Source: Paenibacillus guangzhouensis (lineage in GTDB: Bacteria; Bacillota; Bacilli; Paenibacillales; Paenibacillaceae). From it: 64,000 nt of DNA. Below are positions 1-64,000 of this stretch, one piece after another. Numbering within the stretch: position 1 is the stretch's first letter; every line of letters begins with the position of its first letter. The position numbers and the translations under genes were made by a program. The stretch spans positions 1,116,001 through 1,180,000 of the forward strand of contig NZ_CP045293.1 of the NCBI RefSeq assembly GCF_009363075.1, in the 5' to 3' direction. The notes beneath the pieces are model-generated. The model worked only from the letters and a program-made list of their open reading frames with translations. It had not been told where the DNA came from and did no database searches.

Positions 1-240
1 CAGCATGCCGAAATGCGTCTGCGCCAAAGAGGGATTCAAATGGGCCCAGAGCAGTTATCGAAGTTAGAGACAGCGATCGATAAGGCAGCGGCTAAAGGGG
101 CGAAGGAATCACTCGTTCTCTTGCCAGATACGGCTCTGATTGTGAACATTAAGAATCGAATGGTTGTAACGGCAATGGACCAATCATCCATGAAGGACCA
201 TGTGTTCACACAAATTGATAGTGCAATCGTTCTGACATAA
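1..240 (+). CDS. flagellar operon protein (TIGR02530-type), C-terminal part
   Basis: The reading frame is open from base 1, so the gene starts upstream of the window; an internal ATG at 13 is not its start. The first visible residues read Q-H-A-E-M-R-L-R-Q-R-G-I, which resembles the conserved 'HA..RL..RGI' stretch of the small flagellar operon proteins of family TIGR02530, found between flgD and flgE in Firmicutes. The end, 'VFTQIDSAIVLT', also fits that family. Its function is not firmly known; its position beside the hook gene suggests a hook-assembly role (inference). About 79 residues are visible. No signal peptide or membrane segment is present in the visible part. Confidence 0.75.
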   Translation, partial: QHAEMRLRQRGIQMGPEQLSKLETAIDKAAAKGAKESLVLLPDTALIVNIKNRMVVTAMDQSSMKDHVFTQIDSAIVLT

Positions 241-271
241 AGTGGGCTGGACCTAATCAGGAGGCCTAGGA

Positions 272-322
272 TTGCGGATCGACCGAAGCAATCTATGTAT
301 GACAAAGATACGATTAGAATGA
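272..322 (+). CDS. possible 16-codon leader ORF before flgE
   Basis: A full Shine-Dalgarno sequence AGGAGG at 259-264 is followed 7 nt later by a TTG (272). The frame runs 16 codons and stops with TGA at 320-322. That stop overlaps the GAGGAGG ribosome binding site (321-327) of flgE. The arrangement would allow translational coupling or a leader peptide. There is no homology evidence, so this may be a fortuitous AGGAGG; treat it as a candidate only. Confidence 0.25.
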   Translation: MRIDRSNLCMTKIRLE

Positions 323-337
323 GGAGGATATCTATTC

Positions 338-1159
338 ATGCTAAGATCGATGTATTCTGGAGTATCCGGTATGCGCGGATTTCAGACGAAACTTGATGTC
401 ATCGGTAACAACATTGCGAACGTGAATACGGTTGGATTTAAATCAGGCCGTGTCATGTTTAAAGATATTATGAGTCAAACGGTTGGCGGCGCATCTGCTC
501 CGAACGATGCAGGTCAAGGCGGTATCAACCCGAAACAAATCGGCCTTGGGGTAACCGTTGGTTCGATCGATACGATCCATCTTGGCGGAAGCGCGATGAC
601 AACGAACCAGCCGCTTGACCTCCGCATTGACGGCGATGGATTCTTTGCTGTTCAGCTTGGAGATGATCAAGAACAGCCATTTTTGACGCGTGCAGGTAAT
701 TTCCATATTGATGCGAATCGCAACATTGTGACAGGAGACGGGATGAGAGTCGTTGCATCCGGCGGTGGTCCGATTGAACCTTTAGAAGACACTGTTACAG
801 GACTTACGATAGCGCAAGATGGAACGCTGATGCTAGCGATGAATGACGGAACCATTCAACAAGGACCGAAGATTGGTATCGTTAAGGTTGTCAATCCAGA
901 GGGTCTTGAGAAAATCGGCGGGAACCTGTATCGCATGACAGCGAATGCGAATCCGGATGGTGCGCTCGAAGTTGTTGATGCGAACAGCACGGAAGCAGGA
1001 ACGGGTGCAATTATTTCAGGACAATTAGAAATGTCCAACGTTGAATTGACAGCTGAATTCACGGAGATGATCGTTGCGCAGCGCGGTTTCCAAGCTAACT
1101 CCCGGATCATCACAACTTCGGACGAAGTTCTGCAAGAGGTTGTTAACTTGAAACGATAA
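338..1159 (+). CDS. flgE: flagellar hook protein FlgE (B. subtilis type; often annotated flgG)
   Basis: This is the structural subunit of the extracellular hook that joins the basal body to the filament. The N-terminus 'MLRSMYSGVSGM' and 'VIGNNIANVNTVGFK' is the flagellar rod/hook N-terminal domain (about residues 1-35). The C-terminus 'MIVAQRGFQANSRIITTSDE' is the matching C-terminal coiled-coil motif (about 230-273), with a beta-rich variable domain between. At 273 residues it matches the short B. subtilis hook protein, which was earlier named FlgG; enterobacterial FlgE is longer. The start is fixed by GAGGAGG at 321-327. Position before flbD/swrD-fliL-fliM is as in B. subtilis. Confidence 0.9.
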   Translation: MLRSMYSGVSGMRGFQTKLDVIGNNIANVNTVGFKSGRVMFKDIMSQTVGGASAPNDAGQGGINPKQIGLGVTVGSIDTIHLGGSAMTTNQPLDLRIDGDGFFAVQLGDDQEQPFLTRAGNFHIDANRNIVTGDGMRVVASGGGPIEPLEDTVTGLTIAQDGTLMLAMNDGTIQQGPKIGIVKVVNPEGLEKIGGNLYRMTANANPDGALEVVDANSTEAGTGAIISGQLEMSNVELTAEFTEMIVAQRGFQANSRIITTSDEVLQEVVNLKR

Positions 1160-1177
1160 GTTCCTATGATTAAGTAA

Positions 1178-1198
1178 CGGAGGGGAGATTCCCCTCCG
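1178..1198 (+). promoter_or_regulatory. perfect hairpin between flgE and flbD
   Basis: CGGAGGGGA (1178-1186) pairs with TCCCCTCCG (1190-1198) around a 3-nt loop. It has no U tract, so it is unlikely to be an intrinsic terminator. It lies 20 nt before the flbD start, and its left arm imitates a Shine-Dalgarno sequence. It could be an RNA-processing or stability element at the 3' end of the hook message (inference). Confidence 0.55.
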
Positions 1199-1218
1199 CA
1201 TCTCACAGGAGGGTAGCC

Positions 1219-1443
1219 ATGATCTCACTTACGCGGTTCAACGGTTCCCAGGTATGGATTAACGCTTTACTTATAGAGAGTGTCGAAGAATCACCCGATA
1301 CATATATTACGCTCGTCACAGGTAAGAAAATCATCGTACTGGAGAAGTCAGCTGATATCATTCGTTTGATGAAAGATTACCTAAGCAGTATTGGTGTGCA
1401 AGGCGCGACCATCAAGTTTCAGCAAATGGAGGGACAATCATGA
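1219..1443 (+). CDS. swrD: FlbD/SwrD family flagellar protein
   Basis: A 74-residue protein of the FlbD family. 'MISLTRFNG' at the N-terminus and 'TLVTGKKIIVLEKSADII' in the middle are the typical pattern. In B. subtilis the homologue SwrD (YlzI) sits between flgE and fliL and is needed for full motor torque and swarming; that role is carried over by position and family. The start is supported by AGGAGGG upstream of 1219. Its stop overlaps the fliL start as ATGA, so the two are translationally coupled. Confidence 0.8.
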   Translation: MISLTRFNGSQVWINALLIESVEESPDTYITLVTGKKIIVLEKSADIIRLMKDYLSSIGVQGATIKFQQMEGQS

Positions 1444-1910
1444 AAAGAATGTTGCCATGGCTAATTACCGTCCTACTCGCCATCACATTAATTATTGTTG
1501 CAGCATTTCTCTTGTTCAATTACTGGTCTAAGGATGCGAACAGTTCGAAGGTAGACAGCGCCATTAGTCAGGTAGAGACAAAACAATTGACTGCGGATCA
1601 AATCGTTGAAGTGTCTTCTCAAATTACGGATATCAAGACGAACTTGGCTGATACAGGCTATGTCGTGATGATGGGCTTCTCTTTCCAACTTGATAGCAAG
1701 AAGACGAAAGAGGAATTCGATAAAATCAAAGATATCACTATTAAGCCGATTATCATTAAGACTTTGGCGGATATGCAGCCAACGGAGCTTAATGGTGCGA
1801 AAGGCAAAGATCAACTCTGTGCGAAGCTGACCAACCTAATCAACACTGCACTTCCTAATGGAAAGTTGATCAATATGGGGATTACTGATTTTATTATGAC
1901 GTCCATATAA
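1440..1910 (+). CDS. fliL: flagellar basal body-associated protein FliL
   Basis: FliL is an inner-membrane protein that surrounds the stator and supports motor output. A single hydrophobic segment at about residues 7-29 is followed by an extracellular domain ending in 'GKLINMGITDFIMTSI', typical of FliL C-termini. The length of 156 residues is usual. It overlaps flbD by ATGA and precedes fliM by 38 nt. Overall conservation is low, as is normal for FliL, so the call rests on topology, the C-terminus and synteny. Confidence 0.8.
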   Translation: MKRMLPWLITVLLAITLIIVAAFLLFNYWSKDANSSKVDSAISQVETKQLTADQIVEVSSQITDIKTNLADTGYVVMMGFSFQLDSKKTKEEFDKIKDITIKPIIIKTLADMQPTELNGAKGKDQLCAKLTNLINTALPNGKLINMGITDFIMTSI

Positions 1911-1948
1911 TTTGGCGATAGAATGATTCCTTTAAGGGGGTGAAACGA

Positions 1949-2947
1949 TTGGTTGATGTATTGTCACAAAATGAGATCGATGCCTTGCTTGCGGCGTTAT
2001 CTTCCGGCGAGATGGATGCAGAAGAACTGAAAAAGGAAGAATCGCAAAAGAAAATTAGATCTTACGATTTTAAGAGAGCAGTTCGTTTCTCCAAGGATCA
2101 CATTCGAAGTTTGACACGAATACACGAGAATTTCGCTCGGTATTTGACGACGTATTTCTCAGCACAATTACGTACATTTGTGCAAATCAATGTCGTGCAA
2201 GTCGAACAATTGCCGTATGACGAGTTTATCCGATCAATCCCAAAAATGACGATTTTGAACATTTTTGAGGCAGAGCCGCTAGAAGGTCGAATGGTTCTAG
2301 AAGTTCATCCTAACGTAGCATTTGCTATGGTTGATCGTTTACTTGGCGGCACCGGCGTAGCTCCTTCGAAGATCAGTGCGCTGACAGAGATCGAGACGAT
2401 GGTGATGGAACGGATTTTTAGCAGAGCCTTTGATAGTCTACAAGAAGCTTGGAAGACGGTCATCGACATTGCACCGAGACTAGAAGCACTTGAGACAAAC
2501 CCGCAATTTATGCAAATTGTTTCGCCGAACGAGACGATTGCCTTAATTTCGTTAAGCACCAAAATCGGCGATACGACAGGGATGATTAATCTATGTATCC
2601 CGCACGTCGTCATCGAGCCGATCATGTCTAGATTGTCGGTTCACCACTGGTTCGTCTCTCAGAAGAAATCGAGAGCTCCGGAAGAAGTCGAAGTGCTTCG
2701 TCAACGGGTGAACAAAGCGAAATTGCCGCTGATTGCTGAGCTTGGTAATTCACAGATATCCATACGCGAATTTTTAAGTTTATCGGTGGGTGATGTTATA
2801 ACGTTAGAGAAAAAAGTTGAAGAAGGCCTATCGATCCGCGTCGGAGAGAAATTGAAATTTCTTGGCAGTCCGGGTGTCGTTAAAGATCGCGTGGCGATTC
2901 AAATTGATGAAATTGTGAGCGAAGGGGTTGAAGAATTTGACGAGTAA
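1949..2947 (+). CDS. fliM: flagellar motor switch protein FliM
   Basis: FliM is the C-ring switch subunit; it binds CheY-P and sets rotation direction. Residues 9-14 are the CheY-P binding motif EIDALL, preceded by 'VLSQN'. A CheC-like middle domain (about 45-230) and a SpoA/FliN-like domain (about 250-320) follow. The frame opens at a GTG at 1940, but that codon lies inside the AAGGGGG ribosome binding site (1934-1940). The TTG at 1949, 8 nt downstream, is chosen, giving MVDVLSQNEIDALL and 332 residues. The 3' end overlaps fliY by 11 bases. Confidence 0.93.
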   Translation: MVDVLSQNEIDALLAALSSGEMDAEELKKEESQKKIRSYDFKRAVRFSKDHIRSLTRIHENFARYLTTYFSAQLRTFVQINVVQVEQLPYDEFIRSIPKMTILNIFEAEPLEGRMVLEVHPNVAFAMVDRLLGGTGVAPSKISALTEIETMVMERIFSRAFDSLQEAWKTVIDIAPRLEALETNPQFMQIVSPNETIALISLSTKIGDTTGMINLCIPHVVIEPIMSRLSVHHWFVSQKKSRAPEEVEVLRQRVNKAKLPLIAELGNSQISIREFLSLSVGDVITLEKKVEEGLSIRVGEKLKFLGSPGVVKDRVAIQIDEIVSEGVEEFDE

Positions 2948-4253
2948 AGACTATTTATCTCAAGAGGAAATTGATGCTCTATTGAATCAATCCTCCGCAT
3001 CATATACAGATGAGGGTTCGAAGTCTGAAATATCCATCAATGATTATTTAACCGCACTGGAACAAGATGCTCTGGGGGAAATTGGTAATATTACGTTTGG
3101 AAGTGCAGCCACTGCGCTGTCCACACTTCTTGGGAAAAAAGTCGACATTACGACCCCCCAAGTATCTATCATTTCACGCGAAAATTTCAGCAGTGAGTTC
3201 CCAAAACCGCATGTGGCTGTACATGTTACCTATGTTGATGGGTTTGAGGGTATCAATTCGCTGGTTATACATACGAGAGATGCACAAGTCATCGCGAATT
3301 TGATGCTTGGTGGAGATGGTCAGATTACGGAAGATGAAGAGCTGAACGATATCCATATTAGCGCTGTACAGGAAGCCATGAATCAAATGATGGGGTCCTC
3401 TGCAACGTCGATGTCGACGATCTTCAATCGGTTCGTCAATATCTCGCCTCCAGGGATTGATATTCTCAATATTGAGAGTGGCAGAGGAGTTCAGAAGCTG
3501 CCTACAGAAGATTATTTGGTGAAAGTATCGTTCCGCTTAATTATCGGCGATTTAATTGACTCGACAATTATGCAGTTACTTTCGATTTCTTTTGCCAAAG
3601 AATTAGTGGCATCGCTACTAGGTGAAGCAGCAGCTGAACCTGAAGCACCAGCGCCTACGCCGGTCGCCAATGAGTCTGTGGCTGCGAATGAGCAGGCAGC
3701 AGCTGCCATGCACATGAACCCGAATGCAGGATTCAGCGCAGTTGATCCTACGATTGGTTATGAGCCTACCAACGCACCGTCCATGCCATATGCAGAGCAG
3801 CAAGCGCAACAGCCTATGATGCATCAGCAGCCGATGTATGGCCAACCGATGTATGCACAGCCTCAAGCCTATCAACAGCACGGTTATGGCGCACCAATGG
3901 GGCAACCTTCGATGCTTGGAAATGGCGCGAATCGAAATGTGCAACAAGTTCAATTTGCTAGTTTTCAGAATACTCCTTATTTACAGACAGAGGAAACTAA
4001 TCTAAATTTATTATTAGACATTCCGCTGAAAGTGACTGTAGAATTAGGTAGAACCCAGAAGCAAATTAAGGAAATTCTCGAATTATCGCAAGGATCGATT
4101 ATTGAATTGGACAAGCTCGCAGGGGAACCTGTCGATATATTGGTGAACAACAAGTTAATTGCCAAAGGTGAAGTTGTCGTAATCGATGAGAATTTTGGGG
4201 TTCGTGTCACAGATATCGTAAGTCAATGGGATCGTATTCAAAAACTACAATAA
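2937..4253 (+). CDS. fliY: flagellar motor switch phosphatase FliY
   Basis: FliY is a C-ring protein that also dephosphorylates CheY-P, as known in B. subtilis. Residues 11-16 are an EIDALL CheY-P binding motif. Two CheC-type phosphatase motifs follow, one with E48 and N51 in 'LGEIGN' and one around 'VQEAMNQMMGSS'. The C-terminal about 90 residues are a FliN/SpoA domain ('IPLKVTVELGRT'). Between them lies a long linker rich in Met, Gln, Pro and Tyr (roughly residues 220-335). The TTG at 2937 is chosen over the TTG at 2928 because the GAAGGGG binding site abuts 2928. Confidence 0.92.
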   Translation: MTSKDYLSQEEIDALLNQSSASYTDEGSKSEISINDYLTALEQDALGEIGNITFGSAATALSTLLGKKVDITTPQVSIISRENFSSEFPKPHVAVHVTYVDGFEGINSLVIHTRDAQVIANLMLGGDGQITEDEELNDIHISAVQEAMNQMMGSSATSMSTIFNRFVNISPPGIDILNIESGRGVQKLPTEDYLVKVSFRLIIGDLIDSTIMQLLSISFAKELVASLLGEAAAEPEAPAPTPVANESVAANEQAAAAMHMNPNAGFSAVDPTIGYEPTNAPSMPYAEQQAQQPMMHQQPMYGQPMYAQPQAYQQHGYGAPMGQPSMLGNGANRNVQQVQFASFQNTPYLQTEETNLNLLLDIPLKVTVELGRTQKQIKEILELSQGSIIELDKLAGEPVDILVNNKLIAKGEVVVIDENFGVRVTDIVSQWDRIQKLQ

Positions 4254-4275
4254 GCACTAGGGAGGATTTTTTAAC

Positions 4276-4641
4276 ATGTCAAACCGTATTTTAGTCGTAG
4301 ATGACGCAGCTTTTATGAGAATGATGATTCGTGACATTCTGACGAAGAATGGGTATGAAGTTGTAGGGGAAGCACAAGATGGTGCTCAAGCGATCGAGAA
4401 GTTCAAAGAGTTCAAGCCGGACCTCGTAACCATGGATATTACGATGCCTGAGATGGATGGCATCTCTGCGTTGAAAGAAATCAAGAAATTGGATGGTTCC
4501 GCAAAAGTCATCATGTGTTCCGCGATGGGACAACAAGCGATGGTTATCGATGCGATTCAAGCGGGTGCCAAAGACTTTATCGTCAAACCATTCCAAGCGG
4601 ATCGTGTAATTGAAGCGATTAAGAAAACGTTAGGATCCTAA
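4276..4641 (+). CDS. cheY: chemotaxis response regulator CheY
   Basis: A single-domain receiver of 121 residues. The acidic pair D9-D10, the phosphoacceptor D54 in 'VTMDITMPEMDG', the switch residues 'CSA' and the lysine in 'IVKPF' are all present. CheA phosphorylates it. In B. subtilis CheY-P binds FliM and promotes counter-clockwise rotation, and FliY and CheC remove the phosphate. The gene sits directly between fliY and fliO as in B. subtilis, after a GGGAGGA binding site. Confidence 0.95.
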   Translation: MSNRILVVDDAAFMRMMIRDILTKNGYEVVGEAQDGAQAIEKFKEFKPDLVTMDITMPEMDGISALKEIKKLDGSAKVIMCSAMGQQAMVIDAIQAGAKDFIVKPFQADRVIEAIKKTLGS

Positions 4642-4646
4642 ATCGA

Positions 4647-5198
4647 ATGATTTCGTTCCTAGCCCTAGAATCAGACACAGGTAATAATTTGAGCTACTCA
4701 GGTGCGGTGATGAATATCATCTGGGTGCTCATCGTTCTCGTAATCATTATCTTTCTAATCGTGTTTGTCATTCGATTCCTAGGACAGAAGAACCGCAACT
4801 GGAGCCGAAACCAAGCGATTCGTACGCTTGGGGCGATCGGGCTTGCGCAGAACAAATCGATGCAAGTAGTAGAGATCGGGGATTCGATCTACATTATCGG
4901 TGTTGGCGAAGATATACGTCTCATCGATAAGGTGTCGGATCCTGATGAGGTTGCGGTTATTCTTGCTTCCTTTGAGCAGAATCAAACCAGACAAGGGCAA
5001 GATATCGCTCCCATTCTCTCGAACTTGATGAAGAAATTTCGTAAATCGGAGGATTCGGCGCCCCTCTCACAAGAGGAACTGAATACCTCCTTTCATGAAG
5101 TGTTCCAGAGCAAGTTAAACCGAGTGACAAGCCGGAAGCAGAAGGTAGAGGAATTGCTTCAGGACGAAAATAATTCAGATCGGTTGATGGACAAATGA
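4647..5198 (+). CDS. fliO: flagellar biosynthesis protein FliO (FliZ in B. subtilis)
   Basis: FliO assists assembly of the FliP ring of the flagellar type III export gate. One strong transmembrane segment lies at about residues 22-45, followed by a cytoplasmic FliO domain ('LGAIGLAQNKSMQVVEIGD', 'YIIGVGEDI'). B. subtilis FliZ is longer and starts with a signal sequence; here the extracellular part is only about 20 residues. The ribosome binding site is weak (AGGATC). The end overlaps fliP by ATGA. Confidence 0.8.
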   Translation: MISFLALESDTGNNLSYSGAVMNIIWVLIVLVIIIFLIVFVIRFLGQKNRNWSRNQAIRTLGAIGLAQNKSMQVVEIGDSIYIIGVGEDIRLIDKVSDPDEVAVILASFEQNQTRQGQDIAPILSNLMKKFRKSEDSAPLSQEELNTSFHEVFQSKLNRVTSRKQKVEELLQDENNSDRLMDK

Positions 5199-5953
5199 AC
5201 AAAAAAGTATTGGTATGCTTAACCGTTGTATTGTTCTTGGCATCGCTGATGGTAGTACAATCCGCTTTTGCGGCTGACCCCATTCCGAATATTAATTTCC
5301 AAATCGGGGATGGTGGGGACAAGCCAGGTACGAGTTCGTTGTCATTATTGCTAATTATCACGATTTTAAGTGTTGCGCCTGCGATATTGCTTCTTATGAC
5401 GAGCTTTACACGCATTGTCATCGTACTTGGGTTCGTACGAACCTCCCTTGGGACTCAGCAGATGCCTCCCAATCAAGTGTTAATAGGTCTAGCCTTATTC
5501 ATGACATTATTCGTCATGTCTCCTACCCTCTCAGATGTGAACAAAGTTGCTTTGCAGCCCTATTTGAATGGACAAATCTCACAGACGCAGGCTCTAGAAA
5601 AGGCCGCAGTTCCAATGAAGAAGTTCATGTTCAAACAGACGAGGGAGAAGGATTTATTACTATTCATGAAGTACACGAAGACAGAGAAACCGAAGAGTTA
5701 TGAAGACATTCCGATTTCTGTACTCGTGCCCGCATTTGCGATCAGTGAGCTCAAGACCGCGATGCAGATGGGTTTTATGATCTTTATCCCATTTCTAGTC
5801 ATTGATATGGTCGTCGCGAGTACGCTTATGGCCATGGGGATGATGATGCTTCCACCGGTCATGATCTCATTACCTTTCAAAATATTATTGTTTATACTGG
5901 TCGATGGTTGGTATCTCGTTGTGAAGTCATTGTTAACGAGCTTTGGCACATAA
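5195..5953 (+). CDS. fliP: flagellar type III export gate protein FliP
   Basis: FliP is a core subunit of the FliPQR export gate. A cleavable signal peptide is seen at residues 1-27 (ending 'SAFA'), followed by several membrane helices. The FliP/MopC signatures 'VIVLGFVRTSLGTQQMPPNQ' and 'FMIFIPFLVIDMVVAS' are clear. The length of 252 residues is usual. It starts inside the fliO stop (ATGA). Confidence 0.95.
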   Translation: MNKKVLVCLTVVLFLASLMVVQSAFAADPIPNINFQIGDGGDKPGTSSLSLLLIITILSVAPAILLLMTSFTRIVIVLGFVRTSLGTQQMPPNQVLIGLALFMTLFVMSPTLSDVNKVALQPYLNGQISQTQALEKAAVPMKKFMFKQTREKDLLLFMKYTKTEKPKSYEDIPISVLVPAFAISELKTAMQMGFMIFIPFLVIDMVVASTLMAMGMMMLPPVMISLPFKILLFILVDGWYLVVKSLLTSFGT

Positions 5954-5983
5954 CGGATCAGGACAGATAGAAGGAGGACGCAC

Positions 5984-6253
5984 ATGACCACGGATTTTAT
6001 TATCGGCCTTGCCGGTCAAGCCGTTTTCACGGTTTTGAAGGTTAGTGCTCCAATGCTTGTGCTAGGATTGCTGGTTGGACTTATAATTAGTATTTTTCAA
6101 GCGACGACTCAGATCCAAGAGCAGACACTTGCTTTTGTTCCTAAGATCGTTGCGGTAATGCTTGCCCTTCTCCTTTTTGGACCTTGGCTCTTAACAACCA
6201 TGATTGATTTCACGCACAATATTTTGGACAATTTAAATCAATTTATCGGGTAG
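5984..6253 (+). CDS. fliQ: flagellar type III export gate protein FliQ
   Basis: An 89-residue protein with two transmembrane helices. The FliQ pattern 'LKVSAPMLVLGLLVGLIISIFQATTQIQEQTLAFVPK' (given here only by its ends) spans residues 20-56. It forms the export gate with FliP and FliR. An AAGGAGG site 7 nt upstream fixes the ATG. The order fliP-fliQ-fliR is conserved. Confidence 0.95.
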   Translation: MTTDFIIGLAGQAVFTVLKVSAPMLVLGLLVGLIISIFQATTQIQEQTLAFVPKIVAVMLALLLFGPWLLTTMIDFTHNILDNLNQFIG

Positions 6254-6263
6254 GCGTGAGCGA

Positions 6264-7058
6264 ATGGATTTTATACAAGAGGCTCTCCCTGTTTTTTTGC
6301 TAATTTTTTGTCGGATTTCAGCGTTTTTTGTAATAGCGCCTGTCTTTTCATCACGAAATGTGCCGAATCAGTTTAAGATCGGTTTATCCTTTTTCGTCGC
6401 ATTGATTATTTACTTAAGTTATGGCTTAAGCCAACGGGTGCCATTCGATACCCACTACATATTGCTAGTTATGAGAGAAGTACTTGTTGGATTACTTATT
6501 GGTTATTGCGCGGTTTTGTTCATGGCGGTTATTAATACGGCGGCGAGTTTTATTGATATGCAGATTGGGTTCGCGATGGCGAATGTGATCGATCCGTTAT
6601 CTGGTCAATCCTCACCGATCATGGGGGGATTCAAATATGCCGTTGCCGTGCTGTTATTCCTGATCATGAACGGACACCATTATATGCTCGATGCGATGTT
6701 CAAGAGTTATGAATGGATCCCGTTATCCAATGCATTATTCCAGCGAATCTATGATGGGAGTGTCTCGACGTTCCTGATCACGACATTTTCGAACTCGTTC
6801 TTGCTTGCATTCCAGTTAGCGGCGCCGATCGTGGTTGCATTATTCTTAACCGATGTTGGGCTCGGATTCCTTGCTCGAACTGCACCGCAATTTAACGTGT
6901 TTGTCATTGGGATTCCACTCAAGATTATTGTGGGCTTGGCGATTCTATTGCTCGTCATTCCAGGACTTGCGTATTTGTTCCAACAGCTTTTCGCTACAAT
7001 GTTCGATTCAATGGAGCAATTAATTCAATTGATTGGTCGTACAGGTGCTGCAACGTGA
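6264..7058 (+). CDS. fliR: flagellar type III export gate protein FliR
   Basis: A polytopic membrane protein of 264 residues that completes the FliPQR gate. The N-terminal 'LLIFCRISAFFVIAPVFSSR' and the central 'MREVLVGLLIGY' are typical of FliR/SpaR. It starts 10 nt after fliQ with only a weak ribosome binding site, so coupling with fliQ is likely. It ends 17 nt before the chosen flhB start. Confidence 0.94.
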   Translation: MDFIQEALPVFLLIFCRISAFFVIAPVFSSRNVPNQFKIGLSFFVALIIYLSYGLSQRVPFDTHYILLVMREVLVGLLIGYCAVLFMAVINTAASFIDMQIGFAMANVIDPLSGQSSPIMGGFKYAVAVLLFLIMNGHHYMLDAMFKSYEWIPLSNALFQRIYDGSVSTFLITTFSNSFLLAFQLAAPIVVALFLTDVGLGFLARTAPQFNVFVIGIPLKIIVGLAILLLVIPGLAYLFQQLFATMFDSMEQLIQLIGRTGAAT

Positions 7059-7075
7059 GAAGGGGAGGGGTAACG

Positions 7076-8170
7076 GTGAACTTGCGGTATCAACTGGACC
7101 TTCAGCTTTTTTCTCAGGAGAAAACGGAGAAAGCAACACCGAAGAAACGGCAAGAATCTCGTCAAAAAGGTCAAGTTGCAAAAAGTCCGGACGTATCTGG
7201 TGCTTCCATCCTATTGGGCGCATTTATGTGTCTATTGATGCTTGGAGGTTTCTTTAAAGAACGATTAATGAATCTTTTCACAGATCCGCTGCTTCACCAT
7301 ATGAATATTTCGTTCACGCAAGAGACGATTTTACAATTTTTCGGGCAGATCGCTTTGAATATTCTCATCTTCATGGCACCTATATTCATCATTGCCATCG
7401 TGCTTGGTTTGGTTGTGAACTATTTACAAGTCGGGTTCTTATTTACAGGAGATCCGATTAAGATGAAGCTGAGCAAAATTAATCCGATCAGTGGGTTCAA
7501 GAACATTATCTCGATGCGATCGCTGGTAGAATTTATGAAGTCGATCCTCAAGCTGACGGTCATAGGACTATTGGTATATACATCCATTATCGGTCAGAAA
7601 GCAGAAATTTTGCAGCTCTCGCATCAATCGATTGAACATATTTTCACTTTTGCGGCGAAAGTAACACTTGGGCTCGGGATAAAGATTGCAGCTGTTTTGC
7701 TCGTTCTGGCAGGTCTTGATTATTTGTATCAACGCTATGAACATGAGAAGAGTCTTCGCATGTCCAAGCAAGATATTAAAGATGAATATAAGAAAATGGA
7801 AGGGGACCCGTTGATAAAAGGAAAGATTCGTGAGCGTCAACGCCGTATGGCTTTATCGCGAATGATGCAGGAAGTACCTAAGGCGGATGTGATTATTACG
7901 AATCCAACGCACTTTGCTGTTGCCATTAAATATGACGCGGCAATGATGCAAGCACCACAAATTATTGCAAAGGGGCAAGATTACGTCGCTTTAAAAATCA
8001 AAGAGTTAGCGAAAGAGCATAACATCGTTACGATGGAGAACAAACCGCTTGCGCGAGCACTCTTTGCGCGGACGGAGATCGGAGATTCCATCCCTGCAGA
8101 CCTCTTCCAAGCGGTAGCAGAAGTATTGGCCTATGTCTATAAGTTGAAAGGCAGAGTCAAATCTCGGTAG
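7076..8170 (+). CDS. flhB: flagellar export switch protein FlhB
   Basis: FlhB has four membrane helices and a cytoplasmic domain that cleaves itself and switches export from hook to filament substrates. The autocleavage motif NPTH is present in 'IITNPTHFAVAIKY'. The N-terminal 'LDLQLFSQEKTEKATPKKR' is also diagnostic. The frame extends back to a GTG at 7055, but the AGGGGAGGGG binding site (7061-7070) lies inside it, so GTG 7076 is used (364 residues). Confidence 0.94.
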   Translation: MNLRYQLDLQLFSQEKTEKATPKKRQESRQKGQVAKSPDVSGASILLGAFMCLLMLGGFFKERLMNLFTDPLLHHMNISFTQETILQFFGQIALNILIFMAPIFIIAIVLGLVVNYLQVGFLFTGDPIKMKLSKINPISGFKNIISMRSLVEFMKSILKLTVIGLLVYTSIIGQKAEILQLSHQSIEHIFTFAAKVTLGLGIKIAAVLLVLAGLDYLYQRYEHEKSLRMSKQDIKDEYKKMEGDPLIKGKIRERQRRMALSRMMQEVPKADVIITNPTHFAVAIKYDAAMMQAPQIIAKGQDYVALKIKELAKEHNIVTMENKPLARALFARTEIGDSIPADLFQAVAEVLAYVYKLKGRVKSR

Positions 8171-8188
8171 AAAGGGAGGTAGCGAATC

Positions 8189-10222
8189 ATGAAAATAAGA
8201 GATATTACTGTTCTCGCAGGCATTATTGGTATCGTGCTTATGATGGTCCTGCCCATCCCTTCATGGCTGTTGGACGTATTATTAATCATTAACATCTCGA
8301 CGGCGTTAATGATTCTTCTTATAGCGATGAATTCGAAGGAAGCATTACAGTTCTCGATTTTCCCAGCATTATTGCTCATTACGACGTTATTCCGGTTGGC
8401 ACTTAATATCTCGACGACCAAACTAATCTTGACGCATGGTGAGGCTGGTCACGTCGTTGCAACGTTCGGTCAATGGGTTGCCCAAGGTGAGATTGCCGTT
8501 GGTTTCGTCGTCTTCCTTATCTTGGTTGTCGTACAATTCATCGTTATCACGAAAGGTTCAGAGCGGGTAGCCGAGGTTGCAGCTCGCTTCACACTCGATG
8601 CGATGCCAGGTAAACAGATGAGTATTGACGCAGATTTGAATGCGGGACTCATTAATGAACAACAAGCGAAGGAACGGCGTTCAAAGATTGAGAAAGAAGC
8701 AGACTTCTACGGCGCAATGGATGGAGCGAGTAAGTTCGTCAAAGGGGATGCGATCGCCTCGATCATCATCTTGATTATCAACTTAATTGGCGGATTTATT
8801 ATCGGTATGGCTGTTCACGGCATGCCTTTTGGCGAAGCACTTAGCCGATATACGATTCTATCGATCGGGGACGGCTTGGTGAGTCAGATCCCTGCATTAT
8901 TGATCTCGACAGCGGCTGGTTTGATCGTTACTCGCGCAGCATCGGATGGTAACTTGGCACAGGATCTTAGTGCGCAAGTATTCGCTTATCCGAAATTGAT
9001 CTACATTGTCGTGGGTACAATTACGATCCTTGGATTGTTTACGCCAATTGGCCCATGGGCGACGCTTCCATTCGGTGCCTTACTCTTGTTCGCTGCACGC
9101 AAGATGCAGAAGACGATGGATAAGAAGCAAGCGGAAGAAGAACTTCAGGTGGAAGAGCAACAGATCGAAGAAGTTCGGAGCCCTGAAAGTGTTATTAACT
9201 TATTGCAAGTTGATCCAATCGAATTTGAATTTGGATATGGACTGATTCCATTAGCAGATACGCAACAAGGTGGAGATTTACTTGACAGGATCATCATGAT
9301 CAGACGTCAATGTGCTCTGGAACTAGGACTTGTGGTCCCTGTTATCCGAATTCGCGACAATATTCAACTAAAACCGAATGAATACGTCATAAAAATTAAA
9401 GGAAATACCGTCGCCGGTGGTGAATTACTAATTAATCATTATTTGGCAATGAGTCCTGGGTATGATGATGATTCGATTACAGGGATCGACACGACAGAGC
9501 CGGCTTTTGGCCTACCTGCCCTATGGATCGATGAACCTACGAAGGAACGTGCTGAATTGGCAGGATATACAGTAGTAGATCCGCCATCTGTCGTTGCAAC
9601 GCATTTGACAGAAATTATTAAGAAGCATGCATATGAGCTGCTAGGACGACAAGAGACAAAAGCCCTGGTGGATAACGTTAAGGAATCTTACCCTGTGCTT
9701 GTCGATGAGCTGATCCCGAATGTGCTTACCGTCGGTGAAGTACAGAAAGTTCTGGCGAAGCTGCTTCGCGAGAAAATTTCGATTCGAGACCTCGTGACGA
9801 TTTTTGAGACGCTCGCGGATTATGGCGCGTATTCGAAGGATCCTGAAGTTTTAACGGAATATGTCCGCCAATCGCTATCCAGACAAATCACGCAGCAATT
9901 TACTGCACAAGGTGAGACGCTTCGTGTCATTACAGTTGGCCCTGCATTAGAAAAGAAAATTGCGGAGAGTGTACAGTCTTCGGACCAAGGAAGCTATCTC
10001 GCTTTAGATCCGAATTCGACACAGATTGTGTTCCAGAAGATCACTGAACAGGTACAGCGATTAATCCAATCAGGTCATCAACCCGTAGTGTTGACATCAC
10101 CGACGATTCGGATGTACTTGCGTCAAGTGATCGAACGAATGATGCAGGATATTCCCGTACTATCGTATAGCGAATTAGAACCAAATGTTGAAATTCAAAG
10201 TGTAGGGGTGGTGAACTTATGA
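8189..10222 (+). CDS. flhA: flagellar export gate platform protein FlhA
   Basis: FlhA is the large export gate component. The N-terminal half has eight predicted membrane helices and contains the FHIPEP-type stretch 'TLFRLALNISTTKLIL'. The C-terminal about 330 residues form the cytoplasmic ring domain that docks chaperone-substrate complexes. The length of 677 residues equals B. subtilis FlhA. An AAGGGAGG site precedes the ATG. The stop overlaps the flhF start (ATGA). Confidence 0.96.
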   Translation: MKIRDITVLAGIIGIVLMMVLPIPSWLLDVLLIINISTALMILLIAMNSKEALQFSIFPALLLITTLFRLALNISTTKLILTHGEAGHVVATFGQWVAQGEIAVGFVVFLILVVVQFIVITKGSERVAEVAARFTLDAMPGKQMSIDADLNAGLINEQQAKERRSKIEKEADFYGAMDGASKFVKGDAIASIIILIINLIGGFIIGMAVHGMPFGEALSRYTILSIGDGLVSQIPALLISTAAGLIVTRAASDGNLAQDLSAQVFAYPKLIYIVVGTITILGLFTPIGPWATLPFGALLLFAARKMQKTMDKKQAEEELQVEEQQIEEVRSPESVINLLQVDPIEFEFGYGLIPLADTQQGGDLLDRIIMIRRQCALELGLVVPVIRIRDNIQLKPNEYVIKIKGNTVAGGELLINHYLAMSPGYDDDSITGIDTTEPAFGLPALWIDEPTKERAELAGYTVVDPPSVVATHLTEIIKKHAYELLGRQETKALVDNVKESYPVLVDELIPNVLTVGEVQKVLAKLLREKISIRDLVTIFETLADYGAYSKDPEVLTEYVRQSLSRQITQQFTAQGETLRVITVGPALEKKIAESVQSSDQGSYLALDPNSTQIVFQKITEQVQRLIQSGHQPVVLTSPTIRMYLRQVIERMMQDIPVLSYSELEPNVEIQSVGVVNL

Positions 10223-11562
10223 GAGTAAAACGCTATATCGTAGAGACCATGCCGACAGCGATGCAGCAAATTCGAGCCGAGCTTGGGAATGATGCCGTTA
10301 TTTTAAGTACAAAAGACCTATATATCGGTGGCTTCCTCGGTATGTTTCGAAAGAAGCGCATTGAAGTGGTTGCTGCCGTCGATAAGGCTCCAGTCCCACC
10401 TGCGAAATCAGTAGATACTCGACAAGTTCGCTCCCTATCAACGCAACAAAATGCAGTGGATGATGGTGCAGTTGCAACGCTAATCGCAGCTGCATCTACG
10501 GCGTCCAATAAACATGCGGCATCGGCTTACAGGTCAGTTCAAAGTCAGGAGATTGGCGCAATTGGATCAGTAGGGCAACCAACCGCTTCTTCTGTCCTAG
10601 TCACCAGTCATGCTGAACCACAACGCCCTCCTGAGCCCAGCCCGATTGTTGGAATTGGGAAACCTCAACAAGGACAAGCCGTTCGCGAAGATTTGATCTT
10701 TGATGAACTGCGGCAAGTGAAAGAATCCATTGCTAGATTATCGAAACAGTCGATCGGGATGAACGAGGATGAGGTTTATGAGCCTGTCATCTCATTACTT
10801 CAAGAACAAGAGATTGCCTCCCATGTCATTGACACCTGGTTAGATGAATATAAGCAAATGCTGGCGTCGAGTGAGCAGGAAGGCTCAGCCGAGCAGTTTG
10901 CCACTTTTGTTCGAGACGGGATGAGACAGCAGATCCAATCTGTATCGCCGGAAGGCATTCAAAGTCATACTCGTGTTATTTATGTCGCTGGTCCTACAGG
11001 GGTTGGGAAGACAACAACGATTGCGAAGCTTGCAGCGGATCAATTATTCCGTCATGGGCGGAAGGTTGGATTTATTACGTCAGATACCTATCGGATTGCT
11101 GCTGTAGAGCAGCTTCGTACGTATGCGACAATCCTCAATATTCCATTAGAAGTGGTGAATTCACCAGCGGATCTCATGCGTGCCATGAAGGCGCTTGAAC
11201 ATTGCGATTTAATATTTATGGATACAGCTGGTCGTAATTTCCGCAATGAATTGTTGGTCTCGGAACTGAATAGTCTATTGAAGCCTTTGGATGCGAGCGA
11301 GACCTACCTCGTTCTTAGCTTGACCGCGAAATATCGGGATATGGCGAAGGTCGTAGAGCATTTTCAGAAGTATCAATTGGATAAGGTTATTTTTACGAAG
11401 TTGGATGAGACAGGGACCTATGGATCAATTCTGAATGTCATCCATGATTATCATTTGAAGTTGTCATACATAACGGATGGCCAGAATGTGCCCGAAGATA
11501 TTCGACTGTTAGAGTCCGAGAGGATCATTCAACTTATTTTAGGAGAAGAAGTGCATGTTTGA
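10219..11562 (+). CDS. flhF: SRP-type GTPase FlhF
   Basis: FlhF sets the position and number of flagella. A basic N-terminal B domain (residues 1-55, 'MRVKRYIVETMPTAMQQIR') and a variable Ala/Pro-rich region (about 55-160) precede the NG GTPase domain. G1 is 'GPTGVGKTTTIAKLA' near residue 258; 'TYRIAAVEQL', 'DTAGR' and 'TKLDETG' follow. At 447 residues it is longer than B. subtilis FlhF because of the variable region. It overlaps flhA by ATGA and flhG by 8 bases. Confidence 0.94.
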   Translation: MRVKRYIVETMPTAMQQIRAELGNDAVILSTKDLYIGGFLGMFRKKRIEVVAAVDKAPVPPAKSVDTRQVRSLSTQQNAVDDGAVATLIAAASTASNKHAASAYRSVQSQEIGAIGSVGQPTASSVLVTSHAEPQRPPEPSPIVGIGKPQQGQAVREDLIFDELRQVKESIARLSKQSIGMNEDEVYEPVISLLQEQEIASHVIDTWLDEYKQMLASSEQEGSAEQFATFVRDGMRQQIQSVSPEGIQSHTRVIYVAGPTGVGKTTTIAKLAADQLFRHGRKVGFITSDTYRIAAVEQLRTYATILNIPLEVVNSPADLMRAMKALEHCDLIFMDTAGRNFRNELLVSELNSLLKPLDASETYLVLSLTAKYRDMAKVVEHFQKYQLDKVIFTKLDETGTYGSILNVIHDYHLKLSYITDGQNVPEDIRLLESERIIQLILGEEVHV

Positions 11563-12436
11563 TCAAGCTCAAGCACTCAGGAATCTTGTTAATCGTCACA
11601 ATCAAATGCAAGGCTCCCAGCGCAATACACGAATTGTTACAGTGACGAGTGGTAAAGGTGGCGTTGGAAAATCGAACTTTACCTTGAATTTTGCACTTAA
11701 GCTGCAATCGCTTGGACAGAAAGTGCTTGTGTTTGATGCCGATCTTGGGATGGCCAATATCGATGTTTTAATGGGTGTGAATTCAAGGGTGAACCTCTAC
11801 CATCTCTTGAAGAGAGAGAAGACGATTTGGGAGGTTATTCTCAAAGGTCCGAACGACCTGCATTTTATTGCAGGGGGGTCCGGGTTCCAAGAACTACTCA
11901 CACTGCCCGAGGAGGAGTTGCTCTATTTCACTGAACAAGTGCATGCAATTTCTGGGGAATATGACATCATTCTTTTCGATACGGGGGCAGGGTTATCCAA
12001 GGAAACGTTAAATTTCATCCTCTCAGCCGAAGAGACCATTGTCGTTACGACACCAGAGCCAACTTCGATTACAGATGCATACGCTCTGATCAAGATTGTA
12101 CATCGGATGAATCCAAAGGTTGAATTTCGTCTAGTCGTAAATCGGGTATCAGGTCTACAAGAGGGGATACAGACATCGAACAAAATTAATTTAGTCTCCG
12201 AGCAATTTCTTGATCTGAAAATCCCAACCCTTGGGTATGTCATGGATGATGCACATGTCTCAAATGCGGTGAAAAAGCAAGTTCCTTTTACCATTGCATT
12301 CCCGCAGAGTGCGTCAAGTCGCGACGTCGAACAGTTAGCCCAAGCTTATCTTAATAAATCAAGTCAACCTCCACGATTGCCTTCGGAAGGCGGAGTAAAA
12401 GGATTCCTAACTAGAATGCTGAAATTTATGAAATAA
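11555..12436 (+). CDS. flhG: MinD-like ATPase FlhG (YlxH)
   Basis: FlhG is the ATPase partner of FlhF and limits flagellar number and pattern. Residues 3-9 form the DQAxxLR motif known to stimulate FlhF GTP hydrolysis. The deviant Walker A 'GKGGVGKS' lies at residues 33-40, followed by 'DADLGMANIDVLMG' and 'DTGAGLSKE'. The C-terminal 'GFLTRMLKFMK' resembles a membrane-targeting amphipathic helix. The overlap with flhF fits joint expression. Confidence 0.94.
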   Translation: MFDQAQALRNLVNRHNQMQGSQRNTRIVTVTSGKGGVGKSNFTLNFALKLQSLGQKVLVFDADLGMANIDVLMGVNSRVNLYHLLKREKTIWEVILKGPNDLHFIAGGSGFQELLTLPEEELLYFTEQVHAISGEYDIILFDTGAGLSKETLNFILSAEETIVVTTPEPTSITDAYALIKIVHRMNPKVEFRLVVNRVSGLQEGIQTSNKINLVSEQFLDLKIPTLGYVMDDAHVSNAVKKQVPFTIAFPQSASSRDVEQLAQAYLNKSSQPPRLPSEGGVKGFLTRMLKFMK

Positions 12437-12462
12437 TCCTTTTCAAAGGAAGTGAGGCCGAG

Positions 12463-13791
12463 ATGCAAGTCTTCAAAGTATTGGTTATCGATGATTCCGC
12501 ATTTATGCGTAAATATATTTCAGATATGGTGACATCGGATACACAATTCGAGGTAGTGGACACGGCGAAGAACGGGCAAGAAGCTGTTGAGAAGGTTAAA
12601 TCATTAAATCCAGATGTCATCACGATGGATATTGAAATGCCTGTTATGAACGGGCTTGAAGCGCTGAAGGTGATTATGGAAGATCATCCGACGCCTGCCA
12701 TAATGTTATCTAGTTTTACGGAGAAGGGCGCTAGAGAGACTATTCTTGCGTTGGAGTTAGGGGCATTTGATTTTATTCAGAAGCCGTCAGGGACAATTTC
12801 TTGTGACATTCATGTGGTATCCGAGCATTTACATGAGCGATTGCGTGCTGCGATTACGTCAAAGATGAAGAAGCGGCCGATTCAAGTTAACGTCGTTACC
12901 GAGTCCGAGTCCATTGAGGGCGGTTCACCAAAGGTACCTATTCCACCGATATCAGCAGCTCCGGCAGCACCCGTGATTCCGGTGAAGAAGGAGTTCATCG
13001 ATTCTGTCAGGAAACCGATGATTCAGGAACGCCAAGAATTACAATATCGAACACCTCTCTCACCAAAGAAACTGGAGCCGATCAAGCCGGAGGCGCCGAA
13101 ATGGGATCGCAAATTACATACAGTTGAAACGATTCGAGAGACGGCCGCCACCCTTGCGTCTGTTCCACCTAACGAAGTTAGGGAGTCGAAAATAAAGCAG
13201 TCAAAACGAACAACCTTCAATCAACTGGTCGCCGTAGGATCATCGACGGGCGGGCCACGGGCGCTCAAGGAGCTCCTTACTGGTATTCCAGAAGATTTTC
13301 CGGCTCCGATTGTTATCGTGCAGCACATGCCAGCAAATTTCACGAAGTCGTTAGCGCAAAGATTGAACACCTTCTGCCAGATACGGGTTGTCGAAGCAGA
13401 GAACGGGGATCGTCTAGAACCAGGTACAGCCTATATTGCTCCAGGCGGTTGGCATATGACCATCAGGCGTGAAGCCAAGGGAACGTGTGTCGTTGAGTTA
13501 GATAAACAGGAACTTAGAAATGGACATCGTCCTTCCGTCGATATCCTGTTCGAATCATTGATTCCATTAAAGGATCTCGAGAAGCATATCGTATTACTTA
13601 CCGGAATGGGCAGTGATGGTGCACGAGCGATGAAGTCACTCACAGAACATGGCGTGAAGTCAACCTTTGCTGAGAGTGAGGAGTCCTGCGTGGTTTATGG
13701 GATGCCGAGATCTGCGATTGAGCTAGGCTGTGTTAAACATATATTGCCGATTCAAGAAATAGCTCCAAAATTATTGCAAGTCGTCAAGTAA
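12463..13791 (+). CDS. cheB: chemotaxis protein-glutamate methylesterase/deamidase CheB
   Basis: CheB removes methyl groups from, and deamidates, chemoreceptors during adaptation. An N-terminal receiver domain (D10, D11, phosphoacceptor D56, lysine in 'IQKPSG') is joined by a Pro-rich linker (about residues 140-245) to the esterase domain. The catalytic triad motifs 'GSSTGGP' (Ser), 'QHMP' (His) and 'GMGSDGA' (Asp) are present. The length of 442 residues exceeds the common 350-360 because of the linker. Confidence 0.95.
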   Translation: MQVFKVLVIDDSAFMRKYISDMVTSDTQFEVVDTAKNGQEAVEKVKSLNPDVITMDIEMPVMNGLEALKVIMEDHPTPAIMLSSFTEKGARETILALELGAFDFIQKPSGTISCDIHVVSEHLHERLRAAITSKMKKRPIQVNVVTESESIEGGSPKVPIPPISAAPAAPVIPVKKEFIDSVRKPMIQERQELQYRTPLSPKKLEPIKPEAPKWDRKLHTVETIRETAATLASVPPNEVRESKIKQSKRTTFNQLVAVGSSTGGPRALKELLTGIPEDFPAPIVIVQHMPANFTKSLAQRLNTFCQIRVVEAENGDRLEPGTAYIAPGGWHMTIRREAKGTCVVELDKQELRNGHRPSVDILFESLIPLKDLEKHIVLLTGMGSDGARAMKSLTEHGVKSTFAESEESCVVYGMPRSAIELGCVKHILPIQEIAPKLLQVVK

Positions 13792-13826
13792 ATTGAAATT
13801 GTGACTTCACTGAGGGGGTGCTTGTA

Positions 13827-15923
13827 ATGGAAATGAATCAATATTTATCAATGTTTATTGACGAGTCAACCGATCATTTGCAATCGTTGAACGACAATAT
13901 GATGCAGCTTGAGAACAACCCAGAAGATATCAGCATCGTACAAGTCATATTCCGTTCCGCACACACACTTAAGGGCATGTCCGCGACGATGGGGTTCAAC
14001 GACCTGGCGTCACTTACCCATCAAATGGAGAACGTGCTCGACTTGGTTCGTAACAACGAGCTGAAGATGAATGAATTTATTTTTGACACGTTATTCAAAA
14101 GCTTAGACGCTCTTGAGACGATGGTGCAAGATATTACGCAAGGTGGCGAAGGAAAAGCGGATGTATCAAACATCGTAGCGGCGCTGCAGTCCATTGTTCG
14201 CGGTGATTACGGACAAGCAGGAGCAGCAGGTGAGGCGCAGGCTTCCGGAGCACAGAATACGACGACGGAATTCCGCCTCGATGAATATCAATATGCCGTA
14301 TTAGAGCAATCGATTAAGACAGGGCTTCCTGTGTTCTATCTAGATGTCGTGATTCGCGAAGATTGTGTCCTGAAGGGTGTTAGAGCCTACATGGTATTTA
14401 ATGCCTTAGAAGAGAACGGGGAAGTCGTTAAGTCGAATCCATCAGTTCAAGATATCGAGCAGGAGAAATTTGAACGCAGCTTCTCTGTTTATTACATATC
14501 GAAGATTGACCAAGAGTCACTTCATCAATTAATCTCAGGTATCTCAGAAATCGAACAAGTCAATATTCTGGCGGTTGATGAAGAATCATTGATACAGATT
14601 AGCCAGGAAGATGAGCAAGTCAATGAAGCTACATCACAAATCCTTCAAGCGGTGAAGGAAACTGCAGCAACGGCAGCTCCGGTGGCATCTGCAGCAGCGG
14701 AAGCGACGCCAGCGCGTCGTTCAGCACCAGTCAAGCCAGCAGCATCAACAAACGGTTCAGCTTCACAAGCAGGATCGAGAACCATTCGTGTTGATATCGA
14801 TCGACTGGATGTATTAATGAATCTATTCAGTGAACTATTGATCGATCGTGTTCGACTCGAACAGCTTGCTAGTGATCTTAAGAGTCAAGATTTAACAGAG
14901 ACTGTCGAGCACATGGCGCGCGTAAGCGGCGATCTACAGAACATTGTTCTGAAGCTGCGGATGGTTCCGATTGATACAGTCTTCAACCGCTTCCCGCGGA
15001 TGATTCGCGACTTGGCAAAATCGCTTGACAAGAAGGTTGATCTTGTTATCACTGGAGCGGATACAGAGCTAGACCGTACAGTGATCGAAGAGATTGGGGA
15101 TCCGCTGGTTCACTTGTTGCGCAATGCGGTGGATCATGGGATCGAATCCATTGCGGAGCGTGTTGAATCCGGCAAGTCTGAGACAGGGACACTTGAGCTT
15201 CGCGCATTCCATAGTGGAAATTCTGTCTTTATTGAAATTCAAGATGACGGTAAAGGAATAAATCGTGAGAAAGTATTAAAGACAGCAATTAAGAATGACG
15301 TCGTTCGCGCGGATGAAGCAAATGCGATGACGGATGAGCAAGTCTATCAGTTATTGTTCGCACCTGGATTTAGTACAGCGGATAAAGTATCTGATATCTC
15401 AGGGCGTGGCGTAGGTCTTGATGTGGTGAAGTCGAAGATCCTCTCCTTAGGTGGGAATGTATCGGTAGATTCCAATTGGGGCGCTGGTTCGAAGTTCTCT
15501 GTTCAGTTGCCGCTAACGCTCTCCATTATCGCAGCGATGCTCGTGCGTGTTGGCGAAGAGAAGTACGCTCTACCATTGTCCTCGATTGTGGAGACAATGA
15601 TTGTTGATCATAAGAACATCAGACATGTTCATGGAACCAAAATGATTGATTATCGTGACACGGTCATCCCAATTGTAGCGTTAGCAGATATCTTCGATTG
15701 TCCGAAGTCAAGCGACGCCCAGAAAGAATCGTCTGATGTGATCGTTATTCGTAAAGGCGAACGTCTAGCAGCATTCATGGTCGATGATTTCATCGGTCAG
15801 ATGGAGATCGTCATCAAGACGTTAGGCAAATATTTAACGAATATCCATGGCATTTCTGGGGCAACAATCCTTGGAGACGGTCAAGTGGCGCTTATCATTG
15901 ATCCAAACGCATTGGTGAAATAG
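13827..15923 (+). CDS. cheA: chemotaxis sensor histidine kinase CheA
   Basis: CheA is the receptor-coupled kinase for CheY and CheB. P1 (residues 1-105) holds the phosphorylated H46 in 'RSAHTLKG'. A P2-like region (about 150-265), an Ala/Pro/Ser linker and P3 dimer helices follow. P4 is the ATPase with 'HLLRNAVDHGIE', 'DDGKGI' and 'GRGVGLDVV', and P5 is CheW-like. The frame opens at GTG 13818, which lies inside the GAGGGGG site (13812-13818), so ATG 13827 is used (698 residues). Confidence 0.96.
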   Translation: MEMNQYLSMFIDESTDHLQSLNDNMMQLENNPEDISIVQVIFRSAHTLKGMSATMGFNDLASLTHQMENVLDLVRNNELKMNEFIFDTLFKSLDALETMVQDITQGGEGKADVSNIVAALQSIVRGDYGQAGAAGEAQASGAQNTTTEFRLDEYQYAVLEQSIKTGLPVFYLDVVIREDCVLKGVRAYMVFNALEENGEVVKSNPSVQDIEQEKFERSFSVYYISKIDQESLHQLISGISEIEQVNILAVDEESLIQISQEDEQVNEATSQILQAVKETAATAAPVASAAAEATPARRSAPVKPAASTNGSASQAGSRTIRVDIDRLDVLMNLFSELLIDRVRLEQLASDLKSQDLTETVEHMARVSGDLQNIVLKLRMVPIDTVFNRFPRMIRDLAKSLDKKVDLVITGADTELDRTVIEEIGDPLVHLLRNAVDHGIESIAERVESGKSETGTLELRAFHSGNSVFIEIQDDGKGINREKVLKTAIKNDVVRADEANAMTDEQVYQLLFAPGFSTADKVSDISGRGVGLDVVKSKILSLGGNVSVDSNWGAGSKFSVQLPLTLSIIAAMLVRVGEEKYALPLSSIVETMIVDHKNIRHVHGTKMIDYRDTVIPIVALADIFDCPKSSDAQKESSDVIVIRKGERLAAFMVDDFIGQMEIVIKTLGKYLTNIHGISGATILGDGQVALIIDPNALVK

Positions 15924-15951
15924 AAGGAAATAGTAGGAGGAGGTTCTACCC

Positions 15952-16413
15952 ATGGAAGAAGATATTAAAGTTATCGTATTTGCACTCGGAACAGAAGAAT
16001 ATGGTGTCGAAGTTGATAGCGTAAAGACGATTGAGCGTTTGTCTCCAATTACTCGCGTTCCCAAGACGTATCACTTTGTCAAAGGCGTGATTAACTTACG
16101 CGGTGTCGTTGTTCCTGTGATTGATTTACGCGGACGTTTTGGTCTACCTGAGACGGAGCACACGGAACATACACGTATCATTATCGTTAATGTGAATGAA
16201 ATGGAAGTCGGATTTATTGTTGATACAGCTAATGATGTCATTGATCTCAACACGGATCTCATTGAATCTCCGCCTGAAGTGGTCGGTGGAATCAAAGCAA
16301 AATATTTGCGCGGTGTCGCAAAGGTTGGGAACGATCGATTGTTGATTATGTTGAATCTACCAGAAGTGCTTAACAAACAAGAGATTATTCAACTTGAAGA
16401 TATGGGAGAATAA
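15952..16413 (+). CDS. cheW: chemotaxis coupling protein CheW
   Basis: CheW is a 153-residue adaptor that links receptors to CheA. The CheW fold shows 'FALGTEEYGVEVDSVKTIER', 'VKGVINLRGVVVPVIDLR' and 'VGFIVDTANDVI'. A strong AGGAGGAGG ribosome binding site precedes the ATG. The order cheA-cheW-cheC-cheD-sigD matches B. subtilis. Confidence 0.96.
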   Translation: MEEDIKVIVFALGTEEYGVEVDSVKTIERLSPITRVPKTYHFVKGVINLRGVVVPVIDLRGRFGLPETEHTEHTRIIIVNVNEMEVGFIVDTANDVIDLNTDLIESPPEVVGGIKAKYLRGVAKVGNDRLLIMLNLPEVLNKQEIIQLEDMGE

Positions 16414-16416
16414 GCA

Positions 16417-17037
16417 GTGGAAATTTTTCGAAATTTAGCAGAAGTCAATGTTGATGTTCTGAGAGAAGTCGGAAATATTGGTGCTGGCCATGCAGCGACT
16501 GCATTATCTCGATTGGTGGATAAACCAATCGACATGGCTGTTCCAGCTGTACGCATGCTGCCTTTTGACGAGATAGCTGAGCAGGTGGGTGGCCCAGAGC
16601 AGATTGTTATTGCCACGTTCCTTCGTGTGGAGGGCGATGCACCAGGTAATCTGTTTTTCCTTATGAAGCCGAGCGCTTCTAAAAAATTACTTCGCTCCTT
16701 ATCCGGGATTGAAGTCGTATCAGATGATGAGTACACAGAAATGGAAATATCCGCTCTATCAGAGATCGGTAACATCCTTGCGGGCTCCTATCTCTCATCA
16801 TTAGCAGATTTTACGGGGTTGTTCATGACTCCGACTGTGCCAGCTCTTGCAATAGATATGGCCGGTGCAATATTAAGTTATGGATTGATGCAATTTGGTC
16901 AAATGGGCGATGGCGCACTTCTAATAGACACGACCTTCTTAGAGGGAGACGAGGAAGTGGAAGGACAGTTTTTTCTGATTCCAGACCCATCGTCTTTTGC
17001 GAAAATATTTCGTGCATTGGGAGTACCTTACGAATGA
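16417..17037 (+). CDS. cheC: CheY-P phosphatase CheC
   Basis: CheC dephosphorylates CheY-P and binds CheD in the Bacillus-type adaptation system. Two phosphatase motifs are complete: E17/N20 in 'REVGNIGAGHA' and E116/N119 in 'SEIGNILAGS'. It begins with GTG only 3 nt after the cheW stop, with GGGAGAA inside the end of cheW as its binding site. Its stop overlaps the cheD ATG. Confidence 0.95.
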   Translation: MEIFRNLAEVNVDVLREVGNIGAGHAATALSRLVDKPIDMAVPAVRMLPFDEIAEQVGGPEQIVIATFLRVEGDAPGNLFFLMKPSASKKLLRSLSGIEVVSDDEYTEMEISALSEIGNILAGSYLSSLADFTGLFMTPTVPALAIDMAGAILSYGLMQFGQMGDGALLIDTTFLEGDEEVEGQFFLIPDPSSFAKIFRALGVPYE

Positions 17038-17531
17038 TAGAAGACTTGCAAATCGTGAAAGTAGGGATGGCGGATTTGAACGTCGTCCAGGGAAGTGGCA
17101 TTATACGCACGACAGGTTTAGGCTCTTGTGTGGGGCTAACATTATATGATTCAATAGCACAAATTGCCGGCATGGCTCATGTCATGCTCCCTTCTTCAGA
17201 TACGGCGCGTGAAGGTCAATTGAATCTGATGAAATATGCGGACACAGCTATCCCCGTTCTGATCGAGAAGATGGAGAAGTTAGGCGGTCAGCGGAGACGA
17301 ATGGGAGCCAAAATGGCCGGAGGCGCGCAGATGTTCGCTTTTAATTCCATGTCGGATACGATGCGGATAGGCCCGCGGAATGTTGAGAACTGCAAAGAGA
17401 TGTTAATGAAGCTTTCGATTCCACTCCTTGCGGAAGATACAGGCGGGAATTTTGGTAGAACGATAGAAATGAATTGTCAGACAGGTATTTTACATATTCG
17501 CAGCGTTCAAATGGGTGTGAAGGAACTATGA
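17034..17531 (+). CDS. cheD: chemoreceptor glutamine deamidase CheD
   Basis: CheD deamidates receptor glutamines, and its partner is CheC. The catalytic pair C32 ('LGSCVG') and H49 ('MAHVMLP') is present, and 'GGNFGRTIEMN' follows near the C-terminus. The length of 165 residues is typical. It overlaps cheC by ATGA at the start and the next small membrane protein gene by ATGA at the end. Confidence 0.95.
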   Translation: MIEDLQIVKVGMADLNVVQGSGIIRTTGLGSCVGLTLYDSIAQIAGMAHVMLPSSDTAREGQLNLMKYADTAIPVLIEKMEKLGGQRRRMGAKMAGGAQMFAFNSMSDTMRIGPRNVENCKEMLMKLSIPLLAEDTGGNFGRTIEMNCQTGILHIRSVQMGVKEL

Positions 17532-17953
17532 AGATGACAGGGAATATTCGTTGGAATGTTGGATTTGGTATTGCGGGCTTTGCGTTTACATTTTTACTAT
17601 CCGTTCAGAACAACTTGCTAACGACAAGTCTTGTACGCAGTGTTTATGCTTTTCTGATTTGGTTTGTGATCGCCTTCATCATAAGAGCTATTCTGTTTCA
17701 ACTTCTTGCTAGTAAAGAGGTTGCAGCATCATCGACGGACCAAGGGTCAGTTGATTCGGTTGGTGGACAGCTTGATCTCGTTATTCCTGATGAGTCAGAA
17801 GAACTGCACAATATGCTCAAACCATCAACACCTAAGGAACAAATCGCCGTTCAGGAAGGATTCGTACCTTTGAATCCCCCGAAGATCGTGAAGTTAAGTG
17901 ATCAAGACCCTGAACAAATGGCAAAGGTAATTCGTCACCTGACAGAAGATTAA
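17528..17953 (+). CDS. uncharacterised small membrane protein between cheD and sigD
   Basis: A 141-residue protein that I do not recognise by family. Two hydrophobic segments (about residues 9-28 and 37-59) are followed by a polar, acidic cytoplasmic tail ending 'DPEQMAKVIRHLTED'. The frame opens at 17474 inside cheD, but ATG 17528 (ATGA with the cheD stop, AAGGA just upstream) is preferred; ATG 17534 is equally well spaced. B. subtilis has no gene here (cheD is followed by sigD), so this is an operon insertion. A role linked to motility or sigma-D control is only guilt by association. Confidence 0.75.
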   Translation: MKMTGNIRWNVGFGIAGFAFTFLLSVQNNLLTTSLVRSVYAFLIWFVIAFIIRAILFQLLASKEVAASSTDQGSVDSVGGQLDLVIPDESEELHNMLKPSTPKEQIAVQEGFVPLNPPKIVKLSDQDPEQMAKVIRHLTED

Positions 17954-17969
17954 GGAGGGCGAAATGTAA

Positions 17970-18755
17970 ATGTTAGATAATAAAATCTCTCATCTATCGA
18001 ACTATGATCTCTGGGAAAGCTGGAGAGAGGGCGGTCAGATTGAAGCGAAGAAACAATTGATCGAGCAATACTTATCAATCGTGGATTATGTATCAAATCG
18101 GCTGGCCATTGGATTGCCGAAGAACGTAAGCAAAGACGATTTAGCGAGTAACGGCGTCGTAGGCTTGATCGATGCTATTGAGAAGTTCGATTACAAACGT
18201 GGATTACAGTTCGAGACCTACGCATCATGGCGCGTTCGCGGGGCGATACTCGACGGACTGCGTCAAGGGGACTGGGTGCCACGTTCTGTACGAGAGAAGT
18301 CGAAGAAAATTGAAGAGGCCTATCAACATCTAGAACAGCGTTATTTGCGTTCTGTGACCGACGCTGAGATGAGCGAGTACCTGGATGTATCGGAGAAAGA
18401 TTTCCAACAGATGCTGCAGGATGTCGCGGTTACGAGTGTCTGCTCGCTGGAGGATCCGATCCGAGACGAAGAGTCCGAGACACGACTTTCTCTGCTAATT
18501 GATGAGAAAGCGAAAAATCCGGATTATAAGGTAAATGAGTTCTTCTTGAAAGAATCCTTAGTTAAAGGAATTGAGAAGTTAACGGAGAAAGAACGGACAG
18601 TTGTCTCGCTATTCTATTACGAGGATCTATCTCTTAGTGAAATTGCGGAAGTGATGTCGCTCTCTCCTTCGCGTATCTCTCAATTGCATTCCAAGGCAAT
18701 CTTGAGATTGCGTGGTTCACTGGATAAGTACAAAAATCAACTTCTATATAACTAG
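17970..18755 (+). CDS. sigD: flagellar RNA polymerase sigma factor SigD
   Basis: A sigma-70 family member of the FliA/SigD/WhiG group that transcribes late flagellar, motility and autolysin genes. Regions 2 ('DDLASNGVVGLIDAIEKFD', 'FETYASWRVRGAILD'), 3 and 4 ('LTEKERTVVSLFYYEDLSLS') are all present. 261 residues is close to B. subtilis SigD (254). An AAGGAGG site lies 12 nt upstream of the ATG. Placement near the distal end of the operon means its level depends on full transcript elongation, as established in B. subtilis. Confidence 0.95.
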   Translation: MLDNKISHLSNYDLWESWREGGQIEAKKQLIEQYLSIVDYVSNRLAIGLPKNVSKDDLASNGVVGLIDAIEKFDYKRGLQFETYASWRVRGAILDGLRQGDWVPRSVREKSKKIEEAYQHLEQRYLRSVTDAEMSEYLDVSEKDFQQMLQDVAVTSVCSLEDPIRDEESETRLSLLIDEKAKNPDYKVNEFFLKESLVKGIEKLTEKERTVVSLFYYEDLSLSEIAEVMSLSPSRISQLHSKAILRLRGSLDKYKNQLLYN

Positions 18756-18777
18756 GTGTTGGATAGAGGAGGGTGTA

Positions 18778-20190
18778 ATGTTTATGGCAAAGGAAGTCCG
18801 GTTGAACGAATTCGTGGACATTTCTTTATCAGAGAACAAATTCGAGGCCTATTTACAGATCAATGAACATTTCGACAATAGCACATTTACATCAGATCAA
18901 CTTGAGGCATTTCTGAGAGAGAACCGTATACAACATGGCATTCAAAAGAATATTTTGCAGCAAATCGTTCAGACACCTAGAGCATTCCAGAACAACTTTA
19001 CCGTAATTGCTATGGGAACATTGCCCATAACTGGGACAGACGGATACATTAATTACTCAACTAGACTTATCAATCAAGAGAAGAAACCGATGGAACTTGA
19101 AGATGGCTCAGTTGACTACCGGGAAGTTATTCAACTGAATAATGTTCAGAAAGGCCAGCTGATCGCAGAACGTATATTGCCTACAGAGGGAACACCCGGC
19201 ATGACTGTAACAGGTGAGGAAATCGCACCGAAAAAGGGCAAGGAGGTTCGGTTCAAAATCGGGAAGAATGTCGTCGTCGACGCGGAGCAGAAAGCGATGT
19301 ATGCTGCGATCGATGGGCTGATTGCTAAGACCGATAAGGATAAAGTGAATGTGTTTCCAGTCTACGAAGTGAATGGGGATGTGGATTATAATATCGGTAA
19401 TATCGATTTCATCGGAACGGTCGTCATCCGAGGAAATGTGTTAAATGGATTTCGTGTCAGAGCGTCTGGAGATATCCGTGTTATTGGCGGCGTTGAAGGC
19501 GCAGAATTGGATGCAGACGGATCAATCGAAATCACGGGCGGAATTATTGCAGGCAATAAGGGCTCCGTACGTGCAAAAGTGAATGTGAAGAGCTCGTTCA
19601 TTCAAGACGGAAATGTGTTTGCCGGCAATGATGTCATCGTCTCGCAAAGCATTATGCATTCCTCGATACGTGCGGGTAAGAATGTGATCTGTGCAGGCAC
19701 GAAAGGTCTGATCGTTGGCGGCTTAATCCAAGCTGGGGAACGTGTGGCAGCACGGACCATCGGGAATACCATGTCTACAGCTACGGTGATCGAGGTAGGT
19801 GTATTGCCGGAATTACGCAATGAACTACTAGAATTACGCACCCATTTGCGCGGATTGATTGAGAATCTAGATAAAACAGAAAAAGCGCTGACATTATTGG
19901 ATCAGCTAGCTTCTTCAGGTCAATTGACGCCAGATCGACTTGCGATGCGTGTCAAATTAACATCGACGAAGAAACAGAATAAGCAAGAACAATACGAGAT
20001 CCGCGATCGTATTCTCGAAATTGAGAAGACGCTAGAGGATACGAATGCAGCGCGTGTCGATGTCATGAAGACGATCTATGGTGGTGCCAAAATCGTGATC
20101 GGGCGTTACACAAGGTTTATGAAAGAACCTGTAGAACGGATTAGCTTCCGACTTGCTGACGGCGATGTGTCAATGAGTCCTTACATTTAA
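18778..20190 (+). CDS. fapA: FapA/DUF342 family protein
   Basis: A flagellar assembly protein A-like (DUF342) protein of about 470 residues. The N-terminal half contains a regulatory region, the centre shows the right-handed beta-helix pattern of the family ('GNVLNGFRVRASGDIRVIGG' and similar turns), and the C-terminal about 130 residues form a long coiled coil ('LRTHLRGLIENLDKTEKALT'). FapA was described in Vibrio as linking glucose signalling to polar flagella; the function here is unproven. The open frame begins at 18712 inside sigD, but GAGGAGGG at 18766-18773 places the start at ATG 18778 (or 18784). Confidence 0.8.
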   Translation: MFMAKEVRLNEFVDISLSENKFEAYLQINEHFDNSTFTSDQLEAFLRENRIQHGIQKNILQQIVQTPRAFQNNFTVIAMGTLPITGTDGYINYSTRLINQEKKPMELEDGSVDYREVIQLNNVQKGQLIAERILPTEGTPGMTVTGEEIAPKKGKEVRFKIGKNVVVDAEQKAMYAAIDGLIAKTDKDKVNVFPVYEVNGDVDYNIGNIDFIGTVVIRGNVLNGFRVRASGDIRVIGGVEGAELDADGSIEITGGIIAGNKGSVRAKVNVKSSFIQDGNVFAGNDVIVSQSIMHSSIRAGKNVICAGTKGLIVGGLIQAGERVAARTIGNTMSTATVIEVGVLPELRNELLELRTHLRGLIENLDKTEKALTLLDQLASSGQLTPDRLAMRVKLTSTKKQNKQEQYEIRDRILEIEKTLEDTNAARVDVMKTIYGGAKIVIGRYTRFMKEPVERISFRLADGDVSMSPYI

Positions 20191-20235
20191 TAAAGTGAGG
20201 CTGAAGTTGTCTACTATGAATCCGGAGGGACTGCT

Positions 20236-20553
20236 ATGGTTAGACCTATTGAAATGCAAATGTCAATTCCAAGATCGCAGGATGCATCTTCAGTCCATCA
20301 TCAGACGCTGCATAAACCTTTTGTTGATCAGACGATGCTTGCAGAACAAGCAACCCGAAAGACAGAGCAGTTGCGATCTAAGAATACCCAGGTCGATGAG
20401 ACTGTTCAATTGCCTATCCATGATGAGGAAAAGCGACACCAGCAGTCATCAGACCGTAAGCATAAGCGTAAGCCGGCAGAAGGGAGCTCAGAGCAAGACA
20501 CTGAGGTCCCTATTCATCCATATAAAGGACATCGCATCGATTTAACTCTATAA
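20236..20553 (+). CDS. uncharacterised 105-residue protein after fapA
   Basis: A small, highly polar protein without membrane segments. It starts 'MVRPIEMQMSIPRSQD', has a Gln/Lys/Arg-rich middle and ends 'PYKGHRIDLTL'. A GGAGGG ribosome binding site precedes the ATG. An alternative frame (20195-20545) overlaps it but lacks a binding site and has an odd, Arg/Leu/Cys-rich composition. No known domain is recognised; the sequence appears largely disordered. Its position in the flagellar operon suggests a motility-related role (inference). Confidence 0.7.
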   Translation: MVRPIEMQMSIPRSQDASSVHHQTLHKPFVDQTMLAEQATRKTEQLRSKNTQVDETVQLPIHDEEKRHQQSSDRKHKRKPAEGSSEQDTEVPIHPYKGHRIDLTL

Positions 20554-20577
20554 TTTGATGAAATAAAGGTGATTGGA

Positions 20578-21153
20578 TTGAATCTTGACCCCTTGTGGTA
20601 CGTTGTCATCATTGGTGCTGCGGCTATTTTATATGCAGTTATGATCCCAAGACAGCGCAAACAGCAGACTGGTAATCAAAGTGAAATCGTACGAGAAGTA
20701 GAAGAGACTCTGGAGCATTTCATGGACGAAATTGACCAGGACAATAAAGAACTCGTTCAATTGGTCACGCAGATGAAACAAGACTTCGTTACGCAACAGA
20801 ATATTCTTGGACATCGCGTTGAACAGCTTGAGCATCGGTGTCAACAGCTTGAACTTCAGCTAGGGCAGCAAGCACAGCAATGGATCGCGCAGCAGCAGAC
20901 CTCTATTGCTGAAGAGCCGATACACTCTGTTGAACCTTCGCTGACAATTTCCGTTCCTGTTGTGGAGCAGCAGCAAATTACCGAACCAGAGCCATCGAAG
21001 GAAGATGCGTCTATTAAGGGGCGTTATGCTGAAGTATTTGCACTTTATGAGGATGGAAAATCGATTGATATGATCTCGAAGAAAACAGGAATTCCTAGCG
21101 GTGAAATCCAACTTATCCTTCAGCTGTCCAAGCAGGAGGCGAGCCGTGATTAA
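20578..21153 (+). CDS. SwrB-like/DUF6115-type membrane coiled-coil protein
   Basis: One N-terminal membrane helix (about residues 5-20), a long Gln/Glu-rich coiled coil (about 40-110), a linker, and a C-terminal helix-turn-helix-like end 'GRYAEVFALYEDGKSIDMIS' followed by 'GIPSGEIQLILQLSKQ'. This layout and its place just upstream of rpsB match B. subtilis SwrB, which promotes assembly of the FliP-dependent export apparatus. Direct sequence similarity was not tested. The TTG at 20578 is preferred to GTG 20569, which lies within the AAAGGTGA binding site. The 3' end overlaps the next gene by 8 bases. Confidence 0.7.
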   Translation: MNLDPLWYVVIIGAAAILYAVMIPRQRKQQTGNQSEIVREVEETLEHFMDEIDQDNKELVQLVTQMKQDFVTQQNILGHRVEQLEHRCQQLELQLGQQAQQWIAQQQTSIAEEPIHSVEPSLTISVPVVEQQQITEPEPSKEDASIKGRYAEVFALYEDGKSIDMISKKTGIPSGEIQLILQLSKQEASRD

Positions 21154-21706
21154 TAAACGTCATTTTTTTCTGGGGCTAGGTAGCGGTCTGATCCTGGGGA
21201 GTGTCCTTCTTCAGCTAATGCTCGCTGCTAACCCAGTACAGCCAAAGAATAACCAGACGGAACTGAGCGCTTTTACCGTTGAACAGCTTGAAGCCGAAGC
21301 GATGAAATTGGATATGCACCTCGTGCCCGCCGATGCTAAGGCATATACATCAGAACAACTGAAAGAACTACTCAAGACGAAGGAAGCCGAGTGGCGGGCC
21401 TCACAGGCCCAAACTCAGCAAGTGACAGTACAACCAAAGGATAATAGCACGACCGCTTCCACCCCTCCTGCGCAAGAGAAAACGAATGTTGAAGCGCCTA
21501 AAGTAACTTTAAAGATTGTAGCGGGGATGTCCCTTGTCAAAGTGAGCGACAAGCTTGAGGATCTAGGGATCGTTGATTCTTCCGCGAAATTTGTTGCATA
21601 TGGTAAGAAGCATGGTATTAACAGCAAAATTCGCACAGGAACGTACGAACTGTCAGCAGATCAGACGTTTGCAGAGATCGCGAAGATCATTACGACCAGA
21701 CCTTAG
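21146..21706 (+). CDS. membrane-anchored protein with MltG-type LysM-like domain only
   Basis: 186 residues: an N-terminal membrane anchor (about 5-27), a Thr/Gln/Pro-rich spacer and a C-terminal domain 'IVAGMSLVKVSDKLEDLGIV' to 'RTGTYELSADQTFAEIAKII'. That domain resembles the LysM-like subdomain of the endolytic transglycosylase MltG (YceG). The catalytic MltG domain is absent, so an enzymatic role is unlikely. It probably binds peptidoglycan or a protein partner outside the membrane (inference). GTG 21146 is chosen because of AGGAGG at 21134-21139; a longer frame starts at 21101 inside the previous gene. It is the last gene of the flagellar operon. Confidence 0.7.
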   Translation: MINKRHFFLGLGSGLILGSVLLQLMLAANPVQPKNNQTELSAFTVEQLEAEAMKLDMHLVPADAKAYTSEQLKELLKTKEAEWRASQAQTQQVTVQPKDNSTTASTPPAQEKTNVEAPKVTLKIVAGMSLVKVSDKLEDLGIVDSSAKFVAYGKKHGINSKIRTGTYELSADQTFAEIAKIITTRP

Positions 21707-21708
21707 TC

Positions 21709-21725
21709 GAAAAAACAAGTTTTTC
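21709..21725 (+). terminator. weak A/T hairpin at the end of the flagellar operon
   Basis: GAAAAA at 21709-21714 can pair with TTTTTC at 21720-21725. The stem is almost all A-T and the T run is inside it. It is the only terminator-like element between the last flagellar gene and the rpsB promoter, so part of the flagellar transcript may read into rpsB. Confidence 0.25.
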
Positions 21726-21737
21726 CGTGCATCATGC

Positions 21738-21766
21738 TTGCAACGCATTTTGACTTATGATATAGT
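21738..21766 (+). promoter_or_regulatory. sigma-A promoter of rpsB-tsf
   Basis: TTGCAA (21738-21743), 17-nt spacer, TATAGT (21761-21766). Transcription should start near 21773, giving an rpsB leader of about 115 nt. A nearby TTGACT (21749) is too close to the -10 to serve as its partner. Confidence 0.7.
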
Positions 21767-21799
21767 AAATGACGGTGTTAAAAACACACGCTATTTAAT

Positions 21800-21837
21800 T
21801 TCGATAAGGGTGCTTCTATCGTAGAAGTCTTGTCGAA
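21800..21837 (+). promoter_or_regulatory. two-tier hairpin in the rpsB leader
   Basis: Outer stem TTCGATAAG (21800-21808) with CTTGTCGAA (21829-21837), one G-U pair; inner stem CTTCTA (21813-21818) with TAGAAG (21822-21827) around a TCG loop. The internal loop is asymmetric (4 nt against 1 nt). It sits about 50 nt upstream of the rpsB start. Ribosomal protein genes often carry autoregulatory leaders of this kind; S2 binding is a guess. Confidence 0.6.
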
Positions 21838-21889
21838 AGATGAGATTAGCGGCGGACAAAATAAAAACCATATTAGGAGGTGTGTGAAG

Positions 21890-22588
21890 ATGGCAGTAAT
21901 CTCCATGAAACAGCTTTTGGAAGCTGGTGTTCACTTCGGTCACCAAACTCGTCGTTGGAACCCGAAAATGGATCGTTATATCTTCACTGAAAGAAACGGT
22001 ATCTACATTATCGACTTGCAAAAAACAGTTAAAAAGGTTGAGGAAGCTTACAACTTCGTTAAATCTGTCGCTGAAGAAGGCGGCACAATCCTATTCGTAG
22101 GTACGAAGAAACAAGCTCAAGATTCCGTTAAAGAAGAAGCAGAGCGTTGTGGAAACTTCTTCATCAACCAACGTTGGTTGGGTGGAACGTTGACTAACTT
22201 CCAAACAATCCAAAAACGTATCGATCGTTTGAAAACTCTTGAGAAGTGGGAAGAGGACGGCACGTTCGAAGTTCTTCCGAAGAAGGAAGTTATCTTGCTT
22301 CGCAAAGAGAAAGATCGTCTTGAGAAATTCTTAGGCGGTATCAAGAACATGAAAGGTTTGCCAAGCGCATTGTTCGTTATCGATCCACGCAAAGAGCGTA
22401 TTGCAGTAGCAGAAGCTCGTAAATTGGGTATCCCAATCGTTGGTATCGTTGATACGAACTGTGATCCAGACGAGATCGACTACGTTATCCCAGGTAACGA
22501 TGACGCGATCCGTGCAGTTAAATTATTGACTGCGAAAATGGCTGATGCGATGATCGAAGCAAACCAAGGCGAAGACACAACAGCTTAA
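21890..22588 (+). CDS. rpsB: 30S ribosomal protein S2
   Basis: Ribosomal protein S2 of the small subunit. The start '[20 protein letters not shown]' and '[11 protein letters not shown]' are unmistakable, and '[20 protein letters not shown]' and '[19 protein letters not shown]' follow. 232 residues is the usual length. The frame runs open from 21830, but AGGAGGTG at 21875-21882 fixes the ATG at 21890. Codon use is strongly biased, as expected for high expression. It is followed by an attenuator-like terminator before tsf. Confidence 0.98.
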
Positions 22589-22606
22589 TTAAATGATAAT
22601 TAAATG

Positions 22607-22651
22607 AAAAGGGTGGTTGGTAGGTGTGAAACCTCTCGCCGCCCTTTTTTT
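22607..22651 (+). terminator. intrinsic terminator/attenuator between rpsB and tsf
   Basis: AAAAGGGTGG pairs with the CCGCCCTTTT side, with AGGT/ACCT pairing near the loop, followed by a run of seven Ts ending at 22651. Because no clear promoter is visible before tsf, this probably attenuates rather than fully ends transcription. Confidence 0.8.
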
Positions 22652-22666
22652 GAGAAAACAAACTGA

Positions 22667-22685
22667 TCGTCAGAGAAGATGACGA
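22667..22685 (+). promoter_or_regulatory. short hairpin before tsf
   Basis: TCGTCA (22667-22672) and TGACGA (22680-22685) form a perfect 6-bp stem with a 7-nt loop, 10 nt before the TGGAGG binding site of tsf. It may shape translation initiation of EF-Ts; the significance is uncertain. Confidence 0.4.
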
Positions 22686-22709
22686 ATTTAACTTTGGAGG
22701 GAATATACA

Positions 22710-23360
22710 ATGGCAGTTACGGCTAGCATGGTAAAAGAACTTCGTGAAAAAACAGGCGCAGGTATGCTTGATTGCAAAAAAGCGCTTGATGAGTCTAACG
22801 GAGATGTAACAAAAGCAATCGAAATTTTGCGTGAAAAAGGTTTGGCGGCTGCAGCGAACAAATCCGGACGTATTGCAACGGAAGGCGTATGTGAAGCTTA
22901 CATCCATGCAGGCGGACGTATCGGCGTTCTTGTAGAAATCAACTGCGAAACAGACTTCGTTGGTAAAACAGACCAATTCAAAGAGCTTGCTCGTGACATC
23001 GCTATGCACATCGCGGCTATGAGCCCTCGTTATGTTCGTCGTGAAGAAGTTCCAATGGAAGATCTTGAGAAAGAAAAAGAAATCCTTCGTGCACAAGCAC
23101 TTAACGAAGGTAAACCAGAAAAAATCGTTGATAAAATGGTTGAAGGCCGTATCAACAAATACTTTGAAGAGTTCTGCTTGATGGAACAATCCTTCGTTAA
23201 AGATCCAGACAAAACAATCGAAACATTGCTTAAAGAAAAAATCAGCACAATCGGTGAGAACATCTCCGTTCGTCGTTTCGTTCGTTACGAGCTTGGAGAA
23301 GGCATGGAGAAAAAAGTGGATAACTTCGTAGAAGAAGTTATGGCGCAAGCAAAAATGTAA
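22710..23360 (+). CDS. tsf: translation elongation factor EF-Ts
   Basis: The guanine nucleotide exchange factor for EF-Tu. The N-terminal UBA-like region '[20 protein letters not shown]' is followed by the core with '[12 protein letters not shown]'. At 216 residues it is clearly shorter than the 293 of B. subtilis and lacks most of the second core subdomain; short forms of this size are known in Paenibacillus-type genomes. A TGGAGG site precedes the ATG. Confidence 0.97.
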
Positions 23361-23393
23361 GCTAACGCTTACTAACGACACAATTGCATCATG

Positions 23394-23435
23394 AGTTAAA
23401 AGGTCGGAACACGCTGTGTTCCTTCTTTTTTAACT
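23394..23435 (+). terminator. intrinsic terminator after tsf
   Basis: GGAACAC/GTGTTCC (7 bp, GCT loop) in the centre, flanked by AGTTAAAA on the left and TTTTTTAACT on the right, so the outer arms can also pair. The T run follows the stem. It separates tsf from pyrH. Confidence 0.85.
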
Positions 23436-23468
23436 ACATACAAGCAGCATCTGTTTTGAAGGCAATAG

Positions 23469-24232
<764 letters not shown>

Positions 24233-24233
<1 letters not shown>

Positions 24234-24787
24234 TGCCACAATCAATCAAAAAGAATGCAGAAGAACGTATGGGGAAAGCAATTGAATCCTTGAAACGCGA
24301 TCTTGCAACGTTGCGTGCAGGTCGTGCATCATCATCGATGCTGGATCGGATCCAAGTTGAATATTATGGCGCTCCAACCCCAGTGAATCAACTCGCGAAT
24401 GTGAATACACCAGATTCTCGTACCCTTATGATTCAGCCATGGGATAAAACATCATTAGGCGCAATTGAGAAAGCAATCTTGAAGTCCGATTTGGGATTGA
24501 CACCAGCGAATGATGGAACTCAAATTCGTCTATCGATTCCTATGTTGACAGAAGAGCGTCGTGTGGAACTCGTGAAATCGACGAAGAAATTCGGAGAGGA
24601 CGCGAAAGTAGCCATTCGTAACATCCGTCGTGATGCGAATGATGACATTAAAAAACTCGAGAAATCAGACATTTCGGAAGATGAATCTCGTCGTCACCAA
24701 GAAGATGTTCAGAAAACAACGGACAAATATATTGGTGAAGTTGATAAAGTCACTGCATCCAAAGAGAAAGAAATCATGGAAGTATAA
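24233..24787 (+). CDS. frr: ribosome recycling factor
   Basis: RRF splits post-termination ribosomes with EF-G. 184 residues; '[20 protein letters not shown]' starts the long three-helix bundle, and '[20 protein letters not shown]' belongs to the second domain. Translational coupling with pyrH is likely through the TAATG junction. It is followed by a terminator hairpin. Confidence 0.97.
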
Positions 24788-24801
24788 TGTCATGCCTGCT
24801 G

Positions 24802-24834
24802 CCCCTCCGAACGGTGGGGTTTGTTGTCTTTTTT
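24802..24834 (+). terminator. intrinsic terminator/attenuator after frr
   Basis: CCCC-T-CCG (24802-24809) pairs with CGG-T-GGGG (24812-24819) around an AA centre, with one T-T mismatch. A T-rich tract ending TTTTTT at 24834 follows. No strong promoter is visible before uppS, so this may be an attenuator. Confidence 0.7.
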
Positions 24835-24877
24835 CTACATGTGAGTAGTTCTCATCATCTAGGTTGGAGGAAATGGA

Positions 24878-25648
24878 ATGATTAAGCGATTCCAGAAATG
24901 GTTGGATGACAGACCCAAAGGTCAAGCGTCATTCAATTTAACAAAGGATAATATTCCTGAGCACATCGCGATAATTATGGACGGGAACGGCCGCTGGGCT
25001 AAAAATCGTGGATTACCTCGCATTGCAGGGCATCATAATGGCATGAAAGCAGTGAAGAAAGTAACCATTGCTGCAGATGCGTTGGGTGTGAAATGCCTGA
25101 CCATGTATGCTTTTTCCACGGAAAATTGGAAACGTCCAAAAGAAGAAGTCGACTTTCTGATGAAGCTGCCGGAGGAGTTCCTGTCCATTGAACTCGCGGA
25201 GCTGATCGAGAAGAATGTTCAAGTTCGCATGATGGGCCACAAAGAAGATCTGCCGTCGCATACGCTCAAGGCGATTGAAGAAGCGGAACGTCAGACGAAG
25301 AACAATACGGGACTTATTCTTAATTTTGCATTGAATTATGGCGGTCGTAGGGAAATTGTAGAGAGTGTTCGTGAGATCGGGCAACGCGTGCTGAATGGTG
25401 AATTGCGCCCTGAAGATATTGCGGAGTCAGACATTGAGCAGCATTTGTTATCGAATCATTTACCGAATCCAGATCTTCTCATTCGGACCAGTGGAGAGCT
25501 CCGTTTGAGTAATTTTATGCTATGGCAGTTAGCTTATAGCGAATTTTGGTTCACTGATGTATATTGGCCTGCGTTCACAGAGGAACATTTGTATGAAGCA
25601 ATCGCCGAATACCAACGGAGAACACGCAGATATGGCGGTTTAGTATAA
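24878..25648 (+). CDS. uppS: undecaprenyl diphosphate synthase (isoprenyl transferase)
   Basis: Makes the C55 lipid carrier precursor for peptidoglycan by adding isopentenyl units in cis. 'IAIIMDGNGRWAKNRGLPR' contains the catalytic Asp, and 'YAFSTENWKRP' and 'RTSGELRLSNFMLWQ' complete the signature. 256 residues. A TTGGAGG site precedes the ATG. It heads the uppS-cdsA-dxr-rseP-proS-polC run. Confidence 0.97.
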   Translation: MIKRFQKWLDDRPKGQASFNLTKDNIPEHIAIIMDGNGRWAKNRGLPRIAGHHNGMKAVKKVTIAADALGVKCLTMYAFSTENWKRPKEEVDFLMKLPEEFLSIELAELIEKNVQVRMMGHKEDLPSHTLKAIEEAERQTKNNTGLILNFALNYGGRREIVESVREIGQRVLNGELRPEDIAESDIEQHLLSNHLPNPDLLIRTSGELRLSNFMLWQLAYSEFWFTDVYWPAFTEEHLYEAIAEYQRRTRRYGGLV

Positions 25649-25668
25649 CTTCGTAGGAGTGGATATCA

Positions 25669-26463
25669 TTGAAGCAACGCATCATTACCGGGATAATTGC
25701 AGGATCGGCATTCCTTGCCTGCACTGTGATCGGTGGACCTTGGTACCAAGGACTTCTAATCGTGTTATCCTTAATCGGCTATTATGAATTTGCCAGAATG
25801 AACCACTTTCAATGGTGGAACATCACCTCCCTGCTCGGTTTTGCAGGTGTCATTTATTTTGTATTCCCATGGGAAGGGTTTGACGTAAGTGTCGAACCGA
25901 TGTGGATGTGGCTTCTCATGTTTCTTTTCTTAACGATAACCGTATTATCTAAGAATCGCATTGATATTGATCGAATCGCAGTGATGTTCCTCGGCGCAGT
26001 CTATGTGGGTGTGGGCTTCCAGGCGATGATTACGACACGCTATACACCCGATGATCACGGATTGTTCTGGACATTCTTATTGTTTGGCTGCATATGGGCC
26101 TCTGATTCAGGCGCTTATTTTACAGGACGCGCATTTGGTAGAACAAAGTTATGGCCTTCGATTAGCCCGAATAAAACGATTGAAGGTGCATTTGGGGGAG
26201 TCGTCATCTCCGTCGTTATTGCACTGTTGTTTGCTTGGTACGCACCGGAATTGCTTCCGTTCGGCAAAGCGGTTGGCATCGGTATTGTTGCAGCAGTCGT
26301 TGGGCAATTAGGCGACTTGATCCAATCGGCATATAAACGCATTCGCGGCATTAAAGATAGCGGGAATTTCTTGCCGGGGCATGGCGGGGTACTCGATCGT
26401 TGTGACAGTTGGTTGATTGTGTTTCCGTTCGTGCAGCTGTTAATGCTGCTGCCGCATGCATAA
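25669..26463 (+). CDS. cdsA: phosphatidate cytidylyltransferase CdsA
   Basis: An integral membrane enzyme that makes CDP-diacylglycerol from phosphatidic acid and CTP. The protein is almost entirely hydrophobic (about eight helices). The CdsA signature S-x-x-K-R...K-D...P-G-H-G-G...D-R-x-D is intact near the C-terminus ('KDSGNFLPGHGGVLDRCDS'). The start is a TTG after TAGGAGTGG. 264 residues. Confidence 0.96.
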   Translation: MKQRIITGIIAGSAFLACTVIGGPWYQGLLIVLSLIGYYEFARMNHFQWWNITSLLGFAGVIYFVFPWEGFDVSVEPMWMWLLMFLFLTITVLSKNRIDIDRIAVMFLGAVYVGVGFQAMITTRYTPDDHGLFWTFLLFGCIWASDSGAYFTGRAFGRTKLWPSISPNKTIEGAFGGVVISVVIALLFAWYAPELLPFGKAVGIGIVAAVVGQLGDLIQSAYKRIRGIKDSGNFLPGHGGVLDRCDSWLIVFPFVQLLMLLPHA

Positions 26464-26478
26464 GGGAGAGAAACGATC

Positions 26479-27633
26479 GTGAGAAAAATATCTATATTGG
26501 GTTCGACAGGTTCGATTGGTACACAAACATTGGACGTGATTTCCCATTACCCTGAACAATTTAAAGTTGAAGGATTGGCAGCAGGTACGAATGCTGCTTT
26601 ATTTATAGAGCAAATCCATCGATTTAAACCGCGTAAAGTATCGATTGCGACCAAAGAGCTTGCAGATCAATTGAAGCAACACATTCCTTCTGATATTGAA
26701 GTGTATTATGGGGACGAAGGGCTTATTGAAGTTGCTGCACGAACGGATGCTGATTTTGTTGTTACGGCGCTGGTTGGGAGCCAAGGGCTGCCTTCGACAT
26801 TAGCAGCGATCCAAGCGGGTAAGAACATTGGTCTAGCGAATAAAGAAACGCTCGTGACGGCAGGGCATATCGTAACGTCGATGGTTCGTGATTATGGCGT
26901 CACCATGCTGCCGATTGATAGTGAACATTCTGCCATTTTCCAATGTTTGAACGGCGAATCGATGGAGAATATCAAGAAAATTACGATTACGGCTTCGGGC
27001 GGCTCTTTCCGCGATCGGACACGAGAACAACTTCAAGGTGTCACGGTTGAGGAGGCTTTGAATCATCCGAATTGGTCGATGGGGGCGAAGATCACTATTG
27101 ATTCAGCAACGATGGTGAACAAGGGGCTAGAAGTGATTGAAGCGCACTGGCTGTTCAACTTGCCTTATGAACAGATTGATGTCCTCGTTCATCCGGAGAG
27201 TATCATCCACTCTTTTGTTGAGTTTAACGACAGTAGTATCATCGCCCAGATGGGAAATCCAGATATGCGTGTTCCGATCCAATATGCTCTTACATATCCT
27301 GAACGGATTGCTTCACCTGCTGCTTCGCTTGATCTTGCTCGGATCGGTAAGCTGCATTTCCGTGAGATGGACTATGACCGCTATCCATGTTTAAGAATGG
27401 CCTTTGAATGTGGTAGAATAGGGGGTACGGCTCCTACGGTTTTCAATGCGGCGAATGAAGTGGCTGTGGCGCGGTTTTTACGCGGTGAAATAACATTTCT
27501 TCAGATTGAAGATGTCATTGCATCTGCACTTGAGAAGCACCAACGGATTGCAATGCCTACCTTAGAGCAAATTCAAGAGACAGATCGATTGACAAGACAA
27601 TTGGCATTGAACATCCCTTTTGGGTTATCCTAG
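26479..27633 (+). CDS. dxr: 1-deoxy-D-xylulose-5-phosphate reductoisomerase
   Basis: Second step of the MEP isoprenoid pathway, which supplies the substrates of UppS. The NADPH site 'GSTGSIGTQTLDVI' begins the protein, and 'NKETLVTAG', 'PIDSEHSAIFQCL' and 'GGTAPTVFNAANEVAVA' are the usual active-site segments. It starts with GTG; 384 residues. Confidence 0.97.
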   Translation: MRKISILGSTGSIGTQTLDVISHYPEQFKVEGLAAGTNAALFIEQIHRFKPRKVSIATKELADQLKQHIPSDIEVYYGDEGLIEVAARTDADFVVTALVGSQGLPSTLAAIQAGKNIGLANKETLVTAGHIVTSMVRDYGVTMLPIDSEHSAIFQCLNGESMENIKKITITASGGSFRDRTREQLQGVTVEEALNHPNWSMGAKITIDSATMVNKGLEVIEAHWLFNLPYEQIDVLVHPESIIHSFVEFNDSSIIAQMGNPDMRVPIQYALTYPERIASPAASLDLARIGKLHFREMDYDRYPCLRMAFECGRIGGTAPTVFNAANEVAVARFLRGEITFLQIEDVIASALEKHQRIAMPTLEQIQETDRLTRQLALNIPFGLS

Positions 27634-27737
27634 GAGTATACGCTTAAAAAAACTTATGCCAAAGCATTCTCGTGAAGCGAAATAGGGAATATGGATAATT
27701 TATATGGACATAAGTGAGTGAGGGAGGATGCTGTCAG

Positions 27738-29012
27738 TTGGAAATGGTTCAGATCATTTTTTTAACGGTATTAGTCTTTTTTGTCCTCGTAACGATTCAT
27801 GAGTGGGGGCATTTCTACTTCGCGAAACGTGCTGGTATTCTCGTTCGTGAATTTGCAATTGGATTTGGACCAAAGCTGTTCTCCTTTAAGAAAAATGAGA
27901 CACGGTATACGCTGCGGCTACTGCCACTCGGCGGATTCGTGCGGATGGCAGGAGAAGATCCTGAATTAGTTCAGATCCAGCCAGGTCAGACCATCGCTGT
28001 AAGATTGAATCAAGATCAAATCACTCATCTCTATCTAGATCAACTGGATCAACGTAAAAATGTTGTGCGTGGAACGGTTGAAGAAATTGATATTGAAGAG
28101 CACTTGTTCGTGAAGCTGGATGTCGATGGTGATATTCAGACGATTGCCGTTCATCCGCAAGCGATGATGGTTACCAAAGGTCAGGAGACGCAAATTGCTC
28201 CGTATAACCGTCAATTTGGCAGCAAAACGGTAGGTCAGCGTGCGATGGCTATATTTGCCGGGCCGTTAATGAATTTCTTCCTTGCCTTTGTGCTGTTCGC
28301 GGCGTATATTATGATGGCTGGTGTGCCAGAAGAGAACCCGCAGCACCTCAAAATTGGACAAATCACAGAGGGCAAACCTGCGGATCGTGCAGGACTCAAA
28401 CCAGGGGATATTATCGACACGATTAATGGCGTAGATATCGGTACAGATTCTGCTAAAATGATTGAAATGATCGGTAAATCGACAGATAAAGTGATGCATT
28501 GGACGATTATACGGGACGGCGTAGAGAAAAACATCGATGTAACGCCAGAGCTTATCGAAGGTCAAGAAGGCGGTAAAGTCGGTATCGTGCCGGATTATCC
28601 GATGCGTTCCGCATCATTTGTGGAGACGATCAAGTACTCGGGGATTGCCATGAAGAATACGACCATTCGGATATTCGATGGATTCCGGATGCTGATCTTC
28701 GGACAGTTCAAGCTGGATGATCTAGGTGGTCCTGTACGAACATTCGAAGTGACAGGTCAGATTGCGAAGCAAGGGATAGCCCAACTGACTTCATGGGCTG
28801 GAATACTGAGCTTGTATCTTGGTATCTTCAACTTACTCCCAATACCAGCACTGGATGGCAGCCGTCTTGTCTTTATTGGCGTCGAAGCCATTCGAGGGCG
28901 CAAGGTGGATCCGAACCGGGAGAGCATGGTGCATATTATTGGATTCGCCATGTTAATGTTGTTAATGCTGGCTGTCACGTATAATGATATTTTGCGGCTA
29001 GTAAAAGGATAA
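27738..29012 (+). CDS. rseP: site-2 intramembrane metalloprotease RseP/RasP
   Basis: Cleaves membrane-bound anti-sigma factors and signal-peptide remnants. The zinc motif HExxH is in 'TIHEWGHFYFAKR' in the first membrane helix. A PDZ domain ('ITEGKPADRAGLKPGDIIDT') and the second metal motif 'FNLLPIPALDGSRL' follow. The frame opens at 27714, but GAGGGAGGA lies inside it, so TTG 27738 is chosen (424 residues, close to B. subtilis RasP). Confidence 0.96.
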   Translation: MEMVQIIFLTVLVFFVLVTIHEWGHFYFAKRAGILVREFAIGFGPKLFSFKKNETRYTLRLLPLGGFVRMAGEDPELVQIQPGQTIAVRLNQDQITHLYLDQLDQRKNVVRGTVEEIDIEEHLFVKLDVDGDIQTIAVHPQAMMVTKGQETQIAPYNRQFGSKTVGQRAMAIFAGPLMNFFLAFVLFAAYIMMAGVPEENPQHLKIGQITEGKPADRAGLKPGDIIDTINGVDIGTDSAKMIEMIGKSTDKVMHWTIIRDGVEKNIDVTPELIEGQEGGKVGIVPDYPMRSASFVETIKYSGIAMKNTTIRIFDGFRMLIFGQFKLDDLGGPVRTFEVTGQIAKQGIAQLTSWAGILSLYLGIFNLLPIPALDGSRLVFIGVEAIRGRKVDPNRESMVHIIGFAMLMLLMLAVTYNDILRLVKG

Positions 29013-29086
29013 GCGGCGTTTATTGTCGAATTGTACAAAATCATACTAATGAGCTATAGCATTTCATGGGAGGCATTTAGATTCGT

Positions 29087-30535
29087 ATGTCTAAAGATAA
29101 GCAGTTTGTAACAGAAATTACACCGCAGCAAGAGGATTTCTCTCGCTGGTATATTGATGTCATCAAGAAAGCAGATTTAATGGATTACTCTCCCGTTCGC
29201 GGATGTATTGTATTCCGTCCAGATGGCTTCGAAATTTGGGAACATATGCAGGAAGAATTGAACCGTCGGTTCAAAGAAACCGGTCATCGGAACGCATACT
29301 TCCCAATGTTTATTCCGGAGAGTTTCTTCCAGAAGGAGAAGGAGCATGTTGAGGGCTTCAATCCGGAGCTTCCATGGGTTACTGAAGCAGGCGGCGAGAA
29401 GTTGGAAGAACGTCTTGCGATTCGTCCGACTTCGGAGACCATGATCGGACATATGTATTCGAAATGGATTCAATCCTACCGTGATTTGCCGGTGTTAATT
29501 AACCAATGGGCGAACGTTGTTCGTTGGGAGAAACGTACGCTACCATTCCTTCGTACAAGTGAATTCCTATGGCAAGAAGGCCATACGGCACATGAGACAG
29601 AGGAAGAAGCACGTCAAGAGACGATGCAAATGCTCGAAATCTACCGTGATTTCGTTGAAAATTATCTTGCGATTCCGGTTATTATGGGCGCGAAGACACC
29701 TTCAGAGCGGTTTGCCGGTGCAGTCGATACGTATTCGATTGAAGCGATGATGAAAGACGGACGTGCCGTACAAGCAGGAACATCTCATTATCTTGGCAAT
29801 AAGTTTGCCGTTGCATTTGATATCAAATATCTCAGCAGAGAGAACAACCTTGAATATGTTCATACGACGTCATGGGGTGTAAGTACACGTCTTATCGGAT
29901 CGATGATCATGGTTCACGGTGACGATCGTGGCCTTGCATTACCACCGAAGGTTGCTCCAACGCAAGTGATTATGATTCCAATTGGACCGCCGAAGACGCG
30001 TGAGCAAGTGATTGGACGTACGGACGAGTTGTTCAAGGAACTGAAGCAAGCAGGCATCCGTGTTCGCGTCGATGACCGTTCGGATGTGAGCCCAGGCTGG
30101 AAATTCAATGAATACGAAATGCGCGGCGTGCCGCTTCGCCTAGAACTCGGTCCTCGTGACATGGAGAATGGCGTATGTGTACTCGTATCGCGTATTACTG
30201 GCGAGAAGCGTATCGTACAGCAAGCGAACCTCGTTGAAGAAGTGAAGACCATGCTAGAAGATATTCATCAAGAAATGTTTAATCGTGCGAAGCAGTTCCG
30301 CGAAGATCATTTCAAATCGGTGGATACACTAGATGAACTCAAAGCTTCTATGGAAGAGCAGCGTGGATTCTATCTTGCAGGTTGGTGTGGATCGGCTGCT
30401 TGTGAGTCGCAGGTCAAAGAAGAGACAGGCGCAACAAGTCGTAACATTCCTTTCGAGCCGCAAGAGAAGAAGTCGACTTGCCTATGTTGTGGGGAACAAG
30501 CAGAGCACACGGTTGTATTCGCTCGCGCTTACTAA
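29087..30535 (+). CDS. proS: prolyl-tRNA synthetase, archaeal/eukaryotic type
   Basis: Charges tRNA-Pro. This is the compact class without the bacterial editing insertion: 482 residues, opening 'FVTEITPQQEDFSRWYIDVI', with motif 2 'RPTSETMIG' and 'RTSEFLWQEGHTAH', an anticodon domain, and a C-terminal zinc-binding domain ('WCGSAACE', 'TCLCCGEQAEHT') ending in Tyr. B. subtilis has the longer bacterial-type ProS at this same place between rasP and polC. I see no T-box leader in the 74-nt gap upstream. Confidence 0.95.
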   Translation: MSKDKQFVTEITPQQEDFSRWYIDVIKKADLMDYSPVRGCIVFRPDGFEIWEHMQEELNRRFKETGHRNAYFPMFIPESFFQKEKEHVEGFNPELPWVTEAGGEKLEERLAIRPTSETMIGHMYSKWIQSYRDLPVLINQWANVVRWEKRTLPFLRTSEFLWQEGHTAHETEEEARQETMQMLEIYRDFVENYLAIPVIMGAKTPSERFAGAVDTYSIEAMMKDGRAVQAGTSHYLGNKFAVAFDIKYLSRENNLEYVHTTSWGVSTRLIGSMIMVHGDDRGLALPPKVAPTQVIMIPIGPPKTREQVIGRTDELFKELKQAGIRVRVDDRSDVSPGWKFNEYEMRGVPLRLELGPRDMENGVCVLVSRITGEKRIVQQANLVEEVKTMLEDIHQEMFNRAKQFREDHFKSVDTLDELKASMEEQRGFYLAGWCGSAACESQVKEETGATSRNIPFEPQEKKSTCLCCGEQAEHTVVFARAY

Positions 30536-30551
30536 TATTTTGAATTAAGTT

Positions 30552-30616
30552 GAAAAGCTTCTTACGAAGATCTCGATGATTTATCGATGCCTCTTTTGCA
30601 GAAGCTTTTCGATTTT
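30552..30616 (+). terminator. large hairpin between proS and polC
   Basis: GAAAAGCTTCT (30552-30562) pairs perfectly with AGAAGCTTTTC (30600-30610), and TCGAT (30573-30577) with ATCGA (30583-30587) inside. The T run after it is short (GATTTTG), so termination may be partial. It lies just before the polC binding site. Confidence 0.6.
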
Positions 30617-30630
30617 GTAGGGGGGACATC

Positions 30631-33600
30631 ATGGGAAATTTGGGGGAGAAAAGAAAGCGGTTCGAGATACTCCTGAATCAAGCTGAAATTCCAGGCAGTA
30701 TGATCGATGCTTATTTTACAGAAGGATACATCGATCGTGTGGAGACGAGCCGGACGAATCGGGAGTGGACCATCTATATACGTCGTGATTCGATCTTACC
30801 TTCACCCGCTTATCGTACCTTTGGTGTGCAAGTGCGTGAACGGATGTCTCACATTGCGAAGATCAAGATTATTCTTGAATATTCGGAAACGGTGACGACT
30901 GGCGAGATCGTCGAAGAATATTGGGGATTATTCCTGGAGTGGGTACAACGTGAGATCGCTTCGGTTCAGGGATTCATGAGTAAAGCACAAGTTCAAGCGG
31001 AACAATCGAATGTGCTCGTAACGCTGAGCGATACTACATCATTGGAACTCGCTCGCAAGCGCAGCATTGACGACGCGATCACGCGATTTTATGAGCAATA
31101 TTTCAATCGGACCGTGCGCGTGAAGCTTCAAGCAGGTGAATTTAATTCCGAGAAGTATGAAGAATTCCAGCAGAAGCTGGTTGTTGAAGAACGTGAAGTC
31201 ATTCAACAGATGATGACAAGTATCGAACCTGAAGTTGAGAGTGACAGCGGCAGTAACGAGGACATTAAATTACAAGTGGGATATGAAATTAAAGAGCAGC
31301 CTGTGCCACTTGAACAGATTCAAGACGAAGAGAAGAAGGTTACGATTCAAGGTGCTATTTTCGGGCTAGATGTGAAGGAGCTTCGAAATGGCAGTACGTT
31401 ATATACGTATTACTTGACGGATTTCACAGATTCCTTGCAGATGAAGATGTTCGCGAAGAACAAAGAAGATGTCAAGATTATGAATCTGCTGGCGAATGGC
31501 AAGTGGGTGCGGGCACGGGGCAAGGTGGAATATGACCGCTTCATGCAAGTTCCTGAACTTGTCATGATTCCTTCAGACCTGATGGAGATCAAAGCACCAC
31601 CTGATCGGATGGACCATGCGAAGGAGAAACGCGTAGAATTCCATTTGCACTCCACGATGAGTACGATGGATGCTGTGACTTCGATTGATCAATACATCAA
31701 GATGGCTGCGAAGTGGGGCCATAAAGCAATTGCCGTAACAGATCATGCGAATGTCCAGTGCTATCCGGAGGCAGACAAAGCTGCGAAGAAAAATGGCATT
31801 AAGCTGATCTATGGACTAGAAGCGAATGTTGTGAATGACGGTGTTGATATTGTGTTGGAACCACAACCGATTGAACTGAAGCAAGCGACTTATGTCGTAT
31901 TTGACGTCGAGACTACTGGATTATCGGTAACGAATAGTAAGATTATCGAGCTTGCCGGGGTTAAAATGTGTGAAGGGCGTGAAATTGGCCGGTTCGCTAA
32001 ATTCATCAATCCTCATGAGAAAATCCCGTACAATATTACGCAGCTTACGAACATTACCGATGAGATGGTCAGAGATGCACCGGAACTTGATCCTGTTATT
32101 CGAGAATTCGTGGATTTCATTGGCGACTCCATTCTGGTTGCCCACAACGCGAGGTTTGATATGGGATTCTTGCAGCATGCCTTGAGACAGCTCAACCTTT
32201 CTCCAGTTACGAATCCGGTTATCGATACGCTAGAGCTTGCTAGACTGATTCATCCGACCTTGAAAAATCACCGCCTAAACACGTTAGCGGCTAAATATAA
32301 AGTATCGCTTGAGAACCATCACCGCGCGATTGATGACTCCATTGCACTTGGCGGCATCCTATTTGGGCTCTTACAAGATGCGGAAGAGCAGCTTCGCATT
32401 ACGATGCTGGATCGATTGAATGACTATGTCGGTAAAGATCTGTCCAATATGCGTCCATTCCATTGCGGAATCTATGCGGTGAACAATGTAGGGAAGAAGA
32501 ATTTATACAAATTGGTCTCATTATCTCATACCGAAACATTCAAACGGGTTGCTTGTATCCCGCGCAGTAAATTAATTGAACATCGCGAAGGACTTATCGT
32601 CATATCCGGCTGCGAGAAAGGTGAACTGTTCGAGACGGTACTCAACAAAACGATTGAAGAGGCCGAAGAGGTGGCGCAATTTTACGATGTTCTTGAGATT
32701 CAACCTCTTACAATGTATATGCATTTGGTGGAGAAAGGTCTGGTTGCCAGCCCAGCGCACATTGAACAAGCGATTCAGAATATTTGTCGTATAGGGTTGA
32801 AGCTGGACAAGCCTGTTATTGCTACAGGGAATGTCCATTACTTAAATCCGAGAGATAAAATTTATAGAGATATCGCTATTCACGGCATTACGGGCTTCAG
32901 TCCGCTCAAAGATATTCGTAAGCCGGATGCGCATTTGCGTACGACAGACGAGATGCTCGAGGAGTTCGCATTTTTGGGCAAAGAAAAAGCCTATGAAGTC
33001 GTCGTGACGAACACGAGCGCTTTGGCGGATCGTTTTGAAGAGATCAAATTGTTCCCTGACAAACTGTTCACGCCGAATATTGACGGCGCGGACGAAGAGA
33101 TTCGGAGCACATGCTACCAGACCGCCAAGGATCTGTATGGCGATGAGTTGAACGAGATTATTATCGCTCGGCTGGAGAAGGAACTCGTTCCGATTATCAA
33201 ATTCGGCTTTTCAGCGAACTATCTCATCTCGGCACGGCTCGTGAAGAAGTCGAACCAAGATGGTTATCTGGTTGGTTCTCGGGGATCCGTTGGATCTTCG
33301 ATCGTTGCAACGTTCCTAGGAATCTCCGAAGTTAATCCGTTACCGCCGCATTATTTGTGCCTCAATTCAAACTGTAAGCACAGCGAATGGTTCACGGACG
33401 GAAGCGTACCGAGCGGCTTTGATCTTCCGGACAAAAGCTGTCCGAACTGTGGCCAGCCACTGAAAGGGGAAGGGCAGGACATACCTTTCGAGACGTTCCT
33501 TGGATTTAAAGGGGATAAAGTTCCCGATATCGACTTGAACTTCTCCGGGGATTATCAGCCGATTGCCCATAACTTTACCAAGGAGATGTTCGGCGAGAAA

Positions 33601-34947
33601 TGCGTGTTCAGAGCGGGTACGATCGGTACGGTTGCAGAGAAGACGGCATTCGGATTTGCGAAGAAATACGAAGAAGACCAGCATAAGAAATGGCGCGGGG
33701 CTGAACTAAATCGACTGGCATCAGGCTGTACTGGCGTCAAGCGGAGCACAGGACAGCATCCCGGCGGTATCGTCGTCGTGCCGGATTATATCGACGTTGA
33801 AGACGTTACGCCAGTCCAGTACCCGGCTGACGATGTGAACGCCGAGTGGAAAACGACTCATTTCGATTACCATGCTTTTGAAGCGAACCTACTGAAGCTC
33901 GATATTCTGGGGCACGATGATCCGACGATGATGCGGATGCTGCAAGATTTAACGGGTGTTGACCCGACATCCATTCCAATGAATGATCCGAAAGTGATGA
34001 GTTTATTCAACTCTACGGACGCGATTGGGGTAAGACCGGATCAGATTCGGACGCCCGTAGCGACGTATGGCATTCCCGAGATGGGGACGAAATTCGTTCG
34101 TCAGATGTTAATTGAAGCAAAGCCATCAACCTTTGCCGATTTACTTCAGATTTCTGGGTTGTCCCACGGGACGGGTGTATGGCTTGGTAATGCGCAGGAT
34201 CTGATTAAGAACGGAACGTGTACGATCAAGACCGTTATCGGTTGTCGTGACGAGATCATGTTGTTCTTAATTTATAAAGCAGGGATGGACGCCGGCTTGG
34301 CCTTCAAGATTACGGAGAATGTACGTAAAGGGAAAGGTCTATCCGATGAATGGATACAAGAGATGAAGAACTGCAAAGTGCCGCAGTGGTACATCGATTC
34401 TTGCCTCAAAATCCAGTACATGTTCCCGAAAGCCCATGCGGCAGCATATGTTATCTCGGCCGTCCGCTGTGCTTTTTATAAGATCTATCACCCGATCGCG
34501 TTCTACGCTACTTACTTCTCGGTTCGTGGCGCGGACTTTGATCTGGATGTATTATGTCAAGGTTATGATGCGATTCATAAGATGATCGTAGAGATTGAAG
34601 CGAAGGGCTTCCAGGCGACACCGAAGGAGAAGAACAGCTTATCGATCCTTGAAATGTCGCTTGAAATGACGGCGCGAGGATTTACGTTCAAGCCGATAGA
34701 TCTGTATCGATCGGACGCTACGAAGTTTATCGTAGATGGCGACAGCTTAATTCCTCCATTCGCTGCGATACAAGGGATTGGAGAGAATGCGGCCCGCAGT
34801 ATTGCGGCAGCTAGAGAGCAGGGTGAGTATCTATCTATTGAAGACTTCCAGATGCGATCCAAAGCAAGTAAGACGATCGTGGAGGTTCTGGGTCAAATGG
34901 GATGCTTCCGCGGGTTGCCTGAGAGCAATCAATTGTCGTTATTCTAG
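30631..34947 (+). CDS. polC: DNA polymerase III alpha subunit, Gram-positive PolC type
   Basis: The main replicative polymerase of Firmicutes, with built-in proofreading. Order: N-terminal domain; OB fold (about residue 235-315); first part of the PHP domain ('RVEFHLHSTMSTMDAV', about 335); inserted DEDDh 3'-5' exonuclease ('VVFDVETTGLS' about 421, 'VAHNARFDMG'); second PHP part; palm with catalytic 'VPDIDLNFSGDY' (about 964); fingers and duplex-binding regions. 1438 residues matches the family. A TAGGGGGG site precedes the ATG. Confidence 0.98.
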   Translation: MGNLGEKRKRFEILLNQAEIPGSMIDAYFTEGYIDRVETSRTNREWTIYIRRDSILPSPAYRTFGVQVRERMSHIAKIKIILEYSETVTTGEIVEEYWGLFLEWVQREIASVQGFMSKAQVQAEQSNVLVTLSDTTSLELARKRSIDDAITRFYEQYFNRTVRVKLQAGEFNSEKYEEFQQKLVVEEREVIQQMMTSIEPEVESDSGSNEDIKLQVGYEIKEQPVPLEQIQDEEKKVTIQGAIFGLDVKELRNGSTLYTYYLTDFTDSLQMKMFAKNKEDVKIMNLLANGKWVRARGKVEYDRFMQVPELVMIPSDLMEIKAPPDRMDHAKEKRVEFHLHSTMSTMDAVTSIDQYIKMAAKWGHKAIAVTDHANVQCYPEADKAAKKNGIKLIYGLEANVVNDGVDIVLEPQPIELKQATYVVFDVETTGLSVTNSKIIELAGVKMCEGREIGRFAKFINPHEKIPYNITQLTNITDEMVRDAPELDPVIREFVDFIGDSILVAHNARFDMGFLQHALRQLNLSPVTNPVIDTLELARLIHPTLKNHRLNTLAAKYKVSLENHHRAIDDSIALGGILFGLLQDAEEQLRITMLDRLNDYVGKDLSNMRPFHCGIYAVNNVGKKNLYKLVSLSHTETFKRVACIPRSKLIEHREGLIVISGCEKGELFETVLNKTIEEAEEVAQFYDVLEIQPLTMYMHLVEKGLVASPAHIEQAIQNICRIGLKLDKPVIATGNVHYLNPRDKIYRDIAIHGITGFSPLKDIRKPDAHLRTTDEMLEEFAFLGKEKAYEVVVTNTSALADRFEEIKLFPDKLFTPNIDGADEEIRSTCYQTAKDLYGDELNEIIIARLEKELVPIIKFGFSANYLISARLVKKSNQDGYLVGSRGSVGSSIVATFLGISEVNPLPPHYLCLNSNCKHSEWFTDGSVPSGFDLPDKSCPNCGQPLKGEGQDIPFETFLGFKGDKVPDIDLNFSGDYQPIAHNFTKEMFGEKCVFRAGTIGTVAEKTAFGFAKKYEEDQHKKWRGAELNRLASGCTGVKRSTGQHPGGIVVVPDYIDVEDVTPVQYPADDVNAEWKTTHFDYHAFEANLLKLDILGHDDPTMMRMLQDLTGVDPTSIPMNDPKVMSLFNSTDAIGVRPDQIRTPVATYGIPEMGTKFVRQMLIEAKPSTFADLLQISGLSHGTGVWLGNAQDLIKNGTCTIKTVIGCRDEIMLFLIYKAGMDAGLAFKITENVRKGKGLSDEWIQEMKNCKVPQWYIDSCLKIQYMFPKAHAAAYVISAVRCAFYKIYHPIAFYATYFSVRGADFDLDVLCQGYDAIHKMIVEIEAKGFQATPKEKNSLSILEMSLEMTARGFTFKPIDLYRSDATKFIVDGDSLIPPFAAIQGIGENAARSIAAAREQGEYLSIEDFQMRSKASKTIVEVLGQMGCFRGLPESNQLSLF

Positions 34948-34979
34948 AGAATGCTTCGCTTCCCTTCTGCTTACGCTAC

Positions 34980-35008
34980 TTGTCATTGCGCTATGCGTAT
35001 GTTATAAT
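34980..35008 (+). promoter_or_regulatory. sigma-A promoter of rimP-nusA-infB operon
   Basis: TTGTCA (34980-34985), exact 17-nt spacer, TATAAT (35003-35008). Transcription should start near 35015, giving a leader of about 135 nt before rimP. Confidence 0.8.
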
Positions 35009-35043
35009 TTTTTGGTAATGATGATGATATAACTGTCGCGAAG

Positions 35044-35065
35044 AAGAGTGGGGAAACCCACTCTT
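35044..35065 (+). promoter_or_regulatory. GAAA-capped hairpin in the rimP leader
   Basis: AAGAGTGGG (35044-35052) and CCCACTCTT (35057-35065) form a perfect 9-bp stem closed by a GAAA tetraloop. A pyrimidine-rich stretch (TACCTTTTGG) follows. It may be a stabilising 5' element or an attenuator of the nusA operon. Confidence 0.6.
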
Positions 35066-35150
35066 TACCTTTTGGTATATAGCTTTTTAGATAGTGAGTC
35101 TTTAATCGGCAAATCGTATGGTTACAGGTAAGAAACAAGGGGGTAACATC

Positions 35151-35624
35151 TTGAGTACACCGAAGATTAAATCGGTTGTGGAAGAAATGGTTCAACCATA
35201 TTTGGACGAAAACGGGTTCGAGCTCGTGGACGTTGAATATGTGAAGGAAGGCAGCAGTTACTTTTTGCGTGTGTTCGTGGATAAGGAAGGCGGCATCGAC
35301 ATAGAAGATTGCGGCCTAATTAGCGAATTTCTGAGCAATCAACTAGACGCCAATGACCCGATTCCTGAAGCGTATTTCTTGGAAGTCTCTTCGCCAGGCG
35401 CAGAACGGCCGCTCAAAAAGCCAGAAGATGTTCACAAAGCAGTAAATAAAAACGTGTATGTGACTACATATGAGCAGATTGACGGCACCAAGGAATTTGA
35501 AGGTATGCTGCTTTCCTTTGACGGGGAAGAAATGGTCATCGAGGCTATCACGAAAGGAAGAAAGTCAAAGAAGACTATTCCTTACGCGAAGGTTGCGAGT
35601 GCAAGATTAAGTATTCTGTTCTAA
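35151..35624 (+). CDS. rimP: ribosome maturation factor RimP
   Basis: Needed for maturation of the 30S subunit. 157 residues with 'GFELVDVEYVKEGSSYFLRV' and 'DCGLISEFLSNQLD', followed by the family motif 'YFLEVSSPGAERPLK'. The frame opens at 35118, but AAGGGGG at 35137-35143 fixes the TTG at 35151 (MSTPKIKSVV). First gene of the rimP-nusA-rnpM-ylxQ-infB-rbfA operon. Confidence 0.95.
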   Translation: MSTPKIKSVVEEMVQPYLDENGFELVDVEYVKEGSSYFLRVFVDKEGGIDIEDCGLISEFLSNQLDANDPIPEAYFLEVSSPGAERPLKKPEDVHKAVNKNVYVTTYEQIDGTKEFEGMLLSFDGEEMVIEAITKGRKSKKTIPYAKVASARLSILF

Positions 35625-35675
35625 CTAACTGATGATGAATAAGGGTAAAGGATTGAAAGGGGGAGCTATTTTCCA

Positions 35676-36770
35676 ATGAGTATGGATTTTATCGAAGCGC
35701 TTCATGAAATCGAGCGCGAAAAAGGGATTAGCAAGGATATTTTGTTAGAGGCGATCGAGGCCGCTTTAATTTCAAGTTATAAACGTAACTTTAATACGGC
35801 GCAGAACGTTCGCGTTGACATGAACCGCCATAATGGCGTGATCAAGGTCTATGCGAGAAAAACCGTCGTGGACGAGATTCTTGATCCTCGGATGGAGATT
35901 TCTCTCTACGCGGCACGCGAGATTAACCCGAACTTCCAAATGGGAGATATCGCGGAGATCGAAGTAACGCCGCGCGATTTCGGACGCATTGCTGCTCAGA
36001 CAGCGAAGCAAGTTGTTACGCAACGCATTCGTGAAGCTGAGCGCGGATTGATCTACAACGCGTATATTGAGAAGGAAGAAGATATCGTTACGGGTATTGT
36101 CCAACGCCAAGATCTGCGTAATGTATATATCGACTTAGGCAAGATTGAAGCGGCTTTGCCACTCAACGAGCTTATGCCGAACGAGAAGTTCAAGCAAGGT
36201 GATCGTGTTAAAGCGTACATCACGAAGGTTGAGAATACAACGAAGGGGCCGCAAATTTTGCTCTCCCGCACACATCCAGGTCTTTTGAAGCGTTTGTTCG
36301 AGCTTGAAGTGCCTGAGATTTTCGATGGTGTCGTAGAAATTCGTTCCGTAGCTCGTGAAGCTGGCTTCCGTTCGAAGATCGCCGTCTATTCGCGCAATGA
36401 AGAAGTTGATCCGGTAGGATCCTGTGTAGGACCGAAAGGGATGCGTGTTCAGACGATCGTGAACGAGCTGAAAGGCGAGAAAATCGATATCGTCTGCTGG
36501 TCCGAGCGCGTTGACGAATATGTAGCGAACTCACTGAGTCCTTCCAAAGTCTTAGAGGTTCAAGTATTCGAACAAGAGAAGATGGCGCGTGTGATCGTAC
36601 CGGACTATCAATTGTCCCTTGCCATTGGTATTAAAGGTCAGAATGCTCGTCTTGCAGCTAAGCTTACAGGCTGGAAGATCGATATCAAGAGTGAGACGCA
36701 AGCGGAAGAAGAATACGGACGTGAGAGAACAGGCGAGACGATGCATCAGGATTCTGTATCGATCGACTAA
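35676..36770 (+). CDS. nusA: transcription termination/antitermination factor NusA
   Basis: Binds RNA polymerase and promotes pausing and intrinsic termination. N-terminal polymerase-binding domain (1-125), S1 domain (about 130-200), then two KH domains with 'GSCVGPKGMRVQTIVNELKG' and 'IGIKGQNARLAAKLTGW'. At 364 residues it lacks the C-terminal acidic repeats of E. coli NusA, as usual in Bacilli. An AAAGGGGGAG site precedes the ATG. Confidence 0.97.
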   Translation: MSMDFIEALHEIEREKGISKDILLEAIEAALISSYKRNFNTAQNVRVDMNRHNGVIKVYARKTVVDEILDPRMEISLYAAREINPNFQMGDIAEIEVTPRDFGRIAAQTAKQVVTQRIREAERGLIYNAYIEKEEDIVTGIVQRQDLRNVYIDLGKIEAALPLNELMPNEKFKQGDRVKAYITKVENTTKGPQILLSRTHPGLLKRLFELEVPEIFDGVVEIRSVAREAGFRSKIAVYSRNEEVDPVGSCVGPKGMRVQTIVNELKGEKIDIVCWSERVDEYVANSLSPSKVLEVQVFEQEKMARVIVPDYQLSLAIGIKGQNARLAAKLTGWKIDIKSETQAEEEYGRERTGETMHQDSVSID

Positions 36771-36798
36771 TTGATTACGCGACGGGGGAGGGGATCAT

Positions 36799-37113
36799 AT
36801 GAGACCTAGAAAAGTACCGCTGCGAAAATGTGTTGCTTGTCAGCAAATGATGCCCAAGAAAGAACTGATTCGTGTGGTGAAGACACCACAGGATGAAGTG
36901 TTAATTGATTTGACTGGCAAAAAAGCAGGGCGCGGCGCATATTTGTGCGGTAAGCTGTCCTGTTTCAAGCTAGCTCATAAGAGCAAGGCGTTGGACCGTG
37001 CATTGAAGCATCAGGTACAGCCTGAAATATACAACCAACTGGAGCAGGACTTTATTCGCGTGGAAGATGAATTCATTGCGAATAAGGAGCGGGCGGAGGA
37101 TGAAGATGAGTAA
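36799..37113 (+). CDS. rnpM: RNase P modulator RnpM (YlxR)
   Basis: A 104-residue RNA-binding protein of the YlxR family (DUF448). 'LRKCVACQQMMPKKELIRVV' and 'GRGAYLCGKLSCFK' are diagnostic. In B. subtilis it was shown to bind RNase P RNA and dampen its activity. It is followed by an unusual acidic C-terminal tail. A GGGGGAGGGG site precedes the ATG. Its last 8 bases overlap ylxQ. Confidence 0.92.
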   Translation: MRPRKVPLRKCVACQQMMPKKELIRVVKTPQDEVLIDLTGKKAGRGAYLCGKLSCFKLAHKSKALDRALKHQVQPEIYNQLEQDFIRVEDEFIANKERAEDEDE

Positions 37114-37429
37114 AGTGAAGTCCTACTTGGGACTTGCAATGCGTGCAGGGAAGCTGATCACGGGTGATGAAATCGTGCTCAAGGCGGTCCGTGCAGGCGG
37201 GGCTCATCTCGTTATTGTCGCAGGCGACGCTTCAGAGAACACCAAGAAGAAATTTCGCGACAAATGTCATACGTACAACGTGCCGCTTGCGATCGGGTTC
37301 GATCGGGGAACTTTGGGAGAATGCATTGGTAAAGCCGAACGCGTCGTTCTAGCCGTGACAGACCCAGGTTTTTTTCGAATGATCAGTAAGGAAATGTTGA
37401 TATTGTCGGAGGTGGAGTATATTGAGTAA
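37106..37429 (+). CDS. ylxQ: L7Ae-family ribosomal protein YlxQ
   Basis: A 107-residue member of the L7Ae/L30e/YbxF family, which binds kink-turn RNA. '[19 protein letters not shown]' and '[16 protein letters not shown]' are typical. The frame opens at 37067 inside rnpM, but CGGAGGA at 37094-37100 places the start at ATG 37106. It overlaps both neighbours by 8 bases, showing tight coupling in the nusA-infB operon. Confidence 0.93.
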
Positions 37430-40085
37430 ACAAGACAACAAAGATAATAAAGATAAGCTAAGAGTATATGAGTATGCGAAGTCTTTAAATATGAGCAGTA
37501 AAGAAATTATTACGATCATGAAACGGCTCGATATCCCTGTGAATAACCATATGAGCGTGATGGAGAATGATACCGTCAGTCGTGTGGAACAATTCTTCCG
37601 GGATATTAAGGCGAATGCAGCAGCGAAGCGTTCGGGCTCTGACAAAGGTCAAGTGAGTAGCCCATCGAACCCTCCTGCTGCTGTGCAACAAGGGAATGGT
37701 TCAACTTCACAGACGTCTAAACCAAGCGAGATGGCTACTATCTCTGCGAAGCCAAGTCATGTGAAGCCCCAAGGTCAGCGGGAAGGTGGTAATACCGTTA
37801 CCCAATCCAAGCCAGCTGGTCAACAGCAGCCGAACCGTCATGGTCAATCAACAAATCCATCGCGTGATGGACGTGATCAGCATAAACCTCGCCAACCTGA
37901 GAAGCAGGGGAATCATCAAATGAATAACAATTCAAAAAATCAGGATCAGCGCAGGACAATGGGGAACCCTAACGGAACAAGCAATGGAAAAGCAAATTCC
38001 GGGCAACGACCAGGCCAAGGTAGACCATTCCAAGGAAATACAAGTAATAATTCACAAGCTACGAGACCACAAAATCATGGGAATCAGGCACAAGCTCCCA
38101 ATAAATTCAATGGAAACTCTGGCAAACAAGTGGATGAGGGAGAGGAATTCGTGTCAGTAACTAAACCAGCATCAGCACCAAAGAAAACGAAGCCAAATCA
38201 AAAGCGCTTCGATGATAACAAAGTCAGCAATTTCAAAGGAAATCAAGGCGGTGGCTATAACAACCGTGGCGGAAGAAATCAACGCGGTAGAGGCCAACAG
38301 CCTGTTCAAGAAAAACGTGAGAAAATCGATAACACGCCGAAGAAAATCATTGTACGCGGCAATATGACGGTTGGGGAAACCGCTAAATTGCTTCATAAGG
38401 ATGCTTCTGAGGTGATCAAGAAATTAATTTTCTTGGGTGTTATGGCTACCATTAACCAGGAGCTTGACCTGGATACAATCCAATTGCTTGCCTCAGAGTT
38501 TAAGGTCGAAGTGGAGATCAAGATCCCAGTTGAAGAAGACCGTTTTGAAGATGTAGAAGAAGTCGATGATGAGGCGGATTTGAAAACTCGTCCTCCAGTT
38601 GTTACGATCATGGGTCACGTTGACCACGGTAAAACAACGTTGCTTGATGCGATTCGTTCGACGAACGTAACAAGTGGAGAAGCAGGCGGAATCACGCAGC
38701 ATATCGGTGCATACCAAGTTGAAACCAACGGTAAGAAAATTACGTTCCTGGATACACCGGGTCACGAAGCGTTTACAACGATGCGTGCGCGTGGTGCTGA
38801 AGTAACGGATATTACAATTATCGTAGTTGCAGCGGATGACGGTGTGATGCCGCAGACGGTTGAAGCGATCAACCATGCGAAGGCAGCAAATGTTCCAATT
38901 ATCGTTGCTGTAAACAAAATTGATAAGCCAAACGCAAATCCGGATAAAGTGAAGCAAGAGCTTACAGAATATGAATTGGTTCCAGAAGAGTGGGGCGGCG
39001 ATACGATCTTTGTTAACTTGTCTGCGAAACAACGTATTAACTTGGATGGCTTGCTTGAGATGATTCTTCTTGTTGCGGAAGTCAACGAGTACAAAGCGAA
39101 CCCAGACAAGCGTGCTCGCGGTACAGTTATTGAAGCTGAGCTTGACAAAGGCCGCGGTCCAGTCGCACGTATCCTTGTGCAACATGGTACACTTCGCGTT
39201 GGGGATGCCTTCGTTGCAGGGAACTGCTTCGGTCGTGTCCGTGCAATGGTCAACGACAAAGGTCGTCGTCTGAAAGAAGCGGGTCCTTCGACGCCTGTTG
39301 AGATTACAGGTCTTACGGAAGTTCCGCTAGCAGGCGATCCGTTCATGGGCTTCGAAGATGAGCGTAAGGCACGTGCTATCGCCGATCGTCGTGCAATCAC
39401 GCAACGTCAGTCTGAGCTTAATGCGAATACACGTGTTACGCTAGATGATCTGTTCAAGCACATCAAAGACGGCGAGATCAAAGACCTGAACGTCATTATC
39501 AAAGGGGACGTGCAAGGTTCTGTTGAAGCATTGAAAGGCTCCTTGGCGAAAATCGAAGTTGAAGGCGTACGCGTTAAGATCATCCACAGCGGTGTTGGTG
39601 CGCTTACAGAATCCGATATCATCCTAGCAGCTGCTTCGAATGCAATCGTGATCGGATTTAACGTTCGTCCAGACAACCAAGCGAAGCTTACTGCGGAGCA
39701 AGAGAAAGTCGATGTTCGTCTGCACCGTGTTATTTATAGCGTGATCGAAGAAATCGAACAAGCGATGAAAGGGATGCTTGATCCTGAATATCGTGAGAAC
39801 GTTATTGGTCATGCGGAAGTGCGTAACATTTTCAAAATCAACAAAATGTCGATCGCGGGTTGTATGGTTACATCCGGTAAAATTAGTCGTTCGGCAGAAG
39901 TTCGCGTCATTCGCGAAGGTATTGTAATATTTGAAGGCAAAATCGATTCCTTGAAACGCTTCAAAGACGATGCCAAAGAAGTAGCGCAAGGCTACGAGTG
40001 CGGTATTACCATTGAGCGCTTCAATGACATTAAAGAGGGAGATATTATCGAAGCCTTTGTCATGGAAACGGTAGAGCGTAAGTAG
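37422..40085 (+). CDS. infB: translation initiation factor IF-2
   Basis: The GTPase that brings initiator tRNA to the 30S subunit. IF2_N domain 1 lies at residues 13-38, followed by about 260 residues of Gln/Asn/Gly-rich disordered linker, then IF2_N domain 2 ('[20 protein letters not shown]', about 316). The G domain ('GHVDHGKTT' near 400, 'DTPGHEAF', 'NKID') and C-terminal domains follow. It starts with TTG after GGAGGTGGAG. 887 residues, longer than B. subtilis (716) because of the linker. An internal GTG start at 38151 may give a shorter form. Confidence 0.97.
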
Positions 40086-40100
40086 AGAGGTGATACACCC

Positions 40101-40448
40101 ATGGCTAAAATTCGTGTAGGACGTGTTGGCGAGCAACTGAAAAAGGAGCTCAGCCAGCTCATCCAATCTGAACTGAAAGACCCTCGGATCGGTTTCGTAA
40201 CCGTGACAGGGGTTGAAGTAACTAATGATTTGTCGCAAGCTCGCGTGTTCTTGAGCGTACTCGGGGATGAAGAGCAGAAGAATAATACATTAAAGGCGCT
40301 TGCAAAAGCAAACGGATTTCTACGGTCCGAATTAGGTAAAAGAATCCGCCTTCGTCATACCCCGGAGCTTCTCTTTAAATTCGACTCATCCATTGAATAC
40401 GGAAGTCGGATTGAGAAGATTCTCGGTGAAATCCAAGATGGGGAATGA
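40101..40448 (+). CDS. rbfA: ribosome-binding factor A
   Basis: RbfA aids processing of the 16S 5' end. 115 residues of a KH-like fold; '[20 protein letters not shown]', '[18 protein letters not shown]' and '[18 protein letters not shown]' are standard. An AGAGAGGTG site lies before the ATG. It is followed after 6 nt by nrnA. Confidence 0.97.
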
Positions 40449-40454
40449 GGAATA

Positions 40455-41447
40455 ATGTTGACTGTTAACGATACGTTATATGCGGAACAATTAGTGGCCG
40501 CATATAACTTCATTCATCAGCATGACGATTTCCTGGTAGTATCACACGTCCAACCGGACGGTGATGCTGCCAGTTCAACCGTCGCAATCGGTTGGTTATT
40601 GTCACAGCTAGGCAAGAAATTCACGATGATCAATGAAGGAGCTATTCCTGGCCGACTTGGCTTTTTATGGTCCTCGAATGAAATACATAATTATACACTT
40701 GAACCGTTAAACCGTACTTTTAGCACGGTTATTTGTGTAGATTGCGCTGATTTCTCAAGAACAGGTAAAGTGCAGCAACTCTTCACAGAAGACAGAGTGC
40801 TCCTCAATATTGATCATCATCCGACGAATGATCACTTCGGCACGGTCAATTTGATCAAGGTCGACGCTGCAGCAACGGCGGAGATTCTGTTCGATCTGAT
40901 GAATCAATTTGCGATCACATGGCATGTTGACATCGCGACGGCACTCTATACCGGGATTCTTACCGATACAGGCGGTTTCCGTTATGCGAATACGACGCCT
41001 CGTGTTATGGAGATTATTTCTCAGCTGCTTACCTATGGTGTGAACGGGCATTGGCTTGCTGATCATTTGCTGGAAAAGATGTCTATGGCACAAATGCTTC
41101 TTTTAACGAAAGCATTGTCAAGATTGACCTTCACGGAAGATAATCGCGTTGGCTATATTTACGTAACGCCAGAAGATATGGCAGAGACAGGTGCGGTCAA
41201 TGAAGATCTCGAAGGATTAGTGAATTATCCGCGCAACATTGAAGGTGTGGATGTAGGGATTCTATTCAAGCAAGTAAGCGATACAGCAGTCAAAATTAGC
41301 CTGCGTTCGAACGAGAACGTGAATGTAGCCAACATCGCGCAGTCTTTTGGCGGCGGCGGTCATGTTCGTGCTTCTGGCTGCAGAGTTGAAGGAACATTGC
41401 AAGATGTGATAAATCAAGTTGTAGAACGAGTGAGGCAGCAATTATGA
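40455..41447 (+). CDS. nrnA: DHH-family oligoribonuclease/pAp phosphatase NrnA
   Basis: Degrades short RNA oligonucleotides and 3'-phosphoadenosine 5'-phosphate in related species. DHH domain motifs 'SHVQPDGDAASST', 'CVDCADFSR', 'NIDHHPTND' and 'ILTDTGGFR' give the metal ligands. The DHHA1 domain ends with 'SFGGGGHVRASG'. 330 residues. B. subtilis nrnA lies elsewhere; placement between rbfA and truB is seen in other Firmicutes. Stop and truB start overlap (ATGA). Confidence 0.93.
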   Translation: MLTVNDTLYAEQLVAAYNFIHQHDDFLVVSHVQPDGDAASSTVAIGWLLSQLGKKFTMINEGAIPGRLGFLWSSNEIHNYTLEPLNRTFSTVICVDCADFSRTGKVQQLFTEDRVLLNIDHHPTNDHFGTVNLIKVDAAATAEILFDLMNQFAITWHVDIATALYTGILTDTGGFRYANTTPRVMEIISQLLTYGVNGHWLADHLLEKMSMAQMLLLTKALSRLTFTEDNRVGYIYVTPEDMAETGAVNEDLEGLVNYPRNIEGVDVGILFKQVSDTAVKISLRSNENVNVANIAQSFGGGGHVRASGCRVEGTLQDVINQVVERVRQQL

Positions 41448-42358
41448 TTGAACTTGATGGAATTTTACCTGTATTGAAGCCGGCAGGCTGGACGTCACAT
41501 GATGTCGTTGCCAAGGTGCGTGGTCTGATTCGTATGAAGCGAATTGGCCACACGGGCACCTTAGATCCTGCGGTAACCGGCGTATTGCCGCTTTGCCTAG
41601 GACGAGCTACGCGACTCGTGGAGTATTTGCAAGAACTTCCTAAGGAGTACGAAGCTGTTCTTCGTCTAGGCATTGCGACAGACACTGAAGATTTGACAGG
41701 AGAAGTTATAGAACGTATGGATCCGGTTCACGTAACAGAGGAACAAGTCCGGGAAGTTATTCAATCGTTCGTTGGCACCATTGAACAAGTTCCTCCGATG
41801 TATTCAGCAGTAAAAGTAGATGGGAAACGGCTATACGAGCTTGCGCGAGAAGGTAAAGTAGTCGAGCGTAAATCGAGAGAAGTCACGATCTATAAGATCG
41901 AGGTACTACAGCTGCAGCTTCAAGGACCAGAGCCGGAAATTCATTTTCGTGTCCTTTGCTCCAAAGGGACCTATATTCGAACACTCTGTGTTGATATAGG
42001 GAGAGCATTAGGCGTACCAGCGACAATGGCTTCGCTTGTTCGTACCATGTCTGCGAATATGACGAGAGAACATGGTCTGACACTCGAACAAATAGCGGAA
42101 TACAAACAACAGGGGACTTTGCAAGAGCATCTCATTCCTATGGATGTATCGGTGTCGCATCTACCCGCCCACACGATTGCTCCCGACAAAGCGCACCAAG
42201 CGGTTCAAGGCCAGAAAATATCAGGCAGGGCAGTATCCCCAGCCGTGGATCAGTCCGGATGTATTCGGTTATACTCGCCAGAAGGACAATTTTATGGTAT
42301 CTTCGAGAGAAAGCCGGAAGAGACGTTCATAAGACCAGTCAAAGTCTTCTTACCGTAA
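41444..42358 (+). CDS. truB: tRNA pseudouridine-55 synthase TruB
   Basis: Converts U55 of the tRNA T-loop to pseudouridine. The catalytic Asp is in 'RIGHTGTLDPAVTGVLPLCL', and 'YEAVLRLGIATDTED' and 'VPPMYSAVKVDGKRLYELAR' follow. The C-terminal PUA-like domain is present. 304 residues. It overlaps nrnA by ATGA. Confidence 0.97.
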   Translation: MIELDGILPVLKPAGWTSHDVVAKVRGLIRMKRIGHTGTLDPAVTGVLPLCLGRATRLVEYLQELPKEYEAVLRLGIATDTEDLTGEVIERMDPVHVTEEQVREVIQSFVGTIEQVPPMYSAVKVDGKRLYELAREGKVVERKSREVTIYKIEVLQLQLQGPEPEIHFRVLCSKGTYIRTLCVDIGRALGVPATMASLVRTMSANMTREHGLTLEQIAEYKQQGTLQEHLIPMDVSVSHLPAHTIAPDKAHQAVQGQKISGRAVSPAVDQSGCIRLYSPEGQFYGIFERKPEETFIRPVKVFLP

Positions 42359-42411
42359 AATGCTTACTTTGCAGCTAATTCTGATAAATAGAATTGCAGG
42401 TGTTGATTAAC

Positions 42412-43356
42412 GTGAAAAAAATTACAATATCTTATCCGCTCACACCGGATCAAATGGAACAATTCCGTAAACCGCAAGCGATGGCATTAGGTTATTTTGA
42501 TGGCGTGCATCTTGGACATCAACAAGTGATTGGCGGAGCTGTTGCCTATGCAAGAGCGCAGGGGATTCCAGCTTCAGTCATGACCTTTCATCCGAAACCG
42601 CGCGAAGTGCTTCGCAAAGAAAAACATAGCAACTATATTACGCCGCTTAGCGAGAAGCTTGAAGTCATGGCTCGCTTAGGTGTAGACCAACTATTTGTCG
42701 TGCGTTTTGACGAAGCCTTCTCACATATTTCACCCGCAACATTTGTGGAAGAGTTCCTACTAGCGCTTGAAGTCCAACATGCTGTCGTTGGGTTTGATTA
42801 TGCATTTGGCTATAAAGGCGAGGGGAATCCAGAGATGCTGCGGGTGCTTGGCCAAGGCAAGATGACGGTCGATGTCATTCAGCCATGGCTGCTGTCTGGA
42901 TTGAAGGTGAGCAGTACACTCATTCGCAAACACTTAAGCGAAGGTAAAGTAGAAGAAGCCAATACGCTGCTTGGACGACCGTATACGGTTCATGGAACGG
43001 TTATTGCAGGTGAGGGACGAGGCAATACGATTGGCTATCCTACGGCTAATATCGACCCGACCGATGCGTACTTGATTCCGTGTAATGGCGTATATGCTGT
43101 TCAGGTCTCTCTGGGGGAGAAGAAGTATGGCGGTGTCATGAACGTTGGTGTCAAGCCAACCTTCCACAAAGACGGAATGAAGCAGACGCTTGAAGCGCAT
43201 TTGTTCGATTTCAATGAGGATATTTATGGGGAACAGGTTCGGATTGAATTTATCGAATATATTCGCCCAGAGCAGCGCTTCAGCTCGGTTCAAGAGTTGA
43301 TCGCGCAGATCCATCGTGACGCGGATACAGCAAGAGCGATTCTAGCTTCAAAGTAG
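42412..43356 (+). CDS. ribF: bifunctional riboflavin kinase/FAD synthetase
   Basis: Makes FMN and FAD. The N-terminal adenylyltransferase domain has 'ALGYFDGVHLGHQ' and 'SSTLIRKHLSEG'; the C-terminal flavokinase domain has 'GRGNTIGYPTANI' and 'YAVQVSLG'. The frame opens at TTG 42394; GTG 42412 is preferred because AGGTG (42398-42402) lies at a suitable distance, although TTG 42403 is possible. About 314 residues. No FMN riboswitch is seen upstream. Confidence 0.94.
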   Translation: MKKITISYPLTPDQMEQFRKPQAMALGYFDGVHLGHQQVIGGAVAYARAQGIPASVMTFHPKPREVLRKEKHSNYITPLSEKLEVMARLGVDQLFVVRFDEAFSHISPATFVEEFLLALEVQHAVVGFDYAFGYKGEGNPEMLRVLGQGKMTVDVIQPWLLSGLKVSSTLIRKHLSEGKVEEANTLLGRPYTVHGTVIAGEGRGNTIGYPTANIDPTDAYLIPCNGVYAVQVSLGEKKYGGVMNVGVKPTFHKDGMKQTLEAHLFDFNEDIYGEQVRIEFIEYIRPEQRFSSVQELIAQIHRDADTARAILASK

Positions 43357-43359
43357 ACA

Positions 43360-43389
43360 TTTACATTTCGATATGGAATGTGCTATACT
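43360..43389 (+). promoter_or_regulatory. sigma-A promoter of rpsO
   Basis: TTTACA (43360-43365), 18-nt spacer, TATACT (43384-43389), with TGC directly before the -10 (extended -10). The start site near 43396 gives a leader of about 100 nt. Confidence 0.75.
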
Positions 43390-43396
43390 GAGTAAC

Positions 43397-43470
43397 GTTG
43401 TTGTCTTCATGGACAACATCATTAACCTTAGCTTGGTTATACGTCTCACCATCGTTGACGAGGCTAATGG
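43397..43470 (+). promoter_or_regulatory. structured rpsO (S15) leader
   Basis: Hairpin 1: GTTGTC (43400-43405) with GACAAC (43412-43417). Domain 2: CCTTAGC (43426-43432) with GCTAAtGG (43463-43470, one bulged T), enclosing CGTC (43442-43445) with GACG (43457-43460). The AAGGAGG binding site follows at 43482. S15 autoregulatory leaders are well established in several phyla, which makes this a likely S15-binding region; binding itself is inferred. Confidence 0.55.
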
Positions 43471-43496
43471 CGATTATATTGAAGGAGGTGAATAGG

Positions 43497-43766
43497 ATGG
43501 CATTAACTCAAGAGCGTAAAACGCAACTTATTGAGGAACACAAAAAACATGCAACTGATACAGGTAGCCCTGAGGTGCAAGTTGCTGTCCTAACTGAGAA
43601 CATTAAGAACTTGACTGACCACTTGCGTACGCATAAGAAAGATCACCACTCACGTCGCGGTCTTTTGAAAATGGTAGGTCAACGCCGTAAGCTTCTTGCT
43701 TACTTGAAGAACAAAGATGTTCAACGTTACAGTGCTTTGATCGAAAAGCTAGGACTTCGTCGCTAA
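43497..43766 (+). CDS. rpsO: 30S ribosomal protein S15
   Basis: Primary 16S rRNA-binding protein, 89 residues: '[18 protein letters not shown]', '[15 protein letters not shown]' and '[20 protein letters not shown]' are nearly invariant. The open frame begins at 43398, but AAGGAGGTG at 43482-43490 fixes ATG 43497. It is followed by a strong terminator. Confidence 0.98.
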
Positions 43767-43779
43767 TATACGACAAACT

Positions 43780-43840
43780 GCAGCCTGGTTGTTCACCGCA
43801 TGCGCTTCGATGCCGTGCGGGAGCAACCGGGTTGCTTTTT
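43780..43840 (+). terminator. intrinsic terminator after rpsO
   Basis: Long GC-rich stem: GCAGCC-GGTTG on the left with CAACC-GGTTGC on the right, and CCGCA/TGCGG nearer the loop, then TTTTT ending at 43840. A small GCTTTT/AAAAGC palindrome overlaps its 3' side. Confidence 0.85.
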
Positions 43841-43903
43841 ATAAAAGCAGGAAATAATAATACATATGAAGAAAATTAAAGAAGAGCGATGAGGAGGGAT
43901 TTC

Positions 43904-46009
43904 ATGGAAAAGCGTATTGAAATGCAACTTGGCGGCAGAACGTTGATCTTAGAGACGGGTGTTCTTGCCAAACAAGCGAACGCAGCGGTTAAAGTCCAAT
44001 ATGGAGACACCGTTGTATTATGTACAGTTACTGCTTCGTCCGAACCGAAAGATTTGGACTTTTTCCCGTTGACGGTCAATTATGAAGAACGTCTGTATGC
44101 CGTTGGTAAAATTCCTGGTGGATTTATTAAACGTGAAGGTAGACCAAGCGAGAAGGCTATTCTTGCGAGCCGTCTAACAGACCGTCCGATTCGTCCGTTA
44201 TTCCCGGATGGATTCCGTAACGATGTTCAGATCGTTAACCTAGTGATGAGCGTAGACCAAGATTGTTCGCCTGAAATTGCAGCGATGATCGGTACTTCGG
44301 CTTCCCTAAGTATCTCGGACGTGCCTTTCAACGGACCGATTGGCGGCGTTGTCGTTGGACGTATTGACGGTCAATTTGTGATCAATCCAACGGTTGCGCA
44401 GGAAGAGAAGAGCGATTTGTACCTTGTTGTAGCAGGTACGAAGGACGCAATCATGATGGTTGAAGCAGAAGCGAACGAAGTTCCTGAAGAAGTGATGCTC
44501 GAAGCGATTATGTTCGGACATGACGCGATCAGGGAAATCGTAGCCGTTATTGAACAATTTACAGAGCAAGCAGGCAAGCCGAAGATGGAAGTGAAGCTTC
44601 ATGCGGTGAATACATCCGTGAATGAAGAGGTTCGTGCGTTCGCGCAAGCGCGCCTTGTTGAGGCTGTTAAGATTGCTGAGAAGCACGCGCGTCAAGATGC
44701 GATCGATTCCATTAGCGCGGAAGCTATTGCTCATTTCGAACAACAATATATTGAACAGGACGAGCTTCTAGATGATGTGAAAGAAATTTTGCATGACATC
44801 GTAAAAGAAGAAGTTCGCCGATTGATTACACATGATAAAGTAAGACCAGATGGCCGGAAACTTGATGAAATTCGTCCGATTTCCTGCGATATTAACTTGT
44901 TGCCTCGTACGCACGGTTCTGGTCTATTTACGCGTGGACAAACACAGGCATTAAGCATTTGTACATTAGGTGCGCTTGGCGATGTTCAGATTTTGGACGG
45001 CATCGGTCTTGAAGAAACGAAACGTTTCATGCATCATTACAATTTCCCGCCGTTCAGCGTAGGGGAAGCAAGACCGCTTCGTCCTCCAGGTCGTCGTGAG
45101 ATTGGACATGGAGCACTTGGCGAGCGCGCATTAATGAAGGTTATCCCTTCGGAAGTCGATTTCCCATACACGATCCGTTTAGTATCTGAGGTACTTGAGT
45201 CGAATGGTTCAACGTCCCAAGCGAGTATCTGTGCAAGTACACTTGCAATGATGGATGCTGGTGTACCAATCAAGGCTCCGGTTGCAGGTATTGCTATGGG
45301 TCTTATTAAAGACGGGGAGCATGTATCTATCCTGTCCGATATTCAAGGGATGGAAGATCACCTCGGGGATATGGACTTCAAAGTTGCGGGTACTGCAGAA
45401 GGCGTAACGGCAATCCAAATGGATATCAAGATCGATGGTATTGATCGTCAGATTCTGGCGAATGCATTGACACAAGCCAAAGAAGGGCGCATGCACATTC
45501 TATCCAAGATGTTAGAAGTGATTAATCAGCCGAAGGAAAGCTTATCGCCATATGCACCGAAGATCTTGACGATGCAGATCAACCCGGATAAAATTCGTGA
45601 TGTTATTGGTGCTGGCGGTAAGATCATCAATAAAATTATCGAAGAGACAGGGGTAAAAATCGATATCGAGCAAGATGGCCGCGTATTTATCGCATCTTCC
45701 AACCAAGAGATGAATGAGAAAGCACGCTCCATTATTGAAGGTATCGTAAGAGAAGTGGTTGTTGGTGAAATTTACCTTGGTACGGTGAAACGTGTTGAGA
45801 AATTTGGCGCATTCGTTGAAATTCTACCAGGTAAAGAAGGACTTGTTCATATCTCACAACTATCTACTGAGCGTGTAGCGAAAGTGGAGGATGTTGTTGC
45901 TGTTGGCGATTCGATCACGGTGAAAGTGACTGAAATCGATCAGCAAGGTCGTGTGAACTTGTCACGCAAAGCCGTTTTGGTTGCACAACAAGCACCTGCA
46001 CAATCTTAA
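43904..46009 (+). CDS. pnp: polynucleotide phosphorylase
   Basis: 3'-5' phosphorolytic exoribonuclease of RNA turnover. Two RNase PH domains ('[15 protein letters not shown]', '[15 protein letters not shown]'), then a KH domain ('[17 protein letters not shown]') and an S1 domain ('[19 protein letters not shown]'). The frame opens at 43889, but GAGGAGGG (43891-43898) lies inside it, so ATG 43904 is used (701 residues). It follows rpsO as in most bacteria. Confidence 0.97.
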
Positions 46010-46029
46010 TCCAAATTTAGGATACATCG

Positions 46030-46059
46030 AAGAGACAGAGCTCATCTGTTTCTTTTTTT
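46030..46059 (+). terminator. intrinsic terminator after pnp
   Basis: AAGAGACAG (46030-46038) with CTGTTTCTT (46046-46054), one G-U pair, 7-nt loop, then a T run to 46059. Confidence 0.85.
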
Positions 46060-46069
46060 GTCTTTGTGG

Positions 46070-46098
46070 ACATATTCCCCCTCACGTTCTCATATAGA
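46070..46098 (+). promoter_or_regulatory. candidate sigma-E promoter of ylxY
   Basis: ACATATT (46070-46076), 14-nt spacer, CATATAGA (46091-46098). The spacing and the CATA core fit the mother-cell sigma-E consensus (KMATATT-N14-CATACAHT), with mismatches in the second half of the -10. The downstream gene belongs to a predicted sporulation family. Confidence 0.45.
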
Positions 46099-46125
46099 TT
46101 AGGACAAATTAGTCGAGGGGACGAA

Positions 46126-47118
46126 TTGTCGATGATGCGCAAGAAACTATTTATGATCATTAGCAGCTTCATCATTTTTCTTTTACTTGCAGAGTGGACG
46201 GGGTATCGGGAGACGATCGCGGTATGGAGAGGCACACAGCCTACGACGAACGCTTTTGAATGGTTCAGAGCCGATGCTTCCGATGCACTCATGAAAAGGA
46301 TCATGCAGGAAGCCGACCAACGGCGGATAGCACCAATTGAGCCTCGCATTGATCGCGTATGGAAGCTGATTCCCGGATATAATGGGATTGAAGTTGATGT
46401 CGAGAAGACCTATCAGTTGAATCATGCCTCTGCCGATGGGGACCCAATCAAGTACGTCTACAAGGAAGTATCGCCAACGAAGAGCTTGGATGATTTGCCT
46501 GTGAATCCGATGTATCGGGGAAATCCCGAGAAGCCCATGGTGTCGTTAATGATCAATGTCGCTTGGGGCGATGAGTTTATCGTTCCGATGCTGGATACGC
46601 TTGATGCGGAAAAGGTGAAAGCGACTTTTTTCTTCGATGGAAAGTGGCTCGCTTCACATGTCGATATGGCGAAGGAAATCCAGCGGCGAGGACACCAACT
46701 TGAGAATCATGCTTATTCGCATAAAGATATGAGTAAATTAGGTGAGTATGAGGCAACGCAAGAAATTGCCAAGACGCAGAACTTGCTGAAGGAGAAACTT
46801 GGCGTCGAGAACAAGTGGTTTGCCCCGCCGTCAGGAGATTTTAATGCCGAAACCGTAAGAATCGCACATCGCTTAAATTTAAAAACGGTGTTATGGACGC
46901 TGGATACGGTTGATTGGAAGAAGCCGACACCAAGCTCTATCGTTGACAAAATTAGCCGTAAAGTGGAAGCGGGGTCGCTCATTCTCATGCATCCAACGTC
47001 TTCGTCGAGCGGCGCGCTCAAAGGGATGATCCGGGTTATCAAGCAGCGCGGCTACACGCTAGGGACGATTGATGAGATGGTATCGACCAAGCGCGTGGAG
47101 AAAGCGAAGGTTGAGTGA
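46126..47118 (+). CDS. ylxY: YlxY-type sporulation polysaccharide deacetylase family protein
   Basis: A NodB-fold protein with an N-terminal membrane anchor (about residues 5-22). Its length of about 330 residues, 'SLMINVAWGDEFIVPMLDTL', 'KATFFFDGKWLA' and 'LENHAYSHKDMSKLG' match the YlxY/TIGR02873 family. The H-x3-H metal motif is kept (HAYSH), but the usual T-F-D-D active-site motif reads I-N-V-A-W-G-D-E, so catalysis is doubtful. TTG 46126 (after GAGGGG) or ATG 46132 is the start; the longer frame from 46066 has no binding site. Confidence 0.85.
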   Translation: MSMMRKKLFMIISSFIIFLLLAEWTGYRETIAVWRGTQPTTNAFEWFRADASDALMKRIMQEADQRRIAPIEPRIDRVWKLIPGYNGIEVDVEKTYQLNHASADGDPIKYVYKEVSPTKSLDDLPVNPMYRGNPEKPMVSLMINVAWGDEFIVPMLDTLDAEKVKATFFFDGKWLASHVDMAKEIQRRGHQLENHAYSHKDMSKLGEYEATQEIAKTQNLLKEKLGVENKWFAPPSGDFNAETVRIAHRLNLKTVLWTLDTVDWKKPTPSSIVDKISRKVEAGSLILMHPTSSSSGALKGMIRVIKQRGYTLGTIDEMVSTKRVEKAKVE

Positions 47119-47239
47119 GCGTCAACTTTTTGGTACGATTAGGGGAGTCAGTTTTGCTCGGTGCATTGTTGAAATGAATAAAGACATAGGACATGATGCT
47201 TGGATTTTTATGAGGGATTAACTCACTCCAGCCGCTCTT

Positions 47240-47296
47240 GTCCGCCCTTTTCTTATGAAATGGGTTGTAGGTAGAAAAGGGCTCCCAAAGGCGGAC
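47240..47296 (+). promoter_or_regulatory. overlapping inverted repeats upstream of mlpA
   Basis: GCCCTTTTC (47244-47252) pairs perfectly with GAAAAGGGC (47274-47282), and GTCCGCC (47240-47246) with GGCGGAC (47290-47296). The two left arms share GCC, so the full pairings exclude each other. There is no T run, so a terminator is unlikely. The rest of the 276-base gap (47119-47394) shows no gene. Confidence 0.45.
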
Positions 47297-47394
47297 GTAA
47301 ACTCTTCCGTGATTTATTCCCTCACTATTCTCAGCTTCACGATGGCTTTATTAACTTCAAAGATTCACCGGACAAAACGTTGAGGAGGATTTAC

Positions 47395-48645
47395 ATGATC
47401 AAAACAACTTTAAGCAACGGCCTCCGCGTCGTCATGGAGCAAATTCCTACCTTCCGTTCGGTCTCCTTCGGCATCTGGGTTCGCACAGGCTCCCGGAACG
47501 AGCACGAAGAGAACAATGGAATTTCGCACTTTATAGAACATATGCTCTTCAAAGGGACGGATCGTTACACCGCGAAGGAGATTGCAGAGACATTCGATGC
47601 GATTGGCGGCAATGTTAATGCGTTTACGTCGAAGGAATATACATGCTATTACGCGAAGGTGCTGGATGAGCATTTACCGATTGCGGTTGATGTTCTGGCA
47701 GATATGTTCTTTGCCTCGAAATTCGATAGCGAAGACATGGATAAAGAGAAGAATGTCATTCTTGAAGAGATTGCGATGTACGAAGATACACCAGATGATA
47801 TGGTGCATGATTCGGTATCGCGCGCAGCGCTGGGTAATCATCCACTATCCTATTCCATACTCGGAATAGAAGAGCGGCTCAAAGCTATGACTTCCGATGA
47901 TCTTCGCCAGTATATGCAAGAGCATTATACAATCGAGAATACGGTGATCAGTGTCGCGGGGAACATTAATGATCAGACGCTTGCCCTTTTAGAGAAGCAT
48001 TTTGGAAAATTCAATATCCATGGGAAGGCACAGCAGCTTGCTGCGCCGGATTTTGACGGGCAAGTGATCTATCATAAGAAGAAAACAGAACAGAACCATA
48101 TCTGTATCTCGATGCCAGGCTGTTCCAGCTCCGATCCGCGATTATACGGGATGGTCATTCTGAACAATGCGATCGGTGGCGGCATGAGCTCGCGTCTTTT
48201 CCAAGAGATCCGGGAGAAGCGGGGCCTCGCTTATTCGGTTTACTCCTATCATAGCTCTTACGTTGACACAGGTTTGTTCACGATCTATGCTGGTACAGCT
48301 CCGAAGCAAACGAAGGAAGTTCTAGATCTAACGATGGAAGTCATGAACGAAGTTGTGGCGAATGGATTGACAGAATCTGAATTTTCCAAAGGCAAGGAAC
48401 AGTTGAAAGGAAGCCTGATTCTGAGCTTGGAGAGTACGTCGAGTCGTATGAATCGCCTAGGCAAAAATGAATTGATGTTAGGCAGACACTTTACATTAGA
48501 TGAAATGATTGAACGTATTGAAGCGGTTACGATGCAGGATATGGAGTCGCTGCTTCAGCAAATGGTCGCTGTGCCTTTCGCTGTTGCGATGGTAGGCAGC
48601 TCGGATAAGGCGCTGAACCAAATCGAACGTCAATTGAAGAATTAA
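47395..48645 (+). CDS. mlpA: M16 family zinc peptidase MlpA (YmxG)
   Basis: 416 residues of the mitochondrial processing peptidase-like family. The inverted zinc motif HxxEH is in 'ISHFIEHMLFKGT', and the downstream Glu lies in 'NVILEEIAMYED'. 'SRLFQEIREKRGLAYSVYSY' is the typical second-half motif. The frame opens at TTG 47380, but GAGGAGG lies inside it; ATG 47395 is used. The B. subtilis homologue (ymxG) sits at the same place after ylxY. Confidence 0.94.
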   Translation: MIKTTLSNGLRVVMEQIPTFRSVSFGIWVRTGSRNEHEENNGISHFIEHMLFKGTDRYTAKEIAETFDAIGGNVNAFTSKEYTCYYAKVLDEHLPIAVDVLADMFFASKFDSEDMDKEKNVILEEIAMYEDTPDDMVHDSVSRAALGNHPLSYSILGIEERLKAMTSDDLRQYMQEHYTIENTVISVAGNINDQTLALLEKHFGKFNIHGKAQQLAAPDFDGQVIYHKKKTEQNHICISMPGCSSSDPRLYGMVILNNAIGGGMSSRLFQEIREKRGLAYSVYSYHSSYVDTGLFTIYAGTAPKQTKEVLDLTMEVMNEVVANGLTESEFSKGKEQLKGSLILSLESTSSRMNRLGKNELMLGRHFTLDEMIERIEAVTMQDMESLLQQMVAVPFAVAMVGSSDKALNQIERQLKN

Positions 48646-48677
48646 TAGGCTTGATGATGTAACGGAGGGGAAAAGAA

Positions 48678-49127
48678 TTGATTTATGATGTAGAAATTAA
48701 ACAGCTTCCAGGTAATGAAGATGTATCCTTGCCTGCGAAAATGTCGGAGTTAGCAGCGGGATTTGACTTATATGCAGCGGTTACGGAACCTCTTGTGATT
48801 GCACCAGGACAGCGTGTACTTGTTCCAACAGGCTTTGCTATGGCGATGTCTGCACAGCTCGAAGCGCAAATCAGGCCGCGCAGTGGTCTGGCGTTCAAGC
48901 ATGGCATCACATGCCTTAATACACCGGGAACGATCGATGCGGATTACCGCGGCGAGGTGAAGGTCCTGCTTGTTAATCTGGGTCAGGAACCTTTTACGAT
49001 TGAACGGCATGAACGAATTGCGCAAATGGTTATTCAAGAAGTACCGCAGGTTCGCTTGGTTCAGGTGGAATCACTCTCCGAGACAGTTCGGGGCGCGGGT
49101 GGATTTGGCCATACAGGAACGAAGTAA
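48678..49127 (+). CDS. dut: dUTP diphosphatase
   Basis: Trimeric dUTPase that hydrolyses dUTP to dUMP. The five motifs are visible: 'AAGFDLYA', '[12 protein letters not shown]', '[14 protein letters not shown]', 'ERIAQMVI' and the C-terminal P-loop-like 'GAGGFGHTG'. 149 residues. It starts with TTG, 7 nt after GGAGGGG. It forms a short unit with mlpA and ends at a terminator. Confidence 0.96.
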
Positions 49128-49136
49128 GATTCAAAT

Positions 49137-49172
49137 GCCGATTTCTCGATAATGGAGAGATCGGCTTTTTTT
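49137..49172 (+). terminator. intrinsic terminator after dut
   Basis: GCCGATTTCTC (49137-49147) with GAGAGATCGGC (49155-49165), 11 bp with one G-U, 7-nt loop, followed by seven Ts. Confidence 0.9.
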
Positions 49173-49248
49173 AGCGATTAGAGCCCCATCCATCGGAACT
49201 GACATAACTTGAATGGCATGCGTCACATTGTCGAGTCATTTCATGTGC

Positions 49249-49275
49249 ACCCTTTCTAGGCACAGGCATACTATA
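49249..49275 (+). promoter_or_regulatory. candidate sigma-K promoter of dpaAB
   Basis: GC-AC core with AC at 49249-49250, 16-nt spacer, then CATACTATA (49267-49275), matching the sigma-K pattern AC-N16-CATANNNTA. The B. subtilis spoVF (dpaAB) operon is transcribed by sigma-K, which supports the reading. The start site would fall about 30 nt before dpaA. Confidence 0.65.
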
Positions 49276-49313
49276 TTTTATACATCAGTGGTGTCTAAGG
49301 AGTGAACAGCAAA

Positions 49314-50213
49314 ATGCTTACAGGCGTTCAAGTTGTCTTTATTGGCGGAGATGCGCGGCAATTGGAAATCATCCGCCAGCTGGCAGAGCTCGACGCTTCC
49401 GTCACAATCGTTGGTTTTGATCAATTACAGAACTCTTTTCACGGTGTGGTAAGGTCAGGGCTTAACGACTCATTGTTTGAGACGACAGATGCGCTAATAC
49501 TGCCTGCTGTTGGTACAGATGATCAAGGAATGATCAATGCGATATTTACTTCGGAAGAACTGAAGCTTACGGAACAACAAGTAGCGCTGCTGCCCAAATC
49601 AAGCTGTGTCTATACGGGGATGGCAAAGCCTTACTTGCGAGAAATCTGCGCAAAACATCAGATTAAGCTCGTTGAATTATTCGATCGCGATGATGTTGCC
49701 ATTTATAACTCGATTCCTACAGCGGAAGGTGCGCTGATGATGGCGATCCAGAATACGGATATTACGATTCATGGGTCGCAATGCGTCGTGCTCGGACTTG
49801 GTAGAACAGGGTTTACGATGGCACGTTCGCTTCAGGCATTAGGGGCCAAAGTAAAGATGGGGGTAAGGCGGAGCGAGCACTTCGCAAGAGCGTTCGAGCT
49901 AGGCTTCGAGCCCTTCTATATCAAGGATTTGGCGGCTCAGGTTGCCAACATCGACTTGCTTTTTAATACGATTCCGACTATGATAGTCACAGCACAAATT
50001 ATTGCGAATATTCCCAATCGGGCGGTTATTATTGACCTTGCTTCAAGCCCTGGCGGCACCGATTTTCGCTTCGCTGAGAAGCGTGGTGTCAAGGCGTTGT
50101 TAGCACCCGGTTTACCCGGTATTGTAGCTCCTAAGACTGCTGGACGTATTATGGCGGGCATTCTGAATCAGTTGATTGCAGAACAGGTGCAAGAACGGGG
50201 GAATGGGGCATGA
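49314..50213 (+). CDS. dpaA: dipicolinate synthase subunit A
   Basis: With DpaB it oxidises dihydrodipicolinate to dipicolinic acid in the mother cell. N-terminal 'MLTGVQVVFIGGDARQLEII' equals the SpoVFA start; the second half is a Rossmann fold ('VVLGLGRTGFTMARSL'). The frame opens at GTG 49302, which overlaps the AAGGAG site, so ATG 49314 is used (299 residues). It overlaps dpaB by ATGA. Confidence 0.95.
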   Translation: MLTGVQVVFIGGDARQLEIIRQLAELDASVTIVGFDQLQNSFHGVVRSGLNDSLFETTDALILPAVGTDDQGMINAIFTSEELKLTEQQVALLPKSSCVYTGMAKPYLREICAKHQIKLVELFDRDDVAIYNSIPTAEGALMMAIQNTDITIHGSQCVVLGLGRTGFTMARSLQALGAKVKMGVRRSEHFARAFELGFEPFYIKDLAAQVANIDLLFNTIPTMIVTAQIIANIPNRAVIIDLASSPGGTDFRFAEKRGVKALLAPGLPGIVAPKTAGRIMAGILNQLIAEQVQERGNGA

Positions 50214-50806
50214 ATTGGCAAGGGAAAACGGTAGGCTATGCTTTAAGTGGATCACATTGTACGTTTGCAGAAGTGATGCCGCAAATTCAGAGATTTATAG
50301 ACTTGGGTGCGAGCGTTGTTCCGATTGTGACGAATACAATTATGACGACAGACACCCGTTTTGGCACATCGGACAATTGGCAGAAACAATTGAAAGACAT
50401 TACGGGGAATGATATTATTTCTACAATTGTTGAGGCTGAACCGCTTGGACCGTCGAAACTGCTTGATGTTGTTGTGATTGCGCCATGTACAGGGAATACG
50501 ACAAGCAAACTAGCAAATGCTCAGACGGACAGCGCGGTATTGATGGCAGCCAAAGCTCAGATGCGGAATCAGAAGCCAGTTGTCCTCGCGATTTCAACGA
50601 ATGATGGTCTCGGATTGAATGCGGCGAATATTGCAAAGCTGATCAATGCGAAGAACATCTATTTCGTGCCGTTTGGTCAAGACAATCCACAGCAGAAGCC
50701 GAATTCTCTCGTTGCTAGAATGGATTTGATTGTGGAAGCTTGTGAAGCTGCGATCGAAGGTAGACAACTGCAACCGATGATTATTGAACGCTTTAACTAT
50801 GTATAA
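50210..50806 (+). CDS. dpaB: dipicolinate synthase subunit B
   Basis: Flavoprotein-like subunit of dipicolinate synthase, 198 residues. 'MNWQGKTVGYALSGSHCTFA' and 'DVVVIAPCTGNTTSKLANAQ' are typical of SpoVFB and of the Dfp-type flavin-binding fold. Translation is coupled to dpaA through ATGA. Confidence 0.95.
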   Translation: MNWQGKTVGYALSGSHCTFAEVMPQIQRFIDLGASVVPIVTNTIMTTDTRFGTSDNWQKQLKDITGNDIISTIVEAEPLGPSKLLDVVVIAPCTGNTTSKLANAQTDSAVLMAAKAQMRNQKPVVLAISTNDGLGLNAANIAKLINAKNIYFVPFGQDNPQQKPNSLVARMDLIVEACEAAIEGRQLQPMIIERFNYV

Positions 50807-50807
50807 G

Positions 50808-50856
50808 TTAGCAGATACGGTCAATCAAACCGTAATAAGTTAATAGATGTTGCTAA
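50808..50856 (+). promoter_or_regulatory. nested stem-loop before asd
   Basis: Inner TACGGT (50816-50821) with ACCGTA (50829-50834), loop of 7; outer TTAGCA (50808-50813) with TGCTAA (50851-50856). The outer right arm touches the AAGGGGAG binding site of asd, so the fold could modulate its translation. There is no T run. Confidence 0.4.
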
Positions 50857-50871
50857 GGGGAGAGCTGCCAG

Positions 50872-51909
50872 ATGTCGAATCAGAAGTTATTTAACGTTGC
50901 CGTCGTTGGCGCAACAGGAGCTGTAGGGGAACAAATACTTGGACTGCTTGAAAAGAGAAACTTCCCCATTAATCAATTAAAATTGTTATCTTCTGCTCGT
51001 TCAGCGGGTACGAAGATTACATTTAAAGGGCAAGACATTACGGTAGAAGAAGCAAAACCTGAAAGTTTCGAAGGCGTAGAAATCGCACTATTTAGTGCGG
51101 GTGGTGATGTAAGTAAGGCACTTGCTCCTGCAGCGGCAGAGCGCGGAGCGATCTGTATCGATAATACGAATGCATTCCGTATGGATCCAGATACACCGCT
51201 GGTTGTGCCTGAAGTGAATATCGAGGCGATTAATGATCATAGAGGCATTATTGCCAATCCGAACTGTTCAACCATCCAAATGGTTGCTGCACTTAAGCCG
51301 CTTCAAGATCGTTATGGCATTGCTCGGATTATCGTATCGACGTATCAAGCAGTATCTGGAGCGGGCGCTCGAGCAATTGATGAGATGATTCGTCAATCGA
51401 GTGAAATCCTTGCTGGTCGTGAAGTCGAACCACAGATCTTGCCAGTTGGCGCATTGCCGGTGAAGCATCAAATCGCATTCAATGCGATTCCGCAAATCGA
51501 TAAATTCCAAGACAATGGTTATACACTGGAAGAAATGAAGATGGTTCGCGAGACGAAGAAAATTATGGGTGACGAATCGATCGAAGTAACGGCTACTTGT
51601 GTTCGTATCCCAGTCGTATATGGGCATTCCGAATCTATTTATGTCGAGCTTAAGAATGATTATGAATTGGAAGACGTAAAAAAATTATTGGAGAATGCAC
51701 CGGGGATTACACTTGTGGATGACCCTGCGAATCAACAATATCCGTTAGCAACTGAAGCAGCAGGTAAACCGGACGTGTTCGTTGGCCGCTTGCGTCGTGA
51801 TCTTGGTCATACACGTGGATTAAACATGTGGGTTGTGTCTGACAACCTGATGAAGGGCGCGGCGTGGAATGCAGTGCAAATCGCTGAGTATATCGCCATC
51901 GAACAATAA
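50872..51909 (+). CDS. asd: aspartate-semialdehyde dehydrogenase
   Basis: Reduces aspartyl phosphate to aspartate semialdehyde for lysine, DPA, methionine and threonine synthesis. 'VVGATGAVGEQIL' binds NADP, the catalytic Cys is in 'ANPNCSTIQMV', and 'SGAGARAIDEM' follows. 345 residues. The order dpaAB-asd-dapG-dapA matches B. subtilis and links lysine precursors to DPA. Confidence 0.97.
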   Translation: MSNQKLFNVAVVGATGAVGEQILGLLEKRNFPINQLKLLSSARSAGTKITFKGQDITVEEAKPESFEGVEIALFSAGGDVSKALAPAAAERGAICIDNTNAFRMDPDTPLVVPEVNIEAINDHRGIIANPNCSTIQMVAALKPLQDRYGIARIIVSTYQAVSGAGARAIDEMIRQSSEILAGREVEPQILPVGALPVKHQIAFNAIPQIDKFQDNGYTLEEMKMVRETKKIMGDESIEVTATCVRIPVVYGHSESIYVELKNDYELEDVKKLLENAPGITLVDDPANQQYPLATEAAGKPDVFVGRLRRDLGHTRGLNMWVVSDNLMKGAAWNAVQIAEYIAIEQ

Positions 51910-51960
51910 TCCGCATATACTGTGTTATCAACTGTCTTAAATGGATTTGGGGGAATTGCA

Positions 51961-53178
51961 ATGCGCATCTTAGTACAAAAATTCGGGGGCACTTCCTTAT
52001 CATCGTCCCTTGCGAGGGAACATGTTATAGGTCATATACGTCGTGAACTGGCACAGGGGTATCACCTGGTTGTCGTTGTATCGGCGATGGGTAGAAAAGG
52101 GGATCCGTATGCAACGGATACCCTTTTAGACTGGATACATCAAAATGGAAACAAGCTGCCGGCTCGGGAGAAGGACCTTCTCATGTGCTGTGGAGAGATC
52201 ATTTCTGCAGCAACGCTATGCAGTATACTTAACGAACAAGAGATTCCTGCTGTAGCCTTAACAGGATCTCAAGCTGGATTCGTCACGGATTCGCAATTCG
52301 GGAATGCTCGTATTCTTGAAGTACGTCCGAATCGGGTCCTTGAGCTGTTGAAGGAGAATAAGGTCGTGATCGTGACTGGCTTCCAAGGACAGACGGAATC
52401 GGGTGACTTTACGACGCTTGGACGCGGTGGCAGTGATACCTCGGCTACAGCACTCGGGGCAGCTCTGCATGCTGAAATGGTTGATATTTATACCGATGTG
52501 AACGGGATTCTGACGGCAGACCCGCGTCTAGTGGAAGATGCCAAACCTCTAACCGTCGTTAGCTATGCTGAAATTTGCAACATGGCTCATCATGGCGCGA
52601 AAGTGATTCATCCGCGTGCGGTTGAAATTGCGATGCAAGCACAAGTGCCTGTGCGAGTACGCTCGACTTTCTCGGAAGAAGAGGGGACCCTAGTTACACA
52701 CCCTGATAGCTTTAACGACCATTCACAAGGCATCGTGGATCGCTTTGTGACAGGTATTGCATATGTGGCGAATGTCACTCAAATTACAGTGGAGTCGCAC
52801 GGGGGACCGATCGATCTTCAACTTCAAGTATTTAAAGCGATGGCGCAGCACCATATTAGCGTAGATTTCATTAACGTCACGCCATCTGGCGCCGTATATA
52901 CGGTATTTGATGATGCCGCAGAACGCGCGATTTCCGTACTATATGAAATGGGCTTCGAACCGAAGACATTAAAGGGTTGTGCCAAAGTATCGGTTATTGG
53001 CGGCGGTATGAACGGTGTACCGGGAATCATGGCACATATCGTTGAGGCGCTTACGGAGCAAGAAATTCAAATTCTGCAATCTGCGGACTCCAACACGACG
53101 ATTTGGGTGCTCGTCCGTAATGAAGATATGGTTCGAGCTTTAAGAGCATTGCACACGAAATTCGAACTGCATCTATAG
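51961..53178 (+). CDS. dapG: aspartate kinase DapG-type
   Basis: First step of the aspartate pathway. 'ILVQKFGGTSLSSS', 'VVVSAMGRKGDPYATDT', 'GRGGSDTSATALGAALHAE' and two C-terminal ACT domains. The B. subtilis homologue DapG is the aspartokinase I inhibited by meso-diaminopimelate; that regulation is presumed here. The frame opens at ATG 51922, but GGGGGAA at about 51949 fits ATG 51961 (405 residues). Confidence 0.95.
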   Translation: MRILVQKFGGTSLSSSLAREHVIGHIRRELAQGYHLVVVVSAMGRKGDPYATDTLLDWIHQNGNKLPAREKDLLMCCGEIISAATLCSILNEQEIPAVALTGSQAGFVTDSQFGNARILEVRPNRVLELLKENKVVIVTGFQGQTESGDFTTLGRGGSDTSATALGAALHAEMVDIYTDVNGILTADPRLVEDAKPLTVVSYAEICNMAHHGAKVIHPRAVEIAMQAQVPVRVRSTFSEEEGTLVTHPDSFNDHSQGIVDRFVTGIAYVANVTQITVESHGGPIDLQLQVFKAMAQHHISVDFINVTPSGAVYTVFDDAAERAISVLYEMGFEPKTLKGCAKVSVIGGGMNGVPGIMAHIVEALTEQEIQILQSADSNTTIWVLVRNEDMVRALRALHTKFELHL

Positions 53179-53252
53179 ACCGGTTATCAATAATCCCTTA
53201 CAATGATGTTTACTATAAGTGTGTGATTTTTTGAGCAACCTCGATAACTGGT
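53179..53252 (+). promoter_or_regulatory. inverted repeat flanking the dapA leader
   Basis: ACCGGTTATC (53179-53188) can pair with GATAACTGGT (53243-53252), 10 bp with one G-U. The right arm ends directly before the AAGGAGGGG binding site of dapA. The loop is about 54 nt. Possible control of dapA translation or readthrough from dapG; no lysine riboswitch is recognisable. Confidence 0.4.
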
Positions 53253-53267
53253 TAAGGAGGGGACAAC

Positions 53268-54134
53268 GTGGATTTTGGCAGACTTATTACAGCGATGGTA
53301 ACCCCGTTCGATGAACAGCAGGAAATTGACTGGGGTCAGACCGCTAAATTAATCGATTATTTGATTGAAGAACAACGCAGTGACAGTCTCGTGGTGTGTG
53401 GTACAACGGGGGAATCTCCAACGTTATCCGACGATGAGAAGCTTGCGTTATTTCGATTTGCAGTGAAGCAAGCAAACGGACGTGCGAAGATCATTGCTGG
53501 CACAGGCAGTAATGATACCCGTCATTCGGTGCACTTGACAAAACTTGCTGAAGAAGCAGGAGTAGATGGTATTCTTGCCGTGACACCTTATTACAACAAG
53601 CCAAGTCAAGAAGGTTTATACCAGCATTTTAAGGCGATGGCGGAAGCGACCAATCTGCCTGTATTACTCTATAACATTCCAGGACGCAGTGTGATTAATC
53701 TGAGTGTCGAGACAACTTTAAGACTCGCACAAATCCCGAATATTGTGGGTACCAAGGATTGCGCGAATCTTGAACAATTGACGGTCATTGCGACAGCAGC
53801 ACCGGCTCATTTTAAGGTCTATTCCGGTGATGATTCGATGACGCTGGCGACGCTTGCCATTGGTGGGTACGGGATTGTAAGTGTATCCAGTCATATCATT
53901 GGTTCGACGATGAAATCGATGATCGACGCTTTTTTGCAAGGGGATGTGAAGCGGGCAGCTGAGCTGCATCAACAGAGCTTCCCGATCTTTAAGGGACTTT
54001 TTGAATGCCCGAATCCTGTTGCAGTGAAATATGCGTTAGGACTTCGTGGACTTTCTGTTGGTGGTGTTCGCTTACCGCTCGTGGTTCCTTCAGAATCTGA
54101 GGCATTATTTATACGAAATTTATTGAGTCTTTAA
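53268..54134 (+). CDS. dapA: 4-hydroxy-tetrahydrodipicolinate synthase
   Basis: Condenses pyruvate with aspartate semialdehyde at the branch point to lysine, DAP and DPA. TIM barrel with 'CGTTGESPTL', the catalytic Tyr in 'TPYYNKPSQEG' and the Schiff-base Lys in 'NIVGTKDCAN'. 288 residues, GTG start after AAGGAGGGG. It ends at a strong terminator. Confidence 0.97.
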   Translation: MDFGRLITAMVTPFDEQQEIDWGQTAKLIDYLIEEQRSDSLVVCGTTGESPTLSDDEKLALFRFAVKQANGRAKIIAGTGSNDTRHSVHLTKLAEEAGVDGILAVTPYYNKPSQEGLYQHFKAMAEATNLPVLLYNIPGRSVINLSVETTLRLAQIPNIVGTKDCANLEQLTVIATAAPAHFKVYSGDDSMTLATLAIGGYGIVSVSSHIIGSTMKSMIDAFLQGDVKRAAELHQQSFPIFKGLFECPNPVAVKYALGLRGLSVGGVRLPLVVPSESEALFIRNLLSL

Positions 54135-54156
54135 CATCATAAAGTGCACAACCAAG

Positions 54157-54187
54157 CCGATGCGAGCCATATCGCATCGGTTTTTTT
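54157..54187 (+). terminator. intrinsic terminator after dapA
   Basis: CCGATGCGA (54157-54165) with TCGCATCGG (54172-54180), perfect 9 bp, 6-nt loop, then seven Ts. Confidence 0.93.
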
Positions 54188-54220
54188 GTTTGAGGGAAAA
54201 TACGCGTAACAATGTGTGAC

Positions 54221-54250
54221 TTGTGTTTTCCTAAATTAATCATGTATAAT
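54221..54250 (+). promoter_or_regulatory. sigma-A-like promoter of the RNase J gene
   Basis: TTGTGT (54221-54226), 18-nt spacer, TATAAT (54245-54250). The -10 is perfect and the -35 is poor. It predicts a long leader of about 195 nt before the gene, within the 316-base gap 54135-54450. Confidence 0.6.
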
Positions 54251-54350
54251 GATAAAAAGTGACTGGGTGCGGTATTTTTTAGAAAACGCTTATTGTCTTC
54301 AGTGACACGGAATCGTTTTCTTTTGGTAAGTTTTACTTTTGGATTTTGTC

Positions 54351-54429
54351 CGGATAAGAGAATATGTTATCGGATGATCTTCGGATGATTATGGAAAGTT
54401 GTTCCGAAGGGTTAATTTCCTGCGGATAA
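54351..54429 (+). repeat. four CGGATRA repeats in the RNase J leader
   Basis: CGGATAA at 54351-54357, CGGATGA at 54371-54377, CGGATGA at 54382-54388 and CGGATAA at 54423-54429. A CTTCGGA/TCCGAAG stem (from about 54379 to 54409) overlaps the third copy. All lie in the untranslated leader. They could be RNA-binding or autoregulatory sites (inference). Confidence 0.5.
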
Positions 54430-54450
54430 TTATAGGAGGGTTAGATTCAC

Positions 54451-56127
54451 TTGTCGAAAAAGAACAACACGGATAAAATAACGATTTTTGCGCTTGGGGG
54501 CGTTGGTGAAATTGGCAAGAACATGTACGTCGTACAATATGGTAATGATATTGTTGTCGTAGATGCTGGCTTAAAGTTCCCTGAGGAAGATATGCTCGGA
54601 ATTGATATTGTCATTCCAGATATCTCTTATTTAACAGAGAATCGCGATAAGGTACGCGGGATTCTTGTAACTCACGGTCATGAAGACCACATTGGTGGAT
54701 TGCCGTACGTATTGAAGCATTTGAATGTACCGATCTACGGTACCAAACTCACACTTGGATTGATTGAGAGCAAACTGAAAGAAGCGAACTTGTTAGGTGA
54801 AACGAAACGAATTCTGATCAATGCAGATTCGGTCGTCCAAATGGGCAGCATTCAAGCAACCTTCTTCCGTACGAATCATAGTATTCCGGATTCCGTTGGT
54901 GTATGCCTCGAGACACCAGAAGGCACAGTAGTACATACAGGTGACTTCAAATTTGATCATACCCCAGTCAATGGTCAATATGCAGATCTACATCGTATGG
55001 CAGAAATCGGACGTAAGGGCGTTATTGCCCTATTATCGGATAGTACCAACGCAGAACGTCCAGGATTCACTCCTTCAGAGAGTAATGTAGGGAAGAATCT
55101 GGAAGATATTTTCCGCAAAGCTGAGCAACGTGTCGTTGTTGCTACATTTGCATCGAATATTCATCGCGTGCAGCAAGTCATTGATGCAGCGGTTGCGACG
55201 AATCGTAAATTAACGGTTATTGGTCGCAGTATGGTTAACGTTGTGACCATCGCTTCGGAATTAGGGTATTTGCATATTCCAGACGGCATGCTGATTGAGC
55301 CGGAAGAAGTGAACAAGATGGCAGCCGATCGCGTTGTTATCCTCTCTACGGGTAGCCAAGGTGAGCCGATGTCTGCGTTAACGCGTATGGCTCGCAATAC
55401 ACATCGGAAGATCGATATTCTGCCTGGGGATACCGTGATTATCGCAGCAACACCAATTCCAGGTAATGAGAAATATGTTGGACGAACTGTGGATGAATTG
55501 TTCCGATTAGGCGCTCATGTTATCTATGGCGGTTCGACGACAGGCGTTCACGTATCTGGTCATGGTAGCCAGGAAGAATTGAAATTAATGCTGAATTTGA
55601 TTAAACCGAAATTCTTCATTCCAATTCACGGTGAATATCGTATGCTTCGCCAACATGCATTACTTGGAGAGCAAGTGGGTATCGAGAGCGAGAACATTTT
55701 CATTGTTGATATTGGTGAGACGATTGAGATTCAGAACGGTACTGCTCGCAAAGCGGGTAAAGTACCTTCGGGTAACGTTCTGATCGACGGCTTAGGCGTC
55801 GGTGATGTAGGTAACATCGTATTGAGAGATCGTAAGTTGCTCTCCCAAGATGGTATCTTGGTTGTTGTCGTTACGTTAAGCAAACAAGATGGAACGATCT
55901 TGTCTGGTCCAGATATCATCTCAAGAGGATTCGTCTATGTCCGTGAATCCGAAGGACTTTTGGATGAAGCGAATCGGATCGTAACGAATACACTTCACAA
56001 ATTAATGAATGAGAATGTTAACGAATGGGCGTCACTCAAGACGAATGTCAAAGATGCGCTTGGACGTTTCCTATATGAGCAAACACGTCGTAGACCGATG
56101 ATTTTGCCGATTATCATGGAAGTTTAA
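54451..56127 (+). CDS. rnjB: ribonuclease J
   Basis: A metallo-beta-lactamase/beta-CASP RNase of 558 residues that acts as 5'-3' exo- and endonuclease in mRNA decay and rRNA processing. The metal motif H-x-H-x-D-H is complete in 'VTHGHEDHIGG'; 'HTGDFKFDHTP', 'VHVSGHGSQEELKLM' and 'IPIHGEYRML' follow. By position (dapA-rnj-tepA) it is the rnjB (RNase J2) gene, but B. subtilis J2 has lost some of these residues. The TTG start is fixed by TAGGAGGG. Confidence 0.93.
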   Translation: MSKKNNTDKITIFALGGVGEIGKNMYVVQYGNDIVVVDAGLKFPEEDMLGIDIVIPDISYLTENRDKVRGILVTHGHEDHIGGLPYVLKHLNVPIYGTKLTLGLIESKLKEANLLGETKRILINADSVVQMGSIQATFFRTNHSIPDSVGVCLETPEGTVVHTGDFKFDHTPVNGQYADLHRMAEIGRKGVIALLSDSTNAERPGFTPSESNVGKNLEDIFRKAEQRVVVATFASNIHRVQQVIDAAVATNRKLTVIGRSMVNVVTIASELGYLHIPDGMLIEPEEVNKMAADRVVILSTGSQGEPMSALTRMARNTHRKIDILPGDTVIIAATPIPGNEKYVGRTVDELFRLGAHVIYGGSTTGVHVSGHGSQEELKLMLNLIKPKFFIPIHGEYRMLRQHALLGEQVGIESENIFIVDIGETIEIQNGTARKAGKVPSGNVLIDGLGVGDVGNIVLRDRKLLSQDGILVVVVTLSKQDGTILSGPDIISRGFVYVRESEGLLDEANRIVTNTLHKLMNENVNEWASLKTNVKDALGRFLYEQTRRRPMILPIIMEV

Positions 56128-56143
56128 TACGAGATGAATGGAG

Positions 56144-56169
56144 AAGAGTCGCAACTGCGGCTCTTTTTT
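56144..56169 (+). terminator. intrinsic terminator after RNase J
   Basis: AAGAGTCGC (56144-56152) with GCGGCTCTT (56157-56165), one G-U, AACT loop, followed by Ts to 56169. Confidence 0.9.
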
Positions 56170-56276
56170 GACGTGAAATTCGCTTTTAGGATCTCCACAA
56201 TTGAATCATATTGTTGGTATTGAATGATGGATACTGCACCATACTATGGGATGCGATGACAGACTAGGAAGGATGG

Positions 56277-57056
56277 ATGCAGATCATGACATATAGGAAC
56301 GATTTAGGGTACTCTAATGAACAAGAGCCGGGACAACCTGCGGAGACGCCGAACACGAATAACCAAGCACCCCCTGCTGTACAGACAATTAATCAATTGG
56401 GGCAAATGACAACGCCAAGCGGAGAATCGAATATTTTCTGCATGTCGATCATTGGTCAGATTGAAGGACATTTGGTCTTGCCGCCGCAGAATAAAACAAC
56501 GAAGTATGAACATGTGATCCCACAAATCGTCGCTGCGGAGCAGAGTCGTTCCATTGAAGGCGTACTTATCGTATTGAATACGGTTGGCGGAGACGTAGAG
56601 GCAGGGCTTGCGATTGCTGAGATGATCGCATCGCTATCGAAACCTACGGTGACTGTTGTCTTAGGCGGCGGTCATAGTATTGGTGTTCCGATTGCGGTAT
56701 CCTCCAATTATTCCATTATTGCTGAATCGGCAACGATGACCATTCATCCGATTCGGTTGAATGGACTTGTCATTGGGGTACCGCAGACCTTCGAGTATTT
56801 AGATAAGATGCAAGAAAGAGTGGTTCGATTCGTAACTTCCCATTCAAGAATTAAGGAAGAGAAGTTCAAGGAATTGATGTTCAAGACAGGGGAACTCAAT
56901 CGAGATATTGGGACGTCCGTTGTGGGGCCGGATGCCGTCAAGTATGGACTTATTGATGCGATTGGCGGTGTGGGTGAAGCCATTCAGAAGCTGAATCAAC
57001 TGATTGATGCGAAGCGTCAAGCAATGACCAGCGAAGGGAGCGCGCGGGTGCAATGA
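56277..57056 (+). CDS. tepA: ClpP-class serine protease TepA (translocation-enhancing protein)
   Basis: A cytoplasmic ClpP/crotonase-fold protein; the B. subtilis homologue was described as aiding protein secretion and degrading small acid-soluble spore proteins. After a variable N-terminus (about 50 residues), '[20 protein letters not shown]', '[17 protein letters not shown]', the nucleophile Ser in '[14 protein letters not shown]' and the His in 'TMTIHPIRL' follow. 259 residues from ATG 56277; ATG 56286 is also possible, since AGGAAGGA lies close to both. It overlaps ylzJ by ATGA. Confidence 0.93.
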
Positions 57057-57301
57057 CCATTTATACGAATATGCCTATTGAGCTTGTTCTTAGTGGAGTT
57101 GATCAACCACGTCAAGCTGAGATGGAGATCGAAATTAATGGCGTTCTTATGCAGGTAGCGCCTTTGAATGCCACGTCAGGCACCATCGTTCGGCTGTTAA
57201 ATTGCCCCCTACAAACATACTTGAATCCAGCCTATGCCCCTGGACAACTCATCCAGTATCATCCAGTAATTCCTCCAAGAACTAATTTGGACACCCGATA
57301 G
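57053..57301 (+). CDS. ylzJ: YlzJ-like protein
   Basis: An 82-residue protein of the YlzJ family, whose function is unknown. '[15 protein letters not shown]' and '[20 protein letters not shown]' are recognisable. It has no membrane segment. It lies between tepA and the FtsK/SpoIIIE gene exactly as ylzJ does in B. subtilis, and its start overlaps the tepA stop (ATGA). Confidence 0.85.
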
Positions 57302-57318
57302 GAACAGGATAGGAACAT

Positions 57319-57350
57319 CCCCAGATTTATGCTATAATGAAATTCTGGGG
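57319..57350 (+). promoter_or_regulatory. extended -10 promoter inside an inverted repeat, before ftsK/spoIIIE
   Basis: TGC-TATAAT (-10 at 57333-57338) lies in the centre of CCCCAGATTT (57319-57328) and AAATtCTGGGG (57340-57350, one extra T). No good -35 is seen. The right arm contains the GGGGG ribosome binding site of the next gene. It could be an operator, or in readthrough RNA a hairpin hiding the binding site. Confidence 0.5.
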
Positions 57351-57359
57351 GTGACCGGT

Positions 57360-60071
57360 TTGGCGCGAAGAAAAAAGAAGAAAAACTTGTTTAGTTCGAG
57401 CCTGAAATACGAAATTTACGGCATCATTTGGATAACGCTTTCGGTCATTGCATTAGCAGGGGAAGCAACGGTCGGCCGCTCATTAACGAAGATGTTTGGA
57501 CTCGTTCTAGGCAAGTTTTATTTTGTACTCCCTCTCGTCGGGGTGTATGTTGGCCTCTATGTGATGGTCAAACGAAAATGGCCGCTTGGGTGGTCAGCGA
57601 GAAGATCAGGGTTGCTCATCATCGTGATCGCGATGGCGTTAATGAGTACGATATGGACCATTGATCATAAGCTTACGCCAACGGTAGATGTTACTGCGAG
57701 CCGAATTATAGCGCAAATACATAGTGATATGAAGACGGAGTTATTAAGTCCGGGACTGACACAGAATGGGTCGATTTATCAGAAGCAGATTAGCGGAGGA
57801 TATGTCGGCGCTTTTAGTTATGCGGTGCTCTTTTGGTTATTTGGTGCACTCGGTGCCAAGCTGTTAATGATCGTATTATTCGGAATTGGAATCATGCTTA
57901 CAGCGAACATGTCTTATGTCGATTTGATGAAGCTCATTCGGAGCCGAGTTATGCGATTCCAGGAGCTCATCCGGGCGAAGATCAGAACAGCGAGACGCAA
58001 CAAGAAGAAGTCAGTCAAGTCAGCGATGCAGCTTCGTTCGAAGAAAGCGCCTTTGCATGATTTGAATGATGATGACGAAGAAGATGATTACGTGTATGAA
58101 GATTCTGACCAAGAGGAAGAGTCTTCCGCTCCAACCAAACGTCGTACAATGCCGCTATTCTTTCAATTGTTCGGAGGAAAGACGGGACCATCGGGATCGC
58201 GGCACAAAGAAGATTTGGACGAAGATGAAGATGAGTTCATGGATCGAGGCATTCTTGTATCCTCTCCTTCTAAGGTTGTGCGTCTAGATGAGTTCGAAGA
58301 GAAGGATGATGGAGCTTCTTGGGAGGATCAGAAGCAGGCGATGCCTGAATCATCATCACCACAAGGGCCTATCTTCCGTGATTTTCAAGAGTCATCCATA
58401 CCAATACAGGATGAAGACGAAGAACAAGATCTGGGTATTCAATCGGTGACGACGTCACAAGCTCATGTACATACGATGGATCACGACATGGATATAGAAG
58501 AATCGTCCGGCAGCGAAGATCAAGGACCACACGACGATTCGAGCCACGTAAACACTGATGATAGCAATAATATGGTTAACCAATCAGGTTCAGGTGATCA
58601 ACCAGATGCTGAATCTATAACTCCTGTAGTTGTTGCACCACCACCTAAGCCTTATCAATTGCCGTCATTCCGATTGCTTAGCAAACCACATGGAAGCGGT
58701 AAGAATGGCGATCAACCTGACTTTATGCAGACGGCGAGAAAGCTTGAAGCTACACTCGAGAGCTTCGGCGTACGTGCAAAAGTACTAGAAGTAGTTCGTG
58801 GACCGGCTGTTACGCGGTATGAGATTCAACCTGATATTGGTGTGAAGGTAAGCCGAATTGTTAGTCTCACGGATGATATTGCGTTAGCGCTCGCCGCCAA
58901 AGATATTCGAATGGAAGCACCGATTCCAGGGAAATCAGCGATTGGGATTGAAGTGCCGAACTCGGAAGTCTCTATTGTAACGATGCGCGAAGTGATGGAG
59001 ACGCAAATATTCACGGATGCAGCTGCGAAGTTATCCATTGCCTTCGGACGTGATATTTCGGGGCAGACCATTATCGGCAACCTTGCCCGCATGCCGCATC
59101 TCCTTGTTGCAGGTGCAACTGGGTCAGGGAAGTCGGTTTGTATTAATGGGATTATTACAAGTATCCTCTACAAGGCAAAGCCAGATGAAGTGAAATTTCT
59201 TATGATAGACCCGAAGATGGTTGAATTGAATGTGTATAATGGCATTCCGCATCTCCTAGCTCCGGTCGTTACCGATCCCAAACGAGCATCGCTTGCACTG
59301 AAGAAGATCGTCGTCGAGATGGAGAAACGTTATGAATTATTCTCCAAGTCGGGCACAAGAAACATTGAAGGATACAATAAGCTGATGGAGAGCAATCCAG
59401 CTGCTGTCTTGCCTTTCATCGTTGTTATCGTCGACGAGCTTGCGGACTTGATGATGGTTGCGGCCAATGACGTAGAAGACGCGATCTGTCGACTCGCTCA
59501 GATGGCTCGTGCTGCGGGAATTCACTTAATCATTGCAACACAGCGTCCATCCGTTGATGTTATTACAGGTGTGATTAAGGCGAATATTCCATCGCGTATC
59601 GCCTTTGGTGTCTCTTCACAAGTGGATTCTCGAACCATCTTGGATATGGTGGGAGCCGAGAAGCTGTTAGGAAGAGGGGATATGCTCTTCCTGCCAATGG
59701 GTTCGTCTAAGCCTGTACGTGTGCAAGGGGCTTTCTTATCGGATGATGAAGTCGAAGCTGTCGTTGAGTACTGCCGTAATCAAGGACAAGCTGAGTACAA
59801 TGAAGATCTTGTTCCTGAAGTTGAGGAGTCGACGGACCAGCCGGATGAAATGTTAGATGAACTCTACGATCAAGCCGTCCAGATAATCCTTGAAGCGAAG
59901 CAAGCTTCTGTATCACTATTGCAGCGTCGGATGCGTATTGGGTATACTCGAGCAGCAAGGCTCATCGATTCGATGGAGGCTAGAGGTGTGGTTGGACCTT
60001 ATGAAGGCAGTAAGCCAAGAGAGGTCCTCCTGACGATGGAAGCCTGGGAGCAGAATCGAATTAGTTCGTAA
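57360..60071 (+). CDS. spoIIIE: DNA translocase FtsK/SpoIIIE
   Basis: A septal ATPase that pumps DNA through the division or sporulation septum. Four membrane helices (residues about 20-175), a long acidic linker (about 235-430, many Asp/Glu/Ser), then the alpha/beta motor with Walker A '[13 protein letters not shown]' (about 585) and Walker B '[12 protein letters not shown]' (about 688), and a C-terminal gamma DNA-reading domain ('[20 protein letters not shown]'). 903 residues from TTG 57360; GTG 57351 lies in the GGGGGTG site. It is longer than B. subtilis SpoIIIE (about 790). Confidence 0.95.
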
Positions 60072-60081
60072 TATAATGCTG

Positions 60082-60112
60082 TGAATAATCAAACGCTACT
60101 TTTCTCATACTA
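60082..60112 (+). promoter_or_regulatory. sigma-G promoter of sleB
   Basis: TGAATA (60082-60087), exact 18-nt spacer, CATACTA (60106-60112): a full match to the forespore sigma-G consensus. It precedes the cortex-lytic enzyme gene, which is sigma-G controlled in B. subtilis. Confidence 0.85.
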
Positions 60113-60160
60113 AGTTTACCATTCCTGTACAACTAACATGAGAAAGGTAGAGCTTATTCG

Positions 60161-60916
60161 ATGAAAAGACGCATTGTTTGGATTACAGCAGGGATCTTGC
60201 TGCTACTATTCGGTACATATCATTTGCAAACCTCGTTATTCACGACAAAGGAGACTTTTAGCAGTGCCATCCTTAAGGTCGGATCAACGGGCGCCGATGT
60301 GAACGAATTGCAAGGACGACTCAAGTTCCTAGGGTTTTATTATGGCAAGATTGATGGTCACTTTGGCAATACGACATTGAAGTCTGTCAAGTGGTTCCAA
60401 TCGGAATTCGGGATGACGGTAGACGGTATTGTCGGCGGTAAGACGAAAGTAAAGTTGTGGAATGCTACGAAGAGCTGGGTTCCATCCGCAGCTGATAATA
60501 CACAATCAGCTGCGAAGCCGCCGAAGAAAGATAACACGACTTCCAATAATAATTTAGGCTTCTCGAGTAATGACCTCAAATTAATGGCGAATGCCGTGTT
60601 TGGAGAATCCCGCGGAGAGCCTTATGAAGGACAAGTTGCCGTTGCTGCGGTTATTCTCAATCGTGTGAAGTCACCGAGCTTTCCGAACACCGTATCCGGT
60701 GTCATCTTCCAGCCAGGCGCATTCACTGCGGTAGCTGACGGTCAAATCTGGCTCGAGCCGAATGAAAAAGCGCGTAAAGCGGTTCAGGATGCGATTAACG
60801 GTTGGGATCCAAGCGGTGGATGTCTGTATTACTTCAATCCGGAGACAGCAACCTCCAAATGGATCTGGACTCGCCCACAAGTGAAGACGATTGGGAAGCA
60901 TATATTCTGTATGTAA
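60161..60916 (+). CDS. sleB: spore cortex-lytic enzyme SleB
   Basis: A germination lytic transglycosylase made in the forespore. N-terminal signal/anchor helix (residues about 5-22), a peptidoglycan-binding domain ('GSTGADVNELQGRLKFLGFY' to 'VDGIVGGKTKVKLW'), a short Lys/Asn linker and the SleB/Hydrolase_2 catalytic domain with the presumed catalytic Glu in 'AVFGESRGEPYEGQVAVAAV'. 251 residues, slightly shorter than B. subtilis SleB (305) because the linker is short. No ypeB-like partner follows. Confidence 0.93.
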   Translation: MKRRIVWITAGILLLLFGTYHLQTSLFTTKETFSSAILKVGSTGADVNELQGRLKFLGFYYGKIDGHFGNTTLKSVKWFQSEFGMTVDGIVGGKTKVKLWNATKSWVPSAADNTQSAAKPPKKDNTTSNNNLGFSSNDLKLMANAVFGESRGEPYEGQVAVAAVILNRVKSPSFPNTVSGVIFQPGAFTAVADGQIWLEPNEKARKAVQDAINGWDPSGGCLYYFNPETATSKWIWTRPQVKTIGKHIFCM

Positions 60917-60925
60917 TGGCGAATG

Positions 60926-60965
60926 AAGAAGTAACCTTGCACCTGTGAGGTTGCTTCTTTATTTT
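60926..60965 (+). terminator. intrinsic terminator after sleB
   Basis: AAGAAGTAACCT (60926-60937) with AGGTTGCTTCTT (60948-60959), 12 bp with one G-T pair, 10-nt loop, followed by TTTATTTT. Confidence 0.85.
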
Positions 60966-61037
60966 CGATTGGTATAGAATGGAATTGATTTGAATAGATT
61001 GACTTTAAAAATAGGGTTGATGAAAAGGAGACATGCT

Positions 61038-62318
61038 TTGATCATGACAAGTTTTGAGCAGGGTCGTGTGCACCAAATGCGCATTCATGTACTTCCCACC
61101 AAACGATTTAAGACATTCGCGATTTCACTTTATATTGGTGTTCCACTCGAAGAATCTTCCGTGACAAAGGTTGCTCTCACGCCATTTGTGATGCGTCGGG
61201 GGACAGAATCGTATCCAGAAACATTGCAATTCCGCGAGCATCTCGACGATATGTACGGAGCAGGATTTGGCTTTGATGTGTTCAAGCGTGGAGATTATCA
61301 AATTGTACAATTCCGGATGGACGTCATTAATGATGCCTTTGTCGCATCGGAAGATTCGCTTCTGCAGCAATCCTTCGCCTTCCTAGGCGAGGTCTTGACG
61401 AAGCCAGCTTTGAAGAAGCCGGAGTACCGCAATCGCTATATCGACGCGGAGAAAGAGACACTCCGTAAACGGCTTGAAGCTATCGTGAACGATAAAATCC
61501 GATATGCCGCTGAACGTTGTATCGAAGAAATGTGCAAAAACGAGCCTTATCGACTGCACCCATTAGGGGAGCGCAAGGACATCGAAGGGATCTCTTCGGA
61601 AGAATTGCTGACACATTACGAACATTGGCTGCAATCAGCTAGTATGGATCTCTATGTCGTTGGAGATACGTCCTTAGACGAAGTCCAGAAGCTCGTAGAG
61701 CAGCATTTCCAGCTTCAACGCACGGAAGAGACTTCTTATCATATGAAGCCATCTGCACGCGAATCTCGCGAGGTACAGACGATCGTAGAGAAATTAGATG
61801 TCGGACAAGGGAAACTAAATATGGGTCTTCGTACGTCCATTACGTATGGGGATGATCAATACGCTGCCGCGCTTATGTACAACGGTATTTTGGGCGGATA
61901 TCCGCATTCGAAACTATTCGTCAACGTTCGGGAGAAAGAGAGCCTTGCGTATTATGCTTCCTCTCGATTTGATGGCCATAAAGGAATCTGTACGATTCAA
62001 TCGGGTATCGAAATCGAGAATTATGAGAAAGCGGTTGAAATCATTAAAAAGCAGCTCGATAGTATGCAGGCTGGCCATATTAGCGACCTAGAGCTATCGC
62101 AGACCAAAGCAATGATCTCGAACCATGTTCGGGAGCTTGGCGATTCTGCTTTTGAAATGATCGGGTATGACTTTAACCGTCAATTATCCGGTAAGAGCCG
62201 CACTGCGGCTGAACTGCTGAAGCAAGTAGAACAAGTGACCATCGAAGATATCAAGCGCGCAGCGCAGACATTCCAATTAGATACGATCTATTATCTTCGC
62301 GATCGGAAGGGGGAATAA
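61038..62318 (+). CDS. ymfF: M16 family peptidase-like protein YmfF, zinc motif absent
   Basis: 426 residues, the same length as B. subtilis YmfF. It has the two-lobed M16 fold ('LGGYPHSKLFVNVREKESLA' in the second half), but the place of HxxEH reads 'FREHLDDMYGAGF', so the protein is probably not catalytic. It likely pairs with YmfH, as PqqF/AlbEF-like partners do (inference). AAAAGGAG at 61023-61030 places the start at TTG 61038; the longer frame from 60990 has no binding site. The gap to ymfH is 3 nt. Confidence 0.9.
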   Translation: MIMTSFEQGRVHQMRIHVLPTKRFKTFAISLYIGVPLEESSVTKVALTPFVMRRGTESYPETLQFREHLDDMYGAGFGFDVFKRGDYQIVQFRMDVINDAFVASEDSLLQQSFAFLGEVLTKPALKKPEYRNRYIDAEKETLRKRLEAIVNDKIRYAAERCIEEMCKNEPYRLHPLGERKDIEGISSEELLTHYEHWLQSASMDLYVVGDTSLDEVQKLVEQHFQLQRTEETSYHMKPSARESREVQTIVEKLDVGQGKLNMGLRTSITYGDDQYAAALMYNGILGGYPHSKLFVNVREKESLAYYASSRFDGHKGICTIQSGIEIENYEKAVEIIKKQLDSMQAGHISDLELSQTKAMISNHVRELGDSAFEMIGYDFNRQLSGKSRTAAELLKQVEQVTIEDIKRAAQTFQLDTIYYLRDRKGE

Positions 62319-62321
62319 TCG

Positions 62322-63611
62322 ATGCAAACCATTCAACACCCAGAGCTTCAAGAGACGTTGTATTATGAGAAAATGCCGAACGGCCTCGATGTCTATGTTC
62401 TGCCGAAGGAAGGGTTCCAGAAGACGTATGCGACGTTCTCGACCCGTTATGGCTCGATCGATAATCACTTCCGCGTCGTCGGGGAAGAAGATCATCAAGT
62501 GCCAGACGGCGTAGCTCACTTCCTGGAGCACAAAATGTTCGAAGAGCCGACAGGGGATATCTTCGCAACTTTTGCGACGCAAGGGGCTTCGGCCAATGCG
62601 TTTACGAGCTTTGATCGCACGGTATACCTGTTCTCTGCGACCGAGCAGATTGAGGCGAATATTGAGACCCTCGTGAACTTCGTGCAGAATCCTTATTTTA
62701 CAGATGAGAATGTGGAGAAAGAAAAAGGGATCATCGGGCAAGAAATTAAAATGTACCAGGATAATCCAGATTGGCGTGTGTACTTTGGGGTGATCGAGGC
62801 CATGTATGGTGTGCATCCAGTTCATATCGATATCGCGGGAACCGTGGAGTCCATTAGTACAATTACGAAGGAAACGTTATACACCTGCTACAATACCTTC
62901 TACCATCCATCGAATATGCTGCTCTTCGTCGTGGGCGGCGTGGACGCTGAGAAGGTTATGTCCTTAATTCGAGAGAACCAAGCGAAGAAAAATTATGGTA
63001 CCCAAGGGGAGATCGATCGACTGTTCGCCGAAGAGCCTTCAGCGGTATATCAGCAACGGAAGACTTCGCAATTGCCTGTATCATTGCCTAAATGTTTGTT
63101 TGGTCTGAAAGAGAAGAAAATTCTCGAGTTAGGTGAAGAGCAATTGCGCCGTGACCTCGTGACCAAACTGATGCTCGATATTATGCTTGGCTCTAGTACA
63201 CCGTTGTACCAGAAGCTTTATGATGATGACTTGATTTCAGATGGGTTCGGGTTTGAGTTCAACTCGGGCAAGAACTATGCGTTCTCGATCATTGGTGGGG
63301 ATACGCGTGATCCTGACCAGCTCATTGATCGCATTCGAAGCGCTGTGGAAGAAATGAAGAAAACTGGTTTTGATGCAGCACATTTCGAGCGGGCGCGGAA
63401 GAAGAAGGTCGGTAATTACTTACGAATGCTGAATTCACCTGAATCGATCGCGAACGAGTTCACGAATTATAAATTCCGCGAAAGTGATTTATTTGCCGTA
63501 CTGCCGGTGTATGAGTCAATTACGCTGGACGAGGTGAATGCAAGACTGCGGGATCACTTCGATTGGGAACAGCTTGCCATATCGATTGTAGAGAGTCCGT
63601 CGCAAACCTAA
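62322..63611 (+). CDS. ymfH: M16 family zinc peptidase YmfH
   Basis: 429 residues with an intact HxxEH in 'GVAHFLEHKMFEEPTGD' and the third ligand Glu region 'EKEKGIIGQEIKMYQDNP'. This is the active half of the ymfFH pair. GGAAGGGGG lies at the end of ymfF as its binding site. The substrate is unknown; related pairs process peptide antibiotics or cofactors. Confidence 0.93.
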   Translation: MQTIQHPELQETLYYEKMPNGLDVYVLPKEGFQKTYATFSTRYGSIDNHFRVVGEEDHQVPDGVAHFLEHKMFEEPTGDIFATFATQGASANAFTSFDRTVYLFSATEQIEANIETLVNFVQNPYFTDENVEKEKGIIGQEIKMYQDNPDWRVYFGVIEAMYGVHPVHIDIAGTVESISTITKETLYTCYNTFYHPSNMLLFVVGGVDAEKVMSLIRENQAKKNYGTQGEIDRLFAEEPSAVYQQRKTSQLPVSLPKCLFGLKEKKILELGEEQLRRDLVTKLMLDIMLGSSTPLYQKLYDDDLISDGFGFEFNSGKNYAFSIIGGDTRDPDQLIDRIRSAVEEMKKTGFDAAHFERARKKKVGNYLRMLNSPESIANEFTNYKFRESDLFAVLPVYESITLDEVNARLRDHFDWEQLAISIVESPSQT

Positions 63612-63651
63612 GTATAACGCGTTAAATCTGGGATGAGAGTGAGACTAGGAA

Positions 63652-64000
63652 ATGAAATCATTTGGGGAAACAAACGTGCTCATTACCGGCGGCAGCCGAG
63701 GGATCGGTGCAGCGATTGCAGAGCGGTTTGCTTCTGTGGGAATGAATGTGGTCATTCATTATCTGCAGGCGCATGAGCAAGCGAATGAAGTTGCGCGGAG
63801 TTGTATGAAGTATGGTGGCAAAGTGATGACGGTTACGGCGGACTTGCGTTCCAAAGAGCAGCTTCAACGTATGATGGAGAAACTCGAGAGTCATGGACTC
63901 GTCCCGGACATTCTCGTGAATAATGCAGGCATTGCACATTATGGATTGTTGTCTGATGTGACCGAGGATCAGTGGGATGAGATGATGTCCATTAACTTAA
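63652..64000 (+). CDS. ymfI: SDR-family reductase YmfI, N-terminal part
   Basis: The gene is cut by the window end; about 116 residues are visible. 'VLITGGSRGIGAAIAERFA' is the NAD(P)-binding glycine motif and 'ILVNNAGIAHYG' the NNAG motif of classical short-chain dehydrogenases. Directly after ymfF-ymfH, as in B. subtilis, this is ymfI, whose product reduces the 5-aminopentanone modification on elongation factor P. The catalytic Tyr-Lys region lies outside the window. A TAGGAA site sits just before the ATG. Confidence 0.88.
   Translation, partial: MKSFGETNVLITGGSRGIGAAIAERFASVGMNVVIHYLQAHEQANEVARSCMKYGGKVMTVTADLRSKEQLQRMMEKLESHGLVPDILVNNAGIAHYGLLSDVTEDQWDEMMSINL

Follow-up and report, generated by a model that had tools for sequence, protein, structure and literature searches.

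A conserved box at the predicted 5' end of RNase J messages in Bacilli and a cluster of CGGATRA repeats in the rnj leader of Paenibacillus guangzhouensis

Autoregulation has been described for RNases III, E and Y in the accessible portions of PMC4419217, PMC3997798 and PMC10303841, and the accessible portions of the open-licence literature on RNase autoregulation yielded no leader element for rnj, the gene of RNase J. Among the closest described systems is the 5' UTR of E. coli rne, in which the leader of the message of a decay-initiating RNase senses the level of the enzyme (PMC10303841 and PMC3997798, as excerpted). The rne element is a stem-loop, whereas the rnj element described here is a linear box, located where transcription is predicted to start (+1), and a conserved stem-loop was not found for it; the enzymes themselves are unrelated, and for rnj the feedback is a proposal. 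The message of B. subtilis rny, which encodes RNase Y, is likewise an RNase message that is limited, through cleavage in its 5' UTR and open reading frame, with trimming attributed to RNase J1 (PMC10303841, as excerpted). That case concerns another enzyme and another gene, and the excerpts of PMC10303841 make no mention of a terminal sequence box.

A further comparison is with decay from the 5' end by BsRppH and RNase J, which needs an unpaired 5' end with G at position 2 (PMC4419217 and PMC3997798, in excerpt); B. subtilis RppH, which opens 5' ends for RNase J, prefers a purine at position 3 (PMC4419217, in excerpt). If transcription began at the second A of the rnj box, the resulting AGUGA start would have G at position 2. 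Position 3 would however be U rather than the preferred purine, and a preference for two bases leaves the 16 conserved bases of the box unexplained. A predicted 5'-end box in the message of a 5'-end-dependent nuclease, shared by 11 families and found almost solely before rnj among the sites read, makes RNase J feedback directly testable.

The rnj gene, its promoter and the box at +1

The window analysed in this study, a 64,000-nt stretch of the P. guangzhouensis genome (contig NZ_CP045293.1, positions 1,116,001 to 1,180,000), contains a leader with four CGGATRA repeats that belongs to an RNase J gene. This gene, rnj (54451–56127, + strand), has a TTG start and encodes a protein of 558 residues that scored 701.5 bits against TIGR00649 (cut-off 400), passing this profile of RNase J family beta-CASP ribonucleases, and 810.9 against the RnjA exception model NF047419, under its cut-off of 820. 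The gene order around the leader is asd-dapG-dapA-rnj-ClpP-like-ylzJ-like-ftsK/spoIIIE. The products of rnj and dapA lie above profile cut-offs and the ClpP-like protein scores below its own, while the genes that we take to be asd, dapG, ylzJ-like and ftsK/spoIIIE were named from their translations. A terminator-like hairpin (54154–54183, + strand) sits 3' of dapA, between it and rnj, and the Shine-Dalgarno sequence of rnj is AGGAGG (54434–54439, + strand).

A putative rnj promoter, composed of TTGTGT (54221–54226) and TATAAT (54245–54250) on the + strand, is conserved across regions upstream of rnj; a simple promoter scan made no call for it, the −35 hexamer falling outside its rule. The +1 box, AAGTGACTGGGTGCGG (54257–54272, + strand), follows just behind the −10, where the transcript is predicted to begin. 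Our sample for comparison comprised 210 regions upstream of rnj and its paralogues, including one rnj region from 117 of the 118 family genomes searched (G015 was left out, its hit not being listed); L120 is outside the sample, and one species may occur twice in it. The rnj leaders are otherwise dissimilar, and agree at the promoter and directly after it, at AAGTGACTGGGTGCGG. The box was exact in 70 of the 117 family rnj regions; with variants included, 116 of them had it 6–7 nt behind the −10, a count obtained with a search pattern that was widened after misses of a narrower first one (107/117). The lone exception, L038, has AAGAGACGGTGTGCGG. The distance between box and −10 was 6 nt in 145 and 7 nt in 37 of 182 regions, with 5–8 nt allowed; these are the sequences used from a set of 239, in which 32 had no anchor and the remainder were too short. 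A conservation profile of 60 non-redundant regions took AGTG[AG] behind a −10-like site as its anchor, which makes positions +2 to +6 and the −10 conserved by construction, so that other positions alone count: there, A was found at +1 in 52, G at +10 in 56 and G at +15 in 59 of the 60 regions.

The 14-base core of the box has one exact copy in the genome of the window, and with up to two mismatches there were 20 matches, the exact copy included, versus 14 in the control. The box also precedes nine RNase J paralogues that are 74–77% identical. The RNase J paralogues of greater distance that we read lack it, and this holds for that of the window's own genome too. Named carriers include Paenibacillus, Cohnella, Saccharibacillus and Aneurinibacillus, with a degenerate form in Brevibacillus and Laceyella. 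The initial annotation had proposed that the leader carries cis-acting control by way of its CGGATRA repeats. Conservation supports control in cis, and it does so through the +1 box rather than through the repeats; judged from sequence, this short conserved stretch, where the rnj message is predicted to start, is a likely candidate control site.

Occurrence of the box across the class

The class-wide search used the pattern TATAAT-N4-9-AAGTGAYTGG-N1-4-CGG, which was written from the family leaders and a few others and hence represents no independent discovery for those. It matched 68 of 398 genomes of the class, with one site in each, and was not matched in the other 330; the reversed control gave 1. 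In a phylum-wide draw 7 of 398 genomes matched, all of them from the window's own family (control 1), and there were no matches in the 382 genomes of this draw that lie outside the class. We read 43 of the 68 match sites: every one of the 32 that lie outside the family, and 11 of the 36 within it. An RNase J gene lay downstream on the same strand at 42 of these sites (31/32 outside the family and 11/11 inside), with the RNase J protein match beginning 68–392 nt after the −10, and only L267 had no RNase J match. The association of the box with rnj is thus shown to be nearly exclusive among the sites read. The box stands before rnj in 11 families, the window's own and ten others (f6, f16, f21, f23, f28, f30, f33, f45, f46 and f53), the class of which is Bacilli by their named members; labels such as Alicyclobacillus-like, used below, follow likeness to named loci (L103, L091 and L063).

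The box also resembles a stretch of 23S rRNA (GAGCACTGATTGGGTGCGG), which it might mimic in competing for a shared ligand. At three loci the identity with the organism's own 23S rRNA is 12 of 14 bases, and in G013 an unbroken run of 13 bases, TGATTGGGTGCGG, is common to the leader box and the organism's 23S. A match of 12/14 bases at some place in 23S would nevertheless have a chance of ~1%, on a rough estimate, and several variants were compared; moreover, leader variant and 23S did not track each other consistently in the 7 genomes, of 16, that had a comparable 23S stretch. Mimicry was dropped as unsupported. We consider it very improbable, and the likeness, including that of TGATTGGGTGCGG in G013, is probably a coincidence. 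At L233, the organism's own 23S rRNA reads CTGATTGGGTGCGG on the − strand at ~1501–1514, with 12 of 14 bases identical to the core of the rnj box.

Downstream of the box the leaders, which are mostly 76–380 nt long, contain a variable spacer and then, in many cases, a second block (CGACGTCCAA, ATCGTCGTCAA or CTACAACTGAATA) that adjoins the Shine-Dalgarno sequence on its 5' side. A loose pattern made of typed variants found the second block in 68 of the 117 family regions and in none of the three members of the window's genus, where the CGGATRA region occupies its place. This suggests, without proving, that the repeats replaced the second block in this genus. Other clades have unrelated inserts in the stretch where the genus has CGGATRA.

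Structure tests and the possible action of the box

A long-range helix joining the +1 box to the block before the Shine-Dalgarno sequence was convincing by eye in several registers, and was rejected as a permutation test opposed it. In 51 representative leaders (of 74 short ones), the mean pairing energy of the box with its own block was −7.70 kcal/mol versus −8.25 kcal/mol with permuted partners, and 9878 of 10,000 permutations were at or below the leaders' own value. Since permuted partners pair at least as well, no structure supports action of the box at the RNA level over the whole set. The RNAalifold consensus of the 51 representative leaders was empty in two alignments, and hence a conserved stem-loop of the rne kind was not found in them. 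Run by group, RNAalifold returned a stem for the 4 Alicyclobacillus-like sequences. For the 11 sequences of g6 it gave a local hairpin in which a gain from covariation was absent, for the 12 Cohnella-like sequences a weak stem with an unfavourable covariation term, and for the other three of the six groups next to nothing. Pairing of AGUGA with UCACU and of UGGUG with CAUCA is possible in the Alicyclobacillus-like leaders, by eye and with RNAalifold. Rfam gave no matches in the window at the gathering threshold and none at E ≤ 1 in eight rnj loci.

Two smaller points concern the box region. In the Alicyclobacillus-like leaders L254–L257 there is a possible 5'-terminal helix, AGUGA-c-UGGUG / CAUCA-UCACU, that would enclose the hairpin CUUUGAAUUUCAAAG, which is changed in L257. 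Translation of a leaderless peptide from the GTG of the box was considered and discarded, as by eye the lengths of the frames are very different and the GTG is lost in some leaders.

The location of the box at the predicted +1, its occurrence at one gene, its lack of dyad symmetry and the entry of the nuclease from the 5' end are together best read as an RNA 5'-end feedback signal. Our preferred reading, to which we assign a probability of roughly 0.45, is that a 5'-end box controls rnj through RNase J feedback and is followed by a variable module that holds the CGGATRA repeats in the window's genus. In outline, rnj would be transcribed from its own conserved promoter, and its message would begin with the sequence-specific box AAGUGAYUGG(G)NGCGG, which would most likely serve, at the RNA level, as a signal for recognition of the 5' end or entry there, and through this signal RNase J activity would limit its own message. 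The leader between the box and the Shine-Dalgarno sequence would be a variable module, and in the genus, where it holds CGGATRA, the repeats might tune translation or decay as arms of the hairpins H1, H2 or H3 (described below) beside the Shine-Dalgarno sequence. We infer the transcription start, the action of the box as RNA, RNase J as the agent and the action of the repeats through hairpins. It is more doubtful that Bacilli have an rnj-specific 5'-terminal RNA box, anchored at +1, by which a 5'-to-3' exonuclease senses its own level, together with a replaceable second module before the Shine-Dalgarno sequence that was taken over by CGGAU repeats in the genus.

The main rival to an RNA 5'-end signal is that the +1 box is a DNA operator, at which a transcription factor positioned over the start site would control rnj transcription. 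An operator at +1 fits the box positions equally, the distance to the −10 being fixed, and it is in keeping with the failure to find covarying RNA structure. However, AAGTGACTGGGTGCGG has no dyad symmetry by eye, and one pattern match per matching genome would imply a regulator dedicated to a single gene; on this evidence we regard an operator as unlikely.

The CGGATRA cluster

The repeats lie between the dapA terminator-like hairpin and the rnj TTG start (54451), and the four copies reported in the initial annotation are all present there on the + strand: copy 1, CGGATAA (54351–54357); copy 2, CGGATGA (54371–54377; CGGATCA in the congener G001); copy 3, CGGATGA (54382–54388; CGGATTA in G001, which has one additional CGGATCA copy); and copy 4, CGGATAA (54423–54429), which ends 4 nt 5' of the Shine-Dalgarno sequence. 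A fifth CGGATAA, at 54470–54476, falls among the first rnj codons and reads CGGAGAA in the congener G002.

None of 5000 dinucleotide-shuffled versions of the 196-nt leader had three or more copies of CGGATRA. As the motif was chosen after the sequence was seen, a fair test of chance must cover any comparable heptamer: at least four copies of some heptamer with one two-fold degenerate position were reached in 705 of 5000 leader shuffles, and of such a heptamer with at least three fixed G/C positions in 18 of 5000, while among 652 real tiles of 196 nt cut from the window 5 reached four, tiles overlapping the rnj leader included. The cluster is therefore unusual by the stricter count, as had been claimed, but not astronomically so. 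The genome-wide count that had been suggested as a check is less clear. Triples with gaps of up to 30 nt are rare, occurring in two places (the rnj leader and a response-regulator-like ORF; reversed-pattern control 0), whereas pairs are common, at 29 versus 4 with the reversed pattern, an abundance that the common codon run GCG-GAT-GAA might explain.

Among the 210 regions, more than two exact CGGATRA copies were found in the window and G002 only, with scoring restricted to the last 300 nt in regions where no box was found. The three genomes of the genus have 4 (window), 4 (G002) and 2 exact copies among 5 CGGAT (G001), the remaining 114 of the 117 family rnj leaders have at most one copy, and two-copy regions outside the genus number 2 of 210 (L108 and L116). 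The RNase J paralogue of the window's genome has no cluster and a single CGGATGA 264 nt before its start. Conservation of the repeats in rnj leaders, which the initial annotation had made a test of its proposal, thus fails outside the genus among the leaders read, and the best reading of the cluster is a genus-specific insert in the rnj leader. Against 40 relatives the leader matched G002 at 92% and part of G001 at 78%, other matches being short and weak. An origin of the insert as a mobile repeat was rejected, because in its own genome the matches other than itself were two, both short and weak, with E values of 0.05 and 0.58.

Possibly, the cluster is neutral, a lineage-specific insert of repeats derived from chance and slippage, which would be compatible with a functional +1 box. 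Its restriction to the genus is consistent with this, as are the unrelated inserts at the corresponding stretch in other clades, the post hoc chance of 18/5000 and the copy that G001 gained within a tandem unit of ~12 nt, TTTTTCGGATCA. Neutrality is harder to reconcile with the CGGAT core, which is aligned at all four sites across the three congeners though other stretches of the leader have changed. We rate it as a serious possibility at somewhat under even odds, and for the cluster taken alone a role in hairpins is about as likely as neutrality.

Those hairpins are predicted around the repeats. H1 (54350–54373, + strand; CCGGATAA / TTATCGG) involves copy 1 and the first bases of copy 2, is identical in all three genus members and is predicted to be paired. 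A possible H2 (54379–54409, + strand) was found by eye and joins CTTCGGA (54379–54385) to TCCGAAG (54403–54409); it has 7 pairs in the window, with one C-G to U-G change in G001, and is absent from minimum-energy folds. H3 (54404–54425, + strand; CCG-A-AGGG / TCCT-G-CGG), whose 3' arm includes the start of copy 4, appeared in the sub-leader folds of all three genus genomes with its sequence kept. H2 and H3 are mutually exclusive: TCCGAAG could pair with CTTCGGA at copy 3 or else, in a shifted register, with CCTGCGG at copy 4, so that the direct repeats would compete for it. The Shine-Dalgarno sequence had 4 of its 6 bases paired at a probability above 0.85 in the folds of the window and G002, and all below 0.6 in G001. 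The window leader folded no better than its shuffles (z −1.17, 25/200), and among the three close sequences there was no real covariation in the hairpins. From these three sequences, the repeats may supply the arms of small hairpins, some of them mutually exclusive, located 5' of the Shine-Dalgarno sequence.

The GGA cores of the repeats bring to mind sites for a CsrA-type RNA-binding protein, which would repress rnj translation near the Shine-Dalgarno sequence. The genome has a csrA gene (PF02599, 82.5 bits), copy 4 lies within 4 nt of the Shine-Dalgarno sequence, and the repeat cores read GGAU, as in the CsrA SELEX consensus RUACARGGAUGU given in the accessible part of PMC7652899. In all four copies, however, GGA is preceded by C and that in turn by a base other than A, which agrees with neither ARGGAU nor ANGGA; most bases of the copies are predicted to be paired in the window rather than to present ANGGA in a hairpin loop, and the cluster is limited to one genus. 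CsrA binding therefore seems improbable to us.

Other hairpin-forming sequences occur in these leaders. In the window a hairpin, AGAAAACG...CGTTTTCT (54281–54321), lies 5' of the repeats. In G002 the inner part of this hairpin has a different sequence that is still able to pair, and in G001 the hairpin is absent. Three regions from other Paenibacillus (L061, L071 and L097) have repeated hairpin-like units of their own (ACGAAGC...GCTTCG) upstream of rnj, and repeat-bearing inserts in the rnj leader thus seem to have arisen more than once.
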